A stretch of DNA of 64,000 bases from Coleofasciculaceae cyanobacterium (GTDB lineage: Bacteria; Cyanobacteriota; Cyanobacteriia; Cyanobacteriales; Xenococcaceae). A program made the translations under genes and the position numbers. Below, one piece after another: positions 1 through 64,000 of the stretch (its first letter is position 1; each line of letters starts with the position of its first letter). Location of the stretch: contig DATNPK010000011.1 in the NCBI GenBank assembly GCA_036703275.1, positions 62,001 to 126,000 of the forward strand. The letters are read 5' to 3'. The notes under the pieces were generated by a model that made no database searches, had not been told where the DNA came from, and was given only the letters and a program-made list of their open reading frames with translations.

Positions 1-1
1 A

Positions 2-430
2 CTCAAACAATTTAAAGCAGAAATCAATAAAAAAGGTAAGCCACTAACAGTTTCGGTGATTCGTATTTATCCTCAAGGAATTGCTTTTTATCAACCAGAT
101 TCTTTTTCTGGTTCAATTTTAACCGATGCGGGTTTATCTCGTCCTCCATTACAAAGACAAGGAGGAGGACAACAGCTAATTAGTCAAGAATTAATTAGTG
201 AAGCAGATGCCGATGTAATTTTTTACTGGGCTTATGGCGATGATTATTACAGTAAAGCAGAACGAATAGAGAATAGTTTAGAACAATTTAAATCCGATCC
301 TTTATGGTTACAATTAAATGCAGTTAAACAAGGAAAAGTTTATCAGGTCCCAGACTATTGGATTGGTTATGGCCCTTTAGCTGCTAATGCCGTAATTGAC
401 GATTTATTTAAATATTTACTCAATAACTAA
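2..430 (+). CDS. Iron-siderophore ABC transporter substrate-binding protein, C-terminal part (truncated by window edge)
   Basis: Only the C-terminal ~142 residues are present; the frame is open from base 2, so the start lies outside the window. The visible part fits the C-terminal lobe of FecB/BtuF-type periplasmic binding proteins: a stretch about a 'DVIFYWAYGDD' segment, then 'LNAVKQGKVYQVPDYW' and 'GPLAANAVIDDLFKYL', which is the usual ending of this fold. These proteins capture Fe(III)-siderophores or corrinoids and deliver them to an ABC permease. The MFS gene begins 3 bases after the stop, so the two are probably co-transcribed. A siderophore ligand is inferred from the TonB receptor and AraC regulator downstream; the ligand itself cannot be read from the sequence. 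Confidence 0.8.
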   Translation, partial: LKQFKAEINKKGKPLTVSVIRIYPQGIAFYQPDSFSGSILTDAGLSRPPLQRQGGGQQLISQELISEADADVIFYWAYGDDYYSKAERIENSLEQFKSDPLWLQLNAVKQGKVYQVPDYWIGYGPLAANAVIDDLFKYLLNN

Positions 431-433
431 ATT

Positions 434-1762
434 TTGAACCCACTAAATAATTTACCTGCAAATCTTCGTCCGTTTATTATTCTTTGGATTGGTCAACTAA
501 TTTCTATTTTAGGTTCAGAAATAACTGATTTTGCCATTACAATTTGGGCTTGGGAAATTACAGGCAAAGCCACTCCATTGTCTTTAATTTTGTTATTTGC
601 CAAAATACCGAGTATTATTGCTGCTATTTTTGCTGGTGCAATTGTAGATCGTTATAATCGTAAGTTTTTAATGTTTTTTGGCGATACTGCTTCTTGTATT
701 TCTACCATTTTTTTACTCGTACTTTTATTAACTAATCGTTTAGAAATTTGGCATTTATATGTTACGGCTGCTATCAACGGGTTATTTGGTTACTTTCAAG
801 ATTTAGCTTATTCATCTTCCCTATCTTTACTAGTACCGAAACAACACTATACAAGAGCAACAGTGTTAAATGATTATGTCAGTGGATTTGGGGCAAATAT
901 TCTTGCTCCAGCCTTAGCAGGAGGACTATATTATGTAATCGGGCTGCAAGGCATTATGGCGATCGATTTAATTACTTTTTTCGTCGCAATTTATTCATTA
1001 TCTTTAGTTAAAATACCACAACCAGTTACTAACACTAATTCACCTGAAAATAATAATTTATGGCAAAATTTGACCTTTGGGTTTCGCTACATCATCAAAC
1101 GCAAAAGTCTGCTAATAATGGTAATTTTTCTAATTATTTTCTATTTCATCGATCGCGTTATGTCTGGAATCGAATCGCCAATGATTTTAGCCCGTAGTGG
1201 CAACAATACAGCTATTTTTGCCAGCGTTCATACTGCCACGGCCATTGGAGGTGCGATCGGCGGTATCTTATTAAGTATCTGGGGCGGTTTTCAGCGTCGT
1301 ATTCACGGTTTCTTACTTGGGACAATCTTGACCTTTACCAGTGCGATCGCCTTTGGCTTGAGTAATCTACCTCCTCTGTGGCTAATTACTACCTTCTTTG
1401 CTGCTTTATTTTGGCCCATTATCGGTAGTTCAGAACTTTCGATTTGGCTAGCAAAAGTACCCCCCCAAATCCAAGGCAGAGTATTTGCAGCCCGCTTTTT
1501 AATGACCCAAATTTCTGTCCCGATTGCTTTAGCAATGACAGGATTTTTAGCCGATCGTGTTTTTGAACCAGCGATGATGCCTGGAGGTAGTTTAGCACCT
1601 ATATTAGGTAGTTTATTTGGCACTGGTTTAGGTTCGGGAATGGCAGTGCAATACACTTTATTTGCCATGTTTGGCGTAATTCTAGGTTTAGGCGGATACA
1701 CCTTGACTCAACTGCGAGATATTGAGACGATACTACCTGATGCAGATTTAGAGACTGGGTAA
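434..1762 (+). CDS. MFS transporter, enterobactin-exporter (EntS)-like
   Basis: A 442-residue integral membrane protein with about 12 hydrophobic helices. The N-terminal '[19 protein letters not shown]' segment and the 'DRYNRK' cytoplasmic loop after helix 2 are typical of the MFS_3 (EntS-like) group, proton-driven exporters of siderophores or drugs. The TTG start sits 3 bases after the upstream binding-protein stop, which indicates translational coupling. Placed between a siderophore binding protein and a siderophore regulator/receptor, it may export a siderophore or recycle one; this role is inferred from context. No biosynthetic NRPS gene is visible, so xenosiderophore handling is equally possible. 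Confidence 0.82.
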
Positions 1763-1806
1763 CAAAATAAAGACAAATTTTATGAGTAAATTTTTTAAAT
1801 CTTTCT

Positions 1807-1826
1807 AAATGTTAAATGTTAAATGT
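1807..1826. repeat. Short heptamer repeat (AAATGTT-type) at the start of the acylase gene
   Basis: Nearly three copies of a 7-base AAATGTT unit overlap the proposed ATG of the acylase gene. The unit is the reverse-complement version of the AACATTA/AACATTG heptamers at 3869-4042 and reappears at 4427-4466 and 19335-19373. Confidence 0.6.
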
Positions 1827-3888
1827 AAAGTCAGCTTTTTTTCTAATTAGTTTATTGATCGTTTTGACGATCGGACAAACCAATTTACTGAGTAAGAACA
1901 ATACCGAGATTCTTTGGGATAATTACGGCGTGCCTCATGTTTATGGGATTGATAATCAAAGTACCTTTCAAGCCTTCGGTTGGGCGCAAATGCACAGCCA
2001 CGGCAACTTAATTCTACGTCTTTATGGTCAAGCTAGAGGCAGGGCTGCCGAATATTGGGGAGAAGACTATTTAGAGTCCGATCGATGGGTTGTCACCATG
2101 GGTATTCCCCAACGGGCAACAACTTGGTACAAGCAACAAAATGCTACTTTTCGCAGCTATTTAGATGCCTTTGCTGCTGGAATTAATATTTATGCCCAGG
2201 AACATCCCGAATTAATTGACGATGAAGTGAAAGTAGTCTTACCAGTAACGGGAGAAGATGTTCTCGCCCACGTTCAACGAGTACTTAATTTTACCTTTGT
2301 CGTAGACCCAGAAACCGTTACAAATCTTGGTCAAGAACAGAAGCATTTTAAAGGTTCTAACGGTTGGGCGATCGCGCCTTCTCATTCGGCTAGTGGCAAT
2401 GCCATGCTACTGGCTAACCCTCATTTGCCTTGGTCAGATTTATTTCTCTGGTATGAAGCACAAATTACCGCACCTGGTATGGATGCCTATGGCGCAACTT
2501 TGGTAGGTATTCCCGTTTTGGCGATCGCTTTTAATAATAATCTTGGTTGGACTCATACCGTCAATACTTTCGATGGTTGGGATCTTTATGAATTAACGCG
2601 ATCGGGCAAGGGATATCTATTTGATGGTCAAGTGCGAGATTTTGAACAGAAAACCGCTGAAATTAAAGTCAAACAACAAGATGGCACATTACAATCAGAA
2701 CAACTTGTTATACAAAGCTCTATTCATGGTGCGGTAATCAAGCAAGAACCAGGAAAAGCTCTAGCTTTAAGAGTTGTCGGTTTAGATCGTCCTGGAGTAT
2801 TAGAGCAATGGTGGGATATGGCAAAAGCTAATAACTTTAAGCAGTTTGAAACAGCACTTAAACGTCTACAGCTGCCCATGTTTACTGTCATGTATGCCGA
2901 TCGCGAGGGGCATATTATGCACCTATTTAACGGTCAAGTTCCTATTCGCGATCGAGGAGATTTTGAATATTGGTCAGGTATTATTCCGGGTGATACCTCA
3001 GATACTTTGTGGACTAAAATCCATCCCTATCAAGATTTACCTCGTATTGTCGATCCGACCAGCGGTTGGCTACAAAATGCTAACGATCCTCCCTGGACAA
3101 CTACTTTTCCCAGTGCTATTGCACCTGAAGATTATCCTCCTTACATAGCACCCCAAGAAATGAATTTGCGATCGCAGCGTTCGACTCGTATGTTAGCAGA
3201 AGATGATAAAATTTCTCTGGCAGAAATGATTGCCGATAAACATTCAACTCGCATGGAAATTGCGGATCGTCTCCTCGACGATTTACTCCCTGCATTACGT
3301 CAAGAAGCTAGTCCATTGGCTGTAAAAGTAGCCGATATACTGGAAAAATGGGATCGGCAAACTAATGCCGATAGTCAAGGGGCAGTATTATTCGCTGCTT
3401 GGTTAGAAGAAACTGACTTTGATACCTTGTTCAGTCAACCTTGGCAAAAAAACTCTCCTCTTACTACCCCCGATGGTTTAGCCAATCCTCAGCAAGCAGT
3501 AGCAACACTCTTAGCTGTAGCCACCAAGATCGAACAAGACTATGGCGCAATAGATGTTCCCTGGGGTGAAGTGTTTCGGCTTAACTACGGTAATGTAAAT
3601 TTACCCGCTAATGGTGGCCCAGGGTACTTAGGTATTTTTCGAGTAGTTAATTTTATGCCGATGGAAGACTCCAAACATTTTCAAGCCTTTGATGGAGATT
3701 CTTTCGTCGCTGCCATTGAGTTTTCCCAACCAGTCAAGGCAATGGCACTAACTACCTATGGTAATGCTACTCAACCAAACTCTACTAATTCTGACGAGCA
3801 ATTAAAGTTATTTACTCAAAAACAATTGCGTCCCATCTGGCGATCGCGCCAAGAAGTCGAAGCTCATTCATTGAACATTGAACATTAA
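1816..3888 (+). CDS. Penicillin acylase family protein (Ntn hydrolase, PvdQ/QuiP-like)
   Basis: A 690-residue precursor with an N-terminal hydrophobic signal (residues 5-22). Penicillin amidases (S45) are made as one chain that cleaves itself before a Ser, which then becomes the N-terminal nucleophile of the beta chain. Here 'KGSNGWAIAP' places this Ser at residue 181, so alpha and beta chains are both present and length is normal. The family hydrolyses amide-linked acyl groups: beta-lactams, acyl-homoserine lactones, or, for PvdQ, the fatty-acyl chain of a pyoverdine precursor in the periplasm. Its position in a siderophore locus makes siderophore acyl processing or quorum quenching plausible, but this is inference. 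The start ATG overlaps a heptamer repeat, and the last codons and stop are supplied by the heptamer array that follows. Confidence 0.86.
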   Translation: MLNVKSAFFLISLLIVLTIGQTNLLSKNNTEILWDNYGVPHVYGIDNQSTFQAFGWAQMHSHGNLILRLYGQARGRAAEYWGEDYLESDRWVVTMGIPQRATTWYKQQNATFRSYLDAFAAGINIYAQEHPELIDDEVKVVLPVTGEDVLAHVQRVLNFTFVVDPETVTNLGQEQKHFKGSNGWAIAPSHSASGNAMLLANPHLPWSDLFLWYEAQITAPGMDAYGATLVGIPVLAIAFNNNLGWTHTVNTFDGWDLYELTRSGKGYLFDGQVRDFEQKTAEIKVKQQDGTLQSEQLVIQSSIHGAVIKQEPGKALALRVVGLDRPGVLEQWWDMAKANNFKQFETALKRLQLPMFTVMYADREGHIMHLFNGQVPIRDRGDFEYWSGIIPGDTSDTLWTKIHPYQDLPRIVDPTSGWLQNANDPPWTTTFPSAIAPEDYPPYIAPQEMNLRSQRSTRMLAEDDKISLAEMIADKHSTRMEIADRLLDDLLPALRQEASPLAVKVADILEKWDRQTNADSQGAVLFAAWLEETDFDTLFSQPWQKNSPLTTPDGLANPQQAVATLLAVATKIEQDYGAIDVPWGEVFRLNYGNVNLPANGGPGYLGIFRVVNFMPMEDSKHFQAFDGDSFVAAIEFSQPVKAMALTTYGNATQPNSTNSDEQLKLFTQKQLRPIWRSRQEVEAHSLNIEH

Positions 3889-4042
3889 ACATTGAACATT
3901 GAACATTGAACATTGAACATTGAACATTGAACATTGAACATTGAACATTGAACATTAAACATTGAACATTGAACATTGAACATTGAACATTGAACATTGA
4001 ACATTAAACATTAAACATTGAACATTGAACATTGAACATTAA
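3869..4042. repeat. Heptamer tandem array, about 24 copies of CATTGAA/CATTAAA
   Basis: An uninterrupted 7-bp tandem array with two unit types (CATTGAA most common, CATTAAA at intervals). It contains the last codons and TAA stop of the acylase gene and runs up to the four-helix-bundle gene. Short tandemly repeated heptamers of this kind are well known in cyanobacteria. Copy number is likely to differ between strains. A minus-strand reading of the array gives a spurious low-complexity ORF. Confidence 0.93.
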
Positions 4043-4052
4043 GTATTTGGGG

Positions 4053-4415
4053 ATGGATAAAAATAATGTAACTTATGATAAGGCTTATCAGTTTGCTATT
4101 AGAATTGTTAATGCTTATAAGTATTTAATTAAAGAAAGAAAGGAGTTTGTTTTATCTAAGCAATTATTAAAAAGTGGTACATCTATCGGTGCAAACGTTG
4201 CCGAAGCTAATGGGGCAATTTCTTCTGCCGACTTTTCTGCTAAAATTTCTATAGCTTATAAAGAGACTTTAGAAACAAAATATTGGCTATCTTTATTAAA
4301 AGATACTGGATATATAGACATCAAATCTTTCAATAGTATCTATCAGGATGCAGATGAAATAGCCAAAATATTATTTTCAATCTTAAAAAATACCAGAATC
4401 AACAGCAAATCATAA
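4053..4415 (+). CDS. Four-helix-bundle protein (23S rRNA intervening-sequence protein / bAvd-like family)
   Basis: About 120 residues from the ATG at 4053; a TTG at 4032 inside the heptamer array would add 7 residues but is less likely. The pattern 'AYQFAIRIVNAYKYL', 'LLKSGTSIGANVAEA', 'AKISIAYKETLETKYWLSLL' is diagnostic of the small helical S23/IVP family (TIGR02436-like). Members occur inside 23S rRNA intervening sequences, beside diversity-generating retroelements as Avd, or alone; the molecular function of stand-alone copies is unknown. No reverse transcriptase or template repeat is visible nearby. The gene is bracketed by heptamer arrays on both sides (3869-4042 and 4427-4466), which suggests that it and the repeats moved or expanded together. 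Confidence 0.85.
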   Translation: MDKNNVTYDKAYQFAIRIVNAYKYLIKERKEFVLSKQLLKSGTSIGANVAEANGAISSADFSAKISIAYKETLETKYWLSLLKDTGYIDIKSFNSIYQDADEIAKILFSILKNTRINSKS

Positions 4416-4426
4416 ATTAGCCATGC

Positions 4427-4466
4427 TAAATGATAAATGCTAAATGTTAAATGTTAAATGTTAAAT
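4427..4466. repeat. Heptamer tandem repeat (TAAATGN), 5.7 copies
   Basis: Units TAAATGA, TAAATGC, then TAAATGT three times and a partial unit. It is the reverse-complement relative of the array at 3869-4042, lies just after the four-helix gene and overlaps the proposed ATG of the AraC regulator. Confidence 0.85.
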
Positions 4467-5338
4467 TACGACCTGGATTAGAATTAAGTATCGAACATTA
4501 TCAACTGCACGATCGCTGGAACATCCCAAAGTGCGATGAGGCTCTGCCTCCGCTTAGCGATAGCCTTAATCGATTCGAGATGTGTTTTCAAATTAGCAGA
4601 CAAAACTGCGATCGAGACGGTTTTATGGGTGCAGGACAAACTACATTTTGCGCTAGTGGTTTGGCGGTGTCTGGAGAGTGGGAGCAACTCCAGCAACACC
4701 CAGTTATGAGTGTAAGTATGCACATCGAACCCGAATTAGTCGTCGATTTCTGGGGAGAAGACGATCGAGATATTGATGTGAACTGGAACAAATTATTTCA
4801 AACAGAACAACCCTGTTTCGTAGATTCTGGCTCGATTACGCCCCAGATGCAGGTGGCATTACAACAAATCTTAAACTGTCCCTATCGAGGTGCGATCGCA
4901 CGGATGTATTTAGAAAGTAAAGTCTGGGAGCTAATGGCGTTACAATTAGCTCAGATGAAAGACGATAATCGATCAAACCAATATTCTCTGAAATCAGAAG
5001 ATCGCGATCGCCTTTATCTAGCTCAACAAATTTTAGGCGATCGCTTAGATCATCCCCCTTCTTTAACCGACTTAGCTCAAGAAATTGGCTTAAATGAGTG
5101 CAGCCTTAAACGCGGTTTTCGTCAACTATTCGGCACAACGGTATTTGGTTACCTCTATCAACAACGCATGGAATATGCCAGACAGCTTTTACAACAGCGA
5201 GAATTGAATGTTGGTCAGGTAGCCAAAAAAGTAGGTTATGCCAGCCAAAGTCGTTTTGCCACTGCATTTAGAAAAAAATTTGGCATTAATCCTAAAGTAT
5301 TTGCTCGGCGATCGCTAGGTAATTTAACTATCTATTAG
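4451..5338 (+). CDS. AraC family transcriptional regulator (PchR-like)
   Basis: 295 residues: a ligand-sensing N-terminal region and a C-terminal AraC-type double helix-turn-helix (about residues 190-288), with the first HTH in 'LTDLAQEIGLNECSLKRGF' and the second in 'VGQVAKKVGYASQSRFATAF'. The N-terminal half resembles PchR-type regulators, which bind ferric siderophores and activate the cognate receptor gene. It converges on the DUF1636/TonB-receptor genes with a gap of only 3 bases. A 15-bp direct repeat in the receptor promoter is a natural candidate operator. The start at 4451 lies within a heptamer repeat with no clear ribosome binding site, so the true start may be a few codons away. 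Confidence 0.85.
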   Translation: MLNVKLRPGLELSIEHYQLHDRWNIPKCDEALPPLSDSLNRFEMCFQISRQNCDRDGFMGAGQTTFCASGLAVSGEWEQLQQHPVMSVSMHIEPELVVDFWGEDDRDIDVNWNKLFQTEQPCFVDSGSITPQMQVALQQILNCPYRGAIARMYLESKVWELMALQLAQMKDDNRSNQYSLKSEDRDRLYLAQQILGDRLDHPPSLTDLAQEIGLNECSLKRGFRQLFGTTVFGYLYQQRMEYARQLLQQRELNVGQVAKKVGYASQSRFATAFRKKFGINPKVFARRSLGNLTIY

Positions 5339-5341
5339 CTA

Positions 5342-5704
5342 TTAAGATGGCTTAATTGGGGGAATACGGGCGATATTTGCTGATTTAAGTACTTGAGGAA
5401 ATTTTTTATAAGGAATAGATTCACCTTGGCGATCGAGATAAAAATTTGCAACCTCAAGCAAAGCTTCAGGACTTTCTCGAACGGGTAAGTCAGTAAATAA
5501 ATAGGTAAATCGATCGCTTGCAGAAAGTGCAACGACACAGGCTTGTTCGCACATCCACAGGCATCCTACGGCTTGAATAACAAATTTATCTTCATCATTC
5601 AGTTCGTTTAGTCTATCTAACAGGCAAGCACCTTCAGATAGTTCTGAATCCTGGTTAGAAGTAGTATTACAAGATTTACAGACGAACAAGACGGGTTTTG
5701 ACAT
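5342..5704 (-). CDS. DUF1636 family protein (putative metal/Fe-S binding, thioredoxin-like)
   Basis: 120 residues. 'LFVCKSCNTT' near the N terminus, then 'AVGCLWMCEQACVVAL' around residue 50: this spaced cysteine set is typical of DUF1636, whose pattern resembles thioredoxin-like [2Fe-2S] proteins. Function is unknown; genes of this family commonly accompany metal- or corrinoid-uptake genes. It starts 58 bp after the TonB receptor stop on the same strand and is likely co-transcribed with it, suggesting a role in handling imported iron or metal chelate. Confidence 0.8.
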   Translation of the reverse strand: MSKPVLFVCKSCNTTSNQDSELSEGACLLDRLNELNDEDKFVIQAVGCLWMCEQACVVALSASDRFTYLFTDLPVRESPEALLEVANFYLDRQGESIPYKKFPQVLKSANIARIPPIKPS

Positions 5705-5762
5705 GACAAGAATTTCTCGTTTTTTTAATTACTTAGCTGCTGGTTTTGGTTATTTTTGATCC

Positions 5763-8369
5763 TCAAAATTCCACTGAAACCGAACCAATTACCGTAAAAG
5801 GATCGCCTGGTCTAACTGCTTCTCTAAAGGTTTCACTCGACCTAATATAGTCAACGTCGAAGAGGTTTTGAAAGTTAAGATTAGCTTGCCAATTGTCTTG
5901 ACGATAGAAAAGAGCAGCATCGGTACGGACATAACTAGGTAGAGTAAAAGTATTATCTAAATCTCCTTGGCGATCGCCAACAAAAAAGACCCCTGCACCT
6001 ACACCTAAACCCTGTAAGCTTCCCTGCTGAATTTGATAACTCGTCCAGAGACTCGCGCTATTTTCGGGGACGTTTGCTAATTTATTTCCCACAGGAAATT
6101 CATTATCTTCGGTAATCTCGGCATCGGTATAAGCATAAGCAGCAATAACATTCCAACCAGGTAAGATTTCTCCTGCAACATCTAATTCAATTCCGCGACT
6201 GCGAACTTCTCCCGCAGCAATACTAAAATCTGTGTTATCGGGATCGATAGTAGCAAAATTATTGCGCTCGATTTGATAGAAAGCCAAGGTACTAGTAAGT
6301 TTTTGATTCAGAAATTCTCCTTTAACTCCAAGTTCGTATTGATTACCAGTAGAAGGTTCGAGGACATCACCAGCAACGGTAGTGGAATTAAACGGATCGG
6401 GATTAAAGGAAGTGCTGTAGCTGGCATAAAGAGAAATAGGCGCGATCGGTTGATAAACTATACCAAGGCGAGGACTAAATTTTTCTTGAGACTGTTCGGA
6501 AGTTAGATTTTCGGTAAAATCAATTGATTCTTGATCGTAAATATCTAAACGTCCGCCAGCCAAAAACTTGAATTGTTCTGAAAGAGAGATTTGGTCTTGT
6601 AAATAAATACCAATTAAATCCGCACGAATATTCTCGTCTCGCACAAATGAAGTTAAATCTTCAGGTTCGATATTCGGAACGGGATCTGCTTCTTGGGTAA
6701 AGACATCAATTAAAAATATGGGGTCGTCTGGTAGTCTTCCCTGTCTTCCCACACTAGTGGTGCGGTCTAAATCCACACCGACTAAAAGCTGATGTTCGAC
6801 TTTTCCTGTCGCAAATTCTCCAACTACATTGGTTTGTAAGCTATAGTTTTCTCGAATATCTTCATTACGGCGAAATCCCCTTTCTAAAATCCCCGAATCG
6901 TCAATCAATACAGAATCAAGACGAAAATCAGATGTATCTCCAGAAACCAAGCGAAAACTATTACGAAGTTTCCATTTATCGCTAAAACGATGTTCTAATT
7001 GATAACTAGCACTCAACTGTTCTAATTCATATTCATCATCGGGCTGTTGGAAAATGCGATCGAAGGGAATATCGGCAACACCATCATCAATAGCTACAAT
7101 ACCGCGATCGAAGGGGTTAGCTTGGTTAATATAGCTGAAATCTATGAGTAAATCAGTGTTCTTGCCGATTTGCCAGCTAATAGTTGGTGCAAGAGATAAA
7201 CGAGTTGCATCTTGGTCAAAATCACGGAAACCATTATTGACTTCAAAAGCAGCATTCAGACGATAGAGTAAGTTTTGCTCGGAATCGATCGCATCGGAGA
7301 AATCAAAACTAGATTGAAATAAACCAAAGTTACCCAATTCTATTTTCGTTTCGGCAAAAGGTTCTGATAAAGGCTTTTTCGTCACTAAATTAATTACGCC
7401 ACCAGGTTCGAGATTACCATATAAAATTGAGGCAGGCCCTTTTAAGACTTCAATCCGCTCTAATCTTTCTGCACTAGGCAATCCTTGTCCAAAAGCAGTC
7501 TGGCGAAATCCATTAATCAAAGTGGTGTCTTGAGCAAAACCGCGAATGACAAATCTTTCTGCCGTACCACCAAAACTATCCCCCGTACTAACTCCACTGA
7601 CATTCCGTAGTGCATCTTCTAGTCGGTTGGCTTGTTGATCTTCAATCACTTGTTGCGGTACAACTTGAATTGACTGGGGTATATCTTTTAAAGGTGTATC
7701 GGTGCGAGTGGCTGTAGTAGCTTCGGGAACAGTATAATCGTCATCTTCTTCCTCTCCTTCTCCCGTAGCAATGACTTCTATCTCTTCATCGGGTGTTTGT
7801 TGTGCTGTAGCTTCTGGTGTAATATTTAAAACTAAATTTTGCGATGATGGTACTACTTCCGCGCTTGGTGCCTGGTTTTCTCCTGTAATGGTTAAACGAA
7901 CATTACTTTCATCTATCTGAGTAACTGTAATTTCTCTAATTCCTGGTGCGGGATTGCTTTGTTTGAATTCATCCCCTGCTGGTAAAGCCAGAGTTGCATC
8001 TAAAAGATCGATGACTAAATTATTCCCTTCAGGCAAAATTAACGGAACTAATTTTTGTTCTCCTGCTGCGGTTTGTAAAATTAACTCCAACTCTGACTCA
8101 GTTTGATTAATCTGTACCCCCGTAACTCTAGTAATGCCTTGCGCAATTAAATTAGAAATTGGCTTGATAGAATGGCGATCGCTTTTTTTTGTCTCCCAGT
8201 CTCCCTCCTTTGCCTGAATCAAATCTCTTTTTTGCAAATTATTATGATTAATTTTTTCTTGGTTTTTAGCTGCTACGGCTCGCTCAGACAGCGCACATAT
8301 CATAGTCAGAACACTTAAAAAAAACAATAAACTATTATTCCAAAACTTAAATTGATGATGTAATTTCAC
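5763..8369 (-). CDS. TonB-dependent siderophore receptor with N-terminal AMIN domain
   Basis: An 868-residue outer-membrane receptor. Domains: signal peptide (about 1-34), AMIN domain (about 78-185, containing 'VTGVQINQTESELELIL'), acidic linker with the TonB-box region (about 195-225), plug (about 225-335, 'LKDIPQSIQVVPQQVI', 'FVIRGFAQDTTLINGFR', 'IEVLKGPASILYGNLEPGG'), then a 22-strand barrel ending in 'VEF' with the C-terminal Phe needed for barrel assembly. An added AMIN domain is characteristic of cyanobacterial siderophore receptors. It imports a ferric siderophore using TonB/ExbBD energy. The start is GTG at 8369. Upstream lie a Fur-like box and tandem 15-bp repeats, so dual control by iron and by the neighbouring AraC regulator is likely. 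Confidence 0.95.
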   Translation of the reverse strand: MKLHHQFKFWNNSLLFFLSVLTMICALSERAVAAKNQEKINHNNLQKRDLIQAKEGDWETKKSDRHSIKPISNLIAQGITRVTGVQINQTESELELILQTAAGEQKLVPLILPEGNNLVIDLLDATLALPAGDEFKQSNPAPGIREITVTQIDESNVRLTITGENQAPSAEVVPSSQNLVLNITPEATAQQTPDEEIEVIATGEGEEEDDDYTVPEATTATRTDTPLKDIPQSIQVVPQQVIEDQQANRLEDALRNVSGVSTGDSFGGTAERFVIRGFAQDTTLINGFRQTAFGQGLPSAERLERIEVLKGPASILYGNLEPGGVINLVTKKPLSEPFAETKIELGNFGLFQSSFDFSDAIDSEQNLLYRLNAAFEVNNGFRDFDQDATRLSLAPTISWQIGKNTDLLIDFSYINQANPFDRGIVAIDDGVADIPFDRIFQQPDDEYELEQLSASYQLEHRFSDKWKLRNSFRLVSGDTSDFRLDSVLIDDSGILERGFRRNEDIRENYSLQTNVVGEFATGKVEHQLLVGVDLDRTTSVGRQGRLPDDPIFLIDVFTQEADPVPNIEPEDLTSFVRDENIRADLIGIYLQDQISLSEQFKFLAGGRLDIYDQESIDFTENLTSEQSQEKFSPRLGIVYQPIAPISLYASYSTSFNPDPFNSTTVAGDVLEPSTGNQYELGVKGEFLNQKLTSTLAFYQIERNNFATIDPDNTDFSIAAGEVRSRGIELDVAGEILPGWNVIAAYAYTDAEITEDNEFPVGNKLANVPENSASLWTSYQIQQGSLQGLGVGAGVFFVGDRQGDLDNTFTLPSYVRTDAALFYRQDNWQANLNFQNLFDVDYIRSSETFREAVRPGDPFTVIGSVSVEF

Positions 8370-8388
8370 TCTTGCCCCTGAATACTAA

Positions 8389-8403
8389 TAAAAATGATTC
8401 TCA
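8389..8403 (-). promoter_or_regulatory. Fur-box-like site upstream of the TonB receptor
   Basis: Read on the minus strand, TGAGAATCATTTTTA matches the 7-1-7 Fur consensus TGATAATnATTATCA at 11 of 14 informative positions. It lies 20-34 bp upstream of the receptor GTG, where a bound repressor would block transcription. The assignment is by consensus only. Confidence 0.6.
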
Positions 8404-8446
8404 AGTAATTCAGAATACATCAATTGCTAGCAGTTTTTACGCAGAG

Positions 8447-8482
8447 TTTGCGCCTCAAAAGTAATATTTTGCGCCTCAAAAG
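8447..8482 (-). promoter_or_regulatory. Candidate AraC/PchR operator: 15-bp direct repeat with 21-bp period
   Basis: The word CTTTTGAGGCGCAAA (minus strand) occurs twice, at 8447-8461 and 8468-8482, without mismatch. The 21-bp period equals two helical turns, which suits the two half-sites of an AraC-family dimer. It lies about 80-115 bp upstream of the receptor start, further out than the Fur-like box, as expected for an activator. An adjacent dyad CTTTCA-N8-TGAAAG (8490-8509) may belong to the same control region. Confidence 0.6.
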
Positions 8483-8632
8483 GATAAGACTTTCAACGCG
8501 CAGTGAAAGAAAATTCTGGCGCGATCGCTTTGGAACATCTTTTATTAGCCAAAAAAATGTAATTTACAAACAATCTCAAGCGGGCGATCGCAGCTAAGCT
8601 AAAAAATCCAGCCCTAATTAACCAATACCAAA

Positions 8633-8998
8633 TTATCTGTCAACTGGTTCAAAATAACGACATCCTTGACACGGACCTTCTGGATTAACAGCACAACGCA
8701 TAATTTCTGAACGAGCGTTGAAGCGACAATTAGCATTGCCTATTATCTGGCGCTCGCCTATTTGAGTAGTTTCTTCAGGTCTTTTAGATTCTTGAACATG
8801 GAGAGTGGCTTTATCAAAGCGATAGCCTCCGACGCGATATTGATAGAAATGATGACGCTCAAGAATAGCGTAAGTTTTCCCCTCAAAGTCTAAATAATTA
8901 CCAGGCTGAAGCCGACGATTAAGATTAAGCTTGCCAATGCAATGACTAGTAGGGGTGAGAATAATTTCTGTAGGTAATAAGTTTTTCTCGCTCAACAT
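8633..8998 (-). CDS. Conserved cyanobacterial protein, DUF6464-like
   Basis: 121 residues with ATG start at 8998. The C-terminal half has 'CRFNARSEIMRCAVNPEGPC' followed by 'CRYF': four closely spaced cysteines that could bind Zn or an Fe-S cluster. The N-terminal half is a small beta-rich region ('LQPGNYLDFEGKTYAILERH'). The pattern is what I recall for cyanobacterial DUF6464; the family name is less sure than the conservation. Function is unknown. It is transcribed towards the TonB receptor promoter region but is probably a separate unit. Confidence 0.7.
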   Translation of the reverse strand: MLSEKNLLPTEIILTPTSHCIGKLNLNRRLQPGNYLDFEGKTYAILERHHFYQYRVGGYRFDKATLHVQESKRPEETTQIGERQIIGNANCRFNARSEIMRCAVNPEGPCQGCRYFEPVDR

Positions 8999-9283
8999 GA
9001 ATACAAATTAAAGTCTCAACTTTATTGAAAAATAGTAACGTGTTCCGTGGTTTTAACGGCAGCAATTGATGAACATTGAGGCAAAGTTAAAATCACATTT
9101 ATACGACTGCTACTGAACTGAATTGTTACCAATTCACCACCGCTGTTAAGTACATCATGCAGTGTATTTCCCGATCTAGCCACCAGCTACGAAAAAGGTG
9201 CTTAACGGTTATTTTAGCCGTTAGATATCGTTTAAATAACATTTTGGGGAATCATAAACTCAATACTGCGATGTTTTGGTTGT

Positions 9284-9925
9284 GTGGTTATGGATCGAGA
9301 ATTAATTGTCAAAGCCTTAAAAAGTGTCTGTGGTAATAAAAACTTGCGGTTTCAAGTCATTGTTCACGAAGATCGACTACACATCTATGTCAACCGCAAA
9401 GCAGATTATCAGCCAGATTACATTATGTTAGAGTCAAAGGTAGCTGATGCGATCGCATCTTTAAAGCTCGATTCTCTTGATGCGGTCTGGCTCTACTGTC
9501 GTCAGTTAGGTAAGCTAGAACCAGACTGGCAAACTTTTGTGGAATTACCCACGCAAATCAATTCAGAAAGTGAAGCTACTCTTGACAGTACTGACAATCT
9601 AGATACTGAAATAGATGTTCCTAAGTTGTTAATGGAAAACTTAAGCGTCGAAGATAGTACTGGCGATACAGGCTTGCTACAGAATCAGGGAATGGTTCAT
9701 GGAACTCCCCTCAAAGAAGAAACAATAAATACCTTTGCCGACAATTTAACTAATTTAGAAGTTGCTACTGAATTACCTAATTCAGGCGATTACCCTTCGG
9801 ATACCCTAAAGGACTCGCTTCTTACAAAAGTTGCTCATGGGGGAAAGCCAAGGCGCGTTTTGAGTGGGAAGCTTCCCACTCAAAAGCCGCCGCCCCAAGA
9901 CCGCACTTTTGCCCTAAAGGACTAA
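9284..9925 (+). CDS. N-terminal part of a split cyanobacterial membrane protein gene (interrupted by repeat)
   Basis: 213 codons from a GTG start. The first ~90 residues form a recognisable domain ('MDRELIVKALKSVCGNKNLRF', 'LHIYVNRKADYQPDY', 'VWLYCRQLGKLEPDWQ'), then an acidic linker. The last ~45 codons are atypical (Arg/Pro/Gly-rich, GC-rich) and come from an inserted repeat. The frame ends at a TAA supplied by the repeat, and the same frame resumes 13 codons later as the gene at 9965-11305. In the cyanobacterial family as I remember it, both parts form one protein, so this is most likely half of a disrupted gene. Function is unknown. Confidence 0.6.
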   Translation: MVMDRELIVKALKSVCGNKNLRFQVIVHEDRLHIYVNRKADYQPDYIMLESKVADAIASLKLDSLDAVWLYCRQLGKLEPDWQTFVELPTQINSESEATLDSTDNLDTEIDVPKLLMENLSVEDSTGDTGLLQNQGMVHGTPLKEETINTFADNLTNLEVATELPNSGDYPSDTLKDSLLTKVAHGGKPRRVLSGKLPTQKPPPQDRTFALKD

Positions 9926-9963
9926 CTTCGTGTCGCGCTTCGCGTCGCGCTTGGCGAACGCAA
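9792..9963. repeat. GC-rich palindromic repeat inserted inside a gene
   Basis: About 170 bp, richer in G+C than its surroundings. It contains a perfect 28-bp palindrome at 9858-9885 (TTTTGAGTGGGAAG plus its complement), the word CCCTAAAGGACT twice (9804-9815 and 9912-9923), and GTCGCGCTT twice near the end. The second CCCTAAAGGACT directly creates the in-frame TAA. The word CCCTAAAGGA also occurs in the repeat at 28676-28860, and a related CCTTTAGGG in that at 49663-49924. Boundaries are approximate. Confidence 0.7.
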
Positions 9964-9964
9964 T

Positions 9965-11305
9965 TTGGCTCAATACTGTTGGATTACCAATAAAAAATTG
10001 CTTACCAGCGAGATCATTCCCCCTGAAAAAGAAATAATGCGTCTGGTAAAGTTTTTCCATAACTTGTCTGAGAAGAATCAGGATCGCCTATTGCCAATTT
10101 TAGACAGTTATTTCCAACACGCTACAATCCCCGATCTCAAAAATTTATCTATGGTAGTGCAAAAGTGGTTTAAACAAATCACCGAATTAGATGACGATCG
10201 ACGACGAATAATGGCTATTTGGCTGAGTCGCTACTGTTTTGATAGTTCTGCAACATTAGCAGAATTCAACGCTGTGGCTGTCAAAAACACTACAAATGCT
10301 ACTCACAAAAAAGCTAAGAGTTACAGTACAGGATATAGCTTCAAGCCAGCTAAGGTTAATTTAGCTAAGAATAAGCAGCCAGACGAACTTGCTGAGACAA
10401 AATTTTTACTCCCACAGGTAGTCAAAAAGTTTATCCTGCCTGTGGTATGGACAATAGCTACGGTAATCTTGCTCGTTTTAGGCATTGTGAGCAATAATTC
10501 TAATACTGTAGCTTCTGAACAAATTCCTGCTCTGTGTAACAATACGATTGGTTCAGTTGATTACTGTAGTTTGGCGGTTAATTTGGCAGGAAAGAGGATA
10601 GCGCGATCGCCTCGAAGTATTTTTCCGCTAACTGAGGTAACGGAAACTGTCGCTACCTATGGTTGTGAAAGATATGCTAATTTCAAAGCAGGAATATCGA
10701 CTAATCTTATTGCTCCGCAACAGACTCCAGTAATATCTAGCTATGGTGAAAAAGTTTGGCCTCATATCTATGTAGTTGAAGCACAACAGAAAAATGCTCA
10801 GCAGCCAGGCAATATCAAGGTAGGATGTGTTTACACTACAGGGCAAGAACAGCGATCGCCTAAACTATTAGCTGCCGATCTTATTGCCTTTAATTGGCCA
10901 GCTGAAAGCTACCAAAAAGAAGCTCGATTGAATGCCAACCTTGACTGGGGGATTTACACTAACCCCATTAATCTGGGTTTAAATACTCTATTTGCTGGGT
11001 TAGGCATTGCGATCGCTTCCTGGTTAAATTTAGGGCTGAAAATCAATCATGCCGATACTATTTATTTGGCAGCTTTAATTCTGGGCATTGTGCAGTTAAT
11101 TACAGCTTCCTTGCCAGCTTTTGCCTTGTTTGGCGCGATCGCTTTACCAATTTTAACTATCTTGGTGATGAGCTTATTAATTAAAGATTTTAAAATTAAT
11201 TGGAATCATAGTTATCCTCTAATAGCTGCCAGTATGTTCACAATTATCGCAGTTCAGTTTTTGCTTTATGGTTTTTGTTTAGGACTGTTAAATAGCTTGG
11301 TATAA
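9965..11305 (+). CDS. C-terminal part of the split cyanobacterial membrane protein gene
   Basis: 446 codons. The cytosolic beginning 'LAQYCWITNKKLL' and 'IMRLVKFFHNLSEKNQDRLLPI' continues in the same frame as the upstream half. It is followed by one transmembrane helix (about residues 155-176), an extracytoplasmic domain with several cysteines (about 180-320), and four or five helices at the C terminus. The annotated TTG start lies at the repeat edge and probably marks the resumption of the interrupted frame rather than a true start. It is still long and intact, so it may be translated by reinitiation. The molecular role is unknown. Confidence 0.6.
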   Translation: MAQYCWITNKKLLTSEIIPPEKEIMRLVKFFHNLSEKNQDRLLPILDSYFQHATIPDLKNLSMVVQKWFKQITELDDDRRRIMAIWLSRYCFDSSATLAEFNAVAVKNTTNATHKKAKSYSTGYSFKPAKVNLAKNKQPDELAETKFLLPQVVKKFILPVVWTIATVILLVLGIVSNNSNTVASEQIPALCNNTIGSVDYCSLAVNLAGKRIARSPRSIFPLTEVTETVATYGCERYANFKAGISTNLIAPQQTPVISSYGEKVWPHIYVVEAQQKNAQQPGNIKVGCVYTTGQEQRSPKLLAADLIAFNWPAESYQKEARLNANLDWGIYTNPINLGLNTLFAGLGIAIASWLNLGLKINHADTIYLAALILGIVQLITASLPAFALFGAIALPILTILVMSLLIKDFKINWNHSYPLIAASMFTIIAVQFLLYGFCLGLLNSLV

Positions 11306-11432
11306 GCAGTCAACTATTATTTGAGCAATATCACAGCTACTTGTGATCGAAATCATAATTTTTCTAAATCGCATAGATCATATTAGAGAAGAGATAGAGC
11401 TATGCAACAGATATTCTCTGTTACATAAAATT

Positions 11433-11463
11433 CCCCCAGTTTGGTACCTGGGGGCTTTTTTTT
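11433..11463 (+). terminator. Rho-independent terminator
   Basis: A CCCCCAG/CTGGGGG-type stem with a short loop, followed by eight or nine T. It lies 128 bp after the membrane-protein stop and may end that transcript or a small RNA starting near 11390 (a dyad ACAGATATTCTCTGT sits just upstream). Confidence 0.8.
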
Positions 11464-11525
11464 GCTCATACTTCCATAAATTTTGCTGTTCCAAAACAGT
11501 TAAATTAGGTCAGCGGTAATTTAAA

Positions 11526-12737
11526 TTACGATGAGCGATTTTTATTCGGCAAATCTCTTTCAGTTTTGAGCCATCTGCTTTGAGGTTTAATCAGAAACTT
11601 AAGATAAATGGGAATTTTTCCCAAAACATAGAATGGAATCGCCACTAAATTTTGCAAAGGCAGATCGCCTCGTCCAAATTTACTCCAGGCAAGCAGCACC
11701 CCACTGATTAAAAATATTCCCGCAATGCTGACAATAACTACAGGAATGAGCGAAATTCCCATAACTATAGCTGCTAGCCAAGCCACGATCGCGCTAGCCA
11801 GCCAAGCCATAACCAACAAAGACAGAGGCGGAATAAAAATATCTAAAGCCAATCCTAAAGCAGCAAAATTACCAGTGGTTAAGAAAGCTTTCAACAGACG
11901 AGGAACTTCGATCAAAATCATCTCTAAATGTCCGTGTTCCCAGCGCGATCGCTGGCTTTGAGCATCTTTATCTTTCATCAGACGACCAACTACTAAGGCA
12001 TTTTCGCAGAATACTGGGGTAGAACCCGCCAAAGCCAAGTCTACCGTCAGCTGCATATCGTCGGTAGTTTTACTTCCTGCCAAGCTAACTTGGCTAATTA
12101 ATAACCAAGGAAACGCCATTCCCGAACCTGTTAGTAAACTATGCCAACCCAGACGATTTAAACCTAATAATCGCACCTTGTTTTTGACCTTGAGAGAAAA
12201 CATCGAAATATTATCTTTGAGGCTAGGATTTTCAGGCTGTTCCATCAGATAGGTAGCCTGTACTGGTCTGCCTGTAGCGATCGCCATACAGGTAATGTTT
12301 TTGATGGTGTTGGGTTCAATAATACAGTCACCATCTAAAATTACCAGGACTTCTGGAGGATCGTGTTTAATTTGCTGTATGGCATAATCCAAAGCATATC
12401 CTTTGCCTCGCTCAATCAAATTCTCTCTTTCTAAGACCCTTACTCCTGTTGATTTTGCCAGTTCTGCGGTATTGTCGTGGCAATTATCAGCAATAACAAT
12501 TATTTGGTCTTGTTCTGTTACTTGTGGGAGTAGCACCTCGACTACATTTTTGATTTGCGCGGCTTCATTATGAGCTGGAATTAAAATAGTCGTTCTGGGT
12601 TGTTCAGCTTTTAAATCCCAACTAGAAGCGGGCAAAATAAAAGCTGCCAAACATTCTAAAAAAAACATTAAACAGGGAATCAAAATAATCATTCCTGCCG
12701 TAAAAAAAATCATCTCAACTATATTATTAAATTCCAT
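11526..12737 (-). CDS. Glycosyltransferase family 2, membrane-anchored processive type
   Basis: 403 residues: an N-terminal membrane helix (about 8-30), a GT-A domain starting 'TTILIPAHNEAAQIKNVV', a nucleotide-sugar motif 'VILDGDC' (DxD), and the 'QSQRSRW' acceptor/processivity motif (QxxRW), then three to four C-terminal helices. This layout is that of GT2 enzymes polymerising or transferring sugars at the inner membrane, as in cellulose/hyaluronan synthase-like proteins and exopolysaccharide transferases. Donor and acceptor are unknown. It is divergent from the second GT2 gene, with 261 bp between starts. Confidence 0.88.
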   Translation of the reverse strand: MEFNNIVEMIFFTAGMIILIPCLMFFLECLAAFILPASSWDLKAEQPRTTILIPAHNEAAQIKNVVEVLLPQVTEQDQIIVIADNCHDNTAELAKSTGVRVLERENLIERGKGYALDYAIQQIKHDPPEVLVILDGDCIIEPNTIKNITCMAIATGRPVQATYLMEQPENPSLKDNISMFSLKVKNKVRLLGLNRLGWHSLLTGSGMAFPWLLISQVSLAGSKTTDDMQLTVDLALAGSTPVFCENALVVGRLMKDKDAQSQRSRWEHGHLEMILIEVPRLLKAFLTTGNFAALGLALDIFIPPLSLLVMAWLASAIVAWLAAIVMGISLIPVVIVSIAGIFLISGVLLAWSKFGRGDLPLQNLVAIPFYVLGKIPIYLKFLIKPQSRWLKTERDLPNKNRSS

Positions 12738-12998
12738 CTGAGTAATCTTAAATGCTGGCTTATTAGTAATAACATATTAACCTTACGACTATATTGAGCC
12801 TTTTTGCTCTTGGTTTAAGACACGACTTTGATTTGGGAGAGATGTCTGAGATAAATCATGTTAAATTTGGTAAATACAAGTAGTCTGGTGCTGATAAATT
12901 ACTGCATTTAAATATTACTAGTCAGCAATGATTCAAAATATAGTTGTGCAATACGTTGTGTTAGTAAGATGATCTTGGTATTTTAAAATTTAAAGAAT

Positions 12999-13946
12999 AT
13001 GCTTATTTCTATTTGTATTATTACTTTTAAGCGTCCCGAAGGCTTAAAAAGATTACTAAAAGCGATCGATAAACTAACCTTTAAAACACTCAAACAACCT
13101 GAAATTGAAGTGATAGTGGTGGACAATGACACTTATCTTGCAGCTGAAAAAATTTGTCAGCAAATAAAACCAGATTTTCAGTGGGTTTTGAAAACAGACA
13201 TTCAACCTCAAAGAGGCATTACCTATGCTCGTAATAAATCTATCAGCTTAGCCTCTAAAGCAGCAGACTTTATTAGCATAATTGATGACGATGAAGTACC
13301 AGAACCATCGTGGCTCGAAGAATTATTATTGACACAGCAGAAATTCGGCGCAGATGTGGTAACAGGGCCAGTTTTACCCTATTTTCCCAATAGTGATGTT
13401 CCCGATTGGGTAAAAAAGGGCGGTTTTTTCGATGCGGATCGCTATCAAACTGGAGAACAGCGTCATGTAGCTTTTACCAACAACGTTATGGTTCGGGGTG
13501 AAATTATCCGACAATACGAACCAGTATTTGATAATCGCTTTGCCATCACAGGAGGTGAAGATTCACATTTCTTCTACGGGCTTAATAAGGCTGGTTATAA
13601 AATTGTTTGGGCAGATGAAGCAGTGGTTTATGACTGGGTTCCCGCTTCTCGCACCAATTTAAAATGGATTCTCAATCGAGGTTTTCGGACTTGGGGTACT
13701 CATAGTCTAGTAGAGAAAGAGTTAGATCCCTCACTGTCGGTTCAATTTATCAGAATGATCAAAGGGCTAGGCTTAATTTTACTTGGTGTTATTGGGCTGA
13801 TTCCCGCGTCTTTGATAGGTAAACCAGCGATTGTTAAAGCTTTATTATTTATTTATCGTGGTGCAGGTACTTTTGCTGGTTTATTAGGTGTAGATTACAA
13901 GGAATATAAAACAGTTCATACCGATTTTGGCATTAACAAGCAGTAA
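12999..13946 (+). CDS. Glycosyltransferase family 2
   Basis: 315 residues. The GT-A fold begins at residue 1 ('[19 protein letters not shown]'), with an '[11 protein letters not shown]' metal-binding DxD motif around residue 95 and a conserved '[13 protein letters not shown]' acceptor region. A short hydrophobic helix near residues 250-272 may attach it to the membrane. It resembles cell-surface polysaccharide or glycolipid transferases. ATG start; a terminator follows at 14021-14050. The two divergent glycosyltransferases probably share one envelope-polysaccharide function, which is inferred. Confidence 0.87.
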
Positions 13947-14020
13947 GACTTAAGCGATTTGAGGTATAGAATTTAGGGCAATAAATAATCTTCGCGCCAT
14001 GAGTTCCGAACCAAGACTGA

Positions 14021-14050
14021 CAAAGCTCTGACTTGCTATGAGCTTTTTTT
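14021..14050 (+). terminator. Rho-independent terminator after the glycosyltransferase
   Basis: Stem AAAGCTC / GAGCTTT with an 11-base loop and a run of seven T, 75 bp after the glycosyltransferase stop. Confidence 0.75.
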
Positions 14051-14157
14051 AAACTTTTAAATAAGTTTTATAGTTCATAAAAATGATCTCATGAATACCA
14101 GAATTTGCTATATATTATTACTGTTGATATTAATCAGCATCTAATCAGGACAGCACC

Positions 14158-16020
14158 TTGAACAACCCTTGTTTTGAACAGTTTGCTCCAATTACAGCGA
14201 TCGCCACTCATCCTCAAGCAGCGCAAATTATAGCACCGTTAGCTCAAGACTCTGATATTCAACTGTGGTTGCCCACCTCTATCGAACAACAGGGCAGTTC
14301 TCAACCCTACGATAGTTCTCTTAAAGAACATCTGGCATCGATCTGGAACGAAAACCGAGCTTTTATTTTTTGCTTGGCGACTGGTGCGGTGGTTAGATTA
14401 ATTGCACCCCTGCTGCAAAATAAAGCTGAAGATCCTGCGGTGGTGGTGGTAGATTCTCAAGGAGATTATGTTATTAGTCTTTGTAGTGGACATCAGGGCA
14501 AAGCAGATTTACTAGCTCGCTTAGTTGCCAGCCAAATTGGCGCTACCCCAATTATTACGGGAGCAGCTCATGGTTTGTCTTTACCCGCAATTGATGTTTT
14601 AGGCTTTACCTACGGTTGGCAAAAAGGTAAAGGAGATTGGACAGGAGTGATGGCAGCAGTAGCTAAACAAGAGACAATACAGATCATTCAAGAAGCTGGT
14701 TCAACTCTATGGCAAGAACATTTACCCCAACAACATCCCTTTTATTTTGGGTTTTCTGATAATCAAACAGAAATTAAGCCACGAGCAAAAGTTTGGATTA
14801 GTCCGACTAAAAGAAAAATTGCCCCTCAAAACGATTTGTCTACGGTACAGTGGCATCCCAAAGTTTTATGGGTGGGCATTGGCTGCGAAAGAGGTACATC
14901 TACAGCTTTAATCGAGACAGCTATTGATGAAACCTGTAAAACTTACCATTTGGCTACGGAAGCGATCGCCGGAATCACTAGTATTAATCTAAAATCAGAC
15001 GAGGCAGGAATTGTAGAAGTATGCCGGCGACGCAACTTAATCTTTAAAACTTTTGATGCCGAACAATTAGATCGGGTGGATGTTCCCACTCCCTCAGCAG
15101 TAGTTAAGCAAGAAGTAGGAACTCATAGTGTTGCCGAGGCTGCTGCCATCTTAGCAGGACAAAACTTGCTGGTATCGAAGCAAATCTTTAAATCAGACAA
15201 TCAATTAGGGGCGGTAACGGTAGCGATCGCTCAAGCCGACAAAGAGTATATTGGGCGTAGAGGCAAGCTCTATTTGGTTGGCATCGGTCCAGGAAATTTA
15301 GACCAAATTACTCCGGCTGCTAAAACTGCTATTACTGAAGCCGATGCGATCATTGGTTACAGTCTTTATACAGAGCTGATTAAATCTTGCCAACGTTCAG
15401 GACAAATAGTTGAATCTTCCCCCATTACCCAAGAGCAACAGCGAGCTAAAAGAGCCATTGAACTAGCCAAGTGGGGTTTAACCGTGGCAGTGGTTTCCTC
15501 GGGAGACTGCGGTATTTATGGTATGGCGGGCTTAGTGTTAGAAGAACTGCAAGCAATCGGTTGGAATGGTAAAACACCCCAGGTACAGGTATTTCCTGGC
15601 ATCTCGGCTCTACAATCAGCAGCTTCTAGAGTTGGTGCGCCTTTGATGCACGATTTTTGTGCTATCAGCCTTAGCGATCTGCTTACTCCTTGGGAGATGA
15701 TCCAAAAACGACTAACCGCAGCAGCCAGTGGTGATTTTATTACCGCTTTGTATAATCCGCGATCGCAAAAGCGCACCCAACAAATTGTCACCGCCCAATC
15801 AATCTTCTCCCAACACCGTCAGCCAAATACTCCAGTAGCGATCGTTCATGGAGCATATCGGGACGATGAACAGGTGATTTTAACCACTTTAGAAAAGATG
15901 CTAGAGCAACCTATAGATATGCTCACCACCGTGATTATTGGTAACACCACAACCCGCAATCATGCCGAATGGATGATTACCCCTAGAGGATATCTTGGTT
16001 TTTCTCAAGAAGGAGAATAG
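14158..16020 (+). CDS. cobJ: Bifunctional cobalt-precorrin-5A hydrolase / precorrin-3B C17-methyltransferase (CbiG-CobJ fusion)
   Basis: 620 residues fusing two corrin-ring enzymes. Residues ~1-350 are CbiG: 'FCLATGAVVRLIAPLL' and 'SLCSGHQGKADLLARL' in the N-terminal part, then 'VLWVGIGCERGTST' opening the C-terminal part. Residues ~372-620 are a tetrapyrrole methylase: 'KLYLVGIGPGNLDQITPAA' binds S-adenosylmethionine, 'VSSGDCGIYGMAGLV' and 'ALYNPRSQKR' are CobJ/CbiH signatures. Together they carry out ring contraction, methylating C17 of precorrin-3B and removing the C2 fragment, in B12 (pseudocobalamin) synthesis. Fusion in this order is common in cyanobacteria. The start is TTG at 14158. 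No cobalamin riboswitch was recognised upstream, and no other cob gene is in the window. Confidence 0.93.
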   Translation: MNNPCFEQFAPITAIATHPQAAQIIAPLAQDSDIQLWLPTSIEQQGSSQPYDSSLKEHLASIWNENRAFIFCLATGAVVRLIAPLLQNKAEDPAVVVVDSQGDYVISLCSGHQGKADLLARLVASQIGATPIITGAAHGLSLPAIDVLGFTYGWQKGKGDWTGVMAAVAKQETIQIIQEAGSTLWQEHLPQQHPFYFGFSDNQTEIKPRAKVWISPTKRKIAPQNDLSTVQWHPKVLWVGIGCERGTSTALIETAIDETCKTYHLATEAIAGITSINLKSDEAGIVEVCRRRNLIFKTFDAEQLDRVDVPTPSAVVKQEVGTHSVAEAAAILAGQNLLVSKQIFKSDNQLGAVTVAIAQADKEYIGRRGKLYLVGIGPGNLDQITPAAKTAITEADAIIGYSLYTELIKSCQRSGQIVESSPITQEQQRAKRAIELAKWGLTVAVVSSGDCGIYGMAGLVLEELQAIGWNGKTPQVQVFPGISALQSAASRVGAPLMHDFCAISLSDLLTPWEMIQKRLTAAASGDFITALYNPRSQKRTQQIVTAQSIFSQHRQPNTPVAIVHGAYRDDEQVILTTLEKMLEQPIDMLTTVIIGNTTTRNHAEWMITPRGYLGFSQEGE

Positions 16021-16385
16021 TCTTGATGTCAATGTTCAAAACTATAAAGTTATTAAGCTTCTACTTTTATAGACTTTTCTACATATTTGCTTTGAGTCAA
16101 ATAGATGACTCTACCTTTTAAAAATTTAGCTACTCCATATATATCATCTACTATTGTTTTAATTTAATCGAGCAAATCCATAGAACTAACCTATATAAAA
16201 TGCTTTAATTTATAAGTTAATTTTCGCCACTAAAAAATTTACAGATATTCTTATATTAAATAAATTTCTCCCAAAAAGCGATCGCCGTAATCAACCAGCA
16301 GTTTTAATCTCCAAACTTTTCTTAAATCAGACAAGACAGTAGAATATTTGTTCTATGGTAATGATGTAAGAATTCAGAATCGTTA
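16021..16385. other. Intergenic region between cobJ and dnaB
   Basis: 365 bp, strongly AT-rich, one HIP1-like site near 16280. No ORF, tandem repeat or convincing terminator was found; it presumably holds the dnaB promoter. Confidence 0.6.
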
Positions 16386-17720
16386 ATGGCAGAAATCAAC
16401 AACTTACCTCCAGCTAGTATTGAGGCGGAAGAAGCAATTTTAGGCGGTATCCTGTTTGATCCAGAAGCGATTACCAGGGTAGCAGAATTAGTAGTCAAAG
16501 ATGCCTTTTATGTGAAGGCACATCAAGAGATTTATCAGGCGGCATTGAACCTTAATAGCAAAGGTAAACCAACAGACTTTATTTCTCTAAGTACTTATTT
16601 AAGCGATCGCGATTTACTCGACCAGGTAGGCGGTACAGCTAAATTAGCACAGTTGCTTAACCGAACTGTATCGGCGGTTAATATTGACCGCTATGCCAAC
16701 CTGATTATGGAAAAGTATGTCCGTCGTCAATTAATTACTTCGGGACACGAAATTGTCGATCTCGGGTACGATAATACTTCAGAATTAGAAGTAGTTTTAG
16801 ATGCTGCCGAACAAAAGATCTTTCGCCTTGCCCAAGAACGTCCTCAAGAGGGTTTAATCCCAATTGCGGAAACACTAGTCAACACTTTCAATACCATTGA
16901 AGAACTCCATCAGGAAACGGCTTTACCTGGTGTTCCCTCTGGTTATTACGATTTAGATGCGATGACCAGTGGTTTTAGTCGTTCTGACTTAATTATCATC
17001 GCTGGTAGACCATCAATGGGAAAGACGGCATTTTCGTTATGTATGGCTTCAAATATTGCCAGAGATTCTAAATTACCCATTGCCGTTTTTAGTTTAGAAA
17101 TGTCGCGAGAACAATTAACCCAAAGGTTGCTATCTAGTGAGGCGAGGATTCCGAGTAACCGCTTGCGTTCGGGTAGAATTGCTCAAAATGAGTTTGGACA
17201 ATTAATCGATGGAGTAGAAAAACTTTCAGAACTGCCCATATATATCGACGATACGGCAAACTTAACGGTAATGCAAATGCGATCGCAAGTACGCCGTCTT
17301 CAAGCACAGCAAAAAGATCCTTTGGGTTTAGTTATGCTCGACTATCTTCAGCTAATGGAGGGAGGAGACAACGACAACCGCGTGCAGCAGCTATCGAAAA
17401 TGACGCGGAGTTTAAAAGGTTTAGCCAGAGAATTGAATGTGCCGATTGTTGCCTTGTCTCAATTAAGTAGAGGAGTAGAACAAAGAACCAATAAACGACC
17501 TATGCTGTCTGACTTACGTGAAAGTGGCAGTATTGAGCAAGATGCGGATTTAGTCATGATGATTTATCGTGATGAATATTATAATCCTGATACCCCAGAT
17601 CGAGGGATTACTGAAGTTAGTATTGTCAAACATCGCAATGGTCCTGTCGGAACAGTTAAGTTGCTCTTTAACGCCGAATTAACTAAGTTTGAAAGTTTAG
17701 CTAAACCCAGCGGATATTAA
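16386..17720 (+). CDS. dnaB: Replicative DNA helicase DnaB
   Basis: 444 residues, full length. The N-terminal primase-interaction domain starts at 'LPPASIEAEEAILGGILFD'. The RecA-like ATPase has Walker A 'GRPSMGKT' near residue 207, Walker B 'VMLDYLQLM', and the C-terminal 'LRESGSIEQDADLVM' and 'IVKHRNGPVG' motifs. It forms the hexameric ring that unwinds DNA at the replication fork. Many cyanobacterial dnaB genes carry an intein; this copy has none, as the sequence runs through the usual insertion sites without interruption. Monocistronic, convergent with the efflux operon. Confidence 0.97.
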   Translation: MAEINNLPPASIEAEEAILGGILFDPEAITRVAELVVKDAFYVKAHQEIYQAALNLNSKGKPTDFISLSTYLSDRDLLDQVGGTAKLAQLLNRTVSAVNIDRYANLIMEKYVRRQLITSGHEIVDLGYDNTSELEVVLDAAEQKIFRLAQERPQEGLIPIAETLVNTFNTIEELHQETALPGVPSGYYDLDAMTSGFSRSDLIIIAGRPSMGKTAFSLCMASNIARDSKLPIAVFSLEMSREQLTQRLLSSEARIPSNRLRSGRIAQNEFGQLIDGVEKLSELPIYIDDTANLTVMQMRSQVRRLQAQQKDPLGLVMLDYLQLMEGGDNDNRVQQLSKMTRSLKGLARELNVPIVALSQLSRGVEQRTNKRPMLSDLRESGSIEQDADLVMMIYRDEYYNPDTPDRGITEVSIVKHRNGPVGTVKLLFNAELTKFESLAKPSGY

Positions 17721-17766
17721 ACTTGTGGTGATTTATTTAACGCCTACTCGCTCATTATGGAATGGT

Positions 17767-19338
17767 TTAATGGGCGATCGCATTACCACCAGCCTTGACT
17801 TTCTTACAAAAAATTAGAGTCAAACCGCAGAGTAAAATGGCAAATCCCATAAAATAAAAGCAATCATTATAAGCCATCGTGTAGGCTTCATGGCGGACGA
17901 TATTATCGATAGTTGCGATCGCCTGTTCTTTTGCCGTAACGGCATCGCTACCGCGACTGATAAAGGTTTGAATTAATTGATCGATTCTTTGCTGAGTTTG
18001 AGGGTTGTATAGGGAAACAGCTTCGCCGATGCGACTAGAATGAAACTGCTCTCGTCGTGACAATAAGGTTGATAGGGCAGCAATGCCCATCGAACCACCT
18101 AAGTTACGCATCATATTAAACAAGCCAGAAGCCGATCCTGCTTGTTCTGGTTCAATATTGCCCGTAGCAATTGTGGTTAGAGGTACAATCATCAAAGGTT
18201 GTCCTAATGCCCTAACTAACTGCGACCAACGCAATTGCGTAATATCCGTCTGACTGGTCATGTTGGAATTCATAAAGCAGCTAAGAGCAAAGATGCTAAA
18301 TCCGACTGCTGCTAGAAACCTGACATCAAAACGCTGCATTAGTTTAGGAACTAAAGGAATTAATAATAACTGTGGTAAACCCGACCACATAATTACTTCC
18401 CCAATTTGCATTGGCGTATAGTCTTGAATCTGAGCCAGATATAAGGGCAAGATATAAATTGAGCCGTATAAACCCAATCCTAAAGCCAGTCCCGCAATAC
18501 TACCGATACCAAAGTTACGCCGTAGCAGTAGACGCAGATTGATAAAAGGTTGACGACGATTTAATTCGATCCATAAGAAAATACCGATAAAAATTACGGC
18601 AAATATAGCGCAACGGGTAATCAACTCCGAACCAAACCAATCTTTGCGATTACCTTCTTCTAAAAATATTTCTAAAGAACCCAAACCGATTACCATACTA
18701 AAAATACCCCACCAGTCACCTCGCTTGAGTAGATTAAGCTGCATCGGTTGGGCAGGAATCGCATAGGCGATCGCTGCTATCATGATTACTCCAGGAATTA
18801 TGTTGAGATAAAAGTTATATTCCCAGCCGATATTATCCGTCAGCCAACCACCAATAGTTGGACCAATTGACGGGGCAAAGGTGGCAGTCATGGCAAATAA
18901 CGCCATGCCAACGGGCTGTTTTGACTGGGGTAAAAAGGTCAAAACAATAGTCAGTGCCATCGGAATTAAAATTCCTCCCGTAAACCCCTGACAGGCACGA
19001 AAAACAATCATCATCCCCAGGCTAGACGATTGGGCGCAAGCGATTGAAAAGAAAATAAATAAAGCGACATTAACTAAGAGATAGCGTCGCACCGAAAATA
19101 CTTTAGATAACCAGCCTGAAATCGGAATCACCACAATTTCCGCAATGAGGTAAGCTGTAGAAATCCAAGAACCTTCTTCTAAAGTTGCTCCTAAAGCTGC
19201 CTGAATTTCCTGTAGCGACGAGTTGGTAATTTGAATATCCAGCACCGCCATAAATGCGCCCAACATGGCACCCATGACACCGATCCAGGTTTTGAGACTA
19301 ACTGTATCTTTCCGCTGTTGTTTGACTGTATTTATCAT
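17767..19338 (-). CDS. DHA2 family multidrug efflux MFS permease (EmrB-like)
   Basis: 523 residues with about 14 transmembrane helices, the hallmark of the DHA2 family. Motifs 'MAVLDIQITNSSLQEI' in helix 1, 'GSWISTAYLIAEIVVIP' in helix 2 and 'GPTIGGWLTD' in helix 5 (antiporter motif C region) match EmrB/QacA. It exports hydrophobic compounds using the proton gradient, working with the adaptor encoded immediately upstream (27 bp gap filled by heptamer repeats). The MarR gene further upstream on the same strand completes an emrRAB-like arrangement. Substrate unknown. Confidence 0.93.
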   Translation of the reverse strand: MINTVKQQRKDTVSLKTWIGVMGAMLGAFMAVLDIQITNSSLQEIQAALGATLEEGSWISTAYLIAEIVVIPISGWLSKVFSVRRYLLVNVALFIFFSIACAQSSSLGMMIVFRACQGFTGGILIPMALTIVLTFLPQSKQPVGMALFAMTATFAPSIGPTIGGWLTDNIGWEYNFYLNIIPGVIMIAAIAYAIPAQPMQLNLLKRGDWWGIFSMVIGLGSLEIFLEEGNRKDWFGSELITRCAIFAVIFIGIFLWIELNRRQPFINLRLLLRRNFGIGSIAGLALGLGLYGSIYILPLYLAQIQDYTPMQIGEVIMWSGLPQLLLIPLVPKLMQRFDVRFLAAVGFSIFALSCFMNSNMTSQTDITQLRWSQLVRALGQPLMIVPLTTIATGNIEPEQAGSASGLFNMMRNLGGSMGIAALSTLLSRREQFHSSRIGEAVSLYNPQTQQRIDQLIQTFISRGSDAVTAKEQAIATIDNIVRHEAYTMAYNDCFYFMGFAILLCGLTLIFCKKVKAGGNAIAH

Positions 19339-19373
19339 TTAACATTTAATGTTTAATGTTTAATGTTTAATGG
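19335..19373. repeat. Heptamer repeat between emrA- and emrB-like genes
   Basis: About five TTTAATG-type units, the same family as at 3869-4042. The array supplies the TAA stop of the adaptor gene and abuts the ATG of the permease gene, so it makes up the whole intergenic space of the operon. Confidence 0.8.
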
Positions 19374-20536
19374 TCATTTTGCGGTAACTCCACGTTAACA
19401 ACTGCCGACATTCCTGGGGTGATACGCGACTCGTATCCTTTGATACTCTGAGGATCGAGGACTATTTTTACGGGAATGCGCTGCACCACTTTGGTAAAGT
19501 TACCTGTAGCATTGTCAGGAGGCAGCAAAGCAAATTCTGCTCCCGAAGCAGGGGAAATGCTATCTACCCTGCCTGTAAAAGTGCGATCGCCAAAGGCATC
19601 TATTTTCACTTCTACCCTTTCTCCTCGCTTAATTTCTCCTAGTTGGGTTTCTTTAAAATTAGCTGTAACCCAATAATCATTACCGACAATTGCCATTAAA
19701 GGTGTTCCAGGCTGGACTCTTTGTCCTATCTCTACTGACTTACTGCCAACTTTACCCCCAGTCGGAGCAGTAATATTAGTATAAGAAAGTTGCTGGCGGG
19801 CATCATCGAGAGCAGCTTTAGCTTGAGCTATTTCGGCTTGAGCAGCAGCATAGTTTGCGCGGTTGGCTTCGGTTTGTTGTCCGCTTGCGGATACTTGTTG
19901 CAGTTCACTTTTAGTAGCAGCCAGTTTAGCGTTGGCACTATTTACTCCCTGTTGAGCCTGTTCTAACTGTGCCTGTGCCTGTTCTACTCCCTGTTCGACT
20001 GCATTTTTTTCAGCCTGTGCCACTTGATAAGCAGCTTGTGCATTATCTAATTGTTGGCGGGTAACTGCTCCTTTTTGGTACAGCGTAGAATAACGATTAT
20101 AGTCTTGTTGAGCTTTGTTTAAATTGGCATCTGCTTGAGCTACCTGGGCTTGTGCCGAGGCAATTCCCGCTTTGGCTTCAAATACTGCGGATTTAGCTGT
20201 AGAAACGTTAGCAGTAGCATCGCTAATATCACCCTGAGCCTGAGTTGATTTAGCCTGGGTAGTTTCTGATGCTAAGGTAATGTTTGCCTGGGCTGCTTTA
20301 GCTTGACCTTGGGCGATTAACAAAGCTGCCTGTGCCTTTTCTACTTCGACTTGAAGATCCCTTGGATCGAGCTTGACTAATAACTCTGTTGGTTTAATCT
20401 GCTGATTATCGTTAACTTCTACATCAGTTACCGTCCCTGGAATACGGCTACTTATCTGATGTATGTGACCTGTAACATAAGCATTATCAGTGCTTTCGTG
20501 GGTAGAAGCATAGTTCCACCAGCGATAGCCAAACAC
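19367..20536 (-). CDS. HlyD family secretion protein / EmrA-like membrane fusion adaptor
   Basis: The adaptor has a biotinyl-lipoyl beta-strand segment ('DNAYVTGHIHQISSRIPGTV'), a long Ala/Gln-rich alpha-helical hairpin (about residues 65-245) and a second lipoyl half plus beta-barrel ('YTNITAPTGGKVGSKSVEIG'). It bridges the inner-membrane permease to the outer membrane. The start is uncertain: GTG at 20536 is the only canonical start codon, but the frame stays open to 20728 and the upstream part encodes the expected basic tail and membrane anchor ('GLIWAAVGIGAIASS'). No ATG, GTG or TTG occurs in that extension, so a non-standard start such as ATT (20650) or a lesion is possible. Stop codon lies within a heptamer repeat. 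Confidence 0.85.
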   Translation of the reverse strand: MFGYRWWNYASTHESTDNAYVTGHIHQISSRIPGTVTDVEVNDNQQIKPTELLVKLDPRDLQVEVEKAQAALLIAQGQAKAAQANITLASETTQAKSTQAQGDISDATANVSTAKSAVFEAKAGIASAQAQVAQADANLNKAQQDYNRYSTLYQKGAVTRQQLDNAQAAYQVAQAEKNAVEQGVEQAQAQLEQAQQGVNSANAKLAATKSELQQVSASGQQTEANRANYAAAQAEIAQAKAALDDARQQLSYTNITAPTGGKVGSKSVEIGQRVQPGTPLMAIVGNDYWVTANFKETQLGEIKRGERVEVKIDAFGDRTFTGRVDSISPASGAEFALLPPDNATGNFTKVVQRIPVKIVLDPQSIKGYESRITPGMSAVVNVELPQNDH

Positions 20537-20780
20537 ACTAGAGGCGATCGCACCAATCCCTACTGCTGCCCAAATTAAACCTTTTGGTAGTTTTTTACGC
20601 GGTTTTTCAGGAGTTTTGAATTCTCGGTTGCGAGCTTTTTCTGACGCAATTAGTTTATGATTAACTATTTCTATTTCTCGTTCTCGATCTAACGATTTGC
20701 CGTTTAAAGTTCTTATCTGGTTAGTTTCTTAGATAATTTTAATATTGTTGCGTAATTAATAAGTGCTCTTTTATTTCGTG

Positions 20781-20791
20781 TACGTAGTATT
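20781..20791. promoter_or_regulatory. Candidate MarR operator upstream of the efflux operon
   Basis: TACGTAGTATT is identical to the right half of the dyad at 21324-21345 directly upstream of the MarR gene. It lies about 50 bp above the open adaptor frame, fitting control of the pump by the adjacent MarR protein. Confidence 0.5.
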
Positions 20792-20852
20792 TAGTTTGGC
20801 AAATAGACGATTAAAACTACATCTTTCAAAAGGCGGATTGGAGTTTAATATC

Positions 20853-21317
20853 TTAGGCTAGATTAGCGATCGCGCGATCGATTAATTGGGAAAACTGCTT
20901 TCTTTCGTTATTTGAAAAACCTGTCAGAACTCGTTCTCGCAAGTCTAGAGCCATTGGTGGCAAAACTGTTTCGAGTTCTTTTCCCGTATCTGTAAGCCAA
21001 ATTCTCACCATACGGCGATCGGTGCGATCTCGTTCGCGACGAATCAGTCCTCTGTCTTCCATGCGGTCTAAAACCCCTGTTAGAGTTCCTCCCACCTGCT
21101 GAAGTTTGCCCCCAATTGCCGAAGTTGCCAAACCGTCTTCTGACCAAAGACAGCATAATACTACCCAGTGGAAAGGAGTCAGTCCCAAAGGTTCTAATTG
21201 TTCTTGAAAATTACGACTCAAAAGTTGAGACAGTAATTTGAGGCGATAGCCAATACCCTGTGGGGCTAAAACTTGTTGATACTGCTCGGAATTAAAATTA
21301 GCGGGCTTAGCGGTCAT
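20853..21317 (-). CDS. MarR family transcriptional regulator of the efflux operon
   Basis: 154 residues with the winged-helix MarR fold: 'LGLTPFHWVVLCCLWSEDG' (helix 2), 'KLQQVGGTLTGVLDRMEDRG' recognition helix, and the wing 'RERDRTDRRMVRIWLTDTG'. MarR proteins usually repress a linked efflux operon until a phenolic or drug ligand binds. It lies upstream of the EmrA/EmrB-like genes on the same strand, separated by about 120 bp from the open adaptor frame. A near-perfect dyad immediately before its ATG suggests autorepression, and the same word recurs before the adaptor gene. Confidence 0.9.
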   Translation of the reverse strand: MTAKPANFNSEQYQQVLAPQGIGYRLKLLSQLLSRNFQEQLEPLGLTPFHWVVLCCLWSEDGLATSAIGGKLQQVGGTLTGVLDRMEDRGLIRRERDRTDRRMVRIWLTDTGKELETVLPPMALDLRERVLTGFSNNERKQFSQLIDRAIANLA

Positions 21318-21323
21318 TCACAA

Positions 21324-21345
21324 AATACTTAGGATACGTAGTATT
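21324..21345. promoter_or_regulatory. Candidate MarR operator at its own start
   Basis: A 22-bp dyad AATACT-N10-AGTATT begins 7 bp upstream of the marR ATG. Its right half TACGTAGTATT is repeated at 20781-20791. Confidence 0.55.
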
Positions 21346-21371
21346 ATTATGACAATTTTAGGCAATTTTTT

Positions 21372-21815
21372 CAACGCGTTGATAGTGTTACTGTTAAACC
21401 TGGTATGAGTTTTTTACCGCAAGTAGCGATCGATCAGCACTTTGCTCAACGAGGTAGTAGCGCGTCTAATATTAATTTGTTGGGTATTGCAAATTAGTTT
21501 GAGCCCCCTAACCCCCAAGCTTGTGGGAATTAGCCCAGCATTTTAGCCTAGACGTGGTAGTAGGTTAGGTAGATTTGTGTCGGCTTTAATCCAACAACCT
21601 GCTGTATTACGATTTGCTATTGATGAAAATACGACGATCGCAGTTAACGGAGATGAAGTAGAAGTAATCGGCGACGGTTAGTAACCATTGTTGATGTTGC
21701 CAATATTGAATGTACTAACCTTAACGAATCTTTGCACGATCGGTTTTTAGCAATCTGTGGGGCAAAGTTATATATTTTACTTTATGGTTATCGTTTTAAT
21801 TTAAAACAGAATTAG
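21372..21815 (+). pseudogene. Cyanophycinase (CphB) remnant, C-terminal third, interrupted by a repeat element
   Basis: Three pieces in two frames can be joined. 21372-21470 reads 'VKPGMSFLPQVAIDQHFAQR', where the 'DQHFAQR' motif is diagnostic of cyanophycinase. 21580-21681 reads 'QQPAVLRFAIDENTTIAV' and 'VEVIGDG' then a stop. 21684-21815 reads 'TIVDVANIECTNLNES' and ends 'LYGYRFNLKQN'. Cyanophycinase is a Ser exopeptidase cleaving the storage polymer cyanophycin to beta-Asp-Arg. Here the N-terminal two thirds are gone, a repeat element sits between pieces 1 and 2, and a frameshift separates 2 and 3. No cyanophycin synthetase gene is in the window. It cannot encode an active enzyme. Confidence 0.75.
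21471..21571. repeat. Interspersed repeat element (short copy) inside the cyanophycinase remnant
   Basis: About 100 bp whose two ends match the repeat at 49663-49924: left end GTATTGCAAATTAGTTTGAG (49677: GTATTGAAAATTAGTTTGAG), right end AGCCCAGCATTTTAGCCTAG (49888: AGCCCAGCATTCTAGCCTAG) and GACGTGGTA. The middle holds only CCCCAAGCTTGTGGG. No ORF; probably non-autonomous. Confidence 0.75.
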
Positions 21816-21915
21816 CAACAATTTATTTCTTGCTGGGAAAAAATTGGTTTTGTTGATTCTTTATTCAAGCTAAACTATGATTAGATTGAGCGTTTAGTCA
21901 ACAGGAATAATAAAA

Positions 21916-22299
21916 GTGAAAGACGATTTTGGAAATCTGATTCGCCAAGCCCGAAAAGAGCAAAAATATTCTCAAAGAGAACTAGCCAAGTTACTTAAAA
22001 TAGATTTTACCTATCTGTCTAAATTGGAAAATAATCGAGCGGATTATGCGCCAAAAGAAGATGTAATTCGTGGCTTGGCAAAGCATTTAAAATTAAATGA
22101 AGAAGAGCTAATTTTCCTGGCAGGAAGAATTCCTCAACAGGAAGAAGACCTACTTAAACAACACTATAAAGATATGCCTGCTTTATTTCGTCGGATGCGA
22201 GAAAATCCTGAATTTGCTCAAAGAGTATTTCGTGAAGCTTCCACGACACGGACATCTCACGGGCTGGAAGGCGATTCAAGCTACGTGTCCCCAGATTAG
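21916..22299 (+). CDS. XRE family helix-turn-helix regulator
   Basis: 127 residues, GTG start. An N-terminal Cro/CI-type HTH (residues 6-62: 'LIRQARKEQKYSQRELAKLL', 'TYLSKLENNR') is followed by a short helical tail ('MPALFRRMRENPEFAQRVF'). It ends 13 bp before an ImmA/IrrE-type peptidase gene. In such XRE-COG2856 pairs the regulator is the repressor and the peptidase cleaves it under stress (as ImmR/ImmA or DdrO/IrrE); some pairs act as toxin-antitoxin modules. The pair sits beside decayed sequence, typical of acquired material. The regulated genes are unknown. Confidence 0.88.
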   Translation: MKDDFGNLIRQARKEQKYSQRELAKLLKIDFTYLSKLENNRADYAPKEDVIRGLAKHLKLNEEELIFLAGRIPQQEEDLLKQHYKDMPALFRRMRENPEFAQRVFREASTTRTSHGLEGDSSYVSPD

Positions 22300-22312
22300 G
22301 AGTTGAAGGCTT

Positions 22313-22936
22313 GTGAGCGTTTTTCGTCCATTTCGATTTGTCCCGAAACTGGAAATCGAGGCTTGCGCTTTAGATATTTGGTTGCAGATGGAACGAGCGC
22401 GGGGAGAGCCTCAACTACCAATAGATGCTAGTATTATTGCTGAATTTCTCGACTTAAATCTGGTTTGGGACACAATTCCTGATGATCAACAAGGAGCGAT
22501 CGCCGCGAGAATTTTGCCCTTAGAAAAGCTAATTGAAATCAACGAAAACATTCCCAAACTTAAAGGCGGTTTTGGCGAATCAACTATCGCCCATGAAATC
22601 GGTCATTGGGTATTACACATCGATACTGAAAAAGTTGAACGTTACATTAGGTTGAAGCAAAAAGGTGTTGATATTCGAGTCAAGCCTTTTCTCTGTCGCA
22701 GCAGTAATTTAGCCAGAATTGAATGGCAAGCTCAATACTTTGCAGGATGCTTACTTATGCCACAACACATCTTAATTAGATTAAAGCAAGATAAAGATTT
22801 AACTAAGTGGCAGGATCTTTATCAAATAGCAGAGAAATTGGGAGTAACCATATCTAACCTGACAACTCGTTTACAGGATCTCGGCTGGATATCCCTAGAT
22901 GCAGAGACGCGCAAAATTTATTCCAACCATGTTTAG
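22313..22936 (+). CDS. ImmA/IrrE family metallo-endopeptidase
   Basis: 207 residues, GTG start. The zinc motif 'AHEIGHWVLH' (HExxH) lies near residue 95, with downstream acidic and Asn/Gln residues in 'ARIEWQAQYFAGCLLMP', the conserved third-ligand region of COG2856 proteins. A helical C-terminal domain follows ('YQIAEKLGVTISNLTTRL'). It very likely acts on the XRE protein encoded 13 bp upstream, relieving repression by proteolysis; this is known for the family, and the partner here is inferred from adjacency. No phage or ICE genes are next to it, so it may be a stand-alone stress switch. Confidence 0.88.
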   Translation: MSVFRPFRFVPKLEIEACALDIWLQMERARGEPQLPIDASIIAEFLDLNLVWDTIPDDQQGAIAARILPLEKLIEINENIPKLKGGFGESTIAHEIGHWVLHIDTEKVERYIRLKQKGVDIRVKPFLCRSSNLARIEWQAQYFAGCLLMPQHILIRLKQDKDLTKWQDLYQIAEKLGVTISNLTTRLQDLGWISLDAETRKIYSNHV

Positions 22937-23187
22937 TTTTAAAACATATATTTTAATAAGTCTAATTAAAGCAATAAGTATTAACAGAATGTTTGTCGAT
23001 CATTCGATTAGGCTGATAATTCAACACTGGATATACAATCGTTTAACTAATTCGTACCAACACGAGCAAATACGGCGATTGCTATATTTGAGTTAAGCAA
23101 AAACATGCTGAAAATACTAAGATCTATAGTAAGCAGCTAATCTAAATTTCCTACCTATCTACTATCCTAAATTGTAATCTCGCCCTC

Positions 23188-24051
23188 ATGAATTTATCAA
23201 AAAAAGCTTTAATTGGTTTGAAAGCTGATCGCTTTCGCCATCCCTTAGACTTACAGGCTACTAACACCCTCAAGCAGCTACCAGGTGCAGATGTAGCAAT
23301 TCGGAGCGTTTTGGGTTCAGTAGCGGAACAGTTTTTTTATCTGAATAATATTGCTTCTAGTGTTTTAGTCAGCGAAAAACAGTTACCCGATCTCCATAAA
23401 CTATTAATTGAAGCCTGTGAGATTCTCGATCTTGAAGCACCTCAGCTATACGTGCAGCAGAATCCTACGCCTAATGCCTACACTTTTGCCATGAAAGGTA
23501 AACAGCCATTTGTGGTGCTGCATACTTCCCTAATTGAAATGCTAACTCCCGAAGAAATTCAGGCGGTGATTGCTCATGAATTGGGACATCTCAAGTGCGA
23601 ACACGGGGTTTATTTAACGATGGTCAATGTGCTGGTGTTGGCAGCTAATATGCTACCACCCTGGGGAACAATTTTGGCTCAATCTTTACAAGATCAAATG
23701 CTGCAATGGGTACGCTGTGCCGAGTTCAGTTGCGATCGCGCTGCGCTTTTGGCAATTCAAGATCCTAAAGTAGTAATGTCAGTTTTGATGAAGTTAGCAG
23801 GCGGCTCTCCAACCCTTGCCCCTCAGCTCAATTTAGATGCCTTTATCGAGCAAGCCAAAGCCTATGACTCTATTGGTACAGACAGCTTGGGAGAAATGCT
23901 GCAAGCGGCACAAACAGCTCAGTTAACTCACCCAGTACCTGTAATTAGAGCTAGAGAAATAGATCGCTGGGCAAGTTCTGTTGAATATCAAACTATTTTA
24001 GATCAGCGAGAGTCAGCCAATGGTAAAAAGCTAGGCTGGAGCAACTGGTAG
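23188..24051 (+). CDS. M48 family metallopeptidase
   Basis: 287 residues. The zinc motif 'VIAHELGHLKCEH' (HExxH) is at about residue 128, preceded by the M48 substrate-cleft segment 'PNAYTFAMKGKQPFVVLH'. The third zinc ligand region is 'RCAEFSCDRAAL'. One hydrophobic stretch ('LTMVNVLVLAANMLPPWGTI') may dip into the membrane. M48 proteases (HtpX/Ste24-like) degrade damaged membrane proteins; the shorter cyanobacterial version has unknown substrates. Monocistronic, with the DUF427 gene 62 bp downstream. Confidence 0.92.
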   Translation: MNLSKKALIGLKADRFRHPLDLQATNTLKQLPGADVAIRSVLGSVAEQFFYLNNIASSVLVSEKQLPDLHKLLIEACEILDLEAPQLYVQQNPTPNAYTFAMKGKQPFVVLHTSLIEMLTPEEIQAVIAHELGHLKCEHGVYLTMVNVLVLAANMLPPWGTILAQSLQDQMLQWVRCAEFSCDRAALLAIQDPKVVMSVLMKLAGGSPTLAPQLNLDAFIEQAKAYDSIGTDSLGEMLQAAQTAQLTHPVPVIRAREIDRWASSVEYQTILDQRESANGKKLGWSNW

Positions 24052-24113
24052 TTTAAAAGCTAACAGCTATCCAAAAAGGATTATTATCAACAGTAGTTAT
24101 TTAATTAAAAAAA

Positions 24114-24398
24114 ATGCCTAAAGCAATTTGGAACGGTCAAATTTTAGCCGAAAGCGATCGCACAGAAGCGGTTGAAGGCAATCAATACTTTCCACCAGAT
24201 TCAATTAATCAAAAGTTTTTTAAAGACAGCTCAACTCATACTAGCTGTCCTTGGAAGGGTCAGGCTAGCTACTATACTATCGTCGTTGACGGCAAAGAAA
24301 ACCAAGATGCTGCCTGGTACTACCCAGAAACTAAAGAAAGAGCTAACAATATCAAAGGCTATGTTGCCTTTTGGAAAGGGGTGCAGGTAGAAGCATAG
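24114..24398 (+). CDS. DUF427 domain-containing protein
   Basis: 94 residues, a complete single DUF427 domain: 'MPKAIWNGQILAESD', 'VEGNQYFPPDS', 'CPWKGQASYYTI' and 'AWYYPETKERANNIKGYVAF' are the usual landmarks in order. It is a small cytosolic beta-rich fold of unknown biochemical role, widespread in bacteria and fungi. No operon partner is evident; an inverted repeat rich in HIP1 sequence follows directly. Confidence 0.93.
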   Translation: MPKAIWNGQILAESDRTEAVEGNQYFPPDSINQKFFKDSSTHTSCPWKGQASYYTIVVDGKENQDAAWYYPETKERANNIKGYVAFWKGVQVEA

Positions 24399-24467
24399 GC
24401 GATCGCGCTCTTGGTAATCTGATCGATCTGTGATTAATCTATTTTCTTTTATTGTGAGCGCGATCGC
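24399..24467. repeat. Inverted repeat of HIP1-containing 12-mers between convergent genes
   Basis: GCGATCGCGCTC (24399-24410) pairs perfectly with GAGCGCGATCGC (24456-24467), leaving a 45-base loop. It starts at the DUF427 stop codon and may act as a weak transcription barrier between convergent genes; no T run follows. Confidence 0.55.
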
Positions 24468-24510
24468 ACCCGCTCAATTCATGGATCGAGATTGCACCAA
24501 AACAAAGCAG

Positions 24511-25158
24511 CTAAAGTGTTGTTCTCAGTGGCGATCGCCAGCTAAGGTAGATAAGAGGGCCCAACAGTGGCACTAAGGCAATAAGCCAAAACAATTGGGA
24601 ATCTCTCAAGTAACCGCGACGAGTCATATCATCCCCTAAAACCAGCGGAAATAACAGGCAAAATAAACAAAAAGCCAAACTCATACCGTTAACGAAGCGA
24701 TCGCCTTGAAAAAGCAGCCAAAATTCTCCCCAGTCTCCAGCGAGTAGGGCATAGATAAGTAAACCAAGCGTAAACAGCATCAGTACTATTCCAGTCGCAC
24801 GTGAATCTAACAGAGTTAGCCACAGATCTTTCGTACCACTAAATTCTGTATTGGGTTCTCGCAGAGCTAGGTAAGGAATTAGCCCAATTACACCCGTACC
24901 TAAAGAAAGAATAGCAAATGGATAAAAAGGAATCGGCTGCATTCTGCCATCAAAAAACAGCAGACTACTATAAATTAGTATCCAAACTCCAATCAAAGAG
25001 AATAAAGAAAAAATAACTGGATTAATAGCGTTCCATTGCAAAGTTAGTAATTTAACTATTAACGATTTGGTAAATTCCCAATGAAACGGGGGCGCGAGTA
25101 ACAAAAGATAGACGATAAAGCCTACCCACAACAACCAAAGAAGCAGTTTTTTATTCAT
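24511..25158 (-). CDS. Conserved integral membrane protein (possibly DUF2834)
   Basis: 215 residues with about six hydrophobic helices, starting 'KKLLLWLLWVGFIVYLLLL' and ending with a helix before 'SWRSPLRTTL'. Charged loops include 'REPNTEFSGTKDLW' and 'DDMTRRGYLRDS'. The arrangement resembles a thylakoid/inner-membrane family of cyanobacteria and plastids that I associate with DUF2834, but the name is not certain. No catalytic motif can be seen. Monocistronic, convergent with DUF427. Confidence 0.7.
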   Translation of the reverse strand: MNKKLLLWLLWVGFIVYLLLLAPPFHWEFTKSLIVKLLTLQWNAINPVIFSLFSLIGVWILIYSSLLFFDGRMQPIPFYPFAILSLGTGVIGLIPYLALREPNTEFSGTKDLWLTLLDSRATGIVLMLFTLGLLIYALLAGDWGEFWLLFQGDRFVNGMSLAFCLFCLLFPLVLGDDMTRRGYLRDSQLFWLIALVPLLGPLIYLSWRSPLRTTL

Positions 25159-25290
25159 AATGTGCGATCGCTTATTTAATGTATAACGAGTCTCAGTTTA
25201 AAATAGGTAATAGATTAAACCAGAGGTATCTGTCCCTCGACCGATTCCACTTATTGTTCATTTAGAAAACACATAGAAAATAGGTCACAA

Positions 25291-25401
25291 GTGAAAGAAC
25301 CACAAAAAAACACATTAAATATTGATGCAGGAACGATAGTTTTAATTATCTCTGTGCTTATTTTATTACCCCTATTATTGACGGGCTTTATTTCCCACTA
25401 G
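25291..25401 (+). CDS. Possible small single-pass membrane protein (36 aa)
   Basis: GTG at 25291 begins a 36-residue frame: a polar start 'MKEPQKNTLNIDAG' followed by one strongly hydrophobic helix 'TIVLIISVLILLPLLLTGF'. An AGG lies 7-9 bases before the GTG, a plausible ribosome binding site. Size and layout resemble small subunits of membrane complexes in cyanobacteria, but I do not recognise the sequence. It is too short for certainty. Confidence 0.4.
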   Translation: MKEPQKNTLNIDAGTIVLIISVLILLPLLLTGFISH

Positions 25402-25971
25402 GTAAGGATTCAGATCTAAGATTGAGGGATTAAAGAAAGGCGATCGATAATACTGATAGTAGTGATGATAGATAAATCGCAGTAGCATCACTACTAGGAC
25501 TAAAGTTTGTGTCTGGATTGAGCAAATGTGCGATCTCAAAGCTATGAAGTGAATAATGGCGATCGCTCAAAGAAAAATTGCTCTGACTAGAAGTTCTCAA
25601 TTATCAATTAGACTATCTGTATAAACGATCGTCTAAGTATATTCTCTAGCAGCTTCAATGATAACTATTGATAGCTATACTCTGAAAGTAGGTAATCCTG
25701 AGCTACAGACTTTTGTCTTAAAATTACCGAGGTGATCTTAGAATCTTTCTAGGTATATATATATAAGCTTATTGATAATATTAACTTGATCTAAGCAACT
25801 ATAACAACGCATTTATTGAACGTCGATAGTTCGTATTACCTGACAAATAAAGTCATAGCGAGCCTAAAAACTATAATTTAAGCTAAAAATTAAGTGCATT
25901 TTGATTCGCAATAAGCTTTTCGTGTTAGATTGAACTTATTATTAAAATTTACTTAACGAGAGAGCAAGAGT
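25402..25971. other. Long intergenic region upstream of dps
   Basis: 570 bp without a convincing ORF. It holds a perfect 11-bp inverted repeat TAGTAGTGATG (25457-25467) / CATCACTACTA (25486-25496) with an 18-base loop, a TATATATATATA tract near 25755, and an AT-rich leader. It probably contains the dps promoter and possibly an untranslated RNA. Confidence 0.5.
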
Positions 25972-26535
25972 ATGTCCACAACAACAGGTTTACTCCGTCC
26001 GTTTGGTCACGTAGAAGAGAATCCGATCTTATTGGACAAGAGCGTGACAGAACCAGTTTGCGAAGGTTTCAATGCTGTCTTGTCTAGCTTCCAAGGCTTA
26101 TATCTACAGTATCAAAAACATCATTTTGTGGTTGAGGGTTCAGAATATTATTCCCTACATGAATTTTTCGCTGAAAGCTACGCAGAAGTACAAGAACACG
26201 TTCATGAAATAGGCGAAAGACTCAACGGCTTAGGTGGCATTCCTGCCGCTACCTTCAGCAAATTAGCTGAATTGTGCTGCTTCGATCAAGAAGAAGATGG
26301 AGTCTTTAACGAGCGTGAAATGGTAGAACACGATTTAACTGCTGAACAAGAGATAATTAAATTAATACGTCAGCAAGCAGCTCAAGCAGAAAGTTTAGGC
26401 GATCGCGCTAGTCGCTATTTATACGAGCAAATTCTGCTAAAAACTGAAGAAAGAGCCTATCATTTACACCACTTCCTCGTTCACGATAGTTTGACTCTGG
26501 CTTTTGTTGGCAACAGTGCTAATGGCGCGCATTAG
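25972..26535 (+). CDS. dps: Dps family ferritin-like DNA-protection protein
   Basis: 187 residues. Dps proteins form 12-mers that oxidise Fe(II) with H2O2 and store it, protecting DNA. The ferroxidase site region '[14 protein letters not shown]' (N-terminal His) and '[20 protein letters not shown]' is present. In the second motif the usual Asp of the ferroxidase pair appears as His ('[10 protein letters not shown]'), as in cyanobacterial His-type Dps proteins. The four-helix core spans about residues 28-178 and a tail ends 'NSANGAH'. Good ribosome binding site (GAGAG) before ATG. Expected regulation by oxidative stress or stationary phase; monocistronic. Confidence 0.93.
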
Positions 26536-26642
26536 TAGTGTAGTTAAATACGTACGTACGGCAAGTCTCTTTTAAAATTATTGGTTTAGAAGAGACAATT
26601 TATTTAAATTTATTTAATTTAATTTAACCGTTTTCCTTAATC

Positions 26643-27389
26643 TTAAGATACCAAAATGTTGGCCTCCGCGCCTGAAAGTTGTTCAACACGATGCCAGAAT
26701 TGAACGACTTGCCTTCCTGTTTGTTCGGGGAAAAAATAGTGAAAAAAATGATGTCCCAAGGGATTTATCCAGAGTAAGTCACCATCTTTTAAATGATCTG
26801 ACCATCTTTGCAAAGCAGGGCGATCGACAATACCATCATTCTCGCTACCGCATACCATTAGAGGCACTGATACTCCGCCAGAATCGACTCTATCTAATTG
26901 ATAAAGAGAGTGAGCAGTAGGTGCGGTATCTAAATCTTGTTTGAGAATTTTGATTAAATCTAAAACATTCGTTGGACTTTGATGACCGAACATCATCTGT
27001 ACCATCCGTGCCAAAAGAATGTCCTGACTACACGGTAATAGTTTTCTCATCTGATAATAGTGCGTTTGCCAGTCGATCGCAGGATTAAAACCTACTCCTA
27101 ACAAAGTCAAAGATTTTACTCGGTGAGGATATTTACGAGCGTAAAGTAACCCTAATAAACCTCCTGTACCATGACCGATCAGATCGATTGGCTGTGACCT
27201 AGATTTAAGGTAATCATGGAGCAGTGTTAAAGCTATATTCGTTGAACTTGGTTCGTCTAGATTCTGGTCATATTGCCAATAGGCGATGGGTATTTGCCGA
27301 GATAAATAGCGAATAATTCGTCCATCGAAACATTTAAAACTAGGATTAGCATTAATCCAAACGGGGGCTGTTGAGGGAGATATCTTCAT
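26643..27389 (-). CDS. Alpha/beta hydrolase fold protein lacking the nucleophile
   Basis: 248 residues with alpha/beta-hydrolase architecture: the 'IDLIGHGTGGLLGLLYARKYP' region is cut here to its core GHGTGG (residues 72-77), the acid turn is 'CGSENDGIVD' and the His loop 'NPLGHHFFHYFFP'. In active enzymes the elbow is GxSxG; here Gly74 is at the nucleophile position, with Thr75 next. The protein could be non-catalytic or use a different residue. The sequence otherwise looks intact and well conserved, so loss by decay is unlikely. Substrate and role unknown; monocistronic. Confidence 0.8.
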   Translation of the reverse strand: MKISPSTAPVWINANPSFKCFDGRIIRYLSRQIPIAYWQYDQNLDEPSSTNIALTLLHDYLKSRSQPIDLIGHGTGGLLGLLYARKYPHRVKSLTLLGVGFNPAIDWQTHYYQMRKLLPCSQDILLARMVQMMFGHQSPTNVLDLIKILKQDLDTAPTAHSLYQLDRVDSGGVSVPLMVCGSENDGIVDRPALQRWSDHLKDGDLLWINPLGHHFFHYFFPEQTGRQVVQFWHRVEQLSGAEANILVS

Positions 27390-27857
27390 TGTTAAGGTTA
27401 GGGAATTTAAGCTTAAATACTGAAAGGTTATTTGTTACCTGTTACTACACTTGTTCGTGGCAAAACAGCTACCAGTAATTTTTGGCTGATTATTGTGCCT
27501 ATCACTCTTTTTATTGATAAAGTCTCGGCAGCCAATTGCTGTTTCAGTCATTGCAACCATCGGATTTATCGTACACTTAAGTCGATAGTCTCCTGTAAAG
27601 TAGGCACATTTGGAGCAGGGGATTCGGTGAAGGCTTTGGAGATGAGCGATCGCGCCTTTGACAATTGTGACGAATCGCTAAAATAAGCAGACAGAAATTA
27701 AACTCCAAACACTGAAACACAAGACTAGATGCAGCATGGTTTGTTGATAAGAGTGGTTGTTGGAAGAAAAGGGAAAAGGCAAAATAAATTTGGCTCATTA
27801 TATTTAGGCACTTTTCCCAGTTATTGGAGAGGAGAATCTCCAAACTTTTAAACCCGC
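27390..27857. other. Intergenic region between hydrolase and flavodoxin genes
   Basis: About 470 bp. Short frames on both strands have no protein-like features and no ribosome binding site; I see no repeat or RNA gene before the terminator palindrome at 27858. Confidence 0.5.
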
Positions 27858-27887
27858 GAAGCCTTTAGCTATATAGCTAAAGGCTTC
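27858..27887. terminator. Perfect 30-bp palindrome, terminator of the flavodoxin gene
   Basis: GAAGCCTTTAGCTAT followed by its exact complement, beginning 3 bp after the flavodoxin stop on the minus strand. Only short T runs follow (TTT and TTAAAA on the minus strand), so termination efficiency is uncertain. Confidence 0.7.
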
Positions 27888-27890
27888 TTG

Positions 27891-28406
27891 TTAGAGAGCG
27901 AATTCAGACTTTAGTTGTGTCGTCCATGACTGAATTCGCTTGTCGGTTAATTCTGATTGATTGTCTTCATCTAAAGCTAATCCAACAAACTTACCATTTT
28001 TTTCAGCTTTAGATGCTTCATGTTCATAGCCGTCGGTAGACCAATAACCTACTGTTTCGCCACCTAAACTAGAAATCTTTGCTTCTAAAATTCCCATTGC
28101 ATCTTGAAAATTATCAGGGTAGCCAACCTGATCTCCTGTACCAAAATAAGCAACTTTTTTACCACTAAAATCAATTTGGTCTAGATCGTCTTCATAGAAG
28201 CCTTCCCAGTCGGACTGCAATTCGCCGACATCCCAAGTAGGACAAGAGATAATTAGGCGATCGTAGTTAGAAAAATCGTTATCGGTAACATCAGCGATTT
28301 CGTGTAAAGCGACTATATTTTCACCGCCTAGAGCATCTTGAATTGCCTCGGCGGCTGCTTCTGTTTTGCCTGTAGTGGAACCGTAAAAAAGACCAACTTT
28401 AGCCAT
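27891..28406 (-). CDS. isiB: Flavodoxin (long-chain, iron-stress type)
   Basis: 171 residues. The FMN phosphate loop 'GLFYGSTTGKTEAAAEAI' is at residues 5-22; 'SCPTWDVGELQSDWEGFY' contains the Trp stacking on the flavin, and 'YFGTGDQVGYPDNF' the second FMN loop. The insertion typical of long-chain flavodoxins is present. Flavodoxin replaces ferredoxin as electron carrier from photosystem I under iron limitation. A Fur-like box and an extended hairpin lie upstream, agreeing with iron control. ATG start; no isiA gene beside it, so it is uncoupled from the classical isiAB operon. Confidence 0.95.
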   Translation of the reverse strand: MAKVGLFYGSTTGKTEAAAEAIQDALGGENIVALHEIADVTDNDFSNYDRLIISCPTWDVGELQSDWEGFYEDDLDQIDFSGKKVAYFGTGDQVGYPDNFQDAMGILEAKISSLGGETVGYWSTDGYEHEASKAEKNGKFVGLALDEDNQSELTDKRIQSWTTQLKSEFAL

Positions 28407-28470
28407 GATGTTTTTCTATTGATTTATCTGCTAGTTTTATGGCGCTATATTGCTGAGTGAAATTAAGAAC

Positions 28471-28503
28471 TAGGAATTAGCTTGCCAAGAAGCTCAATTC
28501 CTA
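28471..28503. promoter_or_regulatory. Long hairpin in the flavodoxin leader
   Basis: TAGGAATTAGCTT pairs with AAGCTCAATTCCTA (one bulge) around a 6-base loop. It lies between the Fur-like box and the start codon and could shape mRNA stability or attenuate transcription. Confidence 0.45.
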
Positions 28504-28550
28504 ATGATTTAAGGTCTGAGGAAAAACCTCTTCAATATCATACAGCTAGT

Positions 28551-28565
28551 TGATAATTATTTGCA
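28551..28565. promoter_or_regulatory. Fur-box-like site upstream of flavodoxin
   Basis: TGATAATTATTTGCA matches TGATAATnATTATCA at 12 of 14 informative positions. It is 145-159 bp upstream of the isiB start, a usual distance for an iron-regulated promoter. Confidence 0.55.
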
Positions 28566-28675
28566 ACAAACTAAAAAAATTTTACTGAGAAATTTTGTCA
28601 TCGTTTTCGCTATAAGTTTTTTCGTCTAGACTTCCAATGAGGTTTGACCAACGGTCACAGCAGCACGAAGTTGCC

Positions 28676-28860
28676 CTCATGGGTAAGGGTAAACGTTGCC
28701 CTAAAGGATACCGCTACGCATATACCCTTTAGGGAATCCTTTAGGGCTAGTCTATCACGACGGATAAGCTTCGAGACCGAAGGGCGGAGTGCGGTTTATC
28801 CGTGAATCCGTGATTGGCATATCATGCACGGGCAAGCGGCGGAGTAATCTGTGACTTCGT
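28676..28860. repeat. GC-rich interspersed repeat, intergenic
   Basis: A GC-rich block in an AT-rich 645-bp intergenic region (28407-29051). It has CCCTAAAGGA at 28699, the palindrome-like CCCTTTAGGGAATCCTTTAGGG, GGAGTGCGGTTTATCCGTGAA near 28780 and GCATATCATGCACG near 28820. These words recur at 9804/9912, inside the gene at 29052-29762, and at 49800-49870. No ORF of interest. Confidence 0.6.
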
Positions 28861-29051
28861 AATTTGCGTACATGAAAGATTATTAATTTTAGTTGCCATA
28901 GTCATAAATTTTCTAATCTAATTATTGCAATATAACTTCAATAAGCTTTTTAATTTAGCCGCTAACTAAAAAGCATTTATTGATAAGTATTTTCTTTTAC
29001 ACTTGAAATATAATCAATTAACATAAACTAAACTTACTCGAGATATTCACT

Positions 29052-29762
29052 ATGGTCGCAGTACAGCCCCTCGTTTCCGAATTCACTATTATTGGTCGAT
29101 TAGAAGATTTTGTGGTTGGTTCTAAAGCTCGCCTTAAATATCTGTATTTATCTACCCCAGAAGCAAACTATTCGATTGAAGTAGCTAAGTCACATAAAAG
29201 TGTCCTCAGTGACAGATTACTTGACCGCGGGGCTGATAGAGGGCGGAACCTGCCGATTTCTAATCCGCCAAAGCAGGAGTGCGGCTTGAGCGTGAATGCG
29301 CACCAAGACACAACCGAAGCAGGAGTGCAGCTTGACCGTGAAACCCCCACCCGTTGGTCTGCTGAAACCGTTGGTCAACATCTTCAACGTGGATGCTGGC
29401 TAGAAGTGACAGGAATGCGAAAGTATGAATTACACAAACAGCAAATTAAGTACAAAGCCTATAAAATAAAGTTACTTTCTGAATCAACTACTCCACATCG
29501 ATTAAGTACCGCTACTAAACCGAAAGCCAAAGTATTAATTTGCCAAAGTTCAACCTGCTGGAAAAAAGGTGGAAAAGCAGCTTGTGAATTGTTACAGGCC
29601 CAATTGCAAGCTAAAGATATGATGGACAAAGTAGAAATTAAAACTACTGGTTGTTTGAAGCAATGTAAGCAAGCTCCTAATTTGGTCATAATGCCAGGGG
29701 GAATTCGAGCTAGTAGAGTGCAACCCAAACAAATATTTGAGTTAATCGCCAAACATTTGTGA
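29052..29762 (+). CDS. Thioredoxin-like [2Fe-2S] ferredoxin domain protein with an in-frame repeat insertion
   Basis: 236 residues. The C-terminal half is a thioredoxin-like [2Fe-2S] domain with ligands Cys164, Cys169 ('CQSSTCWKKGG'), Cys201 and Cys205 ('TGCLKQCKQAP'), followed by 'VIMPGGIRA'. The N-terminal half ('FTIIGRLEDFVVGSKARLKY') is the usual cyanobacterial partner domain. Residues ~54-107 do not belong to the family: they are Arg/Gly/Asp-rich, encoded by GC-rich DNA related to the adjacent intergenic repeat, and inserted without breaking the frame; the domain resumes at 'GQHLQRGCWLEVTGMRKY'. It may mediate electron transfer or Fe-S handling. Whether the insert is tolerated is unknown. 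Confidence 0.82.
   Translation: MVAVQPLVSEFTIIGRLEDFVVGSKARLKYLYLSTPEANYSIEVAKSHKSVLSDRLLDRGADRGRNLPISNPPKQECGLSVNAHQDTTEAGVQLDRETPTRWSAETVGQHLQRGCWLEVTGMRKYELHKQQIKYKAYKIKLLSESTTPHRLSTATKPKAKVLICQSSTCWKKGGKAACELLQAQLQAKDMMDKVEIKTTGCLKQCKQAPNLVIMPGGIRASRVQPKQIFELIAKHL
29211..29370. repeat. Intragenic in-frame repeat insertion
   Basis: About 160 bp. It includes an imperfect 26-bp direct repeat at 29271-29296 and 29317-29342 (AAGCAGGAGTGCRGCTTGA and so on, period 46 bp). The word GGAGTGCGGYTT...CGTGAA also occurs in the intergenic block near 28780. Length is close to a multiple of three, keeping the host gene open. Boundaries approximate. Confidence 0.65.
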
Positions 29763-29985
29763 TGAGAGCGAATAAACAAACGTGAACACATAATAAACTT
29801 AGCCATTAAAGCTGTAGCGTTGAGGATAGTTAGTTTTGCCATAAATATTAAACGAAATAGTTGGTTCATCTCCTACAGATTCTAGTTTCTCAAGAAATTC
29901 ACTACTTAGGCGATCGCTTCGAGAAACGGTTTTTTATCGCTTTTTTGCTCACCAGACTAGATTAAAACCAGGAGGATCGGCTCGA

Positions 29986-31242
29986 TTATTTACCGACTGC
30001 TTTGTCAGTTATGGAAGATTTAGGATCTTGTTTGATTTTCTCGTACCAACTCATCAAAGGCGCAGCACTAACCCCATGAAGAATTATCGAAAATACCACC
30101 ACTGTAAAGGTAATCCAGGCAATTTGCTCGGCGGCATCTCCCTTCAATCCTTCACCCAAGGCATAAGTCAAATAGTAAATTGAACCCAATCCGCGAATAC
30201 CAAACCAACCCATTAGGCTGCGAGTTTTTTTGGGTAGATTTGCTCCTAAGGTACTAAGCCAAACTCCAACAGGGCGCACGAGGAAAAGTAACGCTCCTGC
30301 GATTAATAAAGATTGCCCTGCATATTTAAGCATGGGTTCAACCAACAAAATTGTGCCGAGAATTATAATTATGGCTACCTCTGAGAGTTTTTCAATCTGT
30401 TCGCTAAATTCTAACTGCTCTATCCGCTTCTCATGTTGACCATAATAACTGCGCTGTACTACCAAGCCTGCTACAAATACGGCTAAAAATCCATAACCAT
30501 TGATTAATTCGGTTAGAGAGTAAGTTAATAAAATAATGCTTAAAGCTACAAAGTCTTCGAGAAGATCGTCGACTTGACGACGTTTTTGTAAATTGCGATC
30601 AATCCAGACAATTGCTTTTGCAACTATGATGCCCATGACAATACCTGCGATAATCGCCCACAGCAGATCGATCGCCACCCATTTTTTCAACCAGTTATTT
30701 AAGTTAGGATCTTTGAACCAGTAAATACCGAAATAGACAAAGGGAAACGCCAAAGCATCATTTAAACCGCCTTCAGACGTTAAAGCAAAACGTAACTCAT
30801 CTTTATCGGTAACATGAGCTAACTGCACCTCTGAGGCTAATACGGGGTCAGTTGGAGCGAGAATTGCCCCCAACAACACCGCGGCACCCCAACCCATACC
30901 CAAAAGATAATGAGCGATCGCGGTCAAGGCTAAGATAGACATTGGCATTAATATGCCAATTAGCCTAATTGTAGATTGCCAAGCCCAAAGCTTAAGCGGA
31001 CGATTTATTTTAAGTCCGCAGCTAAATACCGATACAATGACGGCAAACTCAGTTGCTCTTTCTAAAAACTCAGTCTCAGGTCTCATCTTAACTAAACCCA
31101 AGCCGTAAGAACCTAACAAAACACCAACAACCAAATAAATTAAGGCATAAGAAAGAGGAAGACGCTGAATCCAACCCGAACCTAATGTCACTGCCAGTAA
31201 CAATAAGCCAATCACCAACAGGCTGAGTATATAATTATTCAT
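29986..31242 (-). CDS. Cation:proton antiporter, CPA1 (NhaP-like)
   Basis: 418 residues with about 12-13 transmembrane helices. 'GAILAPTDPVLASEVQ' in helix 5 carries the essential Asp of the ion-binding site; 'TSEGGLNDALAFPFVY' in the next helix is the conserved acid pair of CPA1 antiporters; 'GWFGIRGLGSIYYL' is the conserved Arg helix. It exchanges Na+ (or K+) for H+ across the cytoplasmic membrane for salt and pH balance. There is only a short cytosolic tail, unlike NhaS forms with regulatory domains. ATG start; monocistronic. Confidence 0.93.
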   Translation of the reverse strand: MNNYILSLLVIGLLLLAVTLGSGWIQRLPLSYALIYLVVGVLLGSYGLGLVKMRPETEFLERATEFAVIVSVFSCGLKINRPLKLWAWQSTIRLIGILMPMSILALTAIAHYLLGMGWGAAVLLGAILAPTDPVLASEVQLAHVTDKDELRFALTSEGGLNDALAFPFVYFGIYWFKDPNLNNWLKKWVAIDLLWAIIAGIVMGIIVAKAIVWIDRNLQKRRQVDDLLEDFVALSIILLTYSLTELINGYGFLAVFVAGLVVQRSYYGQHEKRIEQLEFSEQIEKLSEVAIIIILGTILLVEPMLKYAGQSLLIAGALLFLVRPVGVWLSTLGANLPKKTRSLMGWFGIRGLGSIYYLTYALGEGLKGDAAEQIAWITFTVVVFSIILHGVSAAPLMSWYEKIKQDPKSSITDKAVGK

Positions 31243-31457
31243 GATTATTGTTTGATTTAAGCTGTTTCAACCTATCCCAAGATTACAAAAGATTGTATCA
31301 ATCATTGGCTATATCTTAAGCTATACATAAAACAAATGATTAGTAAATCACCAAAAACCTAATTGCCAAAAGGTCAATCTTAAGGATGATGTTGAGCAGT
31401 GTTAAATGTTGGGTTAATAGATAGTTGAAATATTATTCAGTCTTATTGGATAAACTA

Positions 31458-31778
31458 ATGTTGTTATTCTCAAAAATCGATTTACGTCGTATCTTTGCTG
31501 TCTGTTTAGTTTTAGTTACTTTATTTGTAGGTTCAGCCATAGGAATCGGTTATCAAGAACAGGCTTTTGCCGAGGTGCTAGAGCGAGATACGTTAGGCAT
31601 ATCAGGAGAAAAAGCGCTGAGCGATGAAGAATATGAATCAGCAAAAGCAAATCGCAACCAGTTACAGGCAGAATTATCAAAACAAGCTGATGACGAAAAT
31701 GATTCTAAAAGTGTGGCGGAAAAACTCAACCTAGATGAGATTGTTCCTCCAGCGGTTAAAAAGACTTTGGATGATTAA
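31458..31778 (+). CDS. Small secreted or membrane-anchored cyanobacterial protein, function unknown
   Basis: 106 residues from the ATG at 31458; a TTG at 31425 would add 11. A basic start 'SKIDLRRIFAVCLVLVTLF' and hydrophobic core are followed by 'EQAFAEV', a probable signal peptidase site, so the mature ~70-residue acidic, helical region ('DEEYESAKANRNQLQAEL') is in the lumen or periplasm. I do not recognise a named family, although the layout is familiar among cyanobacteria. A strong bidirectional terminator follows immediately. Confidence 0.7.
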   Translation: MLLFSKIDLRRIFAVCLVLVTLFVGSAIGIGYQEQAFAEVLERDTLGISGEKALSDEEYESAKANRNQLQAELSKQADDENDSKSVAEKLNLDEIVPPAVKKTLDD

Positions 31779-31783
31779 GTATT

Positions 31784-31823
31784 AAAAACGGCTGAGAAAT
31801 ATATTTGTTTCTCAGCCGTTTTT
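31784..31823. terminator. Bidirectional Rho-independent terminator
   Basis: A perfect 16-bp stem AAAAACGGCTGAGAAA / TTTCTCAGCCGTTTTT with an 8-base loop lies between two convergent genes; A and T tracts serve both directions. Confidence 0.93.
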
Positions 31824-31845
31824 ACTATAATTTCAATCTATAAAG

Positions 31846-33321
31846 CTAACCTGGCACCCACACAGAAACCGAACCTGCTTGACAACTAAAATTTGCCCAG
31901 CCTTCTTCATTGGTAGTAATCGGCTCATCAATATGTTCAGTTAAATCGATATAAATTTGGTTGGGTTGACCCACTTCCATCCATTTAGTACCAGCGTCAC
32001 CATTACTTAATACTACAGCTATTCCTCCTGGATGCAATTCATCACCTATTCTTGTCCAGCCAATACAGTTAGCATGGTCAAAATAATCATACTGCTCGCC
32101 GTAGGCATAGTCTTGGCGTGTCTGTAGGAATTTATCAATCAGCCACTGATGTGAGTCCATAAAAATTTCGTATTCCTGTCCATCTTTACCAGTATCTTTA
32201 TAATGTGCGCCATAATAATCGGCATAAAAAACACAAGGATAACCGTCTCTTCTTAACAAGATTAAGGCATAGGCTAAAGGTTTGAACCAAGCTTCAACTA
32301 CTGATTCTAAAGACTGTAAAGGCTGGGAATCATGGTTTTCGACTAAAGTTACAGCTAAAGCAGGTTGATCTTTGACTAACGTGCCGTCAAAAATGGAGCG
32401 CATATCGAAGTTGCTACCTGTTTTACTAGCTTCGGTAAAGTTGTAGTGTAAAGGCGCATCAAACAAAGCCACATCGCCACCGGTAACATCAATAAAATGA
32501 TGCAGGGCTTCTATATTATTAGACCAATATTCCCCAACGGCAAATAAAGGCTTACCCGAATATTTTCTAACGTGATTTAACCATTCAGGAAAGAATCCTG
32601 CCTTGACGTGCTTAACGGCATCAAAGCGGAAACCATCAACATTAGTGGTGTCGATATACCATTCACCCCAGTATTTCAATTCACTTCTTACTTCTGGGTG
32701 TTCCATATCGAGATCGCAACCCATTAAGTAGGCAAACGAACCTTTTTCTAAATCTACCTGTTCGTCAAATTGTTTATCTTTGAATAAGTAAATTGCATCA
32801 GCATCTCCATCATAAACATTGTAATCAACAGCGTCGAAGTGCCACCAGTGCCACTCTAGGCTAGAATACTTTCCGTCGCGTCCAGGAAATGTAAAGTGTG
32901 TCCAGGTTTTCACTTTTTGGAGATCACCTATAGCCTGATGGCGATTATCAGGGTCAAAAGGAGTAGCTTCGACTTCCTCCTGTTTATCTGCACCAAGTTT
33001 GTGATTTAATACTACATCTGCATAGGTGCGTAGACCCGCTTCATGGGCAATTTTGAGTGCGTGGACATATTCTTCTTTGGTACCATATTTAGTTCTAACT
33101 GAACCTTTTTGGTCAAATTCTCCCAAGTCAAACATATCGTAAACGGCGTAACCAACATCACAACCACCGTCCGTAGCTTTATAAGCTGGAGGTAGCCAAA
33201 GGGAAGTAATACCAACTTTAGCTAAATCTGCTGCCTTGGAAGCCAATTCATTCCATAAATTGCCATTGGGTTCAATGTACCAGTGAAAGTACTGCATCAT
33301 CACCCCATTAAACTCAGACAT
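31846..33321 (-). CDS. Cytosolic alpha-amylase, GH13 subfamily 5-like
   Basis: 491 residues, no signal peptide. GH13 landmarks in order: 'YADVVLNHKLGAD' (region I), 'VDGFRFDAVKHV' with the catalytic Asp nucleophile (region II), 'FAVGEYW' with the acid/base Glu (region III), and 'LVENHDSQP' with the third Asp (region IV). The beginning 'NGVMMQYFHWYIEPNG' is typical of the AmyS/MalS-like subfamily. The beta-sandwich C domain is complete. It hydrolyses alpha-1,4-glucan inside the cell, likely acting on glycogen-derived oligosaccharides. Monocistronic; ATG preceded by AGGAGTG. Confidence 0.95.
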   Translation of the reverse strand: MSEFNGVMMQYFHWYIEPNGNLWNELASKAADLAKVGITSLWLPPAYKATDGGCDVGYAVYDMFDLGEFDQKGSVRTKYGTKEEYVHALKIAHEAGLRTYADVVLNHKLGADKQEEVEATPFDPDNRHQAIGDLQKVKTWTHFTFPGRDGKYSSLEWHWWHFDAVDYNVYDGDADAIYLFKDKQFDEQVDLEKGSFAYLMGCDLDMEHPEVRSELKYWGEWYIDTTNVDGFRFDAVKHVKAGFFPEWLNHVRKYSGKPLFAVGEYWSNNIEALHHFIDVTGGDVALFDAPLHYNFTEASKTGSNFDMRSIFDGTLVKDQPALAVTLVENHDSQPLQSLESVVEAWFKPLAYALILLRRDGYPCVFYADYYGAHYKDTGKDGQEYEIFMDSHQWLIDKFLQTRQDYAYGEQYDYFDHANCIGWTRIGDELHPGGIAVVLSNGDAGTKWMEVGQPNQIYIDLTEHIDEPITTNEEGWANFSCQAGSVSVWVPG

Positions 33322-33535
33322 TTTACACTCCTGACCTTGAAAGCTAAATATTAATATGTAGATAAAGTTTTTGGCTCGAAAAAAGGTAGCGAATATATTA
33401 ATATTGTTTAATTTTCAATCGAGCAATACGAATATACTACGCAAATTATGATAATGTAAATCAAACTTAAGATAGATTTAATATTAATTACTTTATACAT
33501 ACCGTTCTATTTCACAAGTATAAGGCAATTAATTG

Positions 33536-34618
33536 TTAGGAATTGTTGGGAGCTGTTAAACGTCTTATGGGAATAACTTGCACATCAAGATAAATCTCTT
33601 GTCCAATCTGTCGGGAAAGATCATCTTTAACCTGATTGATTTGTGGTTGAGAAATTGAATCAAGGGGTGCGGTGAGTTCTATATTTACCCTGATGTAGCC
33701 ATTTGCAGGTATAACTTGAATTGAGCCGATATCTGTATTGGCAAAGGTATTAGTTTGATCGACAATAAAATTTTCAATTTGATGACGGACATTTTTTTTG
33801 ACAATCAACTCCCGCATCGAAAGAGTTAGGGGGATACCCAACACGAACATTATTGCCGTAGATAATGCCAATCCTTTTTTGGCTCTATTAAGATTGCCAT
33901 AAGATTGAAATAGAAATACTAGGCTGCCAAAAAAGACAATGCAAATTAAGTTGGTCAAAAATAATAGCAATGCACCAAAGGCAATACTTCTCTCACCTTG
34001 TGCTAGACCAATACCGACTACACTAAGAGGAGGAACTAAAGCAACGGCGATCGCCACTCCTGGCATAGCACTAGAAATACTGCGACGAGTATTAGCAAAA
34101 GCCCCTGCTGCCCCTGCTGCCATAGCAATACCGAAATCAATTAAAGTCGGCTTAACCCGAGACATAATTTCTGTGTCTACAGTTTGCAAATTAATAATTG
34201 TGGTGACAATCCAGGAAACTGCAATAGTAAGCAGAATGCCTTTGAGTACCGTAAAGCTAGAACGACGTAACAGCTTACGATTACCCATCGCTGTAGAATA
34301 AGCCATCCCGACAATTGGCCCCATTAAAGGGGCAACAATCATCGCCCCGATAATTACCGCAGCACTATTAGCCAGCAATCCTAAAGTGGCAATAATCGTC
34401 GATAAACCCAGCATGAAATGAAAGCTAAAGGAGGGGACAGACAACCGCCAAATACTGCGATTTAAACTGGCAATGGGTATTGGCTTTTCTTTTAGCCAGT
34501 GCCAGTTGCCACTATCCTGTTCCCAAATTTTTCTTAGATTAAGCTGACGATTAATTTTGCGCAGTAAATATTTAACGCGGACAAAGTATCGAGGATTATA
34601 GGTAAGCAGAACTGTCAT
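33536..34618 (-). CDS. DUF389 domain-containing membrane protein (TIGR00341-like)
   Basis: 360 residues. After a cytosolic N-terminal ~60 residues come about six helices with the family signatures 'FMLGLSTIIATLGLLANSAAV' (shown in part), 'IIGAMIVAPLMGPIVGMAY' and 'GVAIAVALVPPLSVVGIGLA'. A C-terminal soluble alpha/beta domain (about 270-350) ends the protein. DUF389 proteins are widespread bacterial inner-membrane proteins of unknown transport or structural role. 148 bp separate it from the DUF1003 gene on the same strand, so they may share transcripts. ATG start. Confidence 0.9.
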   Translation of the reverse strand: MTVLLTYNPRYFVRVKYLLRKINRQLNLRKIWEQDSGNWHWLKEKPIPIASLNRSIWRLSVPSFSFHFMLGLSTIIATLGLLANSAAVIIGAMIVAPLMGPIVGMAYSTAMGNRKLLRRSSFTVLKGILLTIAVSWIVTTIINLQTVDTEIMSRVKPTLIDFGIAMAAGAAGAFANTRRSISSAMPGVAIAVALVPPLSVVGIGLAQGERSIAFGALLLFLTNLICIVFFGSLVFLFQSYGNLNRAKKGLALSTAIMFVLGIPLTLSMRELIVKKNVRHQIENFIVDQTNTFANTDIGSIQVIPANGYIRVNIELTAPLDSISQPQINQVKDDLSRQIGQEIYLDVQVIPIRRLTAPNNS

Positions 34619-34766
34619 AAAAATTATTCATAAAGCGATAAATTTAAGAACAAATAGTTAGTTAGATCGAGCATTAATCAAAATTAACCTCATCATTTGC
34701 TAAACAACCAATATTTCAATCATCCTGGAGATATATTCGCTGATTTAGCAATTTATAAAGATAAAG

Positions 34767-35357
34767 TTATGATTGCGATTCGCTCTTTTCTAGATTTTCC
34801 TGTAGGATATTGAGGACAACCTGGGGATCGATTGCCTGCTGCATCATCTGCGCCTCTAAATCATCACGATCGCGTATATCAGGAAGATCTGCCCGTAATT
34901 CTTCAATTAGTTCAATTAGTTTGCCAATCTTTTGTTCGGTTAGCAGATTAATTTGTAGAGTTAAATGCGATCGCTGTTCGGCAAGTTTATCCTGACGGCT
35001 TTGCTGTACTAATACTCCAGTGGCAATCAGTAAGGCAGCAACATCTATTCCCATTTCTCTCGCATCAAAGGGTGGTAATCCGAAGGGTAATAGCTGCGGT
35101 GCTAAATGAGTGCAGATAATCCAGCCTACAAAGAACAACAATTGCAGATATAAAAACTTGGATTTACCAAAAAAAGCAGCTATTTTTTCGATCGCGCGAT
35201 CGTGTAGCGGTAGTTTTTCTGCTTGTTTTGCCTGAAATCCAATGATTGCCTCAATGTTTTTAACTACTTGTTCTGACAAGGGATATTTTTGACCGTTAAT
35301 GTAAACAGACTTGGCTGAAGACGGAACTATAGAAAATGATTTATCTAGCGAAACCAT
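34767..35357 (-). CDS. DUF1003 domain-containing membrane protein
   Basis: 196 residues. The DUF1003 core has two hydrophobic helices: 'FLYLQLLFFVGWIICTHL' and 'MGIDVAALLIATGVLVQQ', followed by the family motif 'QSRQDKLAEQRSHLTLQINL' and a helical, probably coiled-coil tail ending in acidic residues. DUF1003 proteins are inner-membrane proteins with no proven function. ATG start; the DUF389 gene follows 148 bp downstream, another small membrane protein of unknown role. Confidence 0.92.
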   Translation of the reverse strand: MVSLDKSFSIVPSSAKSVYINGQKYPLSEQVVKNIEAIIGFQAKQAEKLPLHDRAIEKIAAFFGKSKFLYLQLLFFVGWIICTHLAPQLLPFGLPPFDAREMGIDVAALLIATGVLVQQSRQDKLAEQRSHLTLQINLLTEQKIGKLIELIEELRADLPDIRDRDDLEAQMMQQAIDPQVVLNILQENLEKSESQS

Positions 35358-35457
35358 ATACTCAACATTGCAATAAAGATTATCTAAATTTTAATCTGCT
35401 TATTGTTTTTAAGATTTTTGGCGTTGGTGAATCAAGGCATGATTTTTAATTGTAGGG

Positions 35458-35473
35458 GCGAACGGGCGTTCGC
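35458..35473. repeat. Short palindrome GCGAACG-GG-CGTTCGC
   Basis: A 16-bp dyad after TGTAGGG, downstream of the MBL-fold gene. The related perfect 20-bp version is at 55529-55548. Such GGGCGAACG palindromes are frequent intergenic repeats in cyanobacteria. Confidence 0.6.
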
Positions 35474-35485
35474 TTAATTGAGCAA

Positions 35486-36466
35486 TCACTTTGCAAAGTC
35501 TTGACATCCAGCGACGCATTCTCCTATTTCATTGAACTCCATCGTTTTTCCGCTTAAAGGAAGATATACAGGCATATCGGCTGTTTGAATAAATTGGTCG
35601 GTTTTCGTGCCTAAAATAACCATTCCGCCTTTGGTAGCTGCTTCGTTGGCATGAGAGGCGATTACTGAAGTAGGTTGAATTAATTCATTGACTACATACC
35701 CTGCTTCATCTGGACCAGTTGTAAAAGTATCGCCAATGTTAATTACTGCTAATTGAGCATTATATTGATCGCGCACCACGGTTTTTTGTTCGGCGGTAAC
35801 TCCAGTATCACCTGATAAATATACTACCAACCCATTGCTAAATGTAAGTATATAGCCTGTTGGCGGACCGACATAGGCAGTAAGACCAGCAGCTTTGAGA
35901 TGTTCCCCCAACTCGCCTTCAATAAACTCACCACTCAATCCATTCGAGTGAACTGCGGGTACGGTGGTGATTTTTACCCCAGCTACATTGCTAGAACCAC
36001 CAAAGCGGACAAGCTGCACCGACTCAGGATCGCCGCCTGAAGTTTCAATCTTGTTGGCTAAAAAACTATTAATTTCACTACCGACGACGATTTGCGCTTT
36101 TTTAGTTACGGCAATATCGACGGTATTAGAGTTAGGGGTAGTATTTACGTTAGTTTCTGGTCGATCGCATTTACCCATATTTACTGTCGAGATACGGCGA
36201 TCGCCTAAATGATCTCCATGAACATGACTTAGTAAAACCACATCGATGTTGCCAAGACGTTCATCTTCTCCACCAGCAACGGTTTGCCCAGCGTCGTAGA
36301 GGAGGCGCGTTCCATTGGGATCTTCAAAGATCAATGCGCGATCGCGGCTGCAAAATTCGCCATCATGACTACCTAGTGGAGTAATTTTTACTTCAGAAGC
36401 ATGACTAGCCGAAGCGGTTAAAAAAGCGATCGCCAAGGTAATTACCCCTGAAAAGCATTTTTGCAT
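35486..36466 (-). CDS. Secreted metallo-beta-lactamase-fold hydrolase
   Basis: About 326 residues from the ATG at 36466; a TTG at 36493 would add nine. A signal peptide ('VITLAIAFLTASASHASE') directs it to the periplasm. The metal motif 'LLSHVHGDHLGDRR' (HxHxDH) and later 'AVHSNGLSG', 'LSGDTG' and 'ASHANEAA' supply the other ligands of a binuclear MBL site. The arrangement is closer to UlaG-like or beta-lactamase-superfamily type 2 hydrolases than to antibiotic-inactivating enzymes. Substrate unknown. Cysteines near the C terminus ('GECVAGCQDF') may form a disulfide. Monocistronic. Confidence 0.88.
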   Translation of the reverse strand: MQKCFSGVITLAIAFLTASASHASEVKITPLGSHDGEFCSRDRALIFEDPNGTRLLYDAGQTVAGGEDERLGNIDVVLLSHVHGDHLGDRRISTVNMGKCDRPETNVNTTPNSNTVDIAVTKKAQIVVGSEINSFLANKIETSGGDPESVQLVRFGGSSNVAGVKITTVPAVHSNGLSGEFIEGELGEHLKAAGLTAYVGPPTGYILTFSNGLVVYLSGDTGVTAEQKTVVRDQYNAQLAVINIGDTFTTGPDEAGYVVNELIQPTSVIASHANEAATKGGMVILGTKTDQFIQTADMPVYLPLSGKTMEFNEIGECVAGCQDFAK

Positions 36467-36523
36467 GATAATCGAGAAGATTTGTTCAATCAATATTGTA
36501 GAGTATGTTTTAATCGTCTCATA

Positions 36524-36814
36524 TCAAATCATAAGTATTGACGTAAATTTAGCAACGTCCAAAGATGGTTTCGGGTTGGTTTGATTGAGATACTGATAGG
36601 GAAAGTATTCAAGAAGTTTGATATCCCAAAGACCTTTGATTTGATAGGTAATACCGCGCCATTCTACTTGTCGGGTTAACATAGTCTGCCAAAGTGCGCT
36701 CGCTAAAACTAACTGGGTTGCGGGGATAGCTAACATGAGTTTTCCCAAAGCGATCGCTGACATTTGAGGCAGTACTTCTTGGCGCATCATTAATTTTCGT
36801 CGCCCTGCTCGTTT
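36524..36814 (-). pseudogene. C-terminal fragment of a family 2 glycosyltransferase
   Basis: 88 codons from an ATG at 36790, with the frame open to 36814, ending in the typical tail 'RQVEWRGITYQIKGLWDIKL' and 'LLEYFPY' found at the C terminus of cyanobacterial GT2 (ceramide-glucosyltransferase-like) proteins; one helix ('LGKLMLAIPATQLVLASAL') precedes it. The catalytic domain is absent, a stop lies just upstream, and the adjoining DNA is a different gene remnant. It is a decayed fragment, probably not expressed as a functional protein. Confidence 0.6.
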
Positions 36815-36843
36815 TTAAATGCCAATAAGGATCGCTAATATGA

Positions 36844-37044
36844 CGATATAAGTACCTAAACTGCCTCCCCGTACAAATTGTCGATCTTGTAGCTCATGGT
36901 AAATCAAACAAACAAATAGCCCGTAAATTAAAAATTAGCGAGTGGACGGTATCGACTCATTTACGACGTATTTTTATCAAACTGGGGGTTGATAGTCGTG
37001 CGGCAATAGTCTATCGATTGCAAAAATTTTTAGTATATAGATAA
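36844..37044 (+). pseudogene. LuxR-type helix-turn-helix fragment
   Basis: The frame 36844-37044 reads 'QIVDLVAHGKSNKQIARKL' then 'KISEWTVSTHLRRIFIKLGV' and 'DSRAAIVYRL', the classic GerE/LuxR C-terminal DNA-binding domain. The first turn 'LPPR' is in another frame, indicating a frameshift, and no sensor or receiver domain precedes it. It runs opposite to the neighbouring GT2 fragment, so two broken genes lie end to end in this 600-bp stretch. Confidence 0.65.
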
Positions 37045-37215
37045 TAAAAGATCGCTATTTTGCCAATAAACCAGCATATTATTGATATTTTTGTCAAAAA
37101 CCAGCTAAAAAAAGTATTATTTTTAGCTCGAATAGTGTAGTAATTTAAGTAGTTTATTAAGATTTTTTCAAGGTGTTGCTGATTTAAAGAGCGATCGCTC
37201 TGATTGAGAATCAAG

Positions 37216-37722
37216 TCACGATCTTTGAGGGCGATCGTCATTATTTCCCTCAGAAAATATAGTCTCTAGCAAGAGCAAACCTGCGATTATCTGACTATTC
37301 TGCTGGTCAGACAGTGAATTAAGCTTTTGCTCAATGGAAGCCAAGAGAGCTTGATACACCTGTTGCTGATATTTACCACCTGCTGAGGTCAGAGATAATA
37401 GTATGCTCCTGCGTTCTTGAGGATCGTTGACTCGCAGAACCAAACCTTGCTGTACTAAGCGTTCGATCGCTTCAGACATAGTCGATCGCGTTACATCTAA
37501 ATGTTTAGCAACTTTAGATAAAGAAGATTTTGGATAATGGTTCAAAAAATACAAAATTCGCAGTTGAGATAAAGATAATCGAGGTTCGCCATACTGTCGC
37601 ACTTCATCGCGCAAAAAGTGAGTTATCTCAGGGATAACTTGCAAGATTTTGCTAGCGCATTGTTGTGCAGTATCTGCTGCGGTTTTAGCCGAGGGTAACG
37701 AAGAAGAATTGCTTTTTATCAT
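37216..37722 (-). CDS. MarR family transcriptional regulator of the RND efflux pair
   Basis: About 168 residues from ATG 37722 (a TTG at 37731 adds three). Winged-helix MarR landmarks: 'RLSLSQLRILYFLNHYP', recognition region 'VAKHLDVTRSTMSEAIERL' and wing 'VNDPQERRSILLSLTSAG'. It is divergent from a membrane-fusion protein/RND transporter pair, with 176-228 bp between starts depending on which adaptor start is used, the usual arrangement for a local repressor. Dyads AATTTA-AC-TAAATT and AACAC-TTT-GTGTT lie next to its start. Inducer unknown. Confidence 0.88.
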   Translation of the reverse strand: MIKSNSSSLPSAKTAADTAQQCASKILQVIPEITHFLRDEVRQYGEPRLSLSQLRILYFLNHYPKSSLSKVAKHLDVTRSTMSEAIERLVQQGLVLRVNDPQERRSILLSLTSAGGKYQQQVYQALLASIEQKLNSLSDQQNSQIIAGLLLLETIFSEGNNDDRPQRS

Positions 37723-37730
37723 AACTTTCA

Positions 37731-37758
37731 AATTTAACTAAATTGAACACTTTGTGTT
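37731..37758. promoter_or_regulatory. Candidate MarR operator between regulator and RND genes
   Basis: Two short perfect dyads, AATTTA-AC-TAAATT (37731-37744) and AACAC-TTT-GTGTT (37746-37758), sit side by side just upstream of the marR-like gene. Confidence 0.45.
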
Positions 37759-37949
37759 GCTTATATATTCCCAAATCTAACTATAGGTTGATTTTTACTT
37801 CTGATAGCTCAGGCAATACTTTTATTGACTACAATCATAAAATAGTTAGGTGTCCAAACAATTAGATTGTTGCTTATTTAACTCTTACTTAGCCAACCTT
37901 GTTTGTTGAGCCTATTCTTGAACTTTCCAGTCAAAAATCGATTCAACCA

Positions 37950-39389
37950 ATGCAGTCAAACTCCTCCCGCTATTCGCCAAAATCTGAAGAGACACTTCAG
38001 CCTAAAGTTACTAAAGAACAAACAAAGCACGATTATCCTGTTCAAAATGGTAAAACTTCTACTCCTCCCAAGCCCAAGCAACCCTGGCAGATAGTGCTGG
38101 GATTGATTCTGTTATTATTACTGGGATATGGAGGATGGCGATGGTGGCAAAGTAGCCAAGCCAATAACGAGTCTCCTCAAGCGACTCAAGTTCAAGCTGC
38201 ACCTGTAGGCTTAAAAACACTACAATCCTCTCCCATACAGGAAACCTCTCAATTTATTGGTAGTTTGACATCTCGCCAGTCGGTAACGATTAGCCCAGAG
38301 ATTGAAGGCAGGGTCAGCAACATTTATGTCTCAGAAGGGGATGAGGTGCAGGCTGGACAGCCTTTAGTACAGCTTAGACCCAATCGTCAAACGGCAGAGT
38401 TAAGTGGCTTGCAAGCAGCCCTCAATTCCGCCCAGGCTGCAAGAGCTAACGCCCAAGCACAACTACAATCGGCACAGTCCGAGCGAGCGGCAGCAGCGGC
38501 AGAAGTAGAACTACAAAACGAGCAGTATCAACGTCGTCAATTTTTGGTTGAAGAAGGGGCATTATCGCAAGAAGAACTAGATTTAGTCCAACGCGATCGC
38601 CTTGGCGCTGTGGCTCAACTCAATTCCTTTGATGACCAAATTGAAGCAGCCCGTGCCAATCTTAACCAAGCTGAGGCAGCAGTAGCAGAAGCCGAGGCTA
38701 ATGTGGAAGTTTCTGAAGACCAACTGCAAGACACCAATATAGCTGCCCCGTTTGCTGGCGAGGTAGGCAATATTATCGTCAAACTAGGAGAATATGTTGC
38801 TCCTGGCAATCCATTGACCAGCGTGACCCAAAACGACCCTTTAGAATTAGAATTGGCAATTCCAGTACAGCGTCGCGCCGATCTCCGTACTGGTTTACCA
38901 GTCGAACTCGAAGATACGCAAGGAAATTCTCTGGGCAGGGGAAGTATTACTTTTGTATCACCTCAGGTAAATGCCAATAGCCAAACAATATTAACCCAGG
39001 CTCAATTTTCCAATCCCGACGGTCAGTTGCGCGATAGTCAGGATGTACGCGCACGGGTGATTTGGTCTGAGAGACAGGGAGTTTTAGTGCCTACAACTGC
39101 CGTTAACCGCATTGGAGGACAGGCTTTTGTTTATGTAGCTCAAAAACCAGAGAATACAGAAGCAAGATCTCAAGGTCAAACTCAAGGACAAACTCAGAAC
39201 CAGCCTGAATTAGTTGCCCGACAAGTTCCCGTAGAATTAGGAGAAATTCAAAATAACAGCTATCCAGTTTTAGAAGGACTTCAGCCAGGCGATCGCGTCG
39301 TCGTATCGGGAATTCTTAATCTTTCTAATGGTGCGCCGATTCAACCCCAAGCCGAAGACCAGCTTCAGATTCAACAAGGCAGTAAATAG
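37950..39389 (+). CDS. RND efflux periplasmic adaptor (membrane fusion protein)
   Basis: About 479 residues from ATG 37950; a TTG at 37899 would add 17. A Pro-rich cytosolic start leads to one anchor helix ('IVLGLILLLLLGYGGWRWW'), a lipoyl half ('SPEIEGRVSNIYVSEGDEVQ'), an Ala/Glu/Gln-rich hairpin, the second lipoyl half ('NIAAPFAGEVGNIIVKLGEY') and a barrel plus membrane-proximal domain ('VPTTAVNRIGGQAFVYV', 'LEGLQPGDRVVVSG'). It links the RND pump encoded 67 bp downstream to an outer-membrane channel that is not in this window. Control by the divergent MarR protein is likely. Confidence 0.92.
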   Translation: MQSNSSRYSPKSEETLQPKVTKEQTKHDYPVQNGKTSTPPKPKQPWQIVLGLILLLLLGYGGWRWWQSSQANNESPQATQVQAAPVGLKTLQSSPIQETSQFIGSLTSRQSVTISPEIEGRVSNIYVSEGDEVQAGQPLVQLRPNRQTAELSGLQAALNSAQAARANAQAQLQSAQSERAAAAAEVELQNEQYQRRQFLVEEGALSQEELDLVQRDRLGAVAQLNSFDDQIEAARANLNQAEAAVAEAEANVEVSEDQLQDTNIAAPFAGEVGNIIVKLGEYVAPGNPLTSVTQNDPLELELAIPVQRRADLRTGLPVELEDTQGNSLGRGSITFVSPQVNANSQTILTQAQFSNPDGQLRDSQDVRARVIWSERQGVLVPTTAVNRIGGQAFVYVAQKPENTEARSQGQTQGQTQNQPELVARQVPVELGEIQNNSYPVLEGLQPGDRVVVSGILNLSNGAPIQPQAEDQLQIQQGSK

Positions 39390-39456
39390 TAACTAATAAG
39401 TAAATTAACTTCTGACTTTTGACTTTTGCCCCTCCGCCCCCTCCGCCTTCTAAATT

Positions 39457-42400
39457 ATGTTCTCATCCTTCTTTATCAAGCGACCTATCTTAACTAGTGT
39501 TTGCGCTTTACTAATCCTATTGTTAGGTGCGGTGAGTATTCCTACACTGCCGATCGCCCAGTATCCTGAGATCGCTCCTCCCCAGGTTACGGTTTCGGCT
39601 AACTATATTGGGGCTAGTGCCAACGTAGTCGAAAATACGGTAACAAATGTACTGGAACGAGAAATTAACGGGGTCGAGGCATCGCGCTATATTTCCTCAA
39701 CCAGCAGTAGCGGTAGCAGCAGTATTAATATTACCTTCGATCCCTCTAGAGATGCTGACTTAGCAGCGGTTGACGTACAAAATCGGGTTTCAATCGCCGA
39801 GGGACGGCTACCCGAAACAGTTCAGCGCACTGGGGTAACGGTACAGCGAGAAAGTGCGGGCTTTTTGATGGCGATCGGAATTTATGCAGAAGGCGATCGC
39901 TATAGTCCTCTGTTTCTGAGTAACTACGCCGATATTTCCATGGCAGAGGCACTACAACGAGTCAACGGGGTGGGGAACGTCCAAATTTTTGGCGAACGTC
40001 GTTACGCGATGCGGTTGTGGTTGAACCCTAATTTACTGGCAAGTCGCAATCTAACCCCTCAAGATGTGGTGGATGCCATTAACGAACAGAATGTCCAGGC
40101 AGCAGTTGGTGGATTGGGACAACAGCCCTCTTCTGATGACTTGCTCTATCAAATCGAGCTAGAAGCCAATACTCGCTTAACTAACGTAGAAGAGTTTGAA
40201 AATATTGTCGTTAGTTCGGAAGAAGATGACGCGCTGATTAAGGTCAAAGATATCGGTCGAGTCGAGTTGGGGGCGCAAGACTATAGTACCTTCTTAAGAT
40301 TTAACGGACAGGAAGGGATTGGTTTGGGGATTTCTCAGCTTCCAGGCAGTAATGCTTTAGAAGTCGCCAGTGCGATTAAAGAGGAATTAGCTCGTTTAGC
40401 GGAAAGTTTTCCTCCAGGAATTAAATATCAGATTGCTTTTGATTCGACTGCTTTTGTGAATGAATCTCTTTCGGAGGTAGTTTTCACCTTAGTGCAAGCG
40501 ATATTGCTGGTAATCTTAATTATTTTTATCTTTTTGCAAGATTGGCGCACCACAATTATTCCCGTTTTAACCATTCCCACCTCTTTAATCGGCACGTTTA
40601 TTTTTGTCAAAGCGTTTGGTTTTTCTCTCAATACCCTGACGCTATTTGGATTAACTCTAGCAACGGGGATCGTGGTAGATGATGCCATTATTGTCGTGGA
40701 AAATATCAGCCGACTGATTGAAGAGGGGGAGAGTCCTGGCAAAGCTGCGATCGCTTCTATGGAAGAGCTTTCTGGTGCAGTCATTGCGACTTCTTTAGTC
40801 TTAATGGCGGTATTTATTCCCGTGGCATTCTTTCCAGGGGCGACAGGAGCAATTTACCGTCAATTTGCTTTGACTTTAGCATTTTCCATTGCCGTTTCTA
40901 CTTTTCTAGCACTTACCCTCGCTCCTGCTGTCTCGGCACTGTTGCTGCGTAAAGAAAATCAGCCCCCCCGTTGGCTAAACTGGTTTTTTACTCGATTCAA
41001 CCGCTTTTTAGATTGGGTACGGCGCAAGTATCGCGGTTTGTTAGAGAAATTAACTCATCTCAAAAGTATTGCGATCGGTATATTTGTCCTGTTATTAGGA
41101 TTGACTATCTTCCTCTATAACCAAGTTCCTAGCGGATTTCTCCCTGAAGAAGACCAAGGATACTTTATTACTATCGCTCAAGGACCTCCTGGGGTGTCTC
41201 TCGACTATACCAGACAGGTGTTAAAAAAAGCGGAAGCGGATATGTTAGAACTGCCAGAAGTCGAGGCTGTGTTTACCATTGGTGGCTTCAGTTTTGGGGG
41301 TGGCGGTGCTAATAGTGGCTTGATGTTTACCAATCTCAAACCTTGGTCGGAACGAACAGAAGCTAACCAGTCAGCCCAGGCAATTATTGGCAGATTAAGA
41401 CAGCAGTTTGCTGCAATCCCAGAAGCGAGAATCTTACCTAACAACCCGCCAGCAATTCGCGGACTCGGCTCTTTTGGTGGATTTACGCTCCACCTGCAAG
41501 AACTTAACTCTGGAGGAGATATTAATAATCTCGTTGATGTATCGAATCAATTTATCCAGCAAGCAAATGGGCAACCAGAGCTAAATTCGGTCTACACTAC
41601 TTTTACCGCTAATACTCCTCGCTATGAGGTAAGTATCAATCGCGACGCAGCGGAGGCACTTCAGGTAAATATTGATGATATTCTCTCTACATTGGGCATT
41701 GCTCTAGGTTCTAGCTACGTTAATGACTTTACCCTACAACAGCGCAACTATCGAGTTTACGTCCAAGCAGACCAACAGTTTCGCGCTCGACCAGATGATG
41801 TCAGACAACTGTACGTTCGCTCTGCCAATGATGAGATGATTTCTCTGGCTAATTTAGTTACCCTAACTCCCACCTCTGGACCTTCTACCATTCCCCATTT
41901 TAATTTATTCCGAGCGATTGAAATTTCGGGTTCGGCAGCAGAAGGCTATAGTTCTGGAGAAGCAATTTCTACCATTGGCGAGTTGTCCGAAGAAGTCTTA
42001 CCATCGGGCTATGATTATGCCTGGTCGGGAACGGCATTAGAAGAACTTAGTTCAAGCGGTCAAGCACCAATAATCTTTGGACTGGGGTTAGTGATGGTAT
42101 TTCTGGTACTAGCTGCCCAATACGAAAATTATTTCGACCCGCTGATTATTATGATGGCAGTACCCCTAGCAGTGTTGGGAGCATTGCTAGCCCTATCTCT
42201 AAGAGGATTAGAAAATGATATTTACGGTCAGATCGGTTTGGTAATGTTAATCGGTTTGGCAAGTAAAAATGCGATTCTAATTGTCGAATTTGCCAACCAA
42301 CTGCGAGAACAGGGGTATTCCACTGTCAAAGCTGCTGTAGAAGCTTCCGAACAACGCTTGCGTCCCATCCTGATGACCGCATTCTCTACCATCGTCGGTC

Positions 42401-42654
42401 TATTTCCTCTGGCGATCGCATCTGGGGCGGGTGCTGCTTCCCGTCAATCTTTGGGAACTGTAGTAATTGGCGGGATGCTTGTCGCTACTTTCCTCAGCTT
42501 ACTGATCGTTCCCGTACTGTATATCGTAATTTCTGGCGTGAGCGATCGCGTTGCTAAACATCTACCTTCTCCTCCTACCGATCGACAAACCAAAAACGGC
42601 AAACGAGATGTAGCTCTTACTAGTTCTATAGAAGCAAATAATTCAAGGCAATAG
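39457..42654 (+). CDS. RND multidrug efflux transporter, HAE1 (AcrB-like)
   Basis: 1065 residues, full length. The beginning 'FIKRPILTSVCALLILLLG' is typical of AcrB; the two large periplasmic loops alternate with 12 helices. 'GIVVDDAIIVVENI' in helix 4 contains the paired Asp residues of the proton relay, and helix 10 has the Lys ('GLASKNAILIVEFANQL'). It exports hydrophobic or amphipathic compounds. The gene is 67 bp after its adaptor; the gap contains short TGACTTT repeats and CCTCCGCC repeats. Substrate cannot be predicted. Confidence 0.96.
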   Translation: MFSSFFIKRPILTSVCALLILLLGAVSIPTLPIAQYPEIAPPQVTVSANYIGASANVVENTVTNVLEREINGVEASRYISSTSSSGSSSINITFDPSRDADLAAVDVQNRVSIAEGRLPETVQRTGVTVQRESAGFLMAIGIYAEGDRYSPLFLSNYADISMAEALQRVNGVGNVQIFGERRYAMRLWLNPNLLASRNLTPQDVVDAINEQNVQAAVGGLGQQPSSDDLLYQIELEANTRLTNVEEFENIVVSSEEDDALIKVKDIGRVELGAQDYSTFLRFNGQEGIGLGISQLPGSNALEVASAIKEELARLAESFPPGIKYQIAFDSTAFVNESLSEVVFTLVQAILLVILIIFIFLQDWRTTIIPVLTIPTSLIGTFIFVKAFGFSLNTLTLFGLTLATGIVVDDAIIVVENISRLIEEGESPGKAAIASMEELSGAVIATSLVLMAVFIPVAFFPGATGAIYRQFALTLAFSIAVSTFLALTLAPAVSALLLRKENQPPRWLNWFFTRFNRFLDWVRRKYRGLLEKLTHLKSIAIGIFVLLLGLTIFLYNQVPSGFLPEEDQGYFITIAQGPPGVSLDYTRQVLKKAEADMLELPEVEAVFTIGGFSFGGGGANSGLMFTNLKPWSERTEANQSAQAIIGRLRQQFAAIPEARILPNNPPAIRGLGSFGGFTLHLQELNSGGDINNLVDVSNQFIQQANGQPELNSVYTTFTANTPRYEVSINRDAAEALQVNIDDILSTLGIALGSSYVNDFTLQQRNYRVYVQADQQFRARPDDVRQLYVRSANDEMISLANLVTLTPTSGPSTIPHFNLFRAIEISGSAAEGYSSGEAISTIGELSEEVLPSGYDYAWSGTALEELSSSGQAPIIFGLGLVMVFLVLAAQYENYFDPLIIMMAVPLAVLGALLALSLRGLENDIYGQIGLVMLIGLASKNAILIVEFANQLREQGYSTVKAAVEASEQRLRPILMTAFSTIVGLFPLAIASGAGAASRQSLGTVVIGGMLVATFLSLLIVPVLYIVISGVSDRVAKHLPSPPTDRQTKNGKRDVALTSSIEANNSRQ

Positions 42655-42709
42655 GGCATAGGCGTTTATTGAAGCTAATAGCTAATAGCTGGGGCGAAGC
42701 TGCTCATGA

Positions 42710-43927
42710 TTAGCGAACTATTCGCAGAATCTTATCTTGCTCTGGCGGGCAGCTTCCTCGACCGTCGCAGTTACTGGTTGTAATATATAGTTCTCCCTCA
42801 GGAGATGCGATCGCTTCTCTCAGCCTACCTAATTCATCTTGTAAATATACTTCATGTGACTGAATCGAGCCGACCGACTGAGAATCGAAAACAACGCGGT
42901 GTAAATGTTGAGAACCGAGAGTAGCAATGATCAAACTACCTTGCCACTCGGGAATAGCATCACCAGTATAAATAGCTGCACCCCCTGGCGGTACTGCTTC
43001 ACGCCAAACCAGAGAAGGAGTTACCGCATCTTTCTCTGCCTGACAGTTTTCAGTTGTGGGCCAACCCAGGTTATCCCCTGCCTGGGCAACCAGAACCTTA
43101 TCTTCACCCCTTCTGCCCAATTCTCCGCTAGGGCCGTGGTCGGTAACTACTAAAGTAGATTCATTGAGCCAATCAAATCCTTGAGTGTTGCGAATGCCGA
43201 TAATGAAGGCTGGATTATCGGGAAAAGGATTATCTTGTGGTACTTGTCCATCTGGTGTCAAGCGCAAAATTTTTCCCGCCAGGCTATCGATATTCTGAGC
43301 AGTTTCTGGATTTCTCGCATCCCCCGTACCAATATAAAGCATTCCATCAGGACCAAAGCGCAGACGACCGCCATTGTGATAAACTGCCACGGGAATATCA
43401 TCAATAATTATTCCCTTTGGAGTTGCGCTAAGCTCATCTTGGGATAGTTGCCATCGCTCGACGCGGTTGACCTCCGCACCGTTGTTATTAACAGTGTAAT
43501 AGACATAAAAAAGCCGATTATCGGCAAAATCTGGATGGGCTGCAATGCCCAGTAAACCCCCCTCACCACTGTCTGTAACGCCAATGGTAGCTATTGGCGA
43601 GGATTGAAGTTCGCCGTCTCGTACTAGCCTAATTCGTCCCGCTCTTTCGGTTACCAGCATATCTCCATCGGGTAAAAAAGCAATTCCCCAAGGTACTTCC
43701 AAACCCGTTACTACCTCTTCCACCTGTATGTTTACCGTTCCTGTGGCACCAAAACCCTCTTCAACTAAAGTACATTCGCGATCGCTTTGGCTGGTTGGTT
43801 GTTGTGCCGTCGTTTCCTGAGCCTTGGAAGTTGCTTGTTCGGCAGGAGTAAAGGTGCAGGAGGTAAGCCCTACCAAGATTGTCGTTAGGAGTAGCGTTTT
43901 GTTAGGAAAAATATTAGTAAACTTCAT
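42710..43927 (-). CDS. PQQ-dependent sugar dehydrogenase (soluble aldose dehydrogenase-like) lipoprotein
   Basis: 405 residues. The N terminus has a lipobox ('ILVGLTSC'), so the mature protein is lipid-anchored. The six-bladed beta-propeller shows 'LEVPWGIAFLPDGDMLVTER', 'GEGGLLGIAAHPDF', 'VYHNGGRLRFGPDGMLYIGT', 'VTDHGPSGEL' and 'WREAVPPGGAA', matching GDH-B/Asd-type glucose/sorbosone dehydrogenases that oxidise aldoses using pyrroloquinoline quinone. No PQQ synthesis genes are in the window, so whether the holoenzyme forms is unknown. It is divergent from the pentapeptide lipoprotein gene across a region with OmpR-type repeats. Confidence 0.93.
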   Translation of the reverse strand: MKFTNIFPNKTLLLTTILVGLTSCTFTPAEQATSKAQETTAQQPTSQSDRECTLVEEGFGATGTVNIQVEEVVTGLEVPWGIAFLPDGDMLVTERAGRIRLVRDGELQSSPIATIGVTDSGEGGLLGIAAHPDFADNRLFYVYYTVNNNGAEVNRVERWQLSQDELSATPKGIIIDDIPVAVYHNGGRLRFGPDGMLYIGTGDARNPETAQNIDSLAGKILRLTPDGQVPQDNPFPDNPAFIIGIRNTQGFDWLNESTLVVTDHGPSGELGRRGEDKVLVAQAGDNLGWPTTENCQAEKDAVTPSLVWREAVPPGGAAIYTGDAIPEWQGSLIIATLGSQHLHRVVFDSQSVGSIQSHEVYLQDELGRLREAIASPEGELYITTSNCDGRGSCPPEQDKILRIVR

Positions 43928-44048
43928 GTTTATCTCTAAATCATTAAAATTGTCTGGTGATTTTGGCGAGAAAATAATCAGCTAAGGTCTGGTTGAATAT
44001 TTAATTTTTCAATAAAAACTTTTAAATAGCGATCATAAAAATCAAACG

Positions 44049-44070
44049 TGACAGAAAAATGACAGAAAAA
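44049..44070. promoter_or_regulatory. OmpR/PhoB-type direct repeat (TGACAGAAAAA twice)
   Basis: TGACAGAAAAA is repeated exactly with an 11-bp period, the spacing bound by OmpR-family response regulator dimers. It is 122 bp upstream of the PQQ dehydrogenase start and 165 bp upstream of the pentapeptide gene. Confidence 0.5.
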
Positions 44071-44163
44071 AATTGATTTAGCTAGTAAATCTTTTGACCG
44101 CAGTAGGCGGAGTAACGTTCACTAGATATTGTTATTGTGCAAAAAATATTGTGCAAAAAAGTC

Positions 44164-44178
44164 GTCACTTTTTGGTCA
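44164..44178. promoter_or_regulatory. OmpR-type direct repeat (GTCA-N7-GTCA) before the pentapeptide gene
   Basis: GTCA at 44164 and 44175, period 11, with a T tract between, followed by TCTTTAAATT. The same arrangement is at 47133-47147. It is 57 bp upstream of the pentapeptide-repeat gene. This 307-bp divergent region (43928-44234) also holds ATTGTGC twice at 44134 and 44148. Confidence 0.5.
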
Positions 44179-44234
44179 TCTTTAAATTTCAGGCTGAGTA
44201 TAAATTCAACAGGAATTGAAAATCTATTGAAAAT

Positions 44235-44765
44235 ATGAGTTTTTTAAAACAACCGATAACCTATGGAGCGATCGCTCTAATGTCACTAATTTCTCTTAGC
44301 TGCACAGAATTCGAGCAAGCTCAACAGCCAGCAACAACTCCTCCACCGCCTTCTACGACTCCAACTGTATCCGAAGTAAACCGTTTACTGTCTACGAAAG
44401 AATGTTCCAGATGCGATCTAAGCGGTCAAAATTTGGTAGAAGCAGATTTAGAAGATGCCATTCTAACAGAGGCTGATTTAAGCAATGCTATACTGAGCGA
44501 CGCTGATCTAGAAAACGCCAATTTAACAGGAGCAAATTTAAGTGGTGCTAATCTACAAGATGCAGACTTAGATAATGCCATTCTTAATAATACTGACCTG
44601 AGTGAAGCTAATTTACAAGCAGCAAGCCTTGAAGGAGTAGATTTGACGCAAGTAAATTTAACCAAAACTAATTTGCGAGAAGCAAACATTGACGACGCTA
44701 ACTTAGCCGAAGCAGAATTTGACGAAACCATTATGCCAGATGGTATTATTCGTAATTTGGAATAG
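44235..44765 (+). CDS. Pentapeptide-repeat lipoprotein
   Basis: 176 residues. An N-terminal lipoprotein signal ends at 'LISLSC'; a Pro/Thr linker follows; then about 18 pentapeptide units of the A(D/N)Lxx type ('ANLTGANLSGANLQDADLDN') from residue ~60 to 165 form a right-handed quadrilateral helix. Two cysteines in 'TKECSRCDLSG' precede the repeats. Cyanobacteria have many such proteins; only a few have known roles. Anchored in the membrane, probably at the periplasmic side. Promoter carries an 11-bp-period repeat. Confidence 0.92.
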   Translation: MSFLKQPITYGAIALMSLISLSCTEFEQAQQPATTPPPPSTTPTVSEVNRLLSTKECSRCDLSGQNLVEADLEDAILTEADLSNAILSDADLENANLTGANLSGANLQDADLDNAILNNTDLSEANLQAASLEGVDLTQVNLTKTNLREANIDDANLAEAEFDETIMPDGIIRNLE

Positions 44766-44872
44766 TTTTACCCAGTAGCAATTTGTTTGAGCCAATGTGC
44801 CTTACCATTGTCTATTTACTTGTTAACGCGAGTTCGGGCTAAAAAAGAAAGCTTAGTATAATATCTGAAACT

Positions 44873-45595
44873 ATGAATACCCTAAAAATCGTCAAACAAT
44901 GTGTAGAAACATCCGATTCTAGACTCGATCTGTGGATTAGTCTGGTCAAATCCTCTAAGGTCAAAAGCATGGCGGAAGTAGGGGTTTATAAAGGAGATTT
45001 TGCCTATCAACTGCTTCAATGGTGTGATTCAATAGAAAAATATTATATGATTGACCCCTGGCGACACTTAAAGAATTGGAATAAACCCGCAAATAAGAAT
45101 AACAATACTTTTGAGCAATTTTTCTTAGAAGCAACCGAAAAAACTAGTTTTGCAGCCGATAAAACAGTCATATTACGTGGCAAAACAGCCGAGGTAGTTG
45201 AAAAAATACCCAGTAGGGCGCTTGACTTGGCCTATATTGATGGTGACCATACCTTAAAAGGAATTACGATTGATTTAATCCGCTTGTTTGACAAAATTCG
45301 GGTTGGGGGATGGATAGGAGGAGATGACTTTAGTAGCTCAATTTGGCAACACACCCCAAATTATGAGCCTACTTTAGTTTTTCCCTTTGCCGTGTATTTT
45401 GCTGAAGCTGTAGGCGCTACGATATACGCCTTACCTTATTCACAGTTTTTAATTGAAAAAAACGAAGTTGAATCATTTTCCTTTATAGATTTAACAGGCA
45501 AATATAATCACTTAGAGCTTAAAAGCCAATTCAATCCTTGGAAAATTTTCAAAATCAAAATGATGGATATATCTTCTTTCATTAAATCAAAATAA
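44873..45595 (+). CDS. Class I SAM-dependent methyltransferase-like protein
   Basis: 240 residues. The SAM-binding Rossmann core is visible: motif I 'MAEVGVYKGDFAYQLL' (about 32-47), an acidic residue after strand 2 ('MIDPW'), and 'DLAYIDGDHTLKGITIDLIR' at the motif IV/post-IV region, matching Methyltransf_24-type enzymes often found with cell-surface sugar modification. No acceptor domain can be recognised. Monocistronic, with no close partner; the final 40 residues are basic and hydrophobic. Confidence 0.8.
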   Translation: MNTLKIVKQCVETSDSRLDLWISLVKSSKVKSMAEVGVYKGDFAYQLLQWCDSIEKYYMIDPWRHLKNWNKPANKNNNTFEQFFLEATEKTSFAADKTVILRGKTAEVVEKIPSRALDLAYIDGDHTLKGITIDLIRLFDKIRVGGWIGGDDFSSSIWQHTPNYEPTLVFPFAVYFAEAVGATIYALPYSQFLIEKNEVESFSFIDLTGKYNHLELKSQFNPWKIFKIKMMDISSFIKSK

Positions 45596-45730
45596 TAAAT
45601 ATATCTTTCTTCATTAACCAAAAACTTAACCTAAACGGTAATTATGCCAGAGAGTAATATTCTCAATTGGCAATAGTTTGACACAGTAGCTATTTGTTTA
45701 CGTGTTATAAAACTAACGCATGGTGGATTT

Positions 45731-47042
45731 ATGACTTAACCTCAAGATTCTGCTGTATCTCACTACGCCTCTTCTCACCAAGAAATAAGAGAGTTAGTGC
45801 GCTCTCAGCTACAAATACTACTAGAACAAGAAAATTTTCAGGGTGCTAAAGCATTACTGATACCCGTACAGCCTCCTGATATTGCTGATGCTATTGAAGA
45901 ATTGCCAAACCCAATGCAATTGATTGCTTTCCGCTTACTTCCTAAAGAGGCAATTAGTGTTTACGAACATCTTCAACCAAACTCACAGCGATCGCTATTA
46001 AAACAATTCAAGCATCAAGACGTTCTTGATATCATTGATCGGATGTCGCCAGAACGAGAAGCTAGTTCTCTGCTATTGGGTTATCAACCAGAAACGGCGG
46101 GGAGAATCATGACTCCAGAGTATGTTTCACTCCGAGAAAATCTAACCGTTGCCCAAATTTTAGAGCGACTTCGTAGTTTAGCTAGTACTACTGAAACTAT
46201 TTACTATTTGTATATTATCGATGCTTCTCGTCACCTTACAGGAATTGCTTCTTTGCGGGATTTATTAACTGCTCAGCCAGAGCAAAATATTGACGAAATA
46301 ATGACTCGTAATGTGATGTATGTAGAGACAGGCACTGATCGAGAAGAAGTGGCGCGAATTATCCAGCACTACGATTTTGTAGCCTTACCAGTGGTAGATC
46401 GAGAGCGTCGTTTGGTAGGCATTGTGACTATTGATGATGTCATGGATATTTTAGAACAAGAAGCAACCGAGGATATTTATACTCTTGGTGGAGTTGAATC
46501 TAAGGGCGATAATTATTTTCAAACTAATTTATTGACGGTTGCTCGTAAACGAGTTGTCTGGTTGTTTGTTCTCCTCGTTGCCAATACAGCCACCAGTGCT
46601 GTAATTCAAAATCAGGAAGATATTCTAGAGCAATTTGTGGCTTTAGCTGCCTTTATTCCTTTATTGATAGATGCAGGGGGAAATGTTGGGGCGCAATCTT
46701 CAACAGTTGTCATTCGCGGCTTGAATACAGATGAAGTGCGCATCAATGAAGCAATCAGAATAATCCGCAAAGAAACGATTACTGGAATATTACTGGGAGC
46801 GATTTTAGCAATAGCGGTGACGGTGTGGGCTTACTTTCTTCAGGGAAACTTAGGCGTGGCAGTCTCTGTCGGTATTAGTTAACTGGCGATCGCTATCTTA
46901 GCTTCAGTTTTGGTTCTGCTCTTTCTTATTTGGCTGGCTGAATTTAGATCCAGCTTTAATGTCTGCTCTCTTTATTAAGTCTGTCGTTGACGTTGTGGGT
47001 GTCTTTATTTATCTTGCCGTTGCTCGACTAATTTTACAGTAA
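45731..47042 (+). pseudogene. mgtE: Magnesium transporter MgtE, broken by two stops and a frameshift
   Basis: The whole gene can be traced. It begins ATG-ACT-TAA, where the third codon is a stop (CAA-to-TAA would be one transition); the frame continues 'PQDSAVSHYASSHQEIRELV'. The long open part (GTG 45797 to 46882) encodes the N domain, two CBS domains and the first membrane helices. After 'VAVSVGIS' a TAA interrupts the frame, 'LAIAILAS' follows, then a one-base shift gives 'WLNLDPALMSALFIKS' and 'VFIYLAVARLILQ', the normal C terminus. MgtE is a Mg2+-gated channel with five helices; the truncated product would lack the last ones, including pore residues. It is probably non-functional. Confidence 0.82.
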
Positions 47043-47132
47043 GAAAACTTGCTAGTTAATTGATTGTGTTGGTCAGCCTCTGTCTCAAGTTAAAAAATTA
47101 TTAAATTCCCAAAAACGATTGAGATTAATTCA

Positions 47133-47147
47133 GTCATTTTTTAGTCA
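47133..47147. promoter_or_regulatory. OmpR-type direct repeat (GTCA-N7-GTCA) before an outer-membrane protein
   Basis: GTCATTTTTTAGTCAT has GTCA at 47133 and 47144 (period 11) and is followed by TATCTTTAAATT, as at 44164-44178. It is 83 bp upstream of the gene at 47230. Confidence 0.5.
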
Positions 47148-47229
47148 TATTTTATCTTTAAATTAAAAATATACAAATAGCAAACCAATTGGAAATTTAA
47201 CGTTATCGTTTTCTAGAAATAGGTAAATT

Positions 47230-47922
47230 ATGAAATTAACTTTAACTCAAAAAATAATTTCGATGCTCGGTATTACAACTTTTACTCTTATTTTAGGCGG
47301 ACAAATAGTACAAGCAGAAACTACTGTAAAGCCTGATAAGTTTAATAACGAGCAAGATACAATAAAACAATCTCTTCCTGACAGTATTGCTGTTGAAGGA
47401 ACAAGCAATTCCGCTGATTTTCAACAATCCACTTCCGCTTCCGATCTCAACATTAGATCGAACAACTCTCAAACTCTAGAAATAACCCAGGGTAATTTTG
47501 AGGTAGAACCAGGAACAACAACTCGTTCTGGCTCTAGTTATATTGGAATAGGTGGTAATATTGGTCTTAGTGGAGATACGACCGTTGGAAATGGATCTTT
47601 TGCAGTTATTAGTAAAATAGGACTAACCAATTACTTATCTGCTCGTCCTTCGGCTTTGATTGAAGACGATGCGGTATTTCTTTTACCCGTAACATTTGAT
47701 TTTTCTGGAGATGAAGTACCAAATGCTGAGTTTAGCATCGCTCCTTATTTAGGAGGCGGATTAGCAATTTCTACAGGTAGAGATGATACGGTTGGCGCAC
47801 TTATTTCTGGCGGTTTAGATATTCCCCTCTCTTCTGAATTTACCGCTAATGCTGGAGTTAATGTGAGTTTTATTGATGATACTGATGTGGGACTGCTGTT
47901 AGGAGTTGGCTATAATTTTTAG
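47230..47922 (+). CDS. Secreted beta-barrel-like outer-membrane protein, function unknown
   Basis: 230 residues. A signal peptide ends near 'IVQAET'; a low-complexity Ser/Asn/Gln linker (about 30-90) leads to a ~130-residue region of alternating polar/hydrophobic strands ('SYIGIGGNIGLSGDTTVGNG', 'FSIAPYLGGGLAIST') that ends in 'LLLGVGYNF' with a C-terminal aromatic residue, typical of an eight-stranded outer-membrane barrel. It is not similar to a named family that I recognise. The promoter holds an 11-bp-period repeat shared with the pentapeptide gene. Confidence 0.75.
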   Translation: MKLTLTQKIISMLGITTFTLILGGQIVQAETTVKPDKFNNEQDTIKQSLPDSIAVEGTSNSADFQQSTSASDLNIRSNNSQTLEITQGNFEVEPGTTTRSGSSYIGIGGNIGLSGDTTVGNGSFAVISKIGLTNYLSARPSALIEDDAVFLLPVTFDFSGDEVPNAEFSIAPYLGGGLAISTGRDDTVGALISGGLDIPLSSEFTANAGVNVSFIDDTDVGLLLGVGYNF

Positions 47923-47975
47923 TAAATAATTTTGAGCCAAGTAGTTTAACAATAAATTTGCGATCGCTTATAACT

Positions 47976-48878
47976 ATGAAAAATATTTCTCAAAAACTTA
48001 AATATACTGTTTTAGGATTATTTAGCGCGATCGCTTTATTAGCAACCTGGAGTTTTATTGAACCGCGCGTACTCAATACAGAAACAGAAACGGCAGCAAT
48101 CTCCAATCTTCCTACCTCTTGGCAGGGCAAACAAATTGGTCAAATCTCAGATTTTCAAATTGGATTATGGGGTGACAATCGCACTACCGTTCGTCGTAGC
48201 GTGGCTAAATTAGTTGAAGCCAAGCCTACGGTGGCATTAATTAGTGGCGACTTCATCTATCATCCAGGGGATAATCCCGAATCAGAAATTGCTACAGCAG
48301 TAGATTTAGTTCGTCCTTTGGTCGAAGCAGGTATTCCTACTTATGCAGTGTTGGGCAATCATGATTATGGCATGGATAAAAGATCCGCACGGCCTAATGT
48401 CGAATTAGCTAATCGTGTGGAAACGGCTTTAGAATCTGCTGGTATACAGGTATTAGAAAACGAAGCAGTGCAATTGCCACTTTTAGAGAGTAACGAGCCT
48501 TTATATCTGGTAGGAGTTGGTTCGCTATGGGCAGGTAGAGATAACGTACAGCAAGCTTTGAGCGATGTACCAGACAGCAGTTCTCGAATTGTGATGATGC
48601 ATAATCCCGATACCTTCGAGCAATTTCCTGCCAATACGGCACCATTATCAGTAGCGGGGCATACTCATGGAGGGCAAGTGCGTATACCAGGCGCACCACA
48701 ATGGTCATGGCTAAGATTTACCCAAAAAGATAAAGTCTATGCCGACGGTTGGGCAAAAGGTTTTGGCGAACCTAGTAATCAGCTTTATGTCAACCCTGGC
48801 ATCGGCATGAGCATCGCACCGATACGTTTATTTTGTCCTCCAGAATTAACCTTTTTTACTCTTCAGCAAGATGGATAA
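47976..48878 (+). CDS. Calcineurin-like metallophosphoesterase, membrane-anchored
   Basis: About 300 residues from ATG 47976 (a TTG at 47958 overlapping a HIP1 site would add six). One N-terminal helix ('YTVLGLFSAIALLATWSFI') anchors it. Metal-binding motifs of the family appear in order: 'IGQISDFQIG' (normally D-x-H, here Asp with Gln instead of His), 'VALISGDFIY' (GD), 'YAVLGNHDYG' (GNHD), 'VMMHNPD' and 'VAGHTHGGQVRIP' (GHTH). It resembles the YaeI/UDP-2,3-diacylglucosamine pyrophosphatase-like group. The unusual Gln in the first motif is notable. Substrate unknown. Confidence 0.9.
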   Translation: MKNISQKLKYTVLGLFSAIALLATWSFIEPRVLNTETETAAISNLPTSWQGKQIGQISDFQIGLWGDNRTTVRRSVAKLVEAKPTVALISGDFIYHPGDNPESEIATAVDLVRPLVEAGIPTYAVLGNHDYGMDKRSARPNVELANRVETALESAGIQVLENEAVQLPLLESNEPLYLVGVGSLWAGRDNVQQALSDVPDSSSRIVMMHNPDTFEQFPANTAPLSVAGHTHGGQVRIPGAPQWSWLRFTQKDKVYADGWAKGFGEPSNQLYVNPGIGMSIAPIRLFCPPELTFFTLQQDG

Positions 48879-48989
48879 TTGATAATCAATCGATCAATTT
48901 TCAATATTCTCCGAGAAATATTCATTGCGACTGAGGTTATTAAATTTTGCAGCAGATAGCATGAAAGCGTTGAGAGGAAAAATTTAAGT

Positions 48990-49667
48990 ATGACTTTTTC
49001 AGGTGTAATGTTAGATATGGACGGAACGCTAGTATTAAGTAACGATGCTCATGCTCAAGCATGGGTAGAAGCATTTGCTGCGTTTGGTCATGAGTTAGAA
49101 TTCGATCGAGTTCGTCCTTTAATTGGCATGGGTGGCGATCGCATCATTCCTAAATTTTTGCCAGGATGTTCTGACCAAGAAGGAGAAGGTAAAGAAATAG
49201 CCGATCGTCGTAAAGAATTAATTATTGACAAATTTGCCGCTAATTTAGCTCCTGCTAAGGGTTCGCGAGATTTAACCATTAAAATGCAACAGCAAGGTTT
49301 ACGGTTGTTAATTGCTAGTTCGGCAACTAGTGAAGAACTGTCAGTATTACTTAAGGTGGCGCAAGTTGACGATTTGCTCAGTCAAGACGAAGCAACTACT
49401 TCTAGCGATACTGAAGCTTCCAAACCAGAACCAGACTTGATGCAGGTGGCATTAGAGAAGCTGGGAATGCCAGCCGAGCGCGTAGTCATGATTGGTGACA
49501 CACCTTATGATATTGAAGCAGCGAAAAAAGTAGGAGTTGCCACAATTGCTTTTCGTTGTGGAGGCTTTAGCGATGAGCAATTAAAAGATGCGATCGCGAT
49601 TTACAATGATCCAGCCGATTTATTAGAACATTACGATGATTCGCCCCTAGTAGCGCATCCAGATTAA
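48990..49667 (+). CDS. HAD family hydrolase (phosphoglycolate phosphatase/beta-phosphoglucomutase-like)
   Basis: 225 residues. HAD motif I 'MLDMDGTLVLSNDAH' provides the nucleophile Asp and acid/base Asp; motif II is the Ser/Thr in 'LLIASSATS', motif III a Lys in 'SKPEPDL', and motif IV 'MIGDTPYDIEAAKK'. A four-helix cap lies between motifs I and II ('HAQAWVEAFAAFGHELEF'), placing it in subfamily IA. It acts on small phosphorylated metabolites; the exact substrate cannot be told. Its stop is 4 bp before the start of an interspersed repeat. Confidence 0.93.
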   Translation: MTFSGVMLDMDGTLVLSNDAHAQAWVEAFAAFGHELEFDRVRPLIGMGGDRIIPKFLPGCSDQEGEGKEIADRRKELIIDKFAANLAPAKGSRDLTIKMQQQGLRLLIASSATSEELSVLLKVAQVDDLLSQDEATTSSDTEASKPEPDLMQVALEKLGMPAERVVMIGDTPYDIEAAKKVGVATIAFRCGGFSDEQLKDAIAIYNDPADLLEHYDDSPLVAHPD

Positions 49668-49924
49668 TTAGTTGGTATTGAAAATTAGTTTGAGTCCCTA
49701 ACCCCCTTCTCGCGCATTCACTCGATAGCCGCATTCCTGCCCTTGCACCCAATGCGGTGGGTGCTTGTCCTTACCGCAATGAGGATAAACACCTTTCGGC
49801 GATATGCTCGTGCATGATATGCGAAGCGGTATGCTTTAGCATTTGCGTAGCTTATCCTTTAGGGGGTCGCTCGTCTTGGGGAAACAGCCCAGCATTCTAG
49901 CCTAGACGTGGTACTAGAGTAGGC
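49663..49924. repeat. Interspersed repeat element (long, composite copy)
   Basis: About 260 bp whose ends match the ~100-bp element at 21471-21571. Here the ends are separated by an extra ~175-bp GC-rich block (about 49708-49884) with its own dyads: CCTTGCACCCAATGCGGTGGGTGC, CGATATGCTCGTGCATGATATGCG and CTTATCCTTTAGGGGG, words related to the repeats at 28676-28860. This looks like one repeat inserted into another. Confidence 0.75.
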
Positions 49925-49941
49925 CAGACTTGAAGCCAAAC

Positions 49942-51189
49942 TTACAAAGGTAGTTTGATAGTAAAAGTAGTTCCTCGTTCCACCTGTGATGAGACGGTAA
50001 TTTTACCGCCATGAGCTTCAACTATCTGTTTGACGATCGCCAGCCCCAAACCAAAGCCACCTGTAGTACGACAGCGATCGTTATCCACTCGATAAAATCG
50101 CTCAAAAATGTGAGGCAAATCTGCTTTGGGAATGCCAATTCCGCTATCTTCGATTTCGATTACCGCTTGACGCGATTTTTCCCACAGACGCAACTTTACT
50201 TTGCCCCCACTCGGCGTATATTTACAGGCGTTAGTCAGTAAGTTAATTATTGCTTGAGTCAATAGAGTCGGTTCGGCTGATATTTGAATTGCTTGAGAAG
50301 GTAGATCACAGGTGAAATTCAAGTTTTGTTCTTGAGCTAAAGTCTGATAATCATCAGCAATTTGTTGCAGTAAATTAGTTAAATCGAGCTTTGCTAAAGA
50401 CTCGGGATTAAATTGTTCTTCGTGACGAGCTAAAAATAGTAAATTACTAACTAAAGTGCTGATTGACTCTACCAGATGGGTGATTTTTTCCAAGCGAAAC
50501 AGCTGCTGCGAACCATCTTTAACTGGGGTAATCAATCCTACTTGAGCGTTAGTCAAAATTGCTGCCAGGGGTGCGCGTAATTCGTGAGAAGCATCGGCAG
50601 TAAAACGCTGAAGCTGGCTATATGCCTGTCGAATCGGCTGCATGGCAATTCCCGCCAATACCCAACCAGTTACGCTGATTATGCCCAAAGAAACTGGTAC
50701 GGCTATAGTTAAAACTAAGCGTAACTCAGTCAGGTTATTCTGAGTAACGGTTAAAGGAGTGCCAACTTGAAGATAGCCGATAAGTTCTTGTTTTTGATAA
50801 ACGGGTAGCGTAATTTGTCGAATCCAGGGTTTATCGCCTTTAATAGTTTCTAAACCAGAATCAAGCATTAACCGTTCCGTGCCAGGGCTACCAAAAAATT
50901 GTCCTAGTTGCTTTTGAGAACTGTACCAACGGGCATATACTAGTTCGGTGTCGAGCAAGCGCGTATTACTTCCGAGCAACGGCACATTTTCCAGATTGGC
51001 AGCGTCAGATTTTACATTGTATTTGACGTTGGTTGCCATCACTCTTGTCTTACGATAGAGCAAGCGATCGAGTTGTTCTAGCTCGTCTACTGCTTCTACA
51101 TAGTAAAGTACCCCGGCAAAAATTATTAAAATGCTGCTCATTGAGAAGGTAAACCAACGAGCCAAATTACGACGGCTACGATAAAACAT
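49942..51189 (-). CDS. rppB: Sensor histidine kinase RppB-like
   Basis: 415 residues from ATG 51189 ('MFYRSRRNLARWFTFSMSSI'); a longer frame to 51276 overlaps the regulator gene and is rejected. Two transmembrane helices flank a periplasmic sensor of about 125 residues. The phosphoacceptor H-box is 'FTADASHELRAPLAAIL', followed by N-box 'AIINLLTNACKYTP', G1 'VIEIEDSGIGIP', F and G2 ('GGFGLGLAIVKQI'). The start is 16 bp after the response-regulator stop. The pair resembles cyanobacterial RppA/RppB (NrsR/NrsS), implicated in redox and nickel sensing; the signal here is inferred by homology only. Confidence 0.88.
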   Translation of the reverse strand: MFYRSRRNLARWFTFSMSSILIIFAGVLYYVEAVDELEQLDRLLYRKTRVMATNVKYNVKSDAANLENVPLLGSNTRLLDTELVYARWYSSQKQLGQFFGSPGTERLMLDSGLETIKGDKPWIRQITLPVYQKQELIGYLQVGTPLTVTQNNLTELRLVLTIAVPVSLGIISVTGWVLAGIAMQPIRQAYSQLQRFTADASHELRAPLAAILTNAQVGLITPVKDGSQQLFRLEKITHLVESISTLVSNLLFLARHEEQFNPESLAKLDLTNLLQQIADDYQTLAQEQNLNFTCDLPSQAIQISAEPTLLTQAIINLLTNACKYTPSGGKVKLRLWEKSRQAVIEIEDSGIGIPKADLPHIFERFYRVDNDRCRTTGGFGLGLAIVKQIVEAHGGKITVSSQVERGTTFTIKLPL

Positions 51190-51205
51190 CAAGCGACAAT
51201 GGATA

Positions 51206-51886
51206 TTATTGCAGTTGGGGAGGATTGAGACGATAACCCATACCATACACTGTTTCAATCCAGTCTGCTGCTTCAACTGATTTCAAACGCTGTCTGAGTC
51301 GTCGCACGGCTGCGGTAACAGCATTACTTTCTGGTTCTTCGCCCCATTCCCACAGATATTCTTCGATTTGATTGCGAGTTAAAACTTGATGGGGGTGTCG
51401 TAAAAAATACTCTAACAACTGAAATTCACGGGCTGATAGTTTTACCGTGGCTGTATTTCGTTCTAGGCTCAAGGTATTCATCTGTAGCTTTAGATCCCCA
51501 ACCACCAGGGTATCCCCTTGCCATAAGGGCGATCGCCTTGACAAGGCTCTGACTCTTGCGAGCAGTTCGATAACGTTGGCAGGCTTAACTAAATAATCGT
51601 CAGCACCCGCATCTAAACCCATAACTTTATCGCTTATCGTATCTTTGGCAGTCAATATCAATACTGGTGCAGTTTTTCCTGCATTTCGATATTGACGACA
51701 GAGATCTAAACCGCTAACTTTGGGCAGCATCCAATCTAAAATTAATAAGTCATAATCTTTGTGAGACATTAACCACTGTGCGGTTTCTCCATCTTCAATA
51801 CCATCCACCAAATAACCAAATTCTGATAGAACTGCCTGCATCGGTTCCAACTGTTCGAGATCGTCTTCTACCAAGAGAATTTTCAT
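51206..51886 (-). CDS. rppA: OmpR-family response regulator RppA-like
   Basis: 226 residues. The receiver has the acidic pocket 'LLVEDDLEQ', phosphoacceptor Asp in 'LLILDWMLPKVSG' and the conserved Lys in 'DDYLVKPANV'. A winged-helix output domain (about 128-223) includes 'LSAREFQLLEYFLRHPHQVL' and 'VTAAVRRLRQRL'. First gene of the rppA-rppB operon. The 11-bp-period repeats at 44049, 44164 and 47133 are the kind of site such regulators bind, although the OmpR gene at 58908 is an equally good candidate. ATG start. Confidence 0.9.
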   Translation of the reverse strand: MKILLVEDDLEQLEPMQAVLSEFGYLVDGIEDGETAQWLMSHKDYDLLILDWMLPKVSGLDLCRQYRNAGKTAPVLILTAKDTISDKVMGLDAGADDYLVKPANVIELLARVRALSRRSPLWQGDTLVVGDLKLQMNTLSLERNTATVKLSAREFQLLEYFLRHPHQVLTRNQIEEYLWEWGEEPESNAVTAAVRRLRQRLKSVEAADWIETVYGMGYRLNPPQLQ

Positions 51887-52091
51887 ATCGTTGCTGCGGT
51901 TAAATCACTATCTATGGCCGATAGTTCAAGCTCTTAAATAAACACAATATAGATTTAGCGATCGCTATACATCCGACTAGAGTTGGATTTTGGATTAACT
52001 AGATTCACTCTGATGATAGAGAAAACAAAGCGACGTTTGACTTTAATTTATTTATTAACCTGATTAATATCAATTTCCACTACCCAAACCT

Positions 52092-52481
52092 ATGTCATCA
52101 TCGCGCTGGTTACAACGAGCATCTAATCTCAATTTAGATTTTTGGCTGCTTCTGCCTATATTAGCTTTGGCTTTTTGGCTTGGTGGCGAGCTTATTGCCG
52201 ATCGAGTTTTAAGTCGCCCTTATGATGTTGTTACCGAACTAAAAGCCGATCAACTTACCCAGATTGAGCTTTCTTTTAAAGTGGAGGTAATTCAAGTTTT
52301 AATAGATCGAAATAGGGGAATGACTCAGGTAAAAGTTAAAACCAATGATTCGGAACTAAAAAAATTAGAGTTTGAGTTTCCCATCACTGAATTTGAGCAG
52401 GTAGAGAAGAAGATCGCCAAAGAATTAGGTTTATCCAAAGCAAATGTTCAAAGATTGGCACGTTATCAGCTCGAAGATTAA
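52092..52481 (+). CDS. Conserved cyanobacterial membrane-anchored protein
   Basis: 129 residues. One helix near the N terminus ('FWLLLPILALAFWLGGELIA') is followed by a charged, soluble domain ('VEVIQVLIDRNRGMTQVKVK', 'LEFEFPITEFEQVEKKIAKE') that appears to be a small alpha/beta unit facing the periplasm or lumen. I recognise the general pattern as cyanobacterial but cannot name a function. It is divergent from the RppA/RppB operon and convergent with the DUF2996 gene. Confidence 0.78.
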   Translation: MSSSRWLQRASNLNLDFWLLLPILALAFWLGGELIADRVLSRPYDVVTELKADQLTQIELSFKVEVIQVLIDRNRGMTQVKVKTNDSELKKLEFEFPITEFEQVEKKIAKELGLSKANVQRLARYQLED

Positions 52482-52544
52482 TTATTGCTGCGCTTTTCGC
52501 TTAAGTAGAATACACACGTCAAATGGTATAGCTACCAGTTTTGC

Positions 52545-53240
52545 TTAATTCCTTCCCAGCCATTTTTCAGCATTTAGTCGTTGATAAACGCCGAGTAGCA
52601 GCAAAGGAAGTGTCACTTTGCGTTCATCAATTAGAAAAGGTTCGAGAGTGCTAGGATTAGAGCCAGAGTCGGCACAGGAAAAAGCTTTAGGACTTTTAAG
52701 ATCTTCTTGGCTAAAATACACGGTAAATTGCCGTCTATCGTTCTGCCAACGTCCTATTACCTGCCAACAAGTATCTTCTGGCTCGTAACCTAAAATAGGA
52801 ATTTTTTGATTTTCAAAGGTTAACTTTAAGTCTTGAATACCTCGTTCTTCCAGATATTTTTTTAAACTTGGTAAATAGTCTTGCTGGATAAATTCGGCAA
52901 AAGGTTTATTTTCCAGAGCCGGCTTTTTCTCTTTAGCTGGTTTTTCCTTTTTGTCTTTTACTGCTTTGGCTGAAGTTTTGGTTTTTTTTGCCTCTGCTTT
53001 ATCGGCTTGCTCTGGTTTGGAAGCGGCTGTTGTCGGATCTGGAGAATATGATGTGGCCATTTCAGCCGATTTATCAACAGTCGTACTGTGCAAGCTATCG
53101 ACAACAACATCAGGTGCGCTTTGAGCTACGCTGATATTTTCTTCGGTTATAGAAGGCTCTTTTTCAGTAGTATTCTGTTCGGTGACTTGTTGCTCTGTTT
53201 TGTCTTGATTCGATTCTGCCTCAGTCGTTTTATTAGCCAT
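52545..53240 (-). CDS. DUF2996 domain-containing protein
   Basis: 231 residues. The first ~110 are low-complexity (Thr/Glu/Lys/Ala-rich, with 'KTKTSAKAVKDKKEKPAKEK') and probably disordered. The C-terminal ~115 residues form DUF2996: 'FAEFIQQDYLPSLKKYLEER', 'DLKLTFENQKIPI', 'DTCWQVIGRWQNDRRQFTVY' and 'EPFLIDERKVTLPLLLLGVY'. The family is confined to cyanobacteria and plastids and lacks a firmly assigned role. ATG start; a hairpin lies 44 bp upstream. Confidence 0.88.
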   Translation of the reverse strand: MANKTTEAESNQDKTEQQVTEQNTTEKEPSITEENISVAQSAPDVVVDSLHSTTVDKSAEMATSYSPDPTTAASKPEQADKAEAKKTKTSAKAVKDKKEKPAKEKKPALENKPFAEFIQQDYLPSLKKYLEERGIQDLKLTFENQKIPILGYEPEDTCWQVIGRWQNDRRQFTVYFSQEDLKSPKAFSCADSGSNPSTLEPFLIDERKVTLPLLLLGVYQRLNAEKWLGRN

Positions 53241-53283
53241 AAATCTAGATACTTTATTAGCAATTTCAAGCCGAATAAGCTAA

Positions 53284-53323
53284 AGCATTAACTTTTTTTA
53301 GTCTAAAAAAAAAAGTTAATGCT
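53284..53323 (-). terminator. A/T-rich hairpin between padR and DUF2996 genes
   Basis: AGCATTAACTTTTTTT pairs with AAAAAAAAGTTAATGCT around a short loop; a stem of at least 16 bp. Located 100 bp after the PadR stop, it most likely terminates that transcript. Confidence 0.65.
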
Positions 53324-53422
53324 GAAATCTTTCTCAAGCCTGATTAAATCGAAATACGGCGATCGCCCTAGAGGATGTCTGGAAAGCTAGAAATGACCCA
53401 ACTATCGAGTGGTAATTGAATC

Positions 53423-53953
53423 TTAAGTTGATGCTGTATTTTGTTGCTCCCGCCAAATTTGTTCTTTTAACCAGTCAATTTCAAAGCGGAGATTTGCTTG
53501 GTGACGTTGCAGAGCGATCGCTTGATAGGGATCTTCGGCATCTCGATCGACAAGTTGCGATTCGCGATTTTCTAGGCGTAATTGACAAGTCATCAAGCGA
53601 GACTGCATAAGTTTGATTCGCTCTAGTGGTTCTAGTTGACTAAAGAAAAAGAATTTTATAATAAAACGAGAACGACTGTTAACCCAGCTTTCATGAGGAT
53701 GCGCCAACATTTTTTTTTGCCAGCGATCGCGTCCTAATTGGGTAACTTGATAGACTTTACGATTTGAGCCACCATCTGCCAATTCTGGAAAGGTTTTAAT
53801 GTATCCCTGTTTTTCCAGTCGCTTCAGCAAGGGATAAATAGCACCATAGTTGACGCTGATGCAGCCACTCATAAACCTTTCTAACTGTTGTTTTAAAAGA
53901 TATCCGTGTAAAGGTTTTTTGAGTAATAGACCGAGGGCAGCTAATTCCAACAT
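53423..53953 (-). CDS. PadR family transcriptional regulator
   Basis: 176 residues. The PadR winged helix is clear: 'LELAALGLLLKKPLHGYLLK', 'VNYGAIYPLLKRLEKQGYI' with the usual IYPLL recognition helix, and 'SNRKVYQVTQLGRDRW'. The C-terminal domain is helical with coiled-coil character and mediates dimerisation. It is divergent from the second RND efflux pair, with 180 bp between starts and a TGATATA dyad in between, so it probably represses that pump until an inducer (often phenolic) binds. ATG start at 53953. Confidence 0.9.
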   Translation of the reverse strand: MLELAALGLLLKKPLHGYLLKQQLERFMSGCISVNYGAIYPLLKRLEKQGYIKTFPELADGGSNRKVYQVTQLGRDRWQKKMLAHPHESWVNSRSRFIIKFFFFSQLEPLERIKLMQSRLMTCQLRLENRESQLVDRDAEDPYQAIALQRHQANLRFEIDWLKEQIWREQQNTAST

Positions 53954-53993
53954 TTTTTGTTACCGTCAATACCAACAATTCTTAATATTATAT

Positions 53994-54026
53994 TGATATA
54001 ATAAGCGAATATATCAGTTTGATATA
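53994..54026. promoter_or_regulatory. Candidate PadR operator
   Basis: An inverted repeat TGATATA (53994-54000) with TATATCA (54010-54016) is followed by a third half-site TGATATA (54020-54026). It lies about 40-70 bp upstream of padR and 110-140 bp upstream of the adaptor gene, in the shared promoter. Confidence 0.55.
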
Positions 54027-54133
54027 GTTTGATTCAATACTCGCGAAATTGAAGTCGAGAGAGGCTTTCGGTCAGAAAGCATCTCTAATCGACTTGTTGA
54101 ATCGCCCTTGCTTACTTCAGTTTCGTAAAATTT

Positions 54134-55468
54134 ATGTCACTCAGATTTTCCGCTACCAATACTCAACGGTGGGCAAATCCAGCCTCGTTGATATACTGGA
54201 CGATCTTTTTACCAGGATTGCTCTTTACAGCAAGTTGCGGTTTATTGCCTCCAGGAGATGCCCAAAGCAATTCTAGTCCTCAGCAGCAACAGCAATCCCC
54301 AACTGTTAATACAGCAGTAGCTAGCCAAGGCTCACTTGAGAAAAATACTGAGTATGTTGGTACGACTTTTCCAGTGCGGGAAGTTTCTTTGCGATCGCGC
54401 ATTGAAGGACAACTGCTGGATGTGACGGTAGACGTAGGCGATCGAGTAGAGCAAGGTCAAGTATTAGCACGGATCGACGATTCCATCTCAGCAGCTACGG
54501 TGGCGGAGGCAGAAGCAGAGGTGGCAGCACTTCAATCGGAGGTAGCCAGTTTAGAAGCAGATGTCAATGATGCCCGCGCCCAAGTCGAACAGGCACAGCT
54601 AGAACTACAACAGGCGCAGTCTAATGCAGCCAGGACAAACCAACTTTTTCAGCAGGGTGCAATTTCCGAACAAGAGGCAGAATTAGACGAAACTGCGGTG
54701 GGGACGGCAGAACAAACTTTAAGATCTGTTCAACAGCAAGTAGACAATCGCTCTTCTGCCGTAGTAGCTGCCCAACGTCGCGTGGCAGCACAGCAGGCAA
54801 TAGTTGCCCAGGAGCAACAAAGACAGTCATTTACCGTCTTAACTTCCCCCGTGACGGGTTCGGTATTAGAAAGAGTTTTAGAACCAGGAGACTTAGCCCA
54901 ACCAGGTGACGAAGTATTGCAGTTAGGAGATTTTAGCCAGATTCAGGTACAGGTGCAAATTTCCGAACTAGAACTAGCAGGGATTCAGGCAGGACAGACG
55001 GCACAGGTACGGTTAGATGCCTTGCCAGAGCAAACGTTTACAGGAGAAGTGACGCAAATTTCTTTGGCTGCCGATTCCACAGCCCGTTTAATCCCCGTCG
55101 AGGTGACTATTGCTAACCGCGATCGCCGTATTGGTAGAGGATTACTAGCGCGGGTCAATTTTGAGCAACAGAGCGATCGCAACATTGTCGTTCCAGAAAC
55201 AGCAGTTCAAATAACCTCAGAGGAGGCAAAAAATAATTCCGCGTCAGAGTTAGATACGGCAACCATGTTTATCTTAAAACAAGAAGGAGAACAAGCTACA
55301 GTTACCGCCCGCGAGGTGAAACTCGGCGAGCGCGCTAACTCTCGAGTCGAAATTCTCTCTGGACTAAAACCAGGAGAAAAATTTGTCGTGCGTAGTAGTG
55401 ACAATTTACAAAACGGCGATCGCGTTCGTCCCAGCTTTATCTCCGAATCATCACAATCTGAATCGTAA
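54134..55468 (+). CDS. RND efflux periplasmic adaptor, lipoprotein
   Basis: 444 residues. The signal ends at a lipobox 'LLFTASC', so the mature adaptor is lipid-anchored. Lipoyl half 'LRSRIEGQLLDVTVDVGDRV', an Ala/Glu/Gln-rich hairpin (about 115-235), the second lipoyl half 'TVLTSPVTGSVLERVLEPGD', a beta barrel ('VRLDALPEQTFTGEVTQISL') and a membrane-proximal domain ('ILSGLKPGEKFVVRSSDNL') follow the standard order. It partners the transporter 87 bp downstream. No TolC-type channel is encoded here. Probably controlled by the divergent PadR protein. Confidence 0.92.
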   Translation: MSLRFSATNTQRWANPASLIYWTIFLPGLLFTASCGLLPPGDAQSNSSPQQQQQSPTVNTAVASQGSLEKNTEYVGTTFPVREVSLRSRIEGQLLDVTVDVGDRVEQGQVLARIDDSISAATVAEAEAEVAALQSEVASLEADVNDARAQVEQAQLELQQAQSNAARTNQLFQQGAISEQEAELDETAVGTAEQTLRSVQQQVDNRSSAVVAAQRRVAAQQAIVAQEQQRQSFTVLTSPVTGSVLERVLEPGDLAQPGDEVLQLGDFSQIQVQVQISELELAGIQAGQTAQVRLDALPEQTFTGEVTQISLAADSTARLIPVEVTIANRDRRIGRGLLARVNFEQQSDRNIVVPETAVQITSEEAKNNSASELDTATMFILKQEGEQATVTAREVKLGERANSRVEILSGLKPGEKFVVRSSDNLQNGDRVRPSFISESSQSES

Positions 55469-55528
55469 AACTTCTGACCTCTCTACAAGGCATTGCCTTG
55501 CCCACTACTAACCTCTGACCTTCTGTAC

Positions 55529-55548
55529 GGGCGAACGGCCGTTCGCCC
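55529..55548. repeat. Perfect 20-bp palindrome between adaptor and transporter genes
   Basis: GGGCGAACGGCCGTTCGCCC sits 8 bp before the ATG at 55556. A shorter relative is at 35458-35473. Because it overlaps an in-frame upstream TTG extension, it argues that translation begins at 55556 rather than 55493. Confidence 0.85.
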
Positions 55549-55555
55549 CTCCAAG

Positions 55556-58500
55556 ATGAAAACTTCCCCCCCCGCCAACTTTAGTATCAGCATTGTTGCC
55601 ATTCGCCAGCACATCGGCACTCTAATGCTAACCCTAGCGGTAATTGTTATCGGAGTATTTTTTCTGTTTAACATCCAGGTAGACTTGCTTCCTTCTATTT
55701 CCTACCCACGCATTGGTTTGCGAGTCAACGTACCTGGCATTTCCCCCGAAGTCGCAGTAGATGAAGTGACTCGACCACTAGAAGAAGGACTGGCTGCCAC
55801 TGAAGGGGTGGTACAGGTTTTTTCTCAAACTCGCGAGGGACAAGTAAGTGTCGACCTTTACTTTCAACCAGGAGGAAACATCGATCTCGCTTTAAATGAT
55901 GCTACTGCTGCATTTAATCGCGCGCGATCTAACCTACTAGACACAGTTGAAGAACCAAGGTTATTTAAAGTCGATCCGTCTCAGTTACCCATTTACGAAC
56001 TAGCACTGACATCTCAATCTTTAGATCCTTTGCAGTTGCGCGTGTTTGCCGATGAAGAACTGGCGCGGGAACTGGGAGTTGTTGAAGGTGTAGCCGTAGT
56101 TGATGTTTCGGGGGGTGTAGAAGAAGAAGTAAGGGTTTTAATCGATCTCAGCCGTCTTCAAGCCTTGGGTGTAGCCTTAGATGATGTTCTCACTGAGTTA
56201 GAAGAAACTAATCAGGATATTTCTGGCGGGCGAATTTTAGGCGAACTTAACGAACCTTTGACCCGTGCCGTTGGTCGCTTTGAGGATGCAGAGTCAATTC
56301 TCAATCTTTCTTTTGAAGTAGAGAATGTAGAGAATTCGGCAACAGCAGAAACGGAAAATAATTCAGTTCCTCTACGTCGCGTATATCTGCGAGATTTTGC
56401 CGAGGTTATCGATGGTCAAGCCAACCAGCGAGTTTTTGTGTTTCTCAACGAACAACCTGCGGTGAAAGTCAGCATTCAAAAGCAGCCTGAAGCTAATACG
56501 ATTGAAGTCGTCGAGGGAATCAAACAGCGAGTTAAAGAGTTGCAACAAGCAGGGATAATTCCTGAAGATCTGGAATTGGTTGCAACTTTGGACGAATCGA
56601 TCTTTATTCAAAATGCCATTAGCAATGTTACCAATTCTGGTTTAATTGGCGCGGGACTAGCTGCGATCGCCGTTTTGCTGTTCCTCGGTTCGCTGCGACA
56701 AACCGCAATTGTCGTGTCGGCAATTCCTTTAGCAGCATTAACAGCAATTATTTTAATGAAGCTATTTGGTCTGTCTCTCAATGTATTTAGCTTGGGCGGA
56801 TTGGCAGTAGGAGTAGGAATTGTCGTCGATAACTCCATTGTCATGCTAGAAAATATTGCTGAAGGTGCGGGCATGACACCAGGAAAAGATGCCAAGACGC
56901 GACTTAATTCTCAGCAGCTGATCGAGCAAACCATGTATAGCAGTCAAGAGGTTGAATCGGCTTTGGTTGCTTCTACCAGTACCAATTTAGTTGCCGTTCT
57001 ACCTTTTTTGCTGATCGGTGGCTTTATTTCTCTGCTGTTTAATGAATTAGTTCTCACCGTTAGCTTTGCGGTGGCAGCCTCAATTCTAGTAGCCATAACA
57101 GTTGTGCCAATGCTAACCTCGCGTTTACTGGCGATCCGAAAATCTAGTTCCATTGGGCGTTTTTGGCTACTCCAAGCATTCAATCGTCAATTTGAAGCTG
57201 CTACTAGACGCTACGGAATTATGCTCAAACAGGTTTTGCGACGGCGATTACTTGTAGTTGGGCTGACTTTTTTACTGCTGGGTGGCAGTACTATTCTAGT
57301 TGTCGGTCAAGTTCCCCAAGAGATTTTGCCTCGAATCGATACAGGGCAAGCGCAATTGCGCGCCCAATTTCCCCCAGGAACTCCTCTAGAAACAAACCGC
57401 CAAGTCATGGCAAAAGTGGATGAGATTTTACTAGCACAGCCAGAAACTGAGTATGTCTTTACTACATCTGGTGGCTTTTTGTTTGGTAGCAACACCAGCG
57501 AAAACCCCCTACGGGGTTCTAGTACGATCACTCTTCAGCCAGATACCGATGTTGAGGCTTATATCTCGCGGGTAGAAGCAGAATTAGATCGGCTCAACTT
57601 AGTTGATATTCGTCTGCGGCTTGCTCCTGGTGAAGTACGAGGTTTAATTTTAAACAACTCTCCAGTGCGCGGTGCAGATGTTGATGTAATCCTTCAGGGA
57701 GAGAATTCTCAGGTACTAGAACAAGCAGGACAGCAAGTATTAGATACTTTAGAACAACGAGCCACCTTATCTAGCTTTCGTCCCGATGCCGATCCTAGTC
57801 AACCTGAAATTCAAATTCGGCTAAACCGCGAACGCGCTGCGGATCTTAACTTAAATATTCAAGATATTGGCAATACTTTAGAAACGGCGATTACTGGTTC
57901 AGTACCTACCCAACTACAGCGGGGAAACCGCCTGGTAGATGTCAGAGTTGAGCTGGAGGAAGATGCAATTAGTCGTCCCGATCAACTAGAGCAAATTCCC
58001 TTATTTATCGATGATAGCGATCGCCTGATTCGTTTGGGAGATGTTACCCGCATTGAACAAGGACAAGCCCCTGGAGAAATTCAGCGCATTAACCAACGTC
58101 AGGTATTTTTAATTTCAGGTAGCCTCAATGAAGATGCTGATTTAGGAGCAGCCTTGACTGAATTGGAGCAAATTTTTCAAGAGATTGACTTGCCAGAAGG
58201 GGTCAGTCGCCTCCCAAGTGCTGCGGCGCAAAGCAATCAAGAAATTCAATCTTCTTTCGCTGTTTTGGGCGGACTAGCTGCATTTTTAGTTTTTGTCGTG
58301 ATGGCTGTACAGTACAATTCTCTAATCGATCCGCTGGTAATTATGTTTACTCTGCCCCTGGCATTGGCGGGAGGTATTTGGGGACTATTTATTACCCAAA
58401 CGGCGATCGGTATAACTGTGATTGTGGGAGCAGTTTTACTAGTGGGTATTGTAGTTAACAACGCGATTATTTTGGTAGAGTTAGCCAATCAAATTAGAGA

Positions 58501-58810
58501 GCGAGAACAATGCGATCGCACCACGGCGATTTTACAAGCTGCACCACAAAGATTGCGTCCTATTTTAATGACCACCATTACTACTGTAGTCGGGATGTTT
58601 CCTTTGGCATTAGGGTTAGGACAGGGGGGCGAGTTTCTGCAACCTTTAGGTATCGTTGTCTTTTCAGGATTAGCATTGGCAACGCTGCTAACTTTGTTTA
58701 TTATTCCTTGTTTCTATATATTGCTACATAATTTGGTGGGCAGAATTTCAGGTAAAAAGCGATCGCTATCTAACCAGCAGAAAACTACACAAACCCTTAC
58801 TCCTAAATAA
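55556..58810 (+). CDS. RND efflux transporter, HAE1-like (second system)
   Basis: 1084 residues from ATG 55556; the frame extends upstream to a TTG at 55493 but that part is a palindromic repeat. 'SIVAIRQHIGTLMLTLAVIV' opens the first helix. 'GVGIVVDNSIVMLENI' in helix 4 carries the proton-relay Asp pair partly as Asp-Asn; helix 10 has 'VGIVVNNAIILVELANQI', with Asn in place of the usual Lys. Altered relay residues are typical of the cyanobacterial/MdtB-C-like branch rather than AcrB. Twelve helices and two porter loops are complete. It forms a pump with the adaptor upstream; substrates are unknown. Confidence 0.93.
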   Translation: MKTSPPANFSISIVAIRQHIGTLMLTLAVIVIGVFFLFNIQVDLLPSISYPRIGLRVNVPGISPEVAVDEVTRPLEEGLAATEGVVQVFSQTREGQVSVDLYFQPGGNIDLALNDATAAFNRARSNLLDTVEEPRLFKVDPSQLPIYELALTSQSLDPLQLRVFADEELARELGVVEGVAVVDVSGGVEEEVRVLIDLSRLQALGVALDDVLTELEETNQDISGGRILGELNEPLTRAVGRFEDAESILNLSFEVENVENSATAETENNSVPLRRVYLRDFAEVIDGQANQRVFVFLNEQPAVKVSIQKQPEANTIEVVEGIKQRVKELQQAGIIPEDLELVATLDESIFIQNAISNVTNSGLIGAGLAAIAVLLFLGSLRQTAIVVSAIPLAALTAIILMKLFGLSLNVFSLGGLAVGVGIVVDNSIVMLENIAEGAGMTPGKDAKTRLNSQQLIEQTMYSSQEVESALVASTSTNLVAVLPFLLIGGFISLLFNELVLTVSFAVAASILVAITVVPMLTSRLLAIRKSSSIGRFWLLQAFNRQFEAATRRYGIMLKQVLRRRLLVVGLTFLLLGGSTILVVGQVPQEILPRIDTGQAQLRAQFPPGTPLETNRQVMAKVDEILLAQPETEYVFTTSGGFLFGSNTSENPLRGSSTITLQPDTDVEAYISRVEAELDRLNLVDIRLRLAPGEVRGLILNNSPVRGADVDVILQGENSQVLEQAGQQVLDTLEQRATLSSFRPDADPSQPEIQIRLNRERAADLNLNIQDIGNTLETAITGSVPTQLQRGNRLVDVRVELEEDAISRPDQLEQIPLFIDDSDRLIRLGDVTRIEQGQAPGEIQRINQRQVFLISGSLNEDADLGAALTELEQIFQEIDLPEGVSRLPSAAAQSNQEIQSSFAVLGGLAAFLVFVVMAVQYNSLIDPLVIMFTLPLALAGGIWGLFITQTAIGITVIVGAVLLVGIVVNNAIILVELANQIREREQCDRTTAILQAAPQRLRPILMTTITTVVGMFPLALGLGQGGEFLQPLGIVVFSGLALATLLTLFIIPCFYILLHNLVGRISGKKRSLSNQQKTTQTLTPK

Positions 58811-58817
58811 ATTAATA

Positions 58818-58885
58818 CTATTGGTGATAAATTAAGGTATTACGCTGTTTGTCAATCGGTCTTTAGCTAAGAGCTATTAGCTCTT
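58818..58885. repeat. Interspersed ~60-bp repeat, copy A (includes hairpin 58869-58885)
   Basis: CTATTGGTGATAAATTAAGG through TTTGTCAATCG and AGCTATTAGCT matches 63648-63706 closely. The end AAGAGCTATTAGCTCTT is a perfect hairpin followed by an AT-rich stretch ending in TTTTTT, so this copy may also terminate the RND operon. Confidence 0.7.
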
Positions 58886-58907
58886 AATTAGTATTTTAAT
58901 TTTTTCC

Positions 58908-59597
58908 CTATTTACACTTTAATTGTTTGTTGTCTATCAATTGATAACCTATTCCTCGAACTGTTGCAATTAAATCGCTGGCTAATTTTTTGCGTAAATA
59001 ACCTACATAGACATCGACAATATTTGAGCCGGGATCGTAATTATATCCCCAGACGCGATCTAATAATTGTTCCCGACTCATTACTTGTCCTTTATGTCGG
59101 ATAAACGTTTCTAAGAGTGTAAATTCTCGTTCGGAAAGTTCTACTGGTTGATGTTTGAAAGTTACTTGGCGAGTTAATAAATTAAGCGTCAAATTTTCGG
59201 TAGTTAAGCTCGTTTCATTTTTGATCGTAACTGGTTGAGAAGTACGCATCCGCAGACGAATTCGTGCCAGTAATTCTTCAAAGCGAAAGGGTTTGGTGAT
59301 GTAATCATCTGCCCCACCTTCGAGTCCAGCTAGTTTATCTTGAATATCATCACGAGCTGTCAAAATAATAATCGATAAAGTCGCCCCTTGTCCCCTTAAT
59401 TCTTCAAGGACAGCTAAGCCATCTTTCTCTGGAAGTCCTAAATCGAGCAACAGCAAATCGAAATTATCATCTAATGCCATGGAAAGCACTTCAATACCAT
59501 TGGTGGCAATTGTAGTTATATACCCTTTAGCGCGTAATCCTTTTTCTAAAAAAGAAGCAATACGAGGTTCATCTTCAGCAATTAGAATTCGATTCAT
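58908..59597 (-). CDS. OmpR-family response regulator
   Basis: 229 residues from ATG 59597 (an upstream start at 59609 would add four). Receiver: 'ILIAEDEPRIASFLEKGLR', phosphoacceptor Asp in 'LLLLDLGLPEKDG', Lys in 'DDYITKPFRFEELL'. Winged-helix output: 'LSEREFTLLETFIRHKGQVM' and 'NIVDVYVGYLRKKL'. The layout is that of heavy-metal or envelope-stress regulators (CopR/QseB-like). The kinase gene lies 66 bp upstream on the same strand. Targets unknown; it neighbours an RND pump and a porin gene, either of which may be regulated. Confidence 0.9.
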   Translation of the reverse strand: MNRILIAEDEPRIASFLEKGLRAKGYITTIATNGIEVLSMALDDNFDLLLLDLGLPEKDGLAVLEELRGQGATLSIIILTARDDIQDKLAGLEGGADDYITKPFRFEELLARIRLRMRTSQPVTIKNETSLTTENLTLNLLTRQVTFKHQPVELSEREFTLLETFIRHKGQVMSREQLLDRVWGYNYDPGSNIVDVYVGYLRKKLASDLIATVRGIGYQLIDNKQLKCK

Positions 59598-59662
59598 AGA
59601 CTGAGCCAATAATAATAAATTTAATAATCGACTTAACTTATTAGTCTTTGCTTATTTAAAAT

Positions 59663-61111
59663 CTATTGAAATCGATTTAAAGGCAAAATTAAGGTAAAAG
59701 TAGCTCCTTTGCCTATTTCGCCATTCGCTTCTACTTTTCCTCCATGAGCTTTGGCGATCGCCTGTACGATAGATAATCCTAAACCCTGTCCTTGAGAATG
59801 CCGACGATTATTAGCAGCGCGAGCAAAGCGTTGAAAAATTAATTCTCGGTCTTTGGCAGCAAAGCCTTCTCCCGTATCTTGAATCGAGAAAGACACACGA
59901 TCGCGATCGCTTTTTGAACCTAAAATAATCCTATCGGTTTCTTCCGTATGTTGAACGGCATTTTGAGCCAGATTAATAATAGCTTGAGTTAGACGCTGGC
60001 GATCGCCCTGAAAATGACCACGACCTCGATTGTTTAATTGCCAGTTGCGTAGGGCTAATGTAGTTATTTTGCTATAAATTTCTTGGGTAAACAGAGCGAT
60101 GTCAATTGTTTCTTCTTGCAAAAAATCAAATCGTTCGGCTTTTGCTAACAGAACCAAATTATTAACTAAACGACTCATGCGGTCTAATTCATCGAAGACA
60201 ATAGCCAAAGTTTCCTCTTGTTCTTGAGGATCGTTGCCCATCAACTCTAAATGTCCGCGAATAATCGTAATCGGCGTTCGTAACTCATGACCAGCATCAT
60301 TTAACAATTCTCGTTGACTGAGAAAAACTTTTTGTAACCGCTCCATCATTTGATTAAAGCGCTTGGTTAATTGAGCGATTTCTCCCGATCCTGTCACCGC
60401 AATTCGTTGTTCTAAATCGGACTCGTCAATCGAAGAAACAGTTTTACTGAGCTTTTGTAAAGGATTGAGTACTTTTTCTGAAGCAATCCAAGCTGCCAAA
60501 GCAGCGCAGAGCAAAACTATGACTAATATTCCCAGGGACATTCTAACTGCATCGAAAGCTTCTTTGACTTCTCCTGCGGTAAGATGGGCTGCTACTAAAA
60601 TGCCTGTAACTTCTCCTCGAACAATTACAGGTTTAGTTAAATACAAGATTCTGCCGATTTCGGGATTTGAAGTTGTCCATTCTCCTTGAGTTGGTTGTTT
60701 AAATGTCAACCATTTTTGCATTAACGACGACTCTACTGCTAAGATATGTGGTCGCAATCGTGGATTAGAGCGATAAAATTGACCGTCGAGAATCGTAATT
60801 AAAAAAGTGTCATCTTCGGGAATTTTATAGTTTAAAAATTCTTCAAATAATTGAGCTAGTATTGCTTCGTTTGTGGTTTCAATTTGCGGAAATTGAGCTT
60901 GCTGAAAATTATCAAATACTTCTAACTCTTCAATCAGATCGTGACGCACTCTCAGGTTAACTTGAAACAAGATTAGGTGAGTAATCACAGGAACAGATAA
61001 AGCCAAAAAGCTGGTGATCAATGCCAGATACCAAGCCAAAATTCGCGTTCTCGCTTCCCAGAAAATATTTTGTTGGCGACTGGCAGCCTTCAGGTTTTGG
61101 TCAGACTTCAA
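59663..61111 (-). CDS. Sensor histidine kinase (HAMP type)
   Basis: 482 residues. Two transmembrane helices ('ILAWYLALITSFLALSVPVI' and 'SLGILVIVLLCAALAAWIAS') enclose a ~150-residue periplasmic sensor; a HAMP linker ('KVLNPLQKLSKTVSSIDESD') leads to the H-box 'LNDAGHELRTPITIIRGHLE', N-box 'AIINLAQNAVQHTE', G1 'VSFSIQDTGEGF' and G2 'GQGLGLSIVQAI'. It autophosphorylates and passes phosphate to the adjacent OmpR-type regulator. It starts 33 bp after the interrupted porin gene, which suggests that the porin and the two-component system are co-transcribed. Confidence 0.92.
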   Translation of the reverse strand: MKSDQNLKAASRQQNIFWEARTRILAWYLALITSFLALSVPVITHLILFQVNLRVRHDLIEELEVFDNFQQAQFPQIETTNEAILAQLFEEFLNYKIPEDDTFLITILDGQFYRSNPRLRPHILAVESSLMQKWLTFKQPTQGEWTTSNPEIGRILYLTKPVIVRGEVTGILVAAHLTAGEVKEAFDAVRMSLGILVIVLLCAALAAWIASEKVLNPLQKLSKTVSSIDESDLEQRIAVTGSGEIAQLTKRFNQMMERLQKVFLSQRELLNDAGHELRTPITIIRGHLELMGNDPQEQEETLAIVFDELDRMSRLVNNLVLLAKAERFDFLQEETIDIALFTQEIYSKITTLALRNWQLNNRGRGHFQGDRQRLTQAIINLAQNAVQHTEETDRIILGSKSDRDRVSFSIQDTGEGFAAKDRELIFQRFARAANNRRHSQGQGLGLSIVQAIAKAHGGKVEANGEIGKGATFTLILPLNRFQ

Positions 61112-61144
61112 TTTGTTTTTGCCTCCTTAAAAAATATTATTTAC

Positions 61145-62689
61145 TTAAAATTCCAAAGTAGTCCGAATCGTGCCGACTACAATTGAATCATTTTGGCTAT
61201 TATGTTCGGGATTGAAAATCGTAAAAAATCCAGGGGTAACAGCAATGTCATCGGTTAGTTGCCAACGATAAAATGCTTCGAGATGATATGCTGTATCAGG
61301 ATCTTCAAATTCTGCGCCTAAATTATTTTCCATCACTTTTGGTGGTTGCCCAAAAACTAAGCCTAATAAACTATCTTCTCGACCCCAATCAGTCACGCTC
61401 AACATAATTGTCCAAGTCAAAATATCCGCTTGAGGAGTATCGGGTAAATCTTGAGCAGAGGCTTGAATTTAACCCAATCGACCGCCTAAACTAATGTTAG
61501 GTTGGAGTAAAAAAGAGAACTCTGGGCCAACACCATGAGTGGTAACATCTTCGCTATTCTCAAAGGGATTTTCGGCTAATTCACTGCCTGTACCAGTCCC
61601 AACATTGTTAGAGGTGTAGTTATAGGTCAAACTTAAGTTCAGTCGATCGCTAGGAAGAAAGGTTAATTGAGTTATCGCAGCGTAAGGATTTTGCAGCAAT
61701 CCTCGATCTGGTTCGTTTGCCTCGTTACTGACATAACCCAGCGTAAAATTAAATTTTTTGCCAAAATCGTGCGCTAGAGCGATCGCTGTCCCTTCTGCTT
61801 GTCTACGAATGGGATTTTCTCGTCCAAAAAGTGAAATTGCCCCATCACCACTACCACTAAATAGAGGATTGATAGCGGGAATTAAATCTCCCAAACCTCC
61901 ACCCAGGGCATATAGGTTTAGCCTAGTATTTTTAGCGAGCAAAATTTCGTATTCTATTTCATCAATTTCTACTTCATTATCATCTGCACCATCAAATCCT
62001 AAGTTAGCCATATTCGTATCGGTTGTTTTGGCAAATTCTGGAATATTGCGTCCTTGAAGACGGATCTGTAATTCATCTTTGCCCGTAAAACTGGTGATAA
62101 AATCAAGACGCAAGCGATTTCCTAACGTCAAACTGGTATCATTTTCATCCTGCCAAACTTCGGCTACGGCTATAATTGCTTCTCCTTCTAGTTCTACTTG
62201 AGGAGCAAAGGATTGTTTTTCTAAAGTATTGACTCGACTTTCGAGTTGGTTAACTCTAGTTTTCAGCCCAATAAATTTAGGTTCAAAATCTTGTTGTAAA
62301 CGATTGATGGTCGCGATATCTTGTCGATTTAATAAATTATTTGTTTGTTTAATATTATCGAGGCATTGATACAGTAATATGCCAAAATAATTGCGAGTAA
62401 TCACGGGAGGTGATTGCTCTAAAATATTATTTGCTAAACATTGATAACGACTATTTAAGCCTTGCAAAGCCTGAAACTGCCAGCTATTCAAATTAACCTT
62501 ATGAAGTTGTAATACGGCAGGAATTTGAGATTCATTTCTTGTTTGTTCAATTTCTTGAACTTGAGTCAAAGGTAAGGCGTTAACGCAAGTGGAATTGCTA
62601 ATTATTAATGGCAAACTAATTAAAACAAATTTGAATAACTTCAAAACTAAACTAATTAAATTTTTATGGACTCTAATCGTTGTTCGCAC
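61145..62689 (-). pseudogene. Iron-uptake porin (OprB-like) gene interrupted by an in-frame stop
   Basis: One 514-codon frame on the minus strand has a single TAA at 61469-61471. Before it (406 aa): signal peptide, a degenerate SLH-like domain, a coiled coil ('LKTRVNQLESRVNTLEKQ'), and barrel strands ('LRLDFITSFTGKDELQIRLQ'). After it: 'IQASAQDLPDTPQADILTWT', 'AFYRWQLTDDIAVTPGFFTI' and the C-terminal barrel end 'TIRTTLEF'. Intact relatives read through this point without a break. Cyanobacterial iron-uptake porins let inorganic iron and other small solutes cross the outer membrane. The truncated product would lack the last strands and the terminal Phe, so it should misfold. A recent nonsense mutation or a sequencing error are both possible. 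Confidence 0.82.
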
Positions 62690-63642
62690 AAATTGAGTAA
62701 AGCTTCCGTATAAGGGCGACGTTCGGGAAACTGATTACTAAGATAAATATGACGGACTAAAGTTAAAGTTGTATATGCCGTAATAGCGCGATTATCTTTT
62801 GCTTGTGTGAGCTGAAGAAATTCTTTTTCTAAGGCAATTTCTCGCTCTTGCAGAGCTTTTATATTACCAAAAGTTCTTAAACTATATTCGGTAATATGTG
62901 CAATAAAATTACCAATATCTAAACTGGGATTACCTTGACAATATAGATCGAGGTCTAGTAAGTAAAAGCGATCGCGATCGACGATAATTTGATCGAAATA
63001 AAAATCACGATGAATTCCATAAACGGGATATTCTGGTACGCTTGCTCCTAAAACACGGCATTTGGCTAAAATAGTTTTAATTCGTGATTCCCATTGAGGA
63101 TAATCTTGCCAAACTAATGGTAATTTCGCTTCTAAAATTGCCAATTCATCCGCCATTGTATGAGAACGTTGAGGAGGTATATTTACTTGATGGAGTTTAT
63201 GGGCAACCTGAGCAATTTTTTGACTAACAGCAACTCCTTTATTTGTAGTTAAATAATTAATTACTAATTCCCCAGGTACTTTTTTTTGTAGCCACATTTC
63301 CCACTCAGGAATAATGCCCACAGGTTCGGGTACGGAAATGTTGTCATCACTATGATTATCAAAGCCACTATGCCACAGTTGTTTTTGTAGTCCGTAACTT
63401 TTGATATCTGTTCCTTTGGCGCGGATTTTGCCAATTACAACTAGAGGATTTTTTCCCTGGAAACTATATTCAATTAAGCAACGTTTTTGGGGTTTATAAC
63501 GAATTACCTTAATTTGAACGAGACTGAAAGCAAGATGCTGAGGAAATATTTCTTTGACTTTAAACGGACAAATAACATCTTGTAAAAAAGGCATTTGTGG
63601 ATCTTGAGCAATATTAAATCGATCCGTAACTACACAATTCAT
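62656..63642 (-). CDS. Phosphotransferase family protein (APH-like kinase fold)
   Basis: About 328 residues from ATG 63642; a TTG at 63660 lies within an interspersed repeat and is less likely. The kinase-like fold shows the catalytic loop 'YGIHRDFYFDQIIVD' (H-x-D with a downstream Gln instead of Asn) and the metal-binding 'LLDLDLYCQGNPSLDIGNFI', as in aminoglycoside/choline kinase-like proteins. The N-terminal lobe includes 'VIRYKPQKRCLIEYSF'. Substrate unknown, probably a small cell-envelope or metabolite hydroxyl. Its end overlaps the start of the porin gene by 34 bases, and the ABC transporter gene is upstream on the same strand, suggesting one operon. Confidence 0.83.
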   Translation of the reverse strand: MNCVVTDRFNIAQDPQMPFLQDVICPFKVKEIFPQHLAFSLVQIKVIRYKPQKRCLIEYSFQGKNPLVVIGKIRAKGTDIKSYGLQKQLWHSGFDNHSDDNISVPEPVGIIPEWEMWLQKKVPGELVINYLTTNKGVAVSQKIAQVAHKLHQVNIPPQRSHTMADELAILEAKLPLVWQDYPQWESRIKTILAKCRVLGASVPEYPVYGIHRDFYFDQIIVDRDRFYLLDLDLYCQGNPSLDIGNFIAHITEYSLRTFGNIKALQEREIALEKEFLQLTQAKDNRAITAYTTLTLVRHIYLSNQFPERRPYTEALLNLCEQRLESIKI

Positions 63643-63647
63643 CTTGG

Positions 63648-63706
63648 CTATTGGTGACAAGTTAAGGGACTACGTTGTTTGTCAATCGATTTTAAGCTAT
63701 TAGCTT
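63648..63706. repeat. Interspersed ~60-bp repeat, copy B
   Basis: CTATTGGTGACAAGTTAAGG, then TTTGTCAATCG and AGCTATTAGCT, corresponding to 58818-58885 with several substitutions. It sits between the ABC transporter and phosphotransferase genes. Confidence 0.7.
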
Positions 63707-63769
63707 TTCCGACATTTTCGCTCAACTTTAACTTTTGAGAGAGCGTTAACTATTTATTTTCACGACTAT

Positions 63770-64000
63770 TTAAATACGATAAATCATCTCTTTTTCATTA
63801 GGCTTATGATTATTTTGCATTCGATAAAGTTGGGCATAGCGTCCATTTTGAGCAATTAAATTTCTGGGACTTCCTTGTTCAATTATTCGTCCTTTTTCGA
63901 GATAAATAATGATATCTGCTTGGGTAGCTAATGCCAAATCGTGAGTAATTAAAAATGTCGTGCGTTGTTGGGCTAATCGTTGCAAAGCTTCAATTACAGC
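63770..64000 (-). CDS. ABC transporter ATP-binding protein, C-terminal end (truncated by window edge)
   Basis: Only the last ~76 codons are present; the frame is open at the edge. The H-loop 'FLITHDLALATQADIII' and the following 'YLEKGRIIEQGSPRNLIAQN' then 'GRYAQLYRMQ' are the end of an ABC exporter (ABCB-type fused permease-ATPase) nucleotide-binding domain. Substrate cannot be inferred. It probably begins the operon that continues with the phosphotransferase and porin genes. Confidence 0.85.
   Translation of the reverse strand, partial: AVIEALQRLAQQRTTFLITHDLALATQADIIIYLEKGRIIEQGSPRNLIAQNGRYAQLYRMQNNHKPNEKEMIYRI

Follow-up and report, generated by a model that had tools for sequence, protein, structure and literature searches.

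The window (the whole stretch of 64 kb that was analysed) harbors the gene of a TonB-dependent siderophore receptor with an AMIN domain and a GTG start codon, assigned by Pfam and by TIGR01783 above the cutoff; it is the regulated gene of the present work. It is followed on its 3' side by a DUF1636 gene (Pfam PF07845), probably in the same transcript, and DUF1636 follows a receptor also on pAQ7 of PCC 7002. The convergent neighbor is the gene of an AraC-family regulator of the IutR/PchR type, proposed here as the binder of the receptor promoter. The regulator possesses a C-terminal AraC double helix-turn-helix (Pfam HTH_18, 1.5e-21) with the helices LNECSLKRG (HTH1) and ASQSRFAT (HTH2), and its relatives likewise stand beside TonB-dependent receptors, directly upstream of them in genome G002 and on pAQ7 of PCC 7002. 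The named relatives come from Pleurocapsa, Hyella and other cyanobacteria. The elements of the locus are as follows:

4451..5338, plus strand: AraC-family regulator, IutR/PchR type, proposed binder (HTH_18; relatives beside receptors; covariation)
5342..5704, minus strand: DUF1636 gene
5763..8369, minus strand: TonB-dependent siderophore receptor, AMIN domain, GTG start
8386..8404, minus strand: FurA-like box TTGAGAATCATTTTTATTA
8412..8417, minus strand: putative -10 hexamer TATTCT
8435..8440, minus strand: putative poor -35 hexamer GTAAAA, 6 bp 3' of the proximal copy
8447..8461, minus strand: proximal operator copy CTTTTGAGGCGCAAA, 21 bp 3' of the distal one
8468..8482, minus strand: distal operator copy CTTTTGAGGCGCAAA

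To the left of the AraC gene lie genes of a PvdQ-like acylase, an EntS-like MFS protein, an iron-siderophore binding protein, a cupin-like protein, an aminotransferase and two NRPS proteins, the second of which ends in a thioester reductase domain. The NRPS cluster is located in L260 (G000:C11:50000-66000) and at window positions 56-3888. This gene group is probably a cluster for siderophore biosynthesis that includes its own receptor gene. Between the end of the acylase gene and the gene of a 23S-IVP-type protein, at about 3869-4015, there is a microsatellite of approximately 150 bp with a 7-bp unit, (TTGAACA)n.

Upstream of the receptor gene, on the minus strand, the word CTTTTGAGGCGCAAA occurs twice in identical form with a start-to-start period of 21 bp. 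An AraC-type tandem operator consists of two direct half-sites spaced by about 21 bp, as is the case here. The order on the minus strand is CTTTTGAGGCGCAAA, atatta, CTTTTGAGGCGCAAA, 29 nt, TATTCT, 7 nt and TTGAGAATCATTTTTATTA, followed by the GTG at 8369. The sequence-only reading of this DNA had described a 15-bp word exactly repeated with a 21-bp period, a spacing that it called unlikely by chance, and a Fur-like dyad nearer the start codon. Both elements are confirmed. The copies occupy 8447-8461 and 8468-8482; 20 shuffles of the 64-kb window gave zero exact repeats of at least 15 bp at periods of 10–60 bp, and the window itself contains only this pair and the microsatellite. The dyad, at 8404-8386, matches 14 of the 19 positions of the Anabaena FurA consensus (PMC4005646) and its arms pair at 5/7.

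The tandem is single in the 5.6-Mb genome, as judged by a search that allowed 3 mismatches and degenerate bases; a tandem-like pair with a period of 19 is present at C75:3466-3498. Matches to one copy of the word with at most 2 mismatches number 113 in the genome vs 46 for the reversed pattern, and these one-copy matches are mostly chance. No clear tandem was found at the other two large receptor homologues of the genome (L069 on C74 and L070 on C82). The latter (G000:C82:65804-69806) is adjoined only by an AraC HTH fragment, an open frame of 88 aa with a stop inside the match, which is perhaps a decayed regulator.

The -35 and -10 hexamers and the transcription start were placed by eye from the sequence, which places the end of the 15-mer 29 nt from the presumed -10 and about 6 bp from the presumed -35. 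The -35 assignment is weak. Its inner TAA is kept in the four-way promoter alignment of the window, G002, G010 and G009; GTAT and the final T of the -10 region are the same in the four orthologous or paralogous promoters. About 15 positions of the 64 kb (both strands) score as high as TTGAGAATCATTTTTATTA against the FurA consensus, and therefore the score is weak on its own and not significant in this AT-rich window. The core of the box, TTGAGAAT, has the same letters in all four aligned promoters, so that a consensus match near the start is joined by an invariant core and by a position found family-wide (see below). TTGAGAAT fits the FurA consensus of Anabaena sp. PCC 7120 on the complementary strand, and TBDT genes are among the targets of the FurA regulon there; unlike the present case, AraC operators are unmentioned in that work, with 0 occurrences of AraC (PMC4005646).

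In the four-way alignment the flanks diverge between promoters and, except in G009, both repeat copies stay. The word GGCGCAAA is present in both copies in the window, G002 and G010, each with the same -10/Fur layout, so the pair that might have been expected to vanish from orthologous promoters, had the sequence-only reading been wrong, is kept. The receptor is 83% and the regulator 75% identical in G002; in G010 the receptor is more distant (about 44%) and the regulator is 46% identical. The AraC regulators of both genomes share the second recognition helix, SQSRF, with that of the window. Unlike in G002, receptor and regulator have opposite orientations in the window, and the operator has remained at the receptor promoter. 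G009, a member of the same genus, has a receptor orthologue of 75–79% identity, the promoter of which lacks the repeat segment, both copies included, and retains the -10 region and TTGAGAAT. An IutR-type regulator is absent from G009, whose best AraC matches are only 28–35% identical (E of 4e-10 at best). In G006 the receptor is 82% identical, but a different regulator (about 40%) is accompanied by a different tandem word, TTCCGTTTAGTACA. This word is common to G006 and G019, whose regulators have near-identical helices (SCSYLSK against SCSYLSR). In G006, regulator and operator have thus changed together at an orthologous receptor.

The tandem arrangement is not restricted to these relatives. 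The survey comprised 139 distinct AraC regulator genes, taken from relatives and from named genomes of cyanobacteria, and each was scanned for repeats (at least 12/15 identical, lags 14–31) in the interval between 70 nt upstream and 263 nt downstream of the regulator stop codon. A 21- or 22-bp tandem was found at the 3' end of 81 genes: lag 21 occurs in 56 genes and lag 22 in 31, and each other lag gives 0–8. With the 300 nt downstream only, lag 21 is seen in 28 genes (shuffle mean 0.35, maximum 3); this count is too low because in 47 of the 81 cases the repeat begins inside the end of the regulator gene. Upstream of regulator genes, where autoregulation would place it, there is no enrichment of repeats (2/122). 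In the remaining 58 of the 139 genes the 3' end lacks a clear repeat; degenerate or distant sites may account for many of them. The consensus unit of the tandem is AAAATTCCGTCTAGnGnTCAA, and the period stays at 21/22 across unrelated words. In 41 of 68 promoters, a Fur core close to TTGAGAA lies 32–46 nt 3' of the proximal unit, vs 2.9% in shuffles. The operator/Fur layout is present in two of the three regulator-receptor gaps of PCC 7002 pAQ7 and, in a more degenerate form, in Synechocystis PCC 7338 and PCC 6714. The pAQ7 locus (L258) is one cluster of three AraC-receptor pairs, in which the annotation breaks the third receptor into several pieces.

The overlap with the regulator gene has a visible consequence in the protein. 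In L110, L111, L185, L187, L189 and others the distal operator copy lies inside the last codons, Lys-Asn-Ser-Ala-stop being encoded by AAAAATTCCGCCTAG, and thus the TAG of the motif is the stop codon. Nineteen regulators terminate in Asn-Ser-Ala, because AAAAATTCCGCCTAG serves both as the gene end and as the beginning of the distal operator copy.

A testable motif for other cyanobacterial siderophore receptors had been expected from the repeat. It exists as the 21/22-bp tandem of AAAATTCCGTCTAGnGnTCAA, which is general; the exact 15-mer does not generalise. When GGCGCAAA pairs were searched at the window spacing across 391 genomes of the order, most of them proved to be CGCAAAGG-type repeats or isolated matches without a TCC core, and IutR-type sites with GGCGCAAA were limited to the own genome, G002 and G010. 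The exact word CTTTTGAGGCGCAAA was thus rejected as a general motif. Some genomes of the order (L208, L213 and others, in G026 and G121) contain many interspersed CGCAAAGG-type tandem repeats (GGCGCAAAGG...CGCAAAGGGCGCAAA).

The operator words go with the recognition helices of the regulators. The covariation set comprised 77 regulator-operator pairs chosen by repeat and matrix score, apart from those of the window, L075 and L040, which were retained regardless; the operators of the window and of L075 were taken from the receptor promoter in place of the region downstream of the regulator. Covariation links the first helix-turn-helix to the left half of the unit (r=0.54, partial 0.50, p=0.0003) and the second to the right half (r=0.72, partial 0.71, p=0.0003), where p comes from Mantel permutations and shared ancestry is not wholly removed. 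The cross terms are small (partial 0.15 for helix 1 with the right half, about 0 for helix 2 with the left half), as is the partial correlation of the N-terminal domain with the operator (0.07–0.13). The frame of the unit was set by a matrix derived from these very pairs, a procedure biased towards a common left core, but such framing does not create covariation with protein residues. Among regulators less than 50% identical overall, right-half identity is 0.68 for the same helix 2 vs 0.33 for different ones, and left-half identity is 0.81 for the same helix 1 vs 0.62.

The correspondence can be followed down to individual letters. The base before TCC goes with two adjacent residues of helix 1: T with Cys-Thr (82/82), G with Arg-Lys (10/10) and A with Tyr-Lys (10/10) and Phe-Lys (6/6), i.e. 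16/16 for Tyr/Phe-Lys. In a PDB alignment this residue pair coincides with Trp-Tyr of the SoxS recognition helix, and in MarA-like proteins this helix position contacts bases. For helix 2 and the right half, SQSRF goes with GGCGCAA, SRSYF with GCGTTCAA and SPTxF with GAAGAGAA. Tandems of GGCGCA accompany 5 of 9 SQSR regulators and none of 130 others. As to the other SQSR regulators, L115 has GGGCGCAAA in the distal copy only, L112 has GGGCAAA, and L124 and L167 have no tandem nearby. GGCGCAA is specific to regulators with the SQSRF helix, and therefore other cyanobacterial receptor promoters have other words. It is likely, as far as sequence comparison goes, that IutR regulators of cyanobacteria follow a readable amino-acid-to-base code, in which the helix 1 pair would set the base before TCC and helix 2 the right half.

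The anatomy of the repeat, its conservation, its loss and its covariation point to a PchR/IutR-type operator combined with a FurA box. The two-copy site almost certainly belongs to the activator encoded by the adjacent gene. The identification of the AraC protein 4451-5338 as the reader of the repeat, suggested earlier from the sequence, gains from the absence of both in G009, from the joint change in G006 and from the 77-pair covariation. The whole scheme, in which the tandem would be the operator of this IutR/PchR-type activator and activation would be combined with FurA repression, is in our opinion very probable.

The genome holds other AraC-type genes, and one Synechocystis IutR can bind several promoters (PMC11221513), so that a second AraC protein or a paralogue from elsewhere might bind the repeat instead of the adjacent one. 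This is improbable: the other AraC matches in the genome are distant (23–30%) or, at C82, an HTH-only fragment, GGCGCAA tandems accompany SQSRF regulators only, and the site is single. Short repeats abound in cyanobacterial genomes, there is a microsatellite at a distance of 4.4 kb, and the CGCAAAGG-type repeats of other genomes share part of the word; still, a tandem duplication or repeat element that is neutral and plays no part in regulation is even less probable, given that both copies are conserved between diverged flanks, that the 21/22 period is fixed across unrelated words as is the distance to the Fur core, and that the words track the regulator helices. FurA sites of Anabaena can be multiple and AT-rich (PMC4005646), and the repeat might accordingly belong to a longer FurA site or be a second Fur box. 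This is the least credible alternative: the G+C-rich GGCGCAA core does not resemble the FurA consensus, and a separate Fur box is conserved here and is kept by G009 without the repeat.

The operator of the adjacent activator, together with the FurA box, would most probably work as follows; the steps are modelled on AraC/PchR biology and on the Synechocystis IutR work (PMC11221513). Two regulator subunits would bind head-to-tail on the same face of DNA, one per 21-bp unit, with the left half, around TCC, read by the first HTH and the right half, GGCGCAA, on the side nearer to RNA polymerase, by the second (SQSRF). The bound activator would recruit the polymerase to the poor -35 and the TATTCT -10, and would be active probably when holding its ferric siderophore as a co-inducer. 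FurA with iron would repress via the box at 8404-8386, which overlaps the likely start region. Synthesis of the receptor and of DUF1636 would consequently require both low iron and an active activator.

On araI1-I2, E. coli AraC occupies direct half-sites that are arranged head-to-tail, recur every 21 bp and adjoin the -35, with two HTHs per unit. The window shares with it the tandem direct half-sites and their period, but the arabinose system has no Fur box, and the window gives no indication of looping to a distant operator. PchR of Pseudomonas aeruginosa is likewise an AraC-type regulator at a siderophore receptor promoter under Fur control; PchR and its PchR-box, with pyochelin as the effector, were reportedly described by Michel et al. 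in 2005 (cited in PMC10393863). Another close system is that of Synechocystis sp. PCC 6803, where genes of PchR-type AraC activators stand beside TonB-dependent receptor genes; EMSA and yeast one-hybrid assays showed binding of three IutR proteins to TBDT promoters there, and induction under iron deficiency depends on these proteins (PMC11221513, 2024). The kind of operator is therefore already known, direct binding of receptor promoters by IutR having been shown there. In contrast to the window, with its 21-bp tandem once per genome beside an NRPS siderophore-type cluster and its convergent regulator and receptor, IutR was reported to act globally, with three short HOMER motifs and no use of the word "repeat" in the main text; joint control with FurA was proposed and left open by that study (PMC11221513). 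In open papers, neither the tandem operator nor the helix-base correspondence was found described for cyanobacteria; subscription journals may differ.

Cyanobacteria often carry many pairs of AraC regulators and TonB receptors. If the proposed code is true, the target receptor of each regulator would be predictable from its protein sequence. Because the tandem operator and its distance to the Fur box are fixed and the helices correspond to bases, regulons become predictable from sequence, and the way is open to direct mutational tests, including in the tractable strain PCC 7002.
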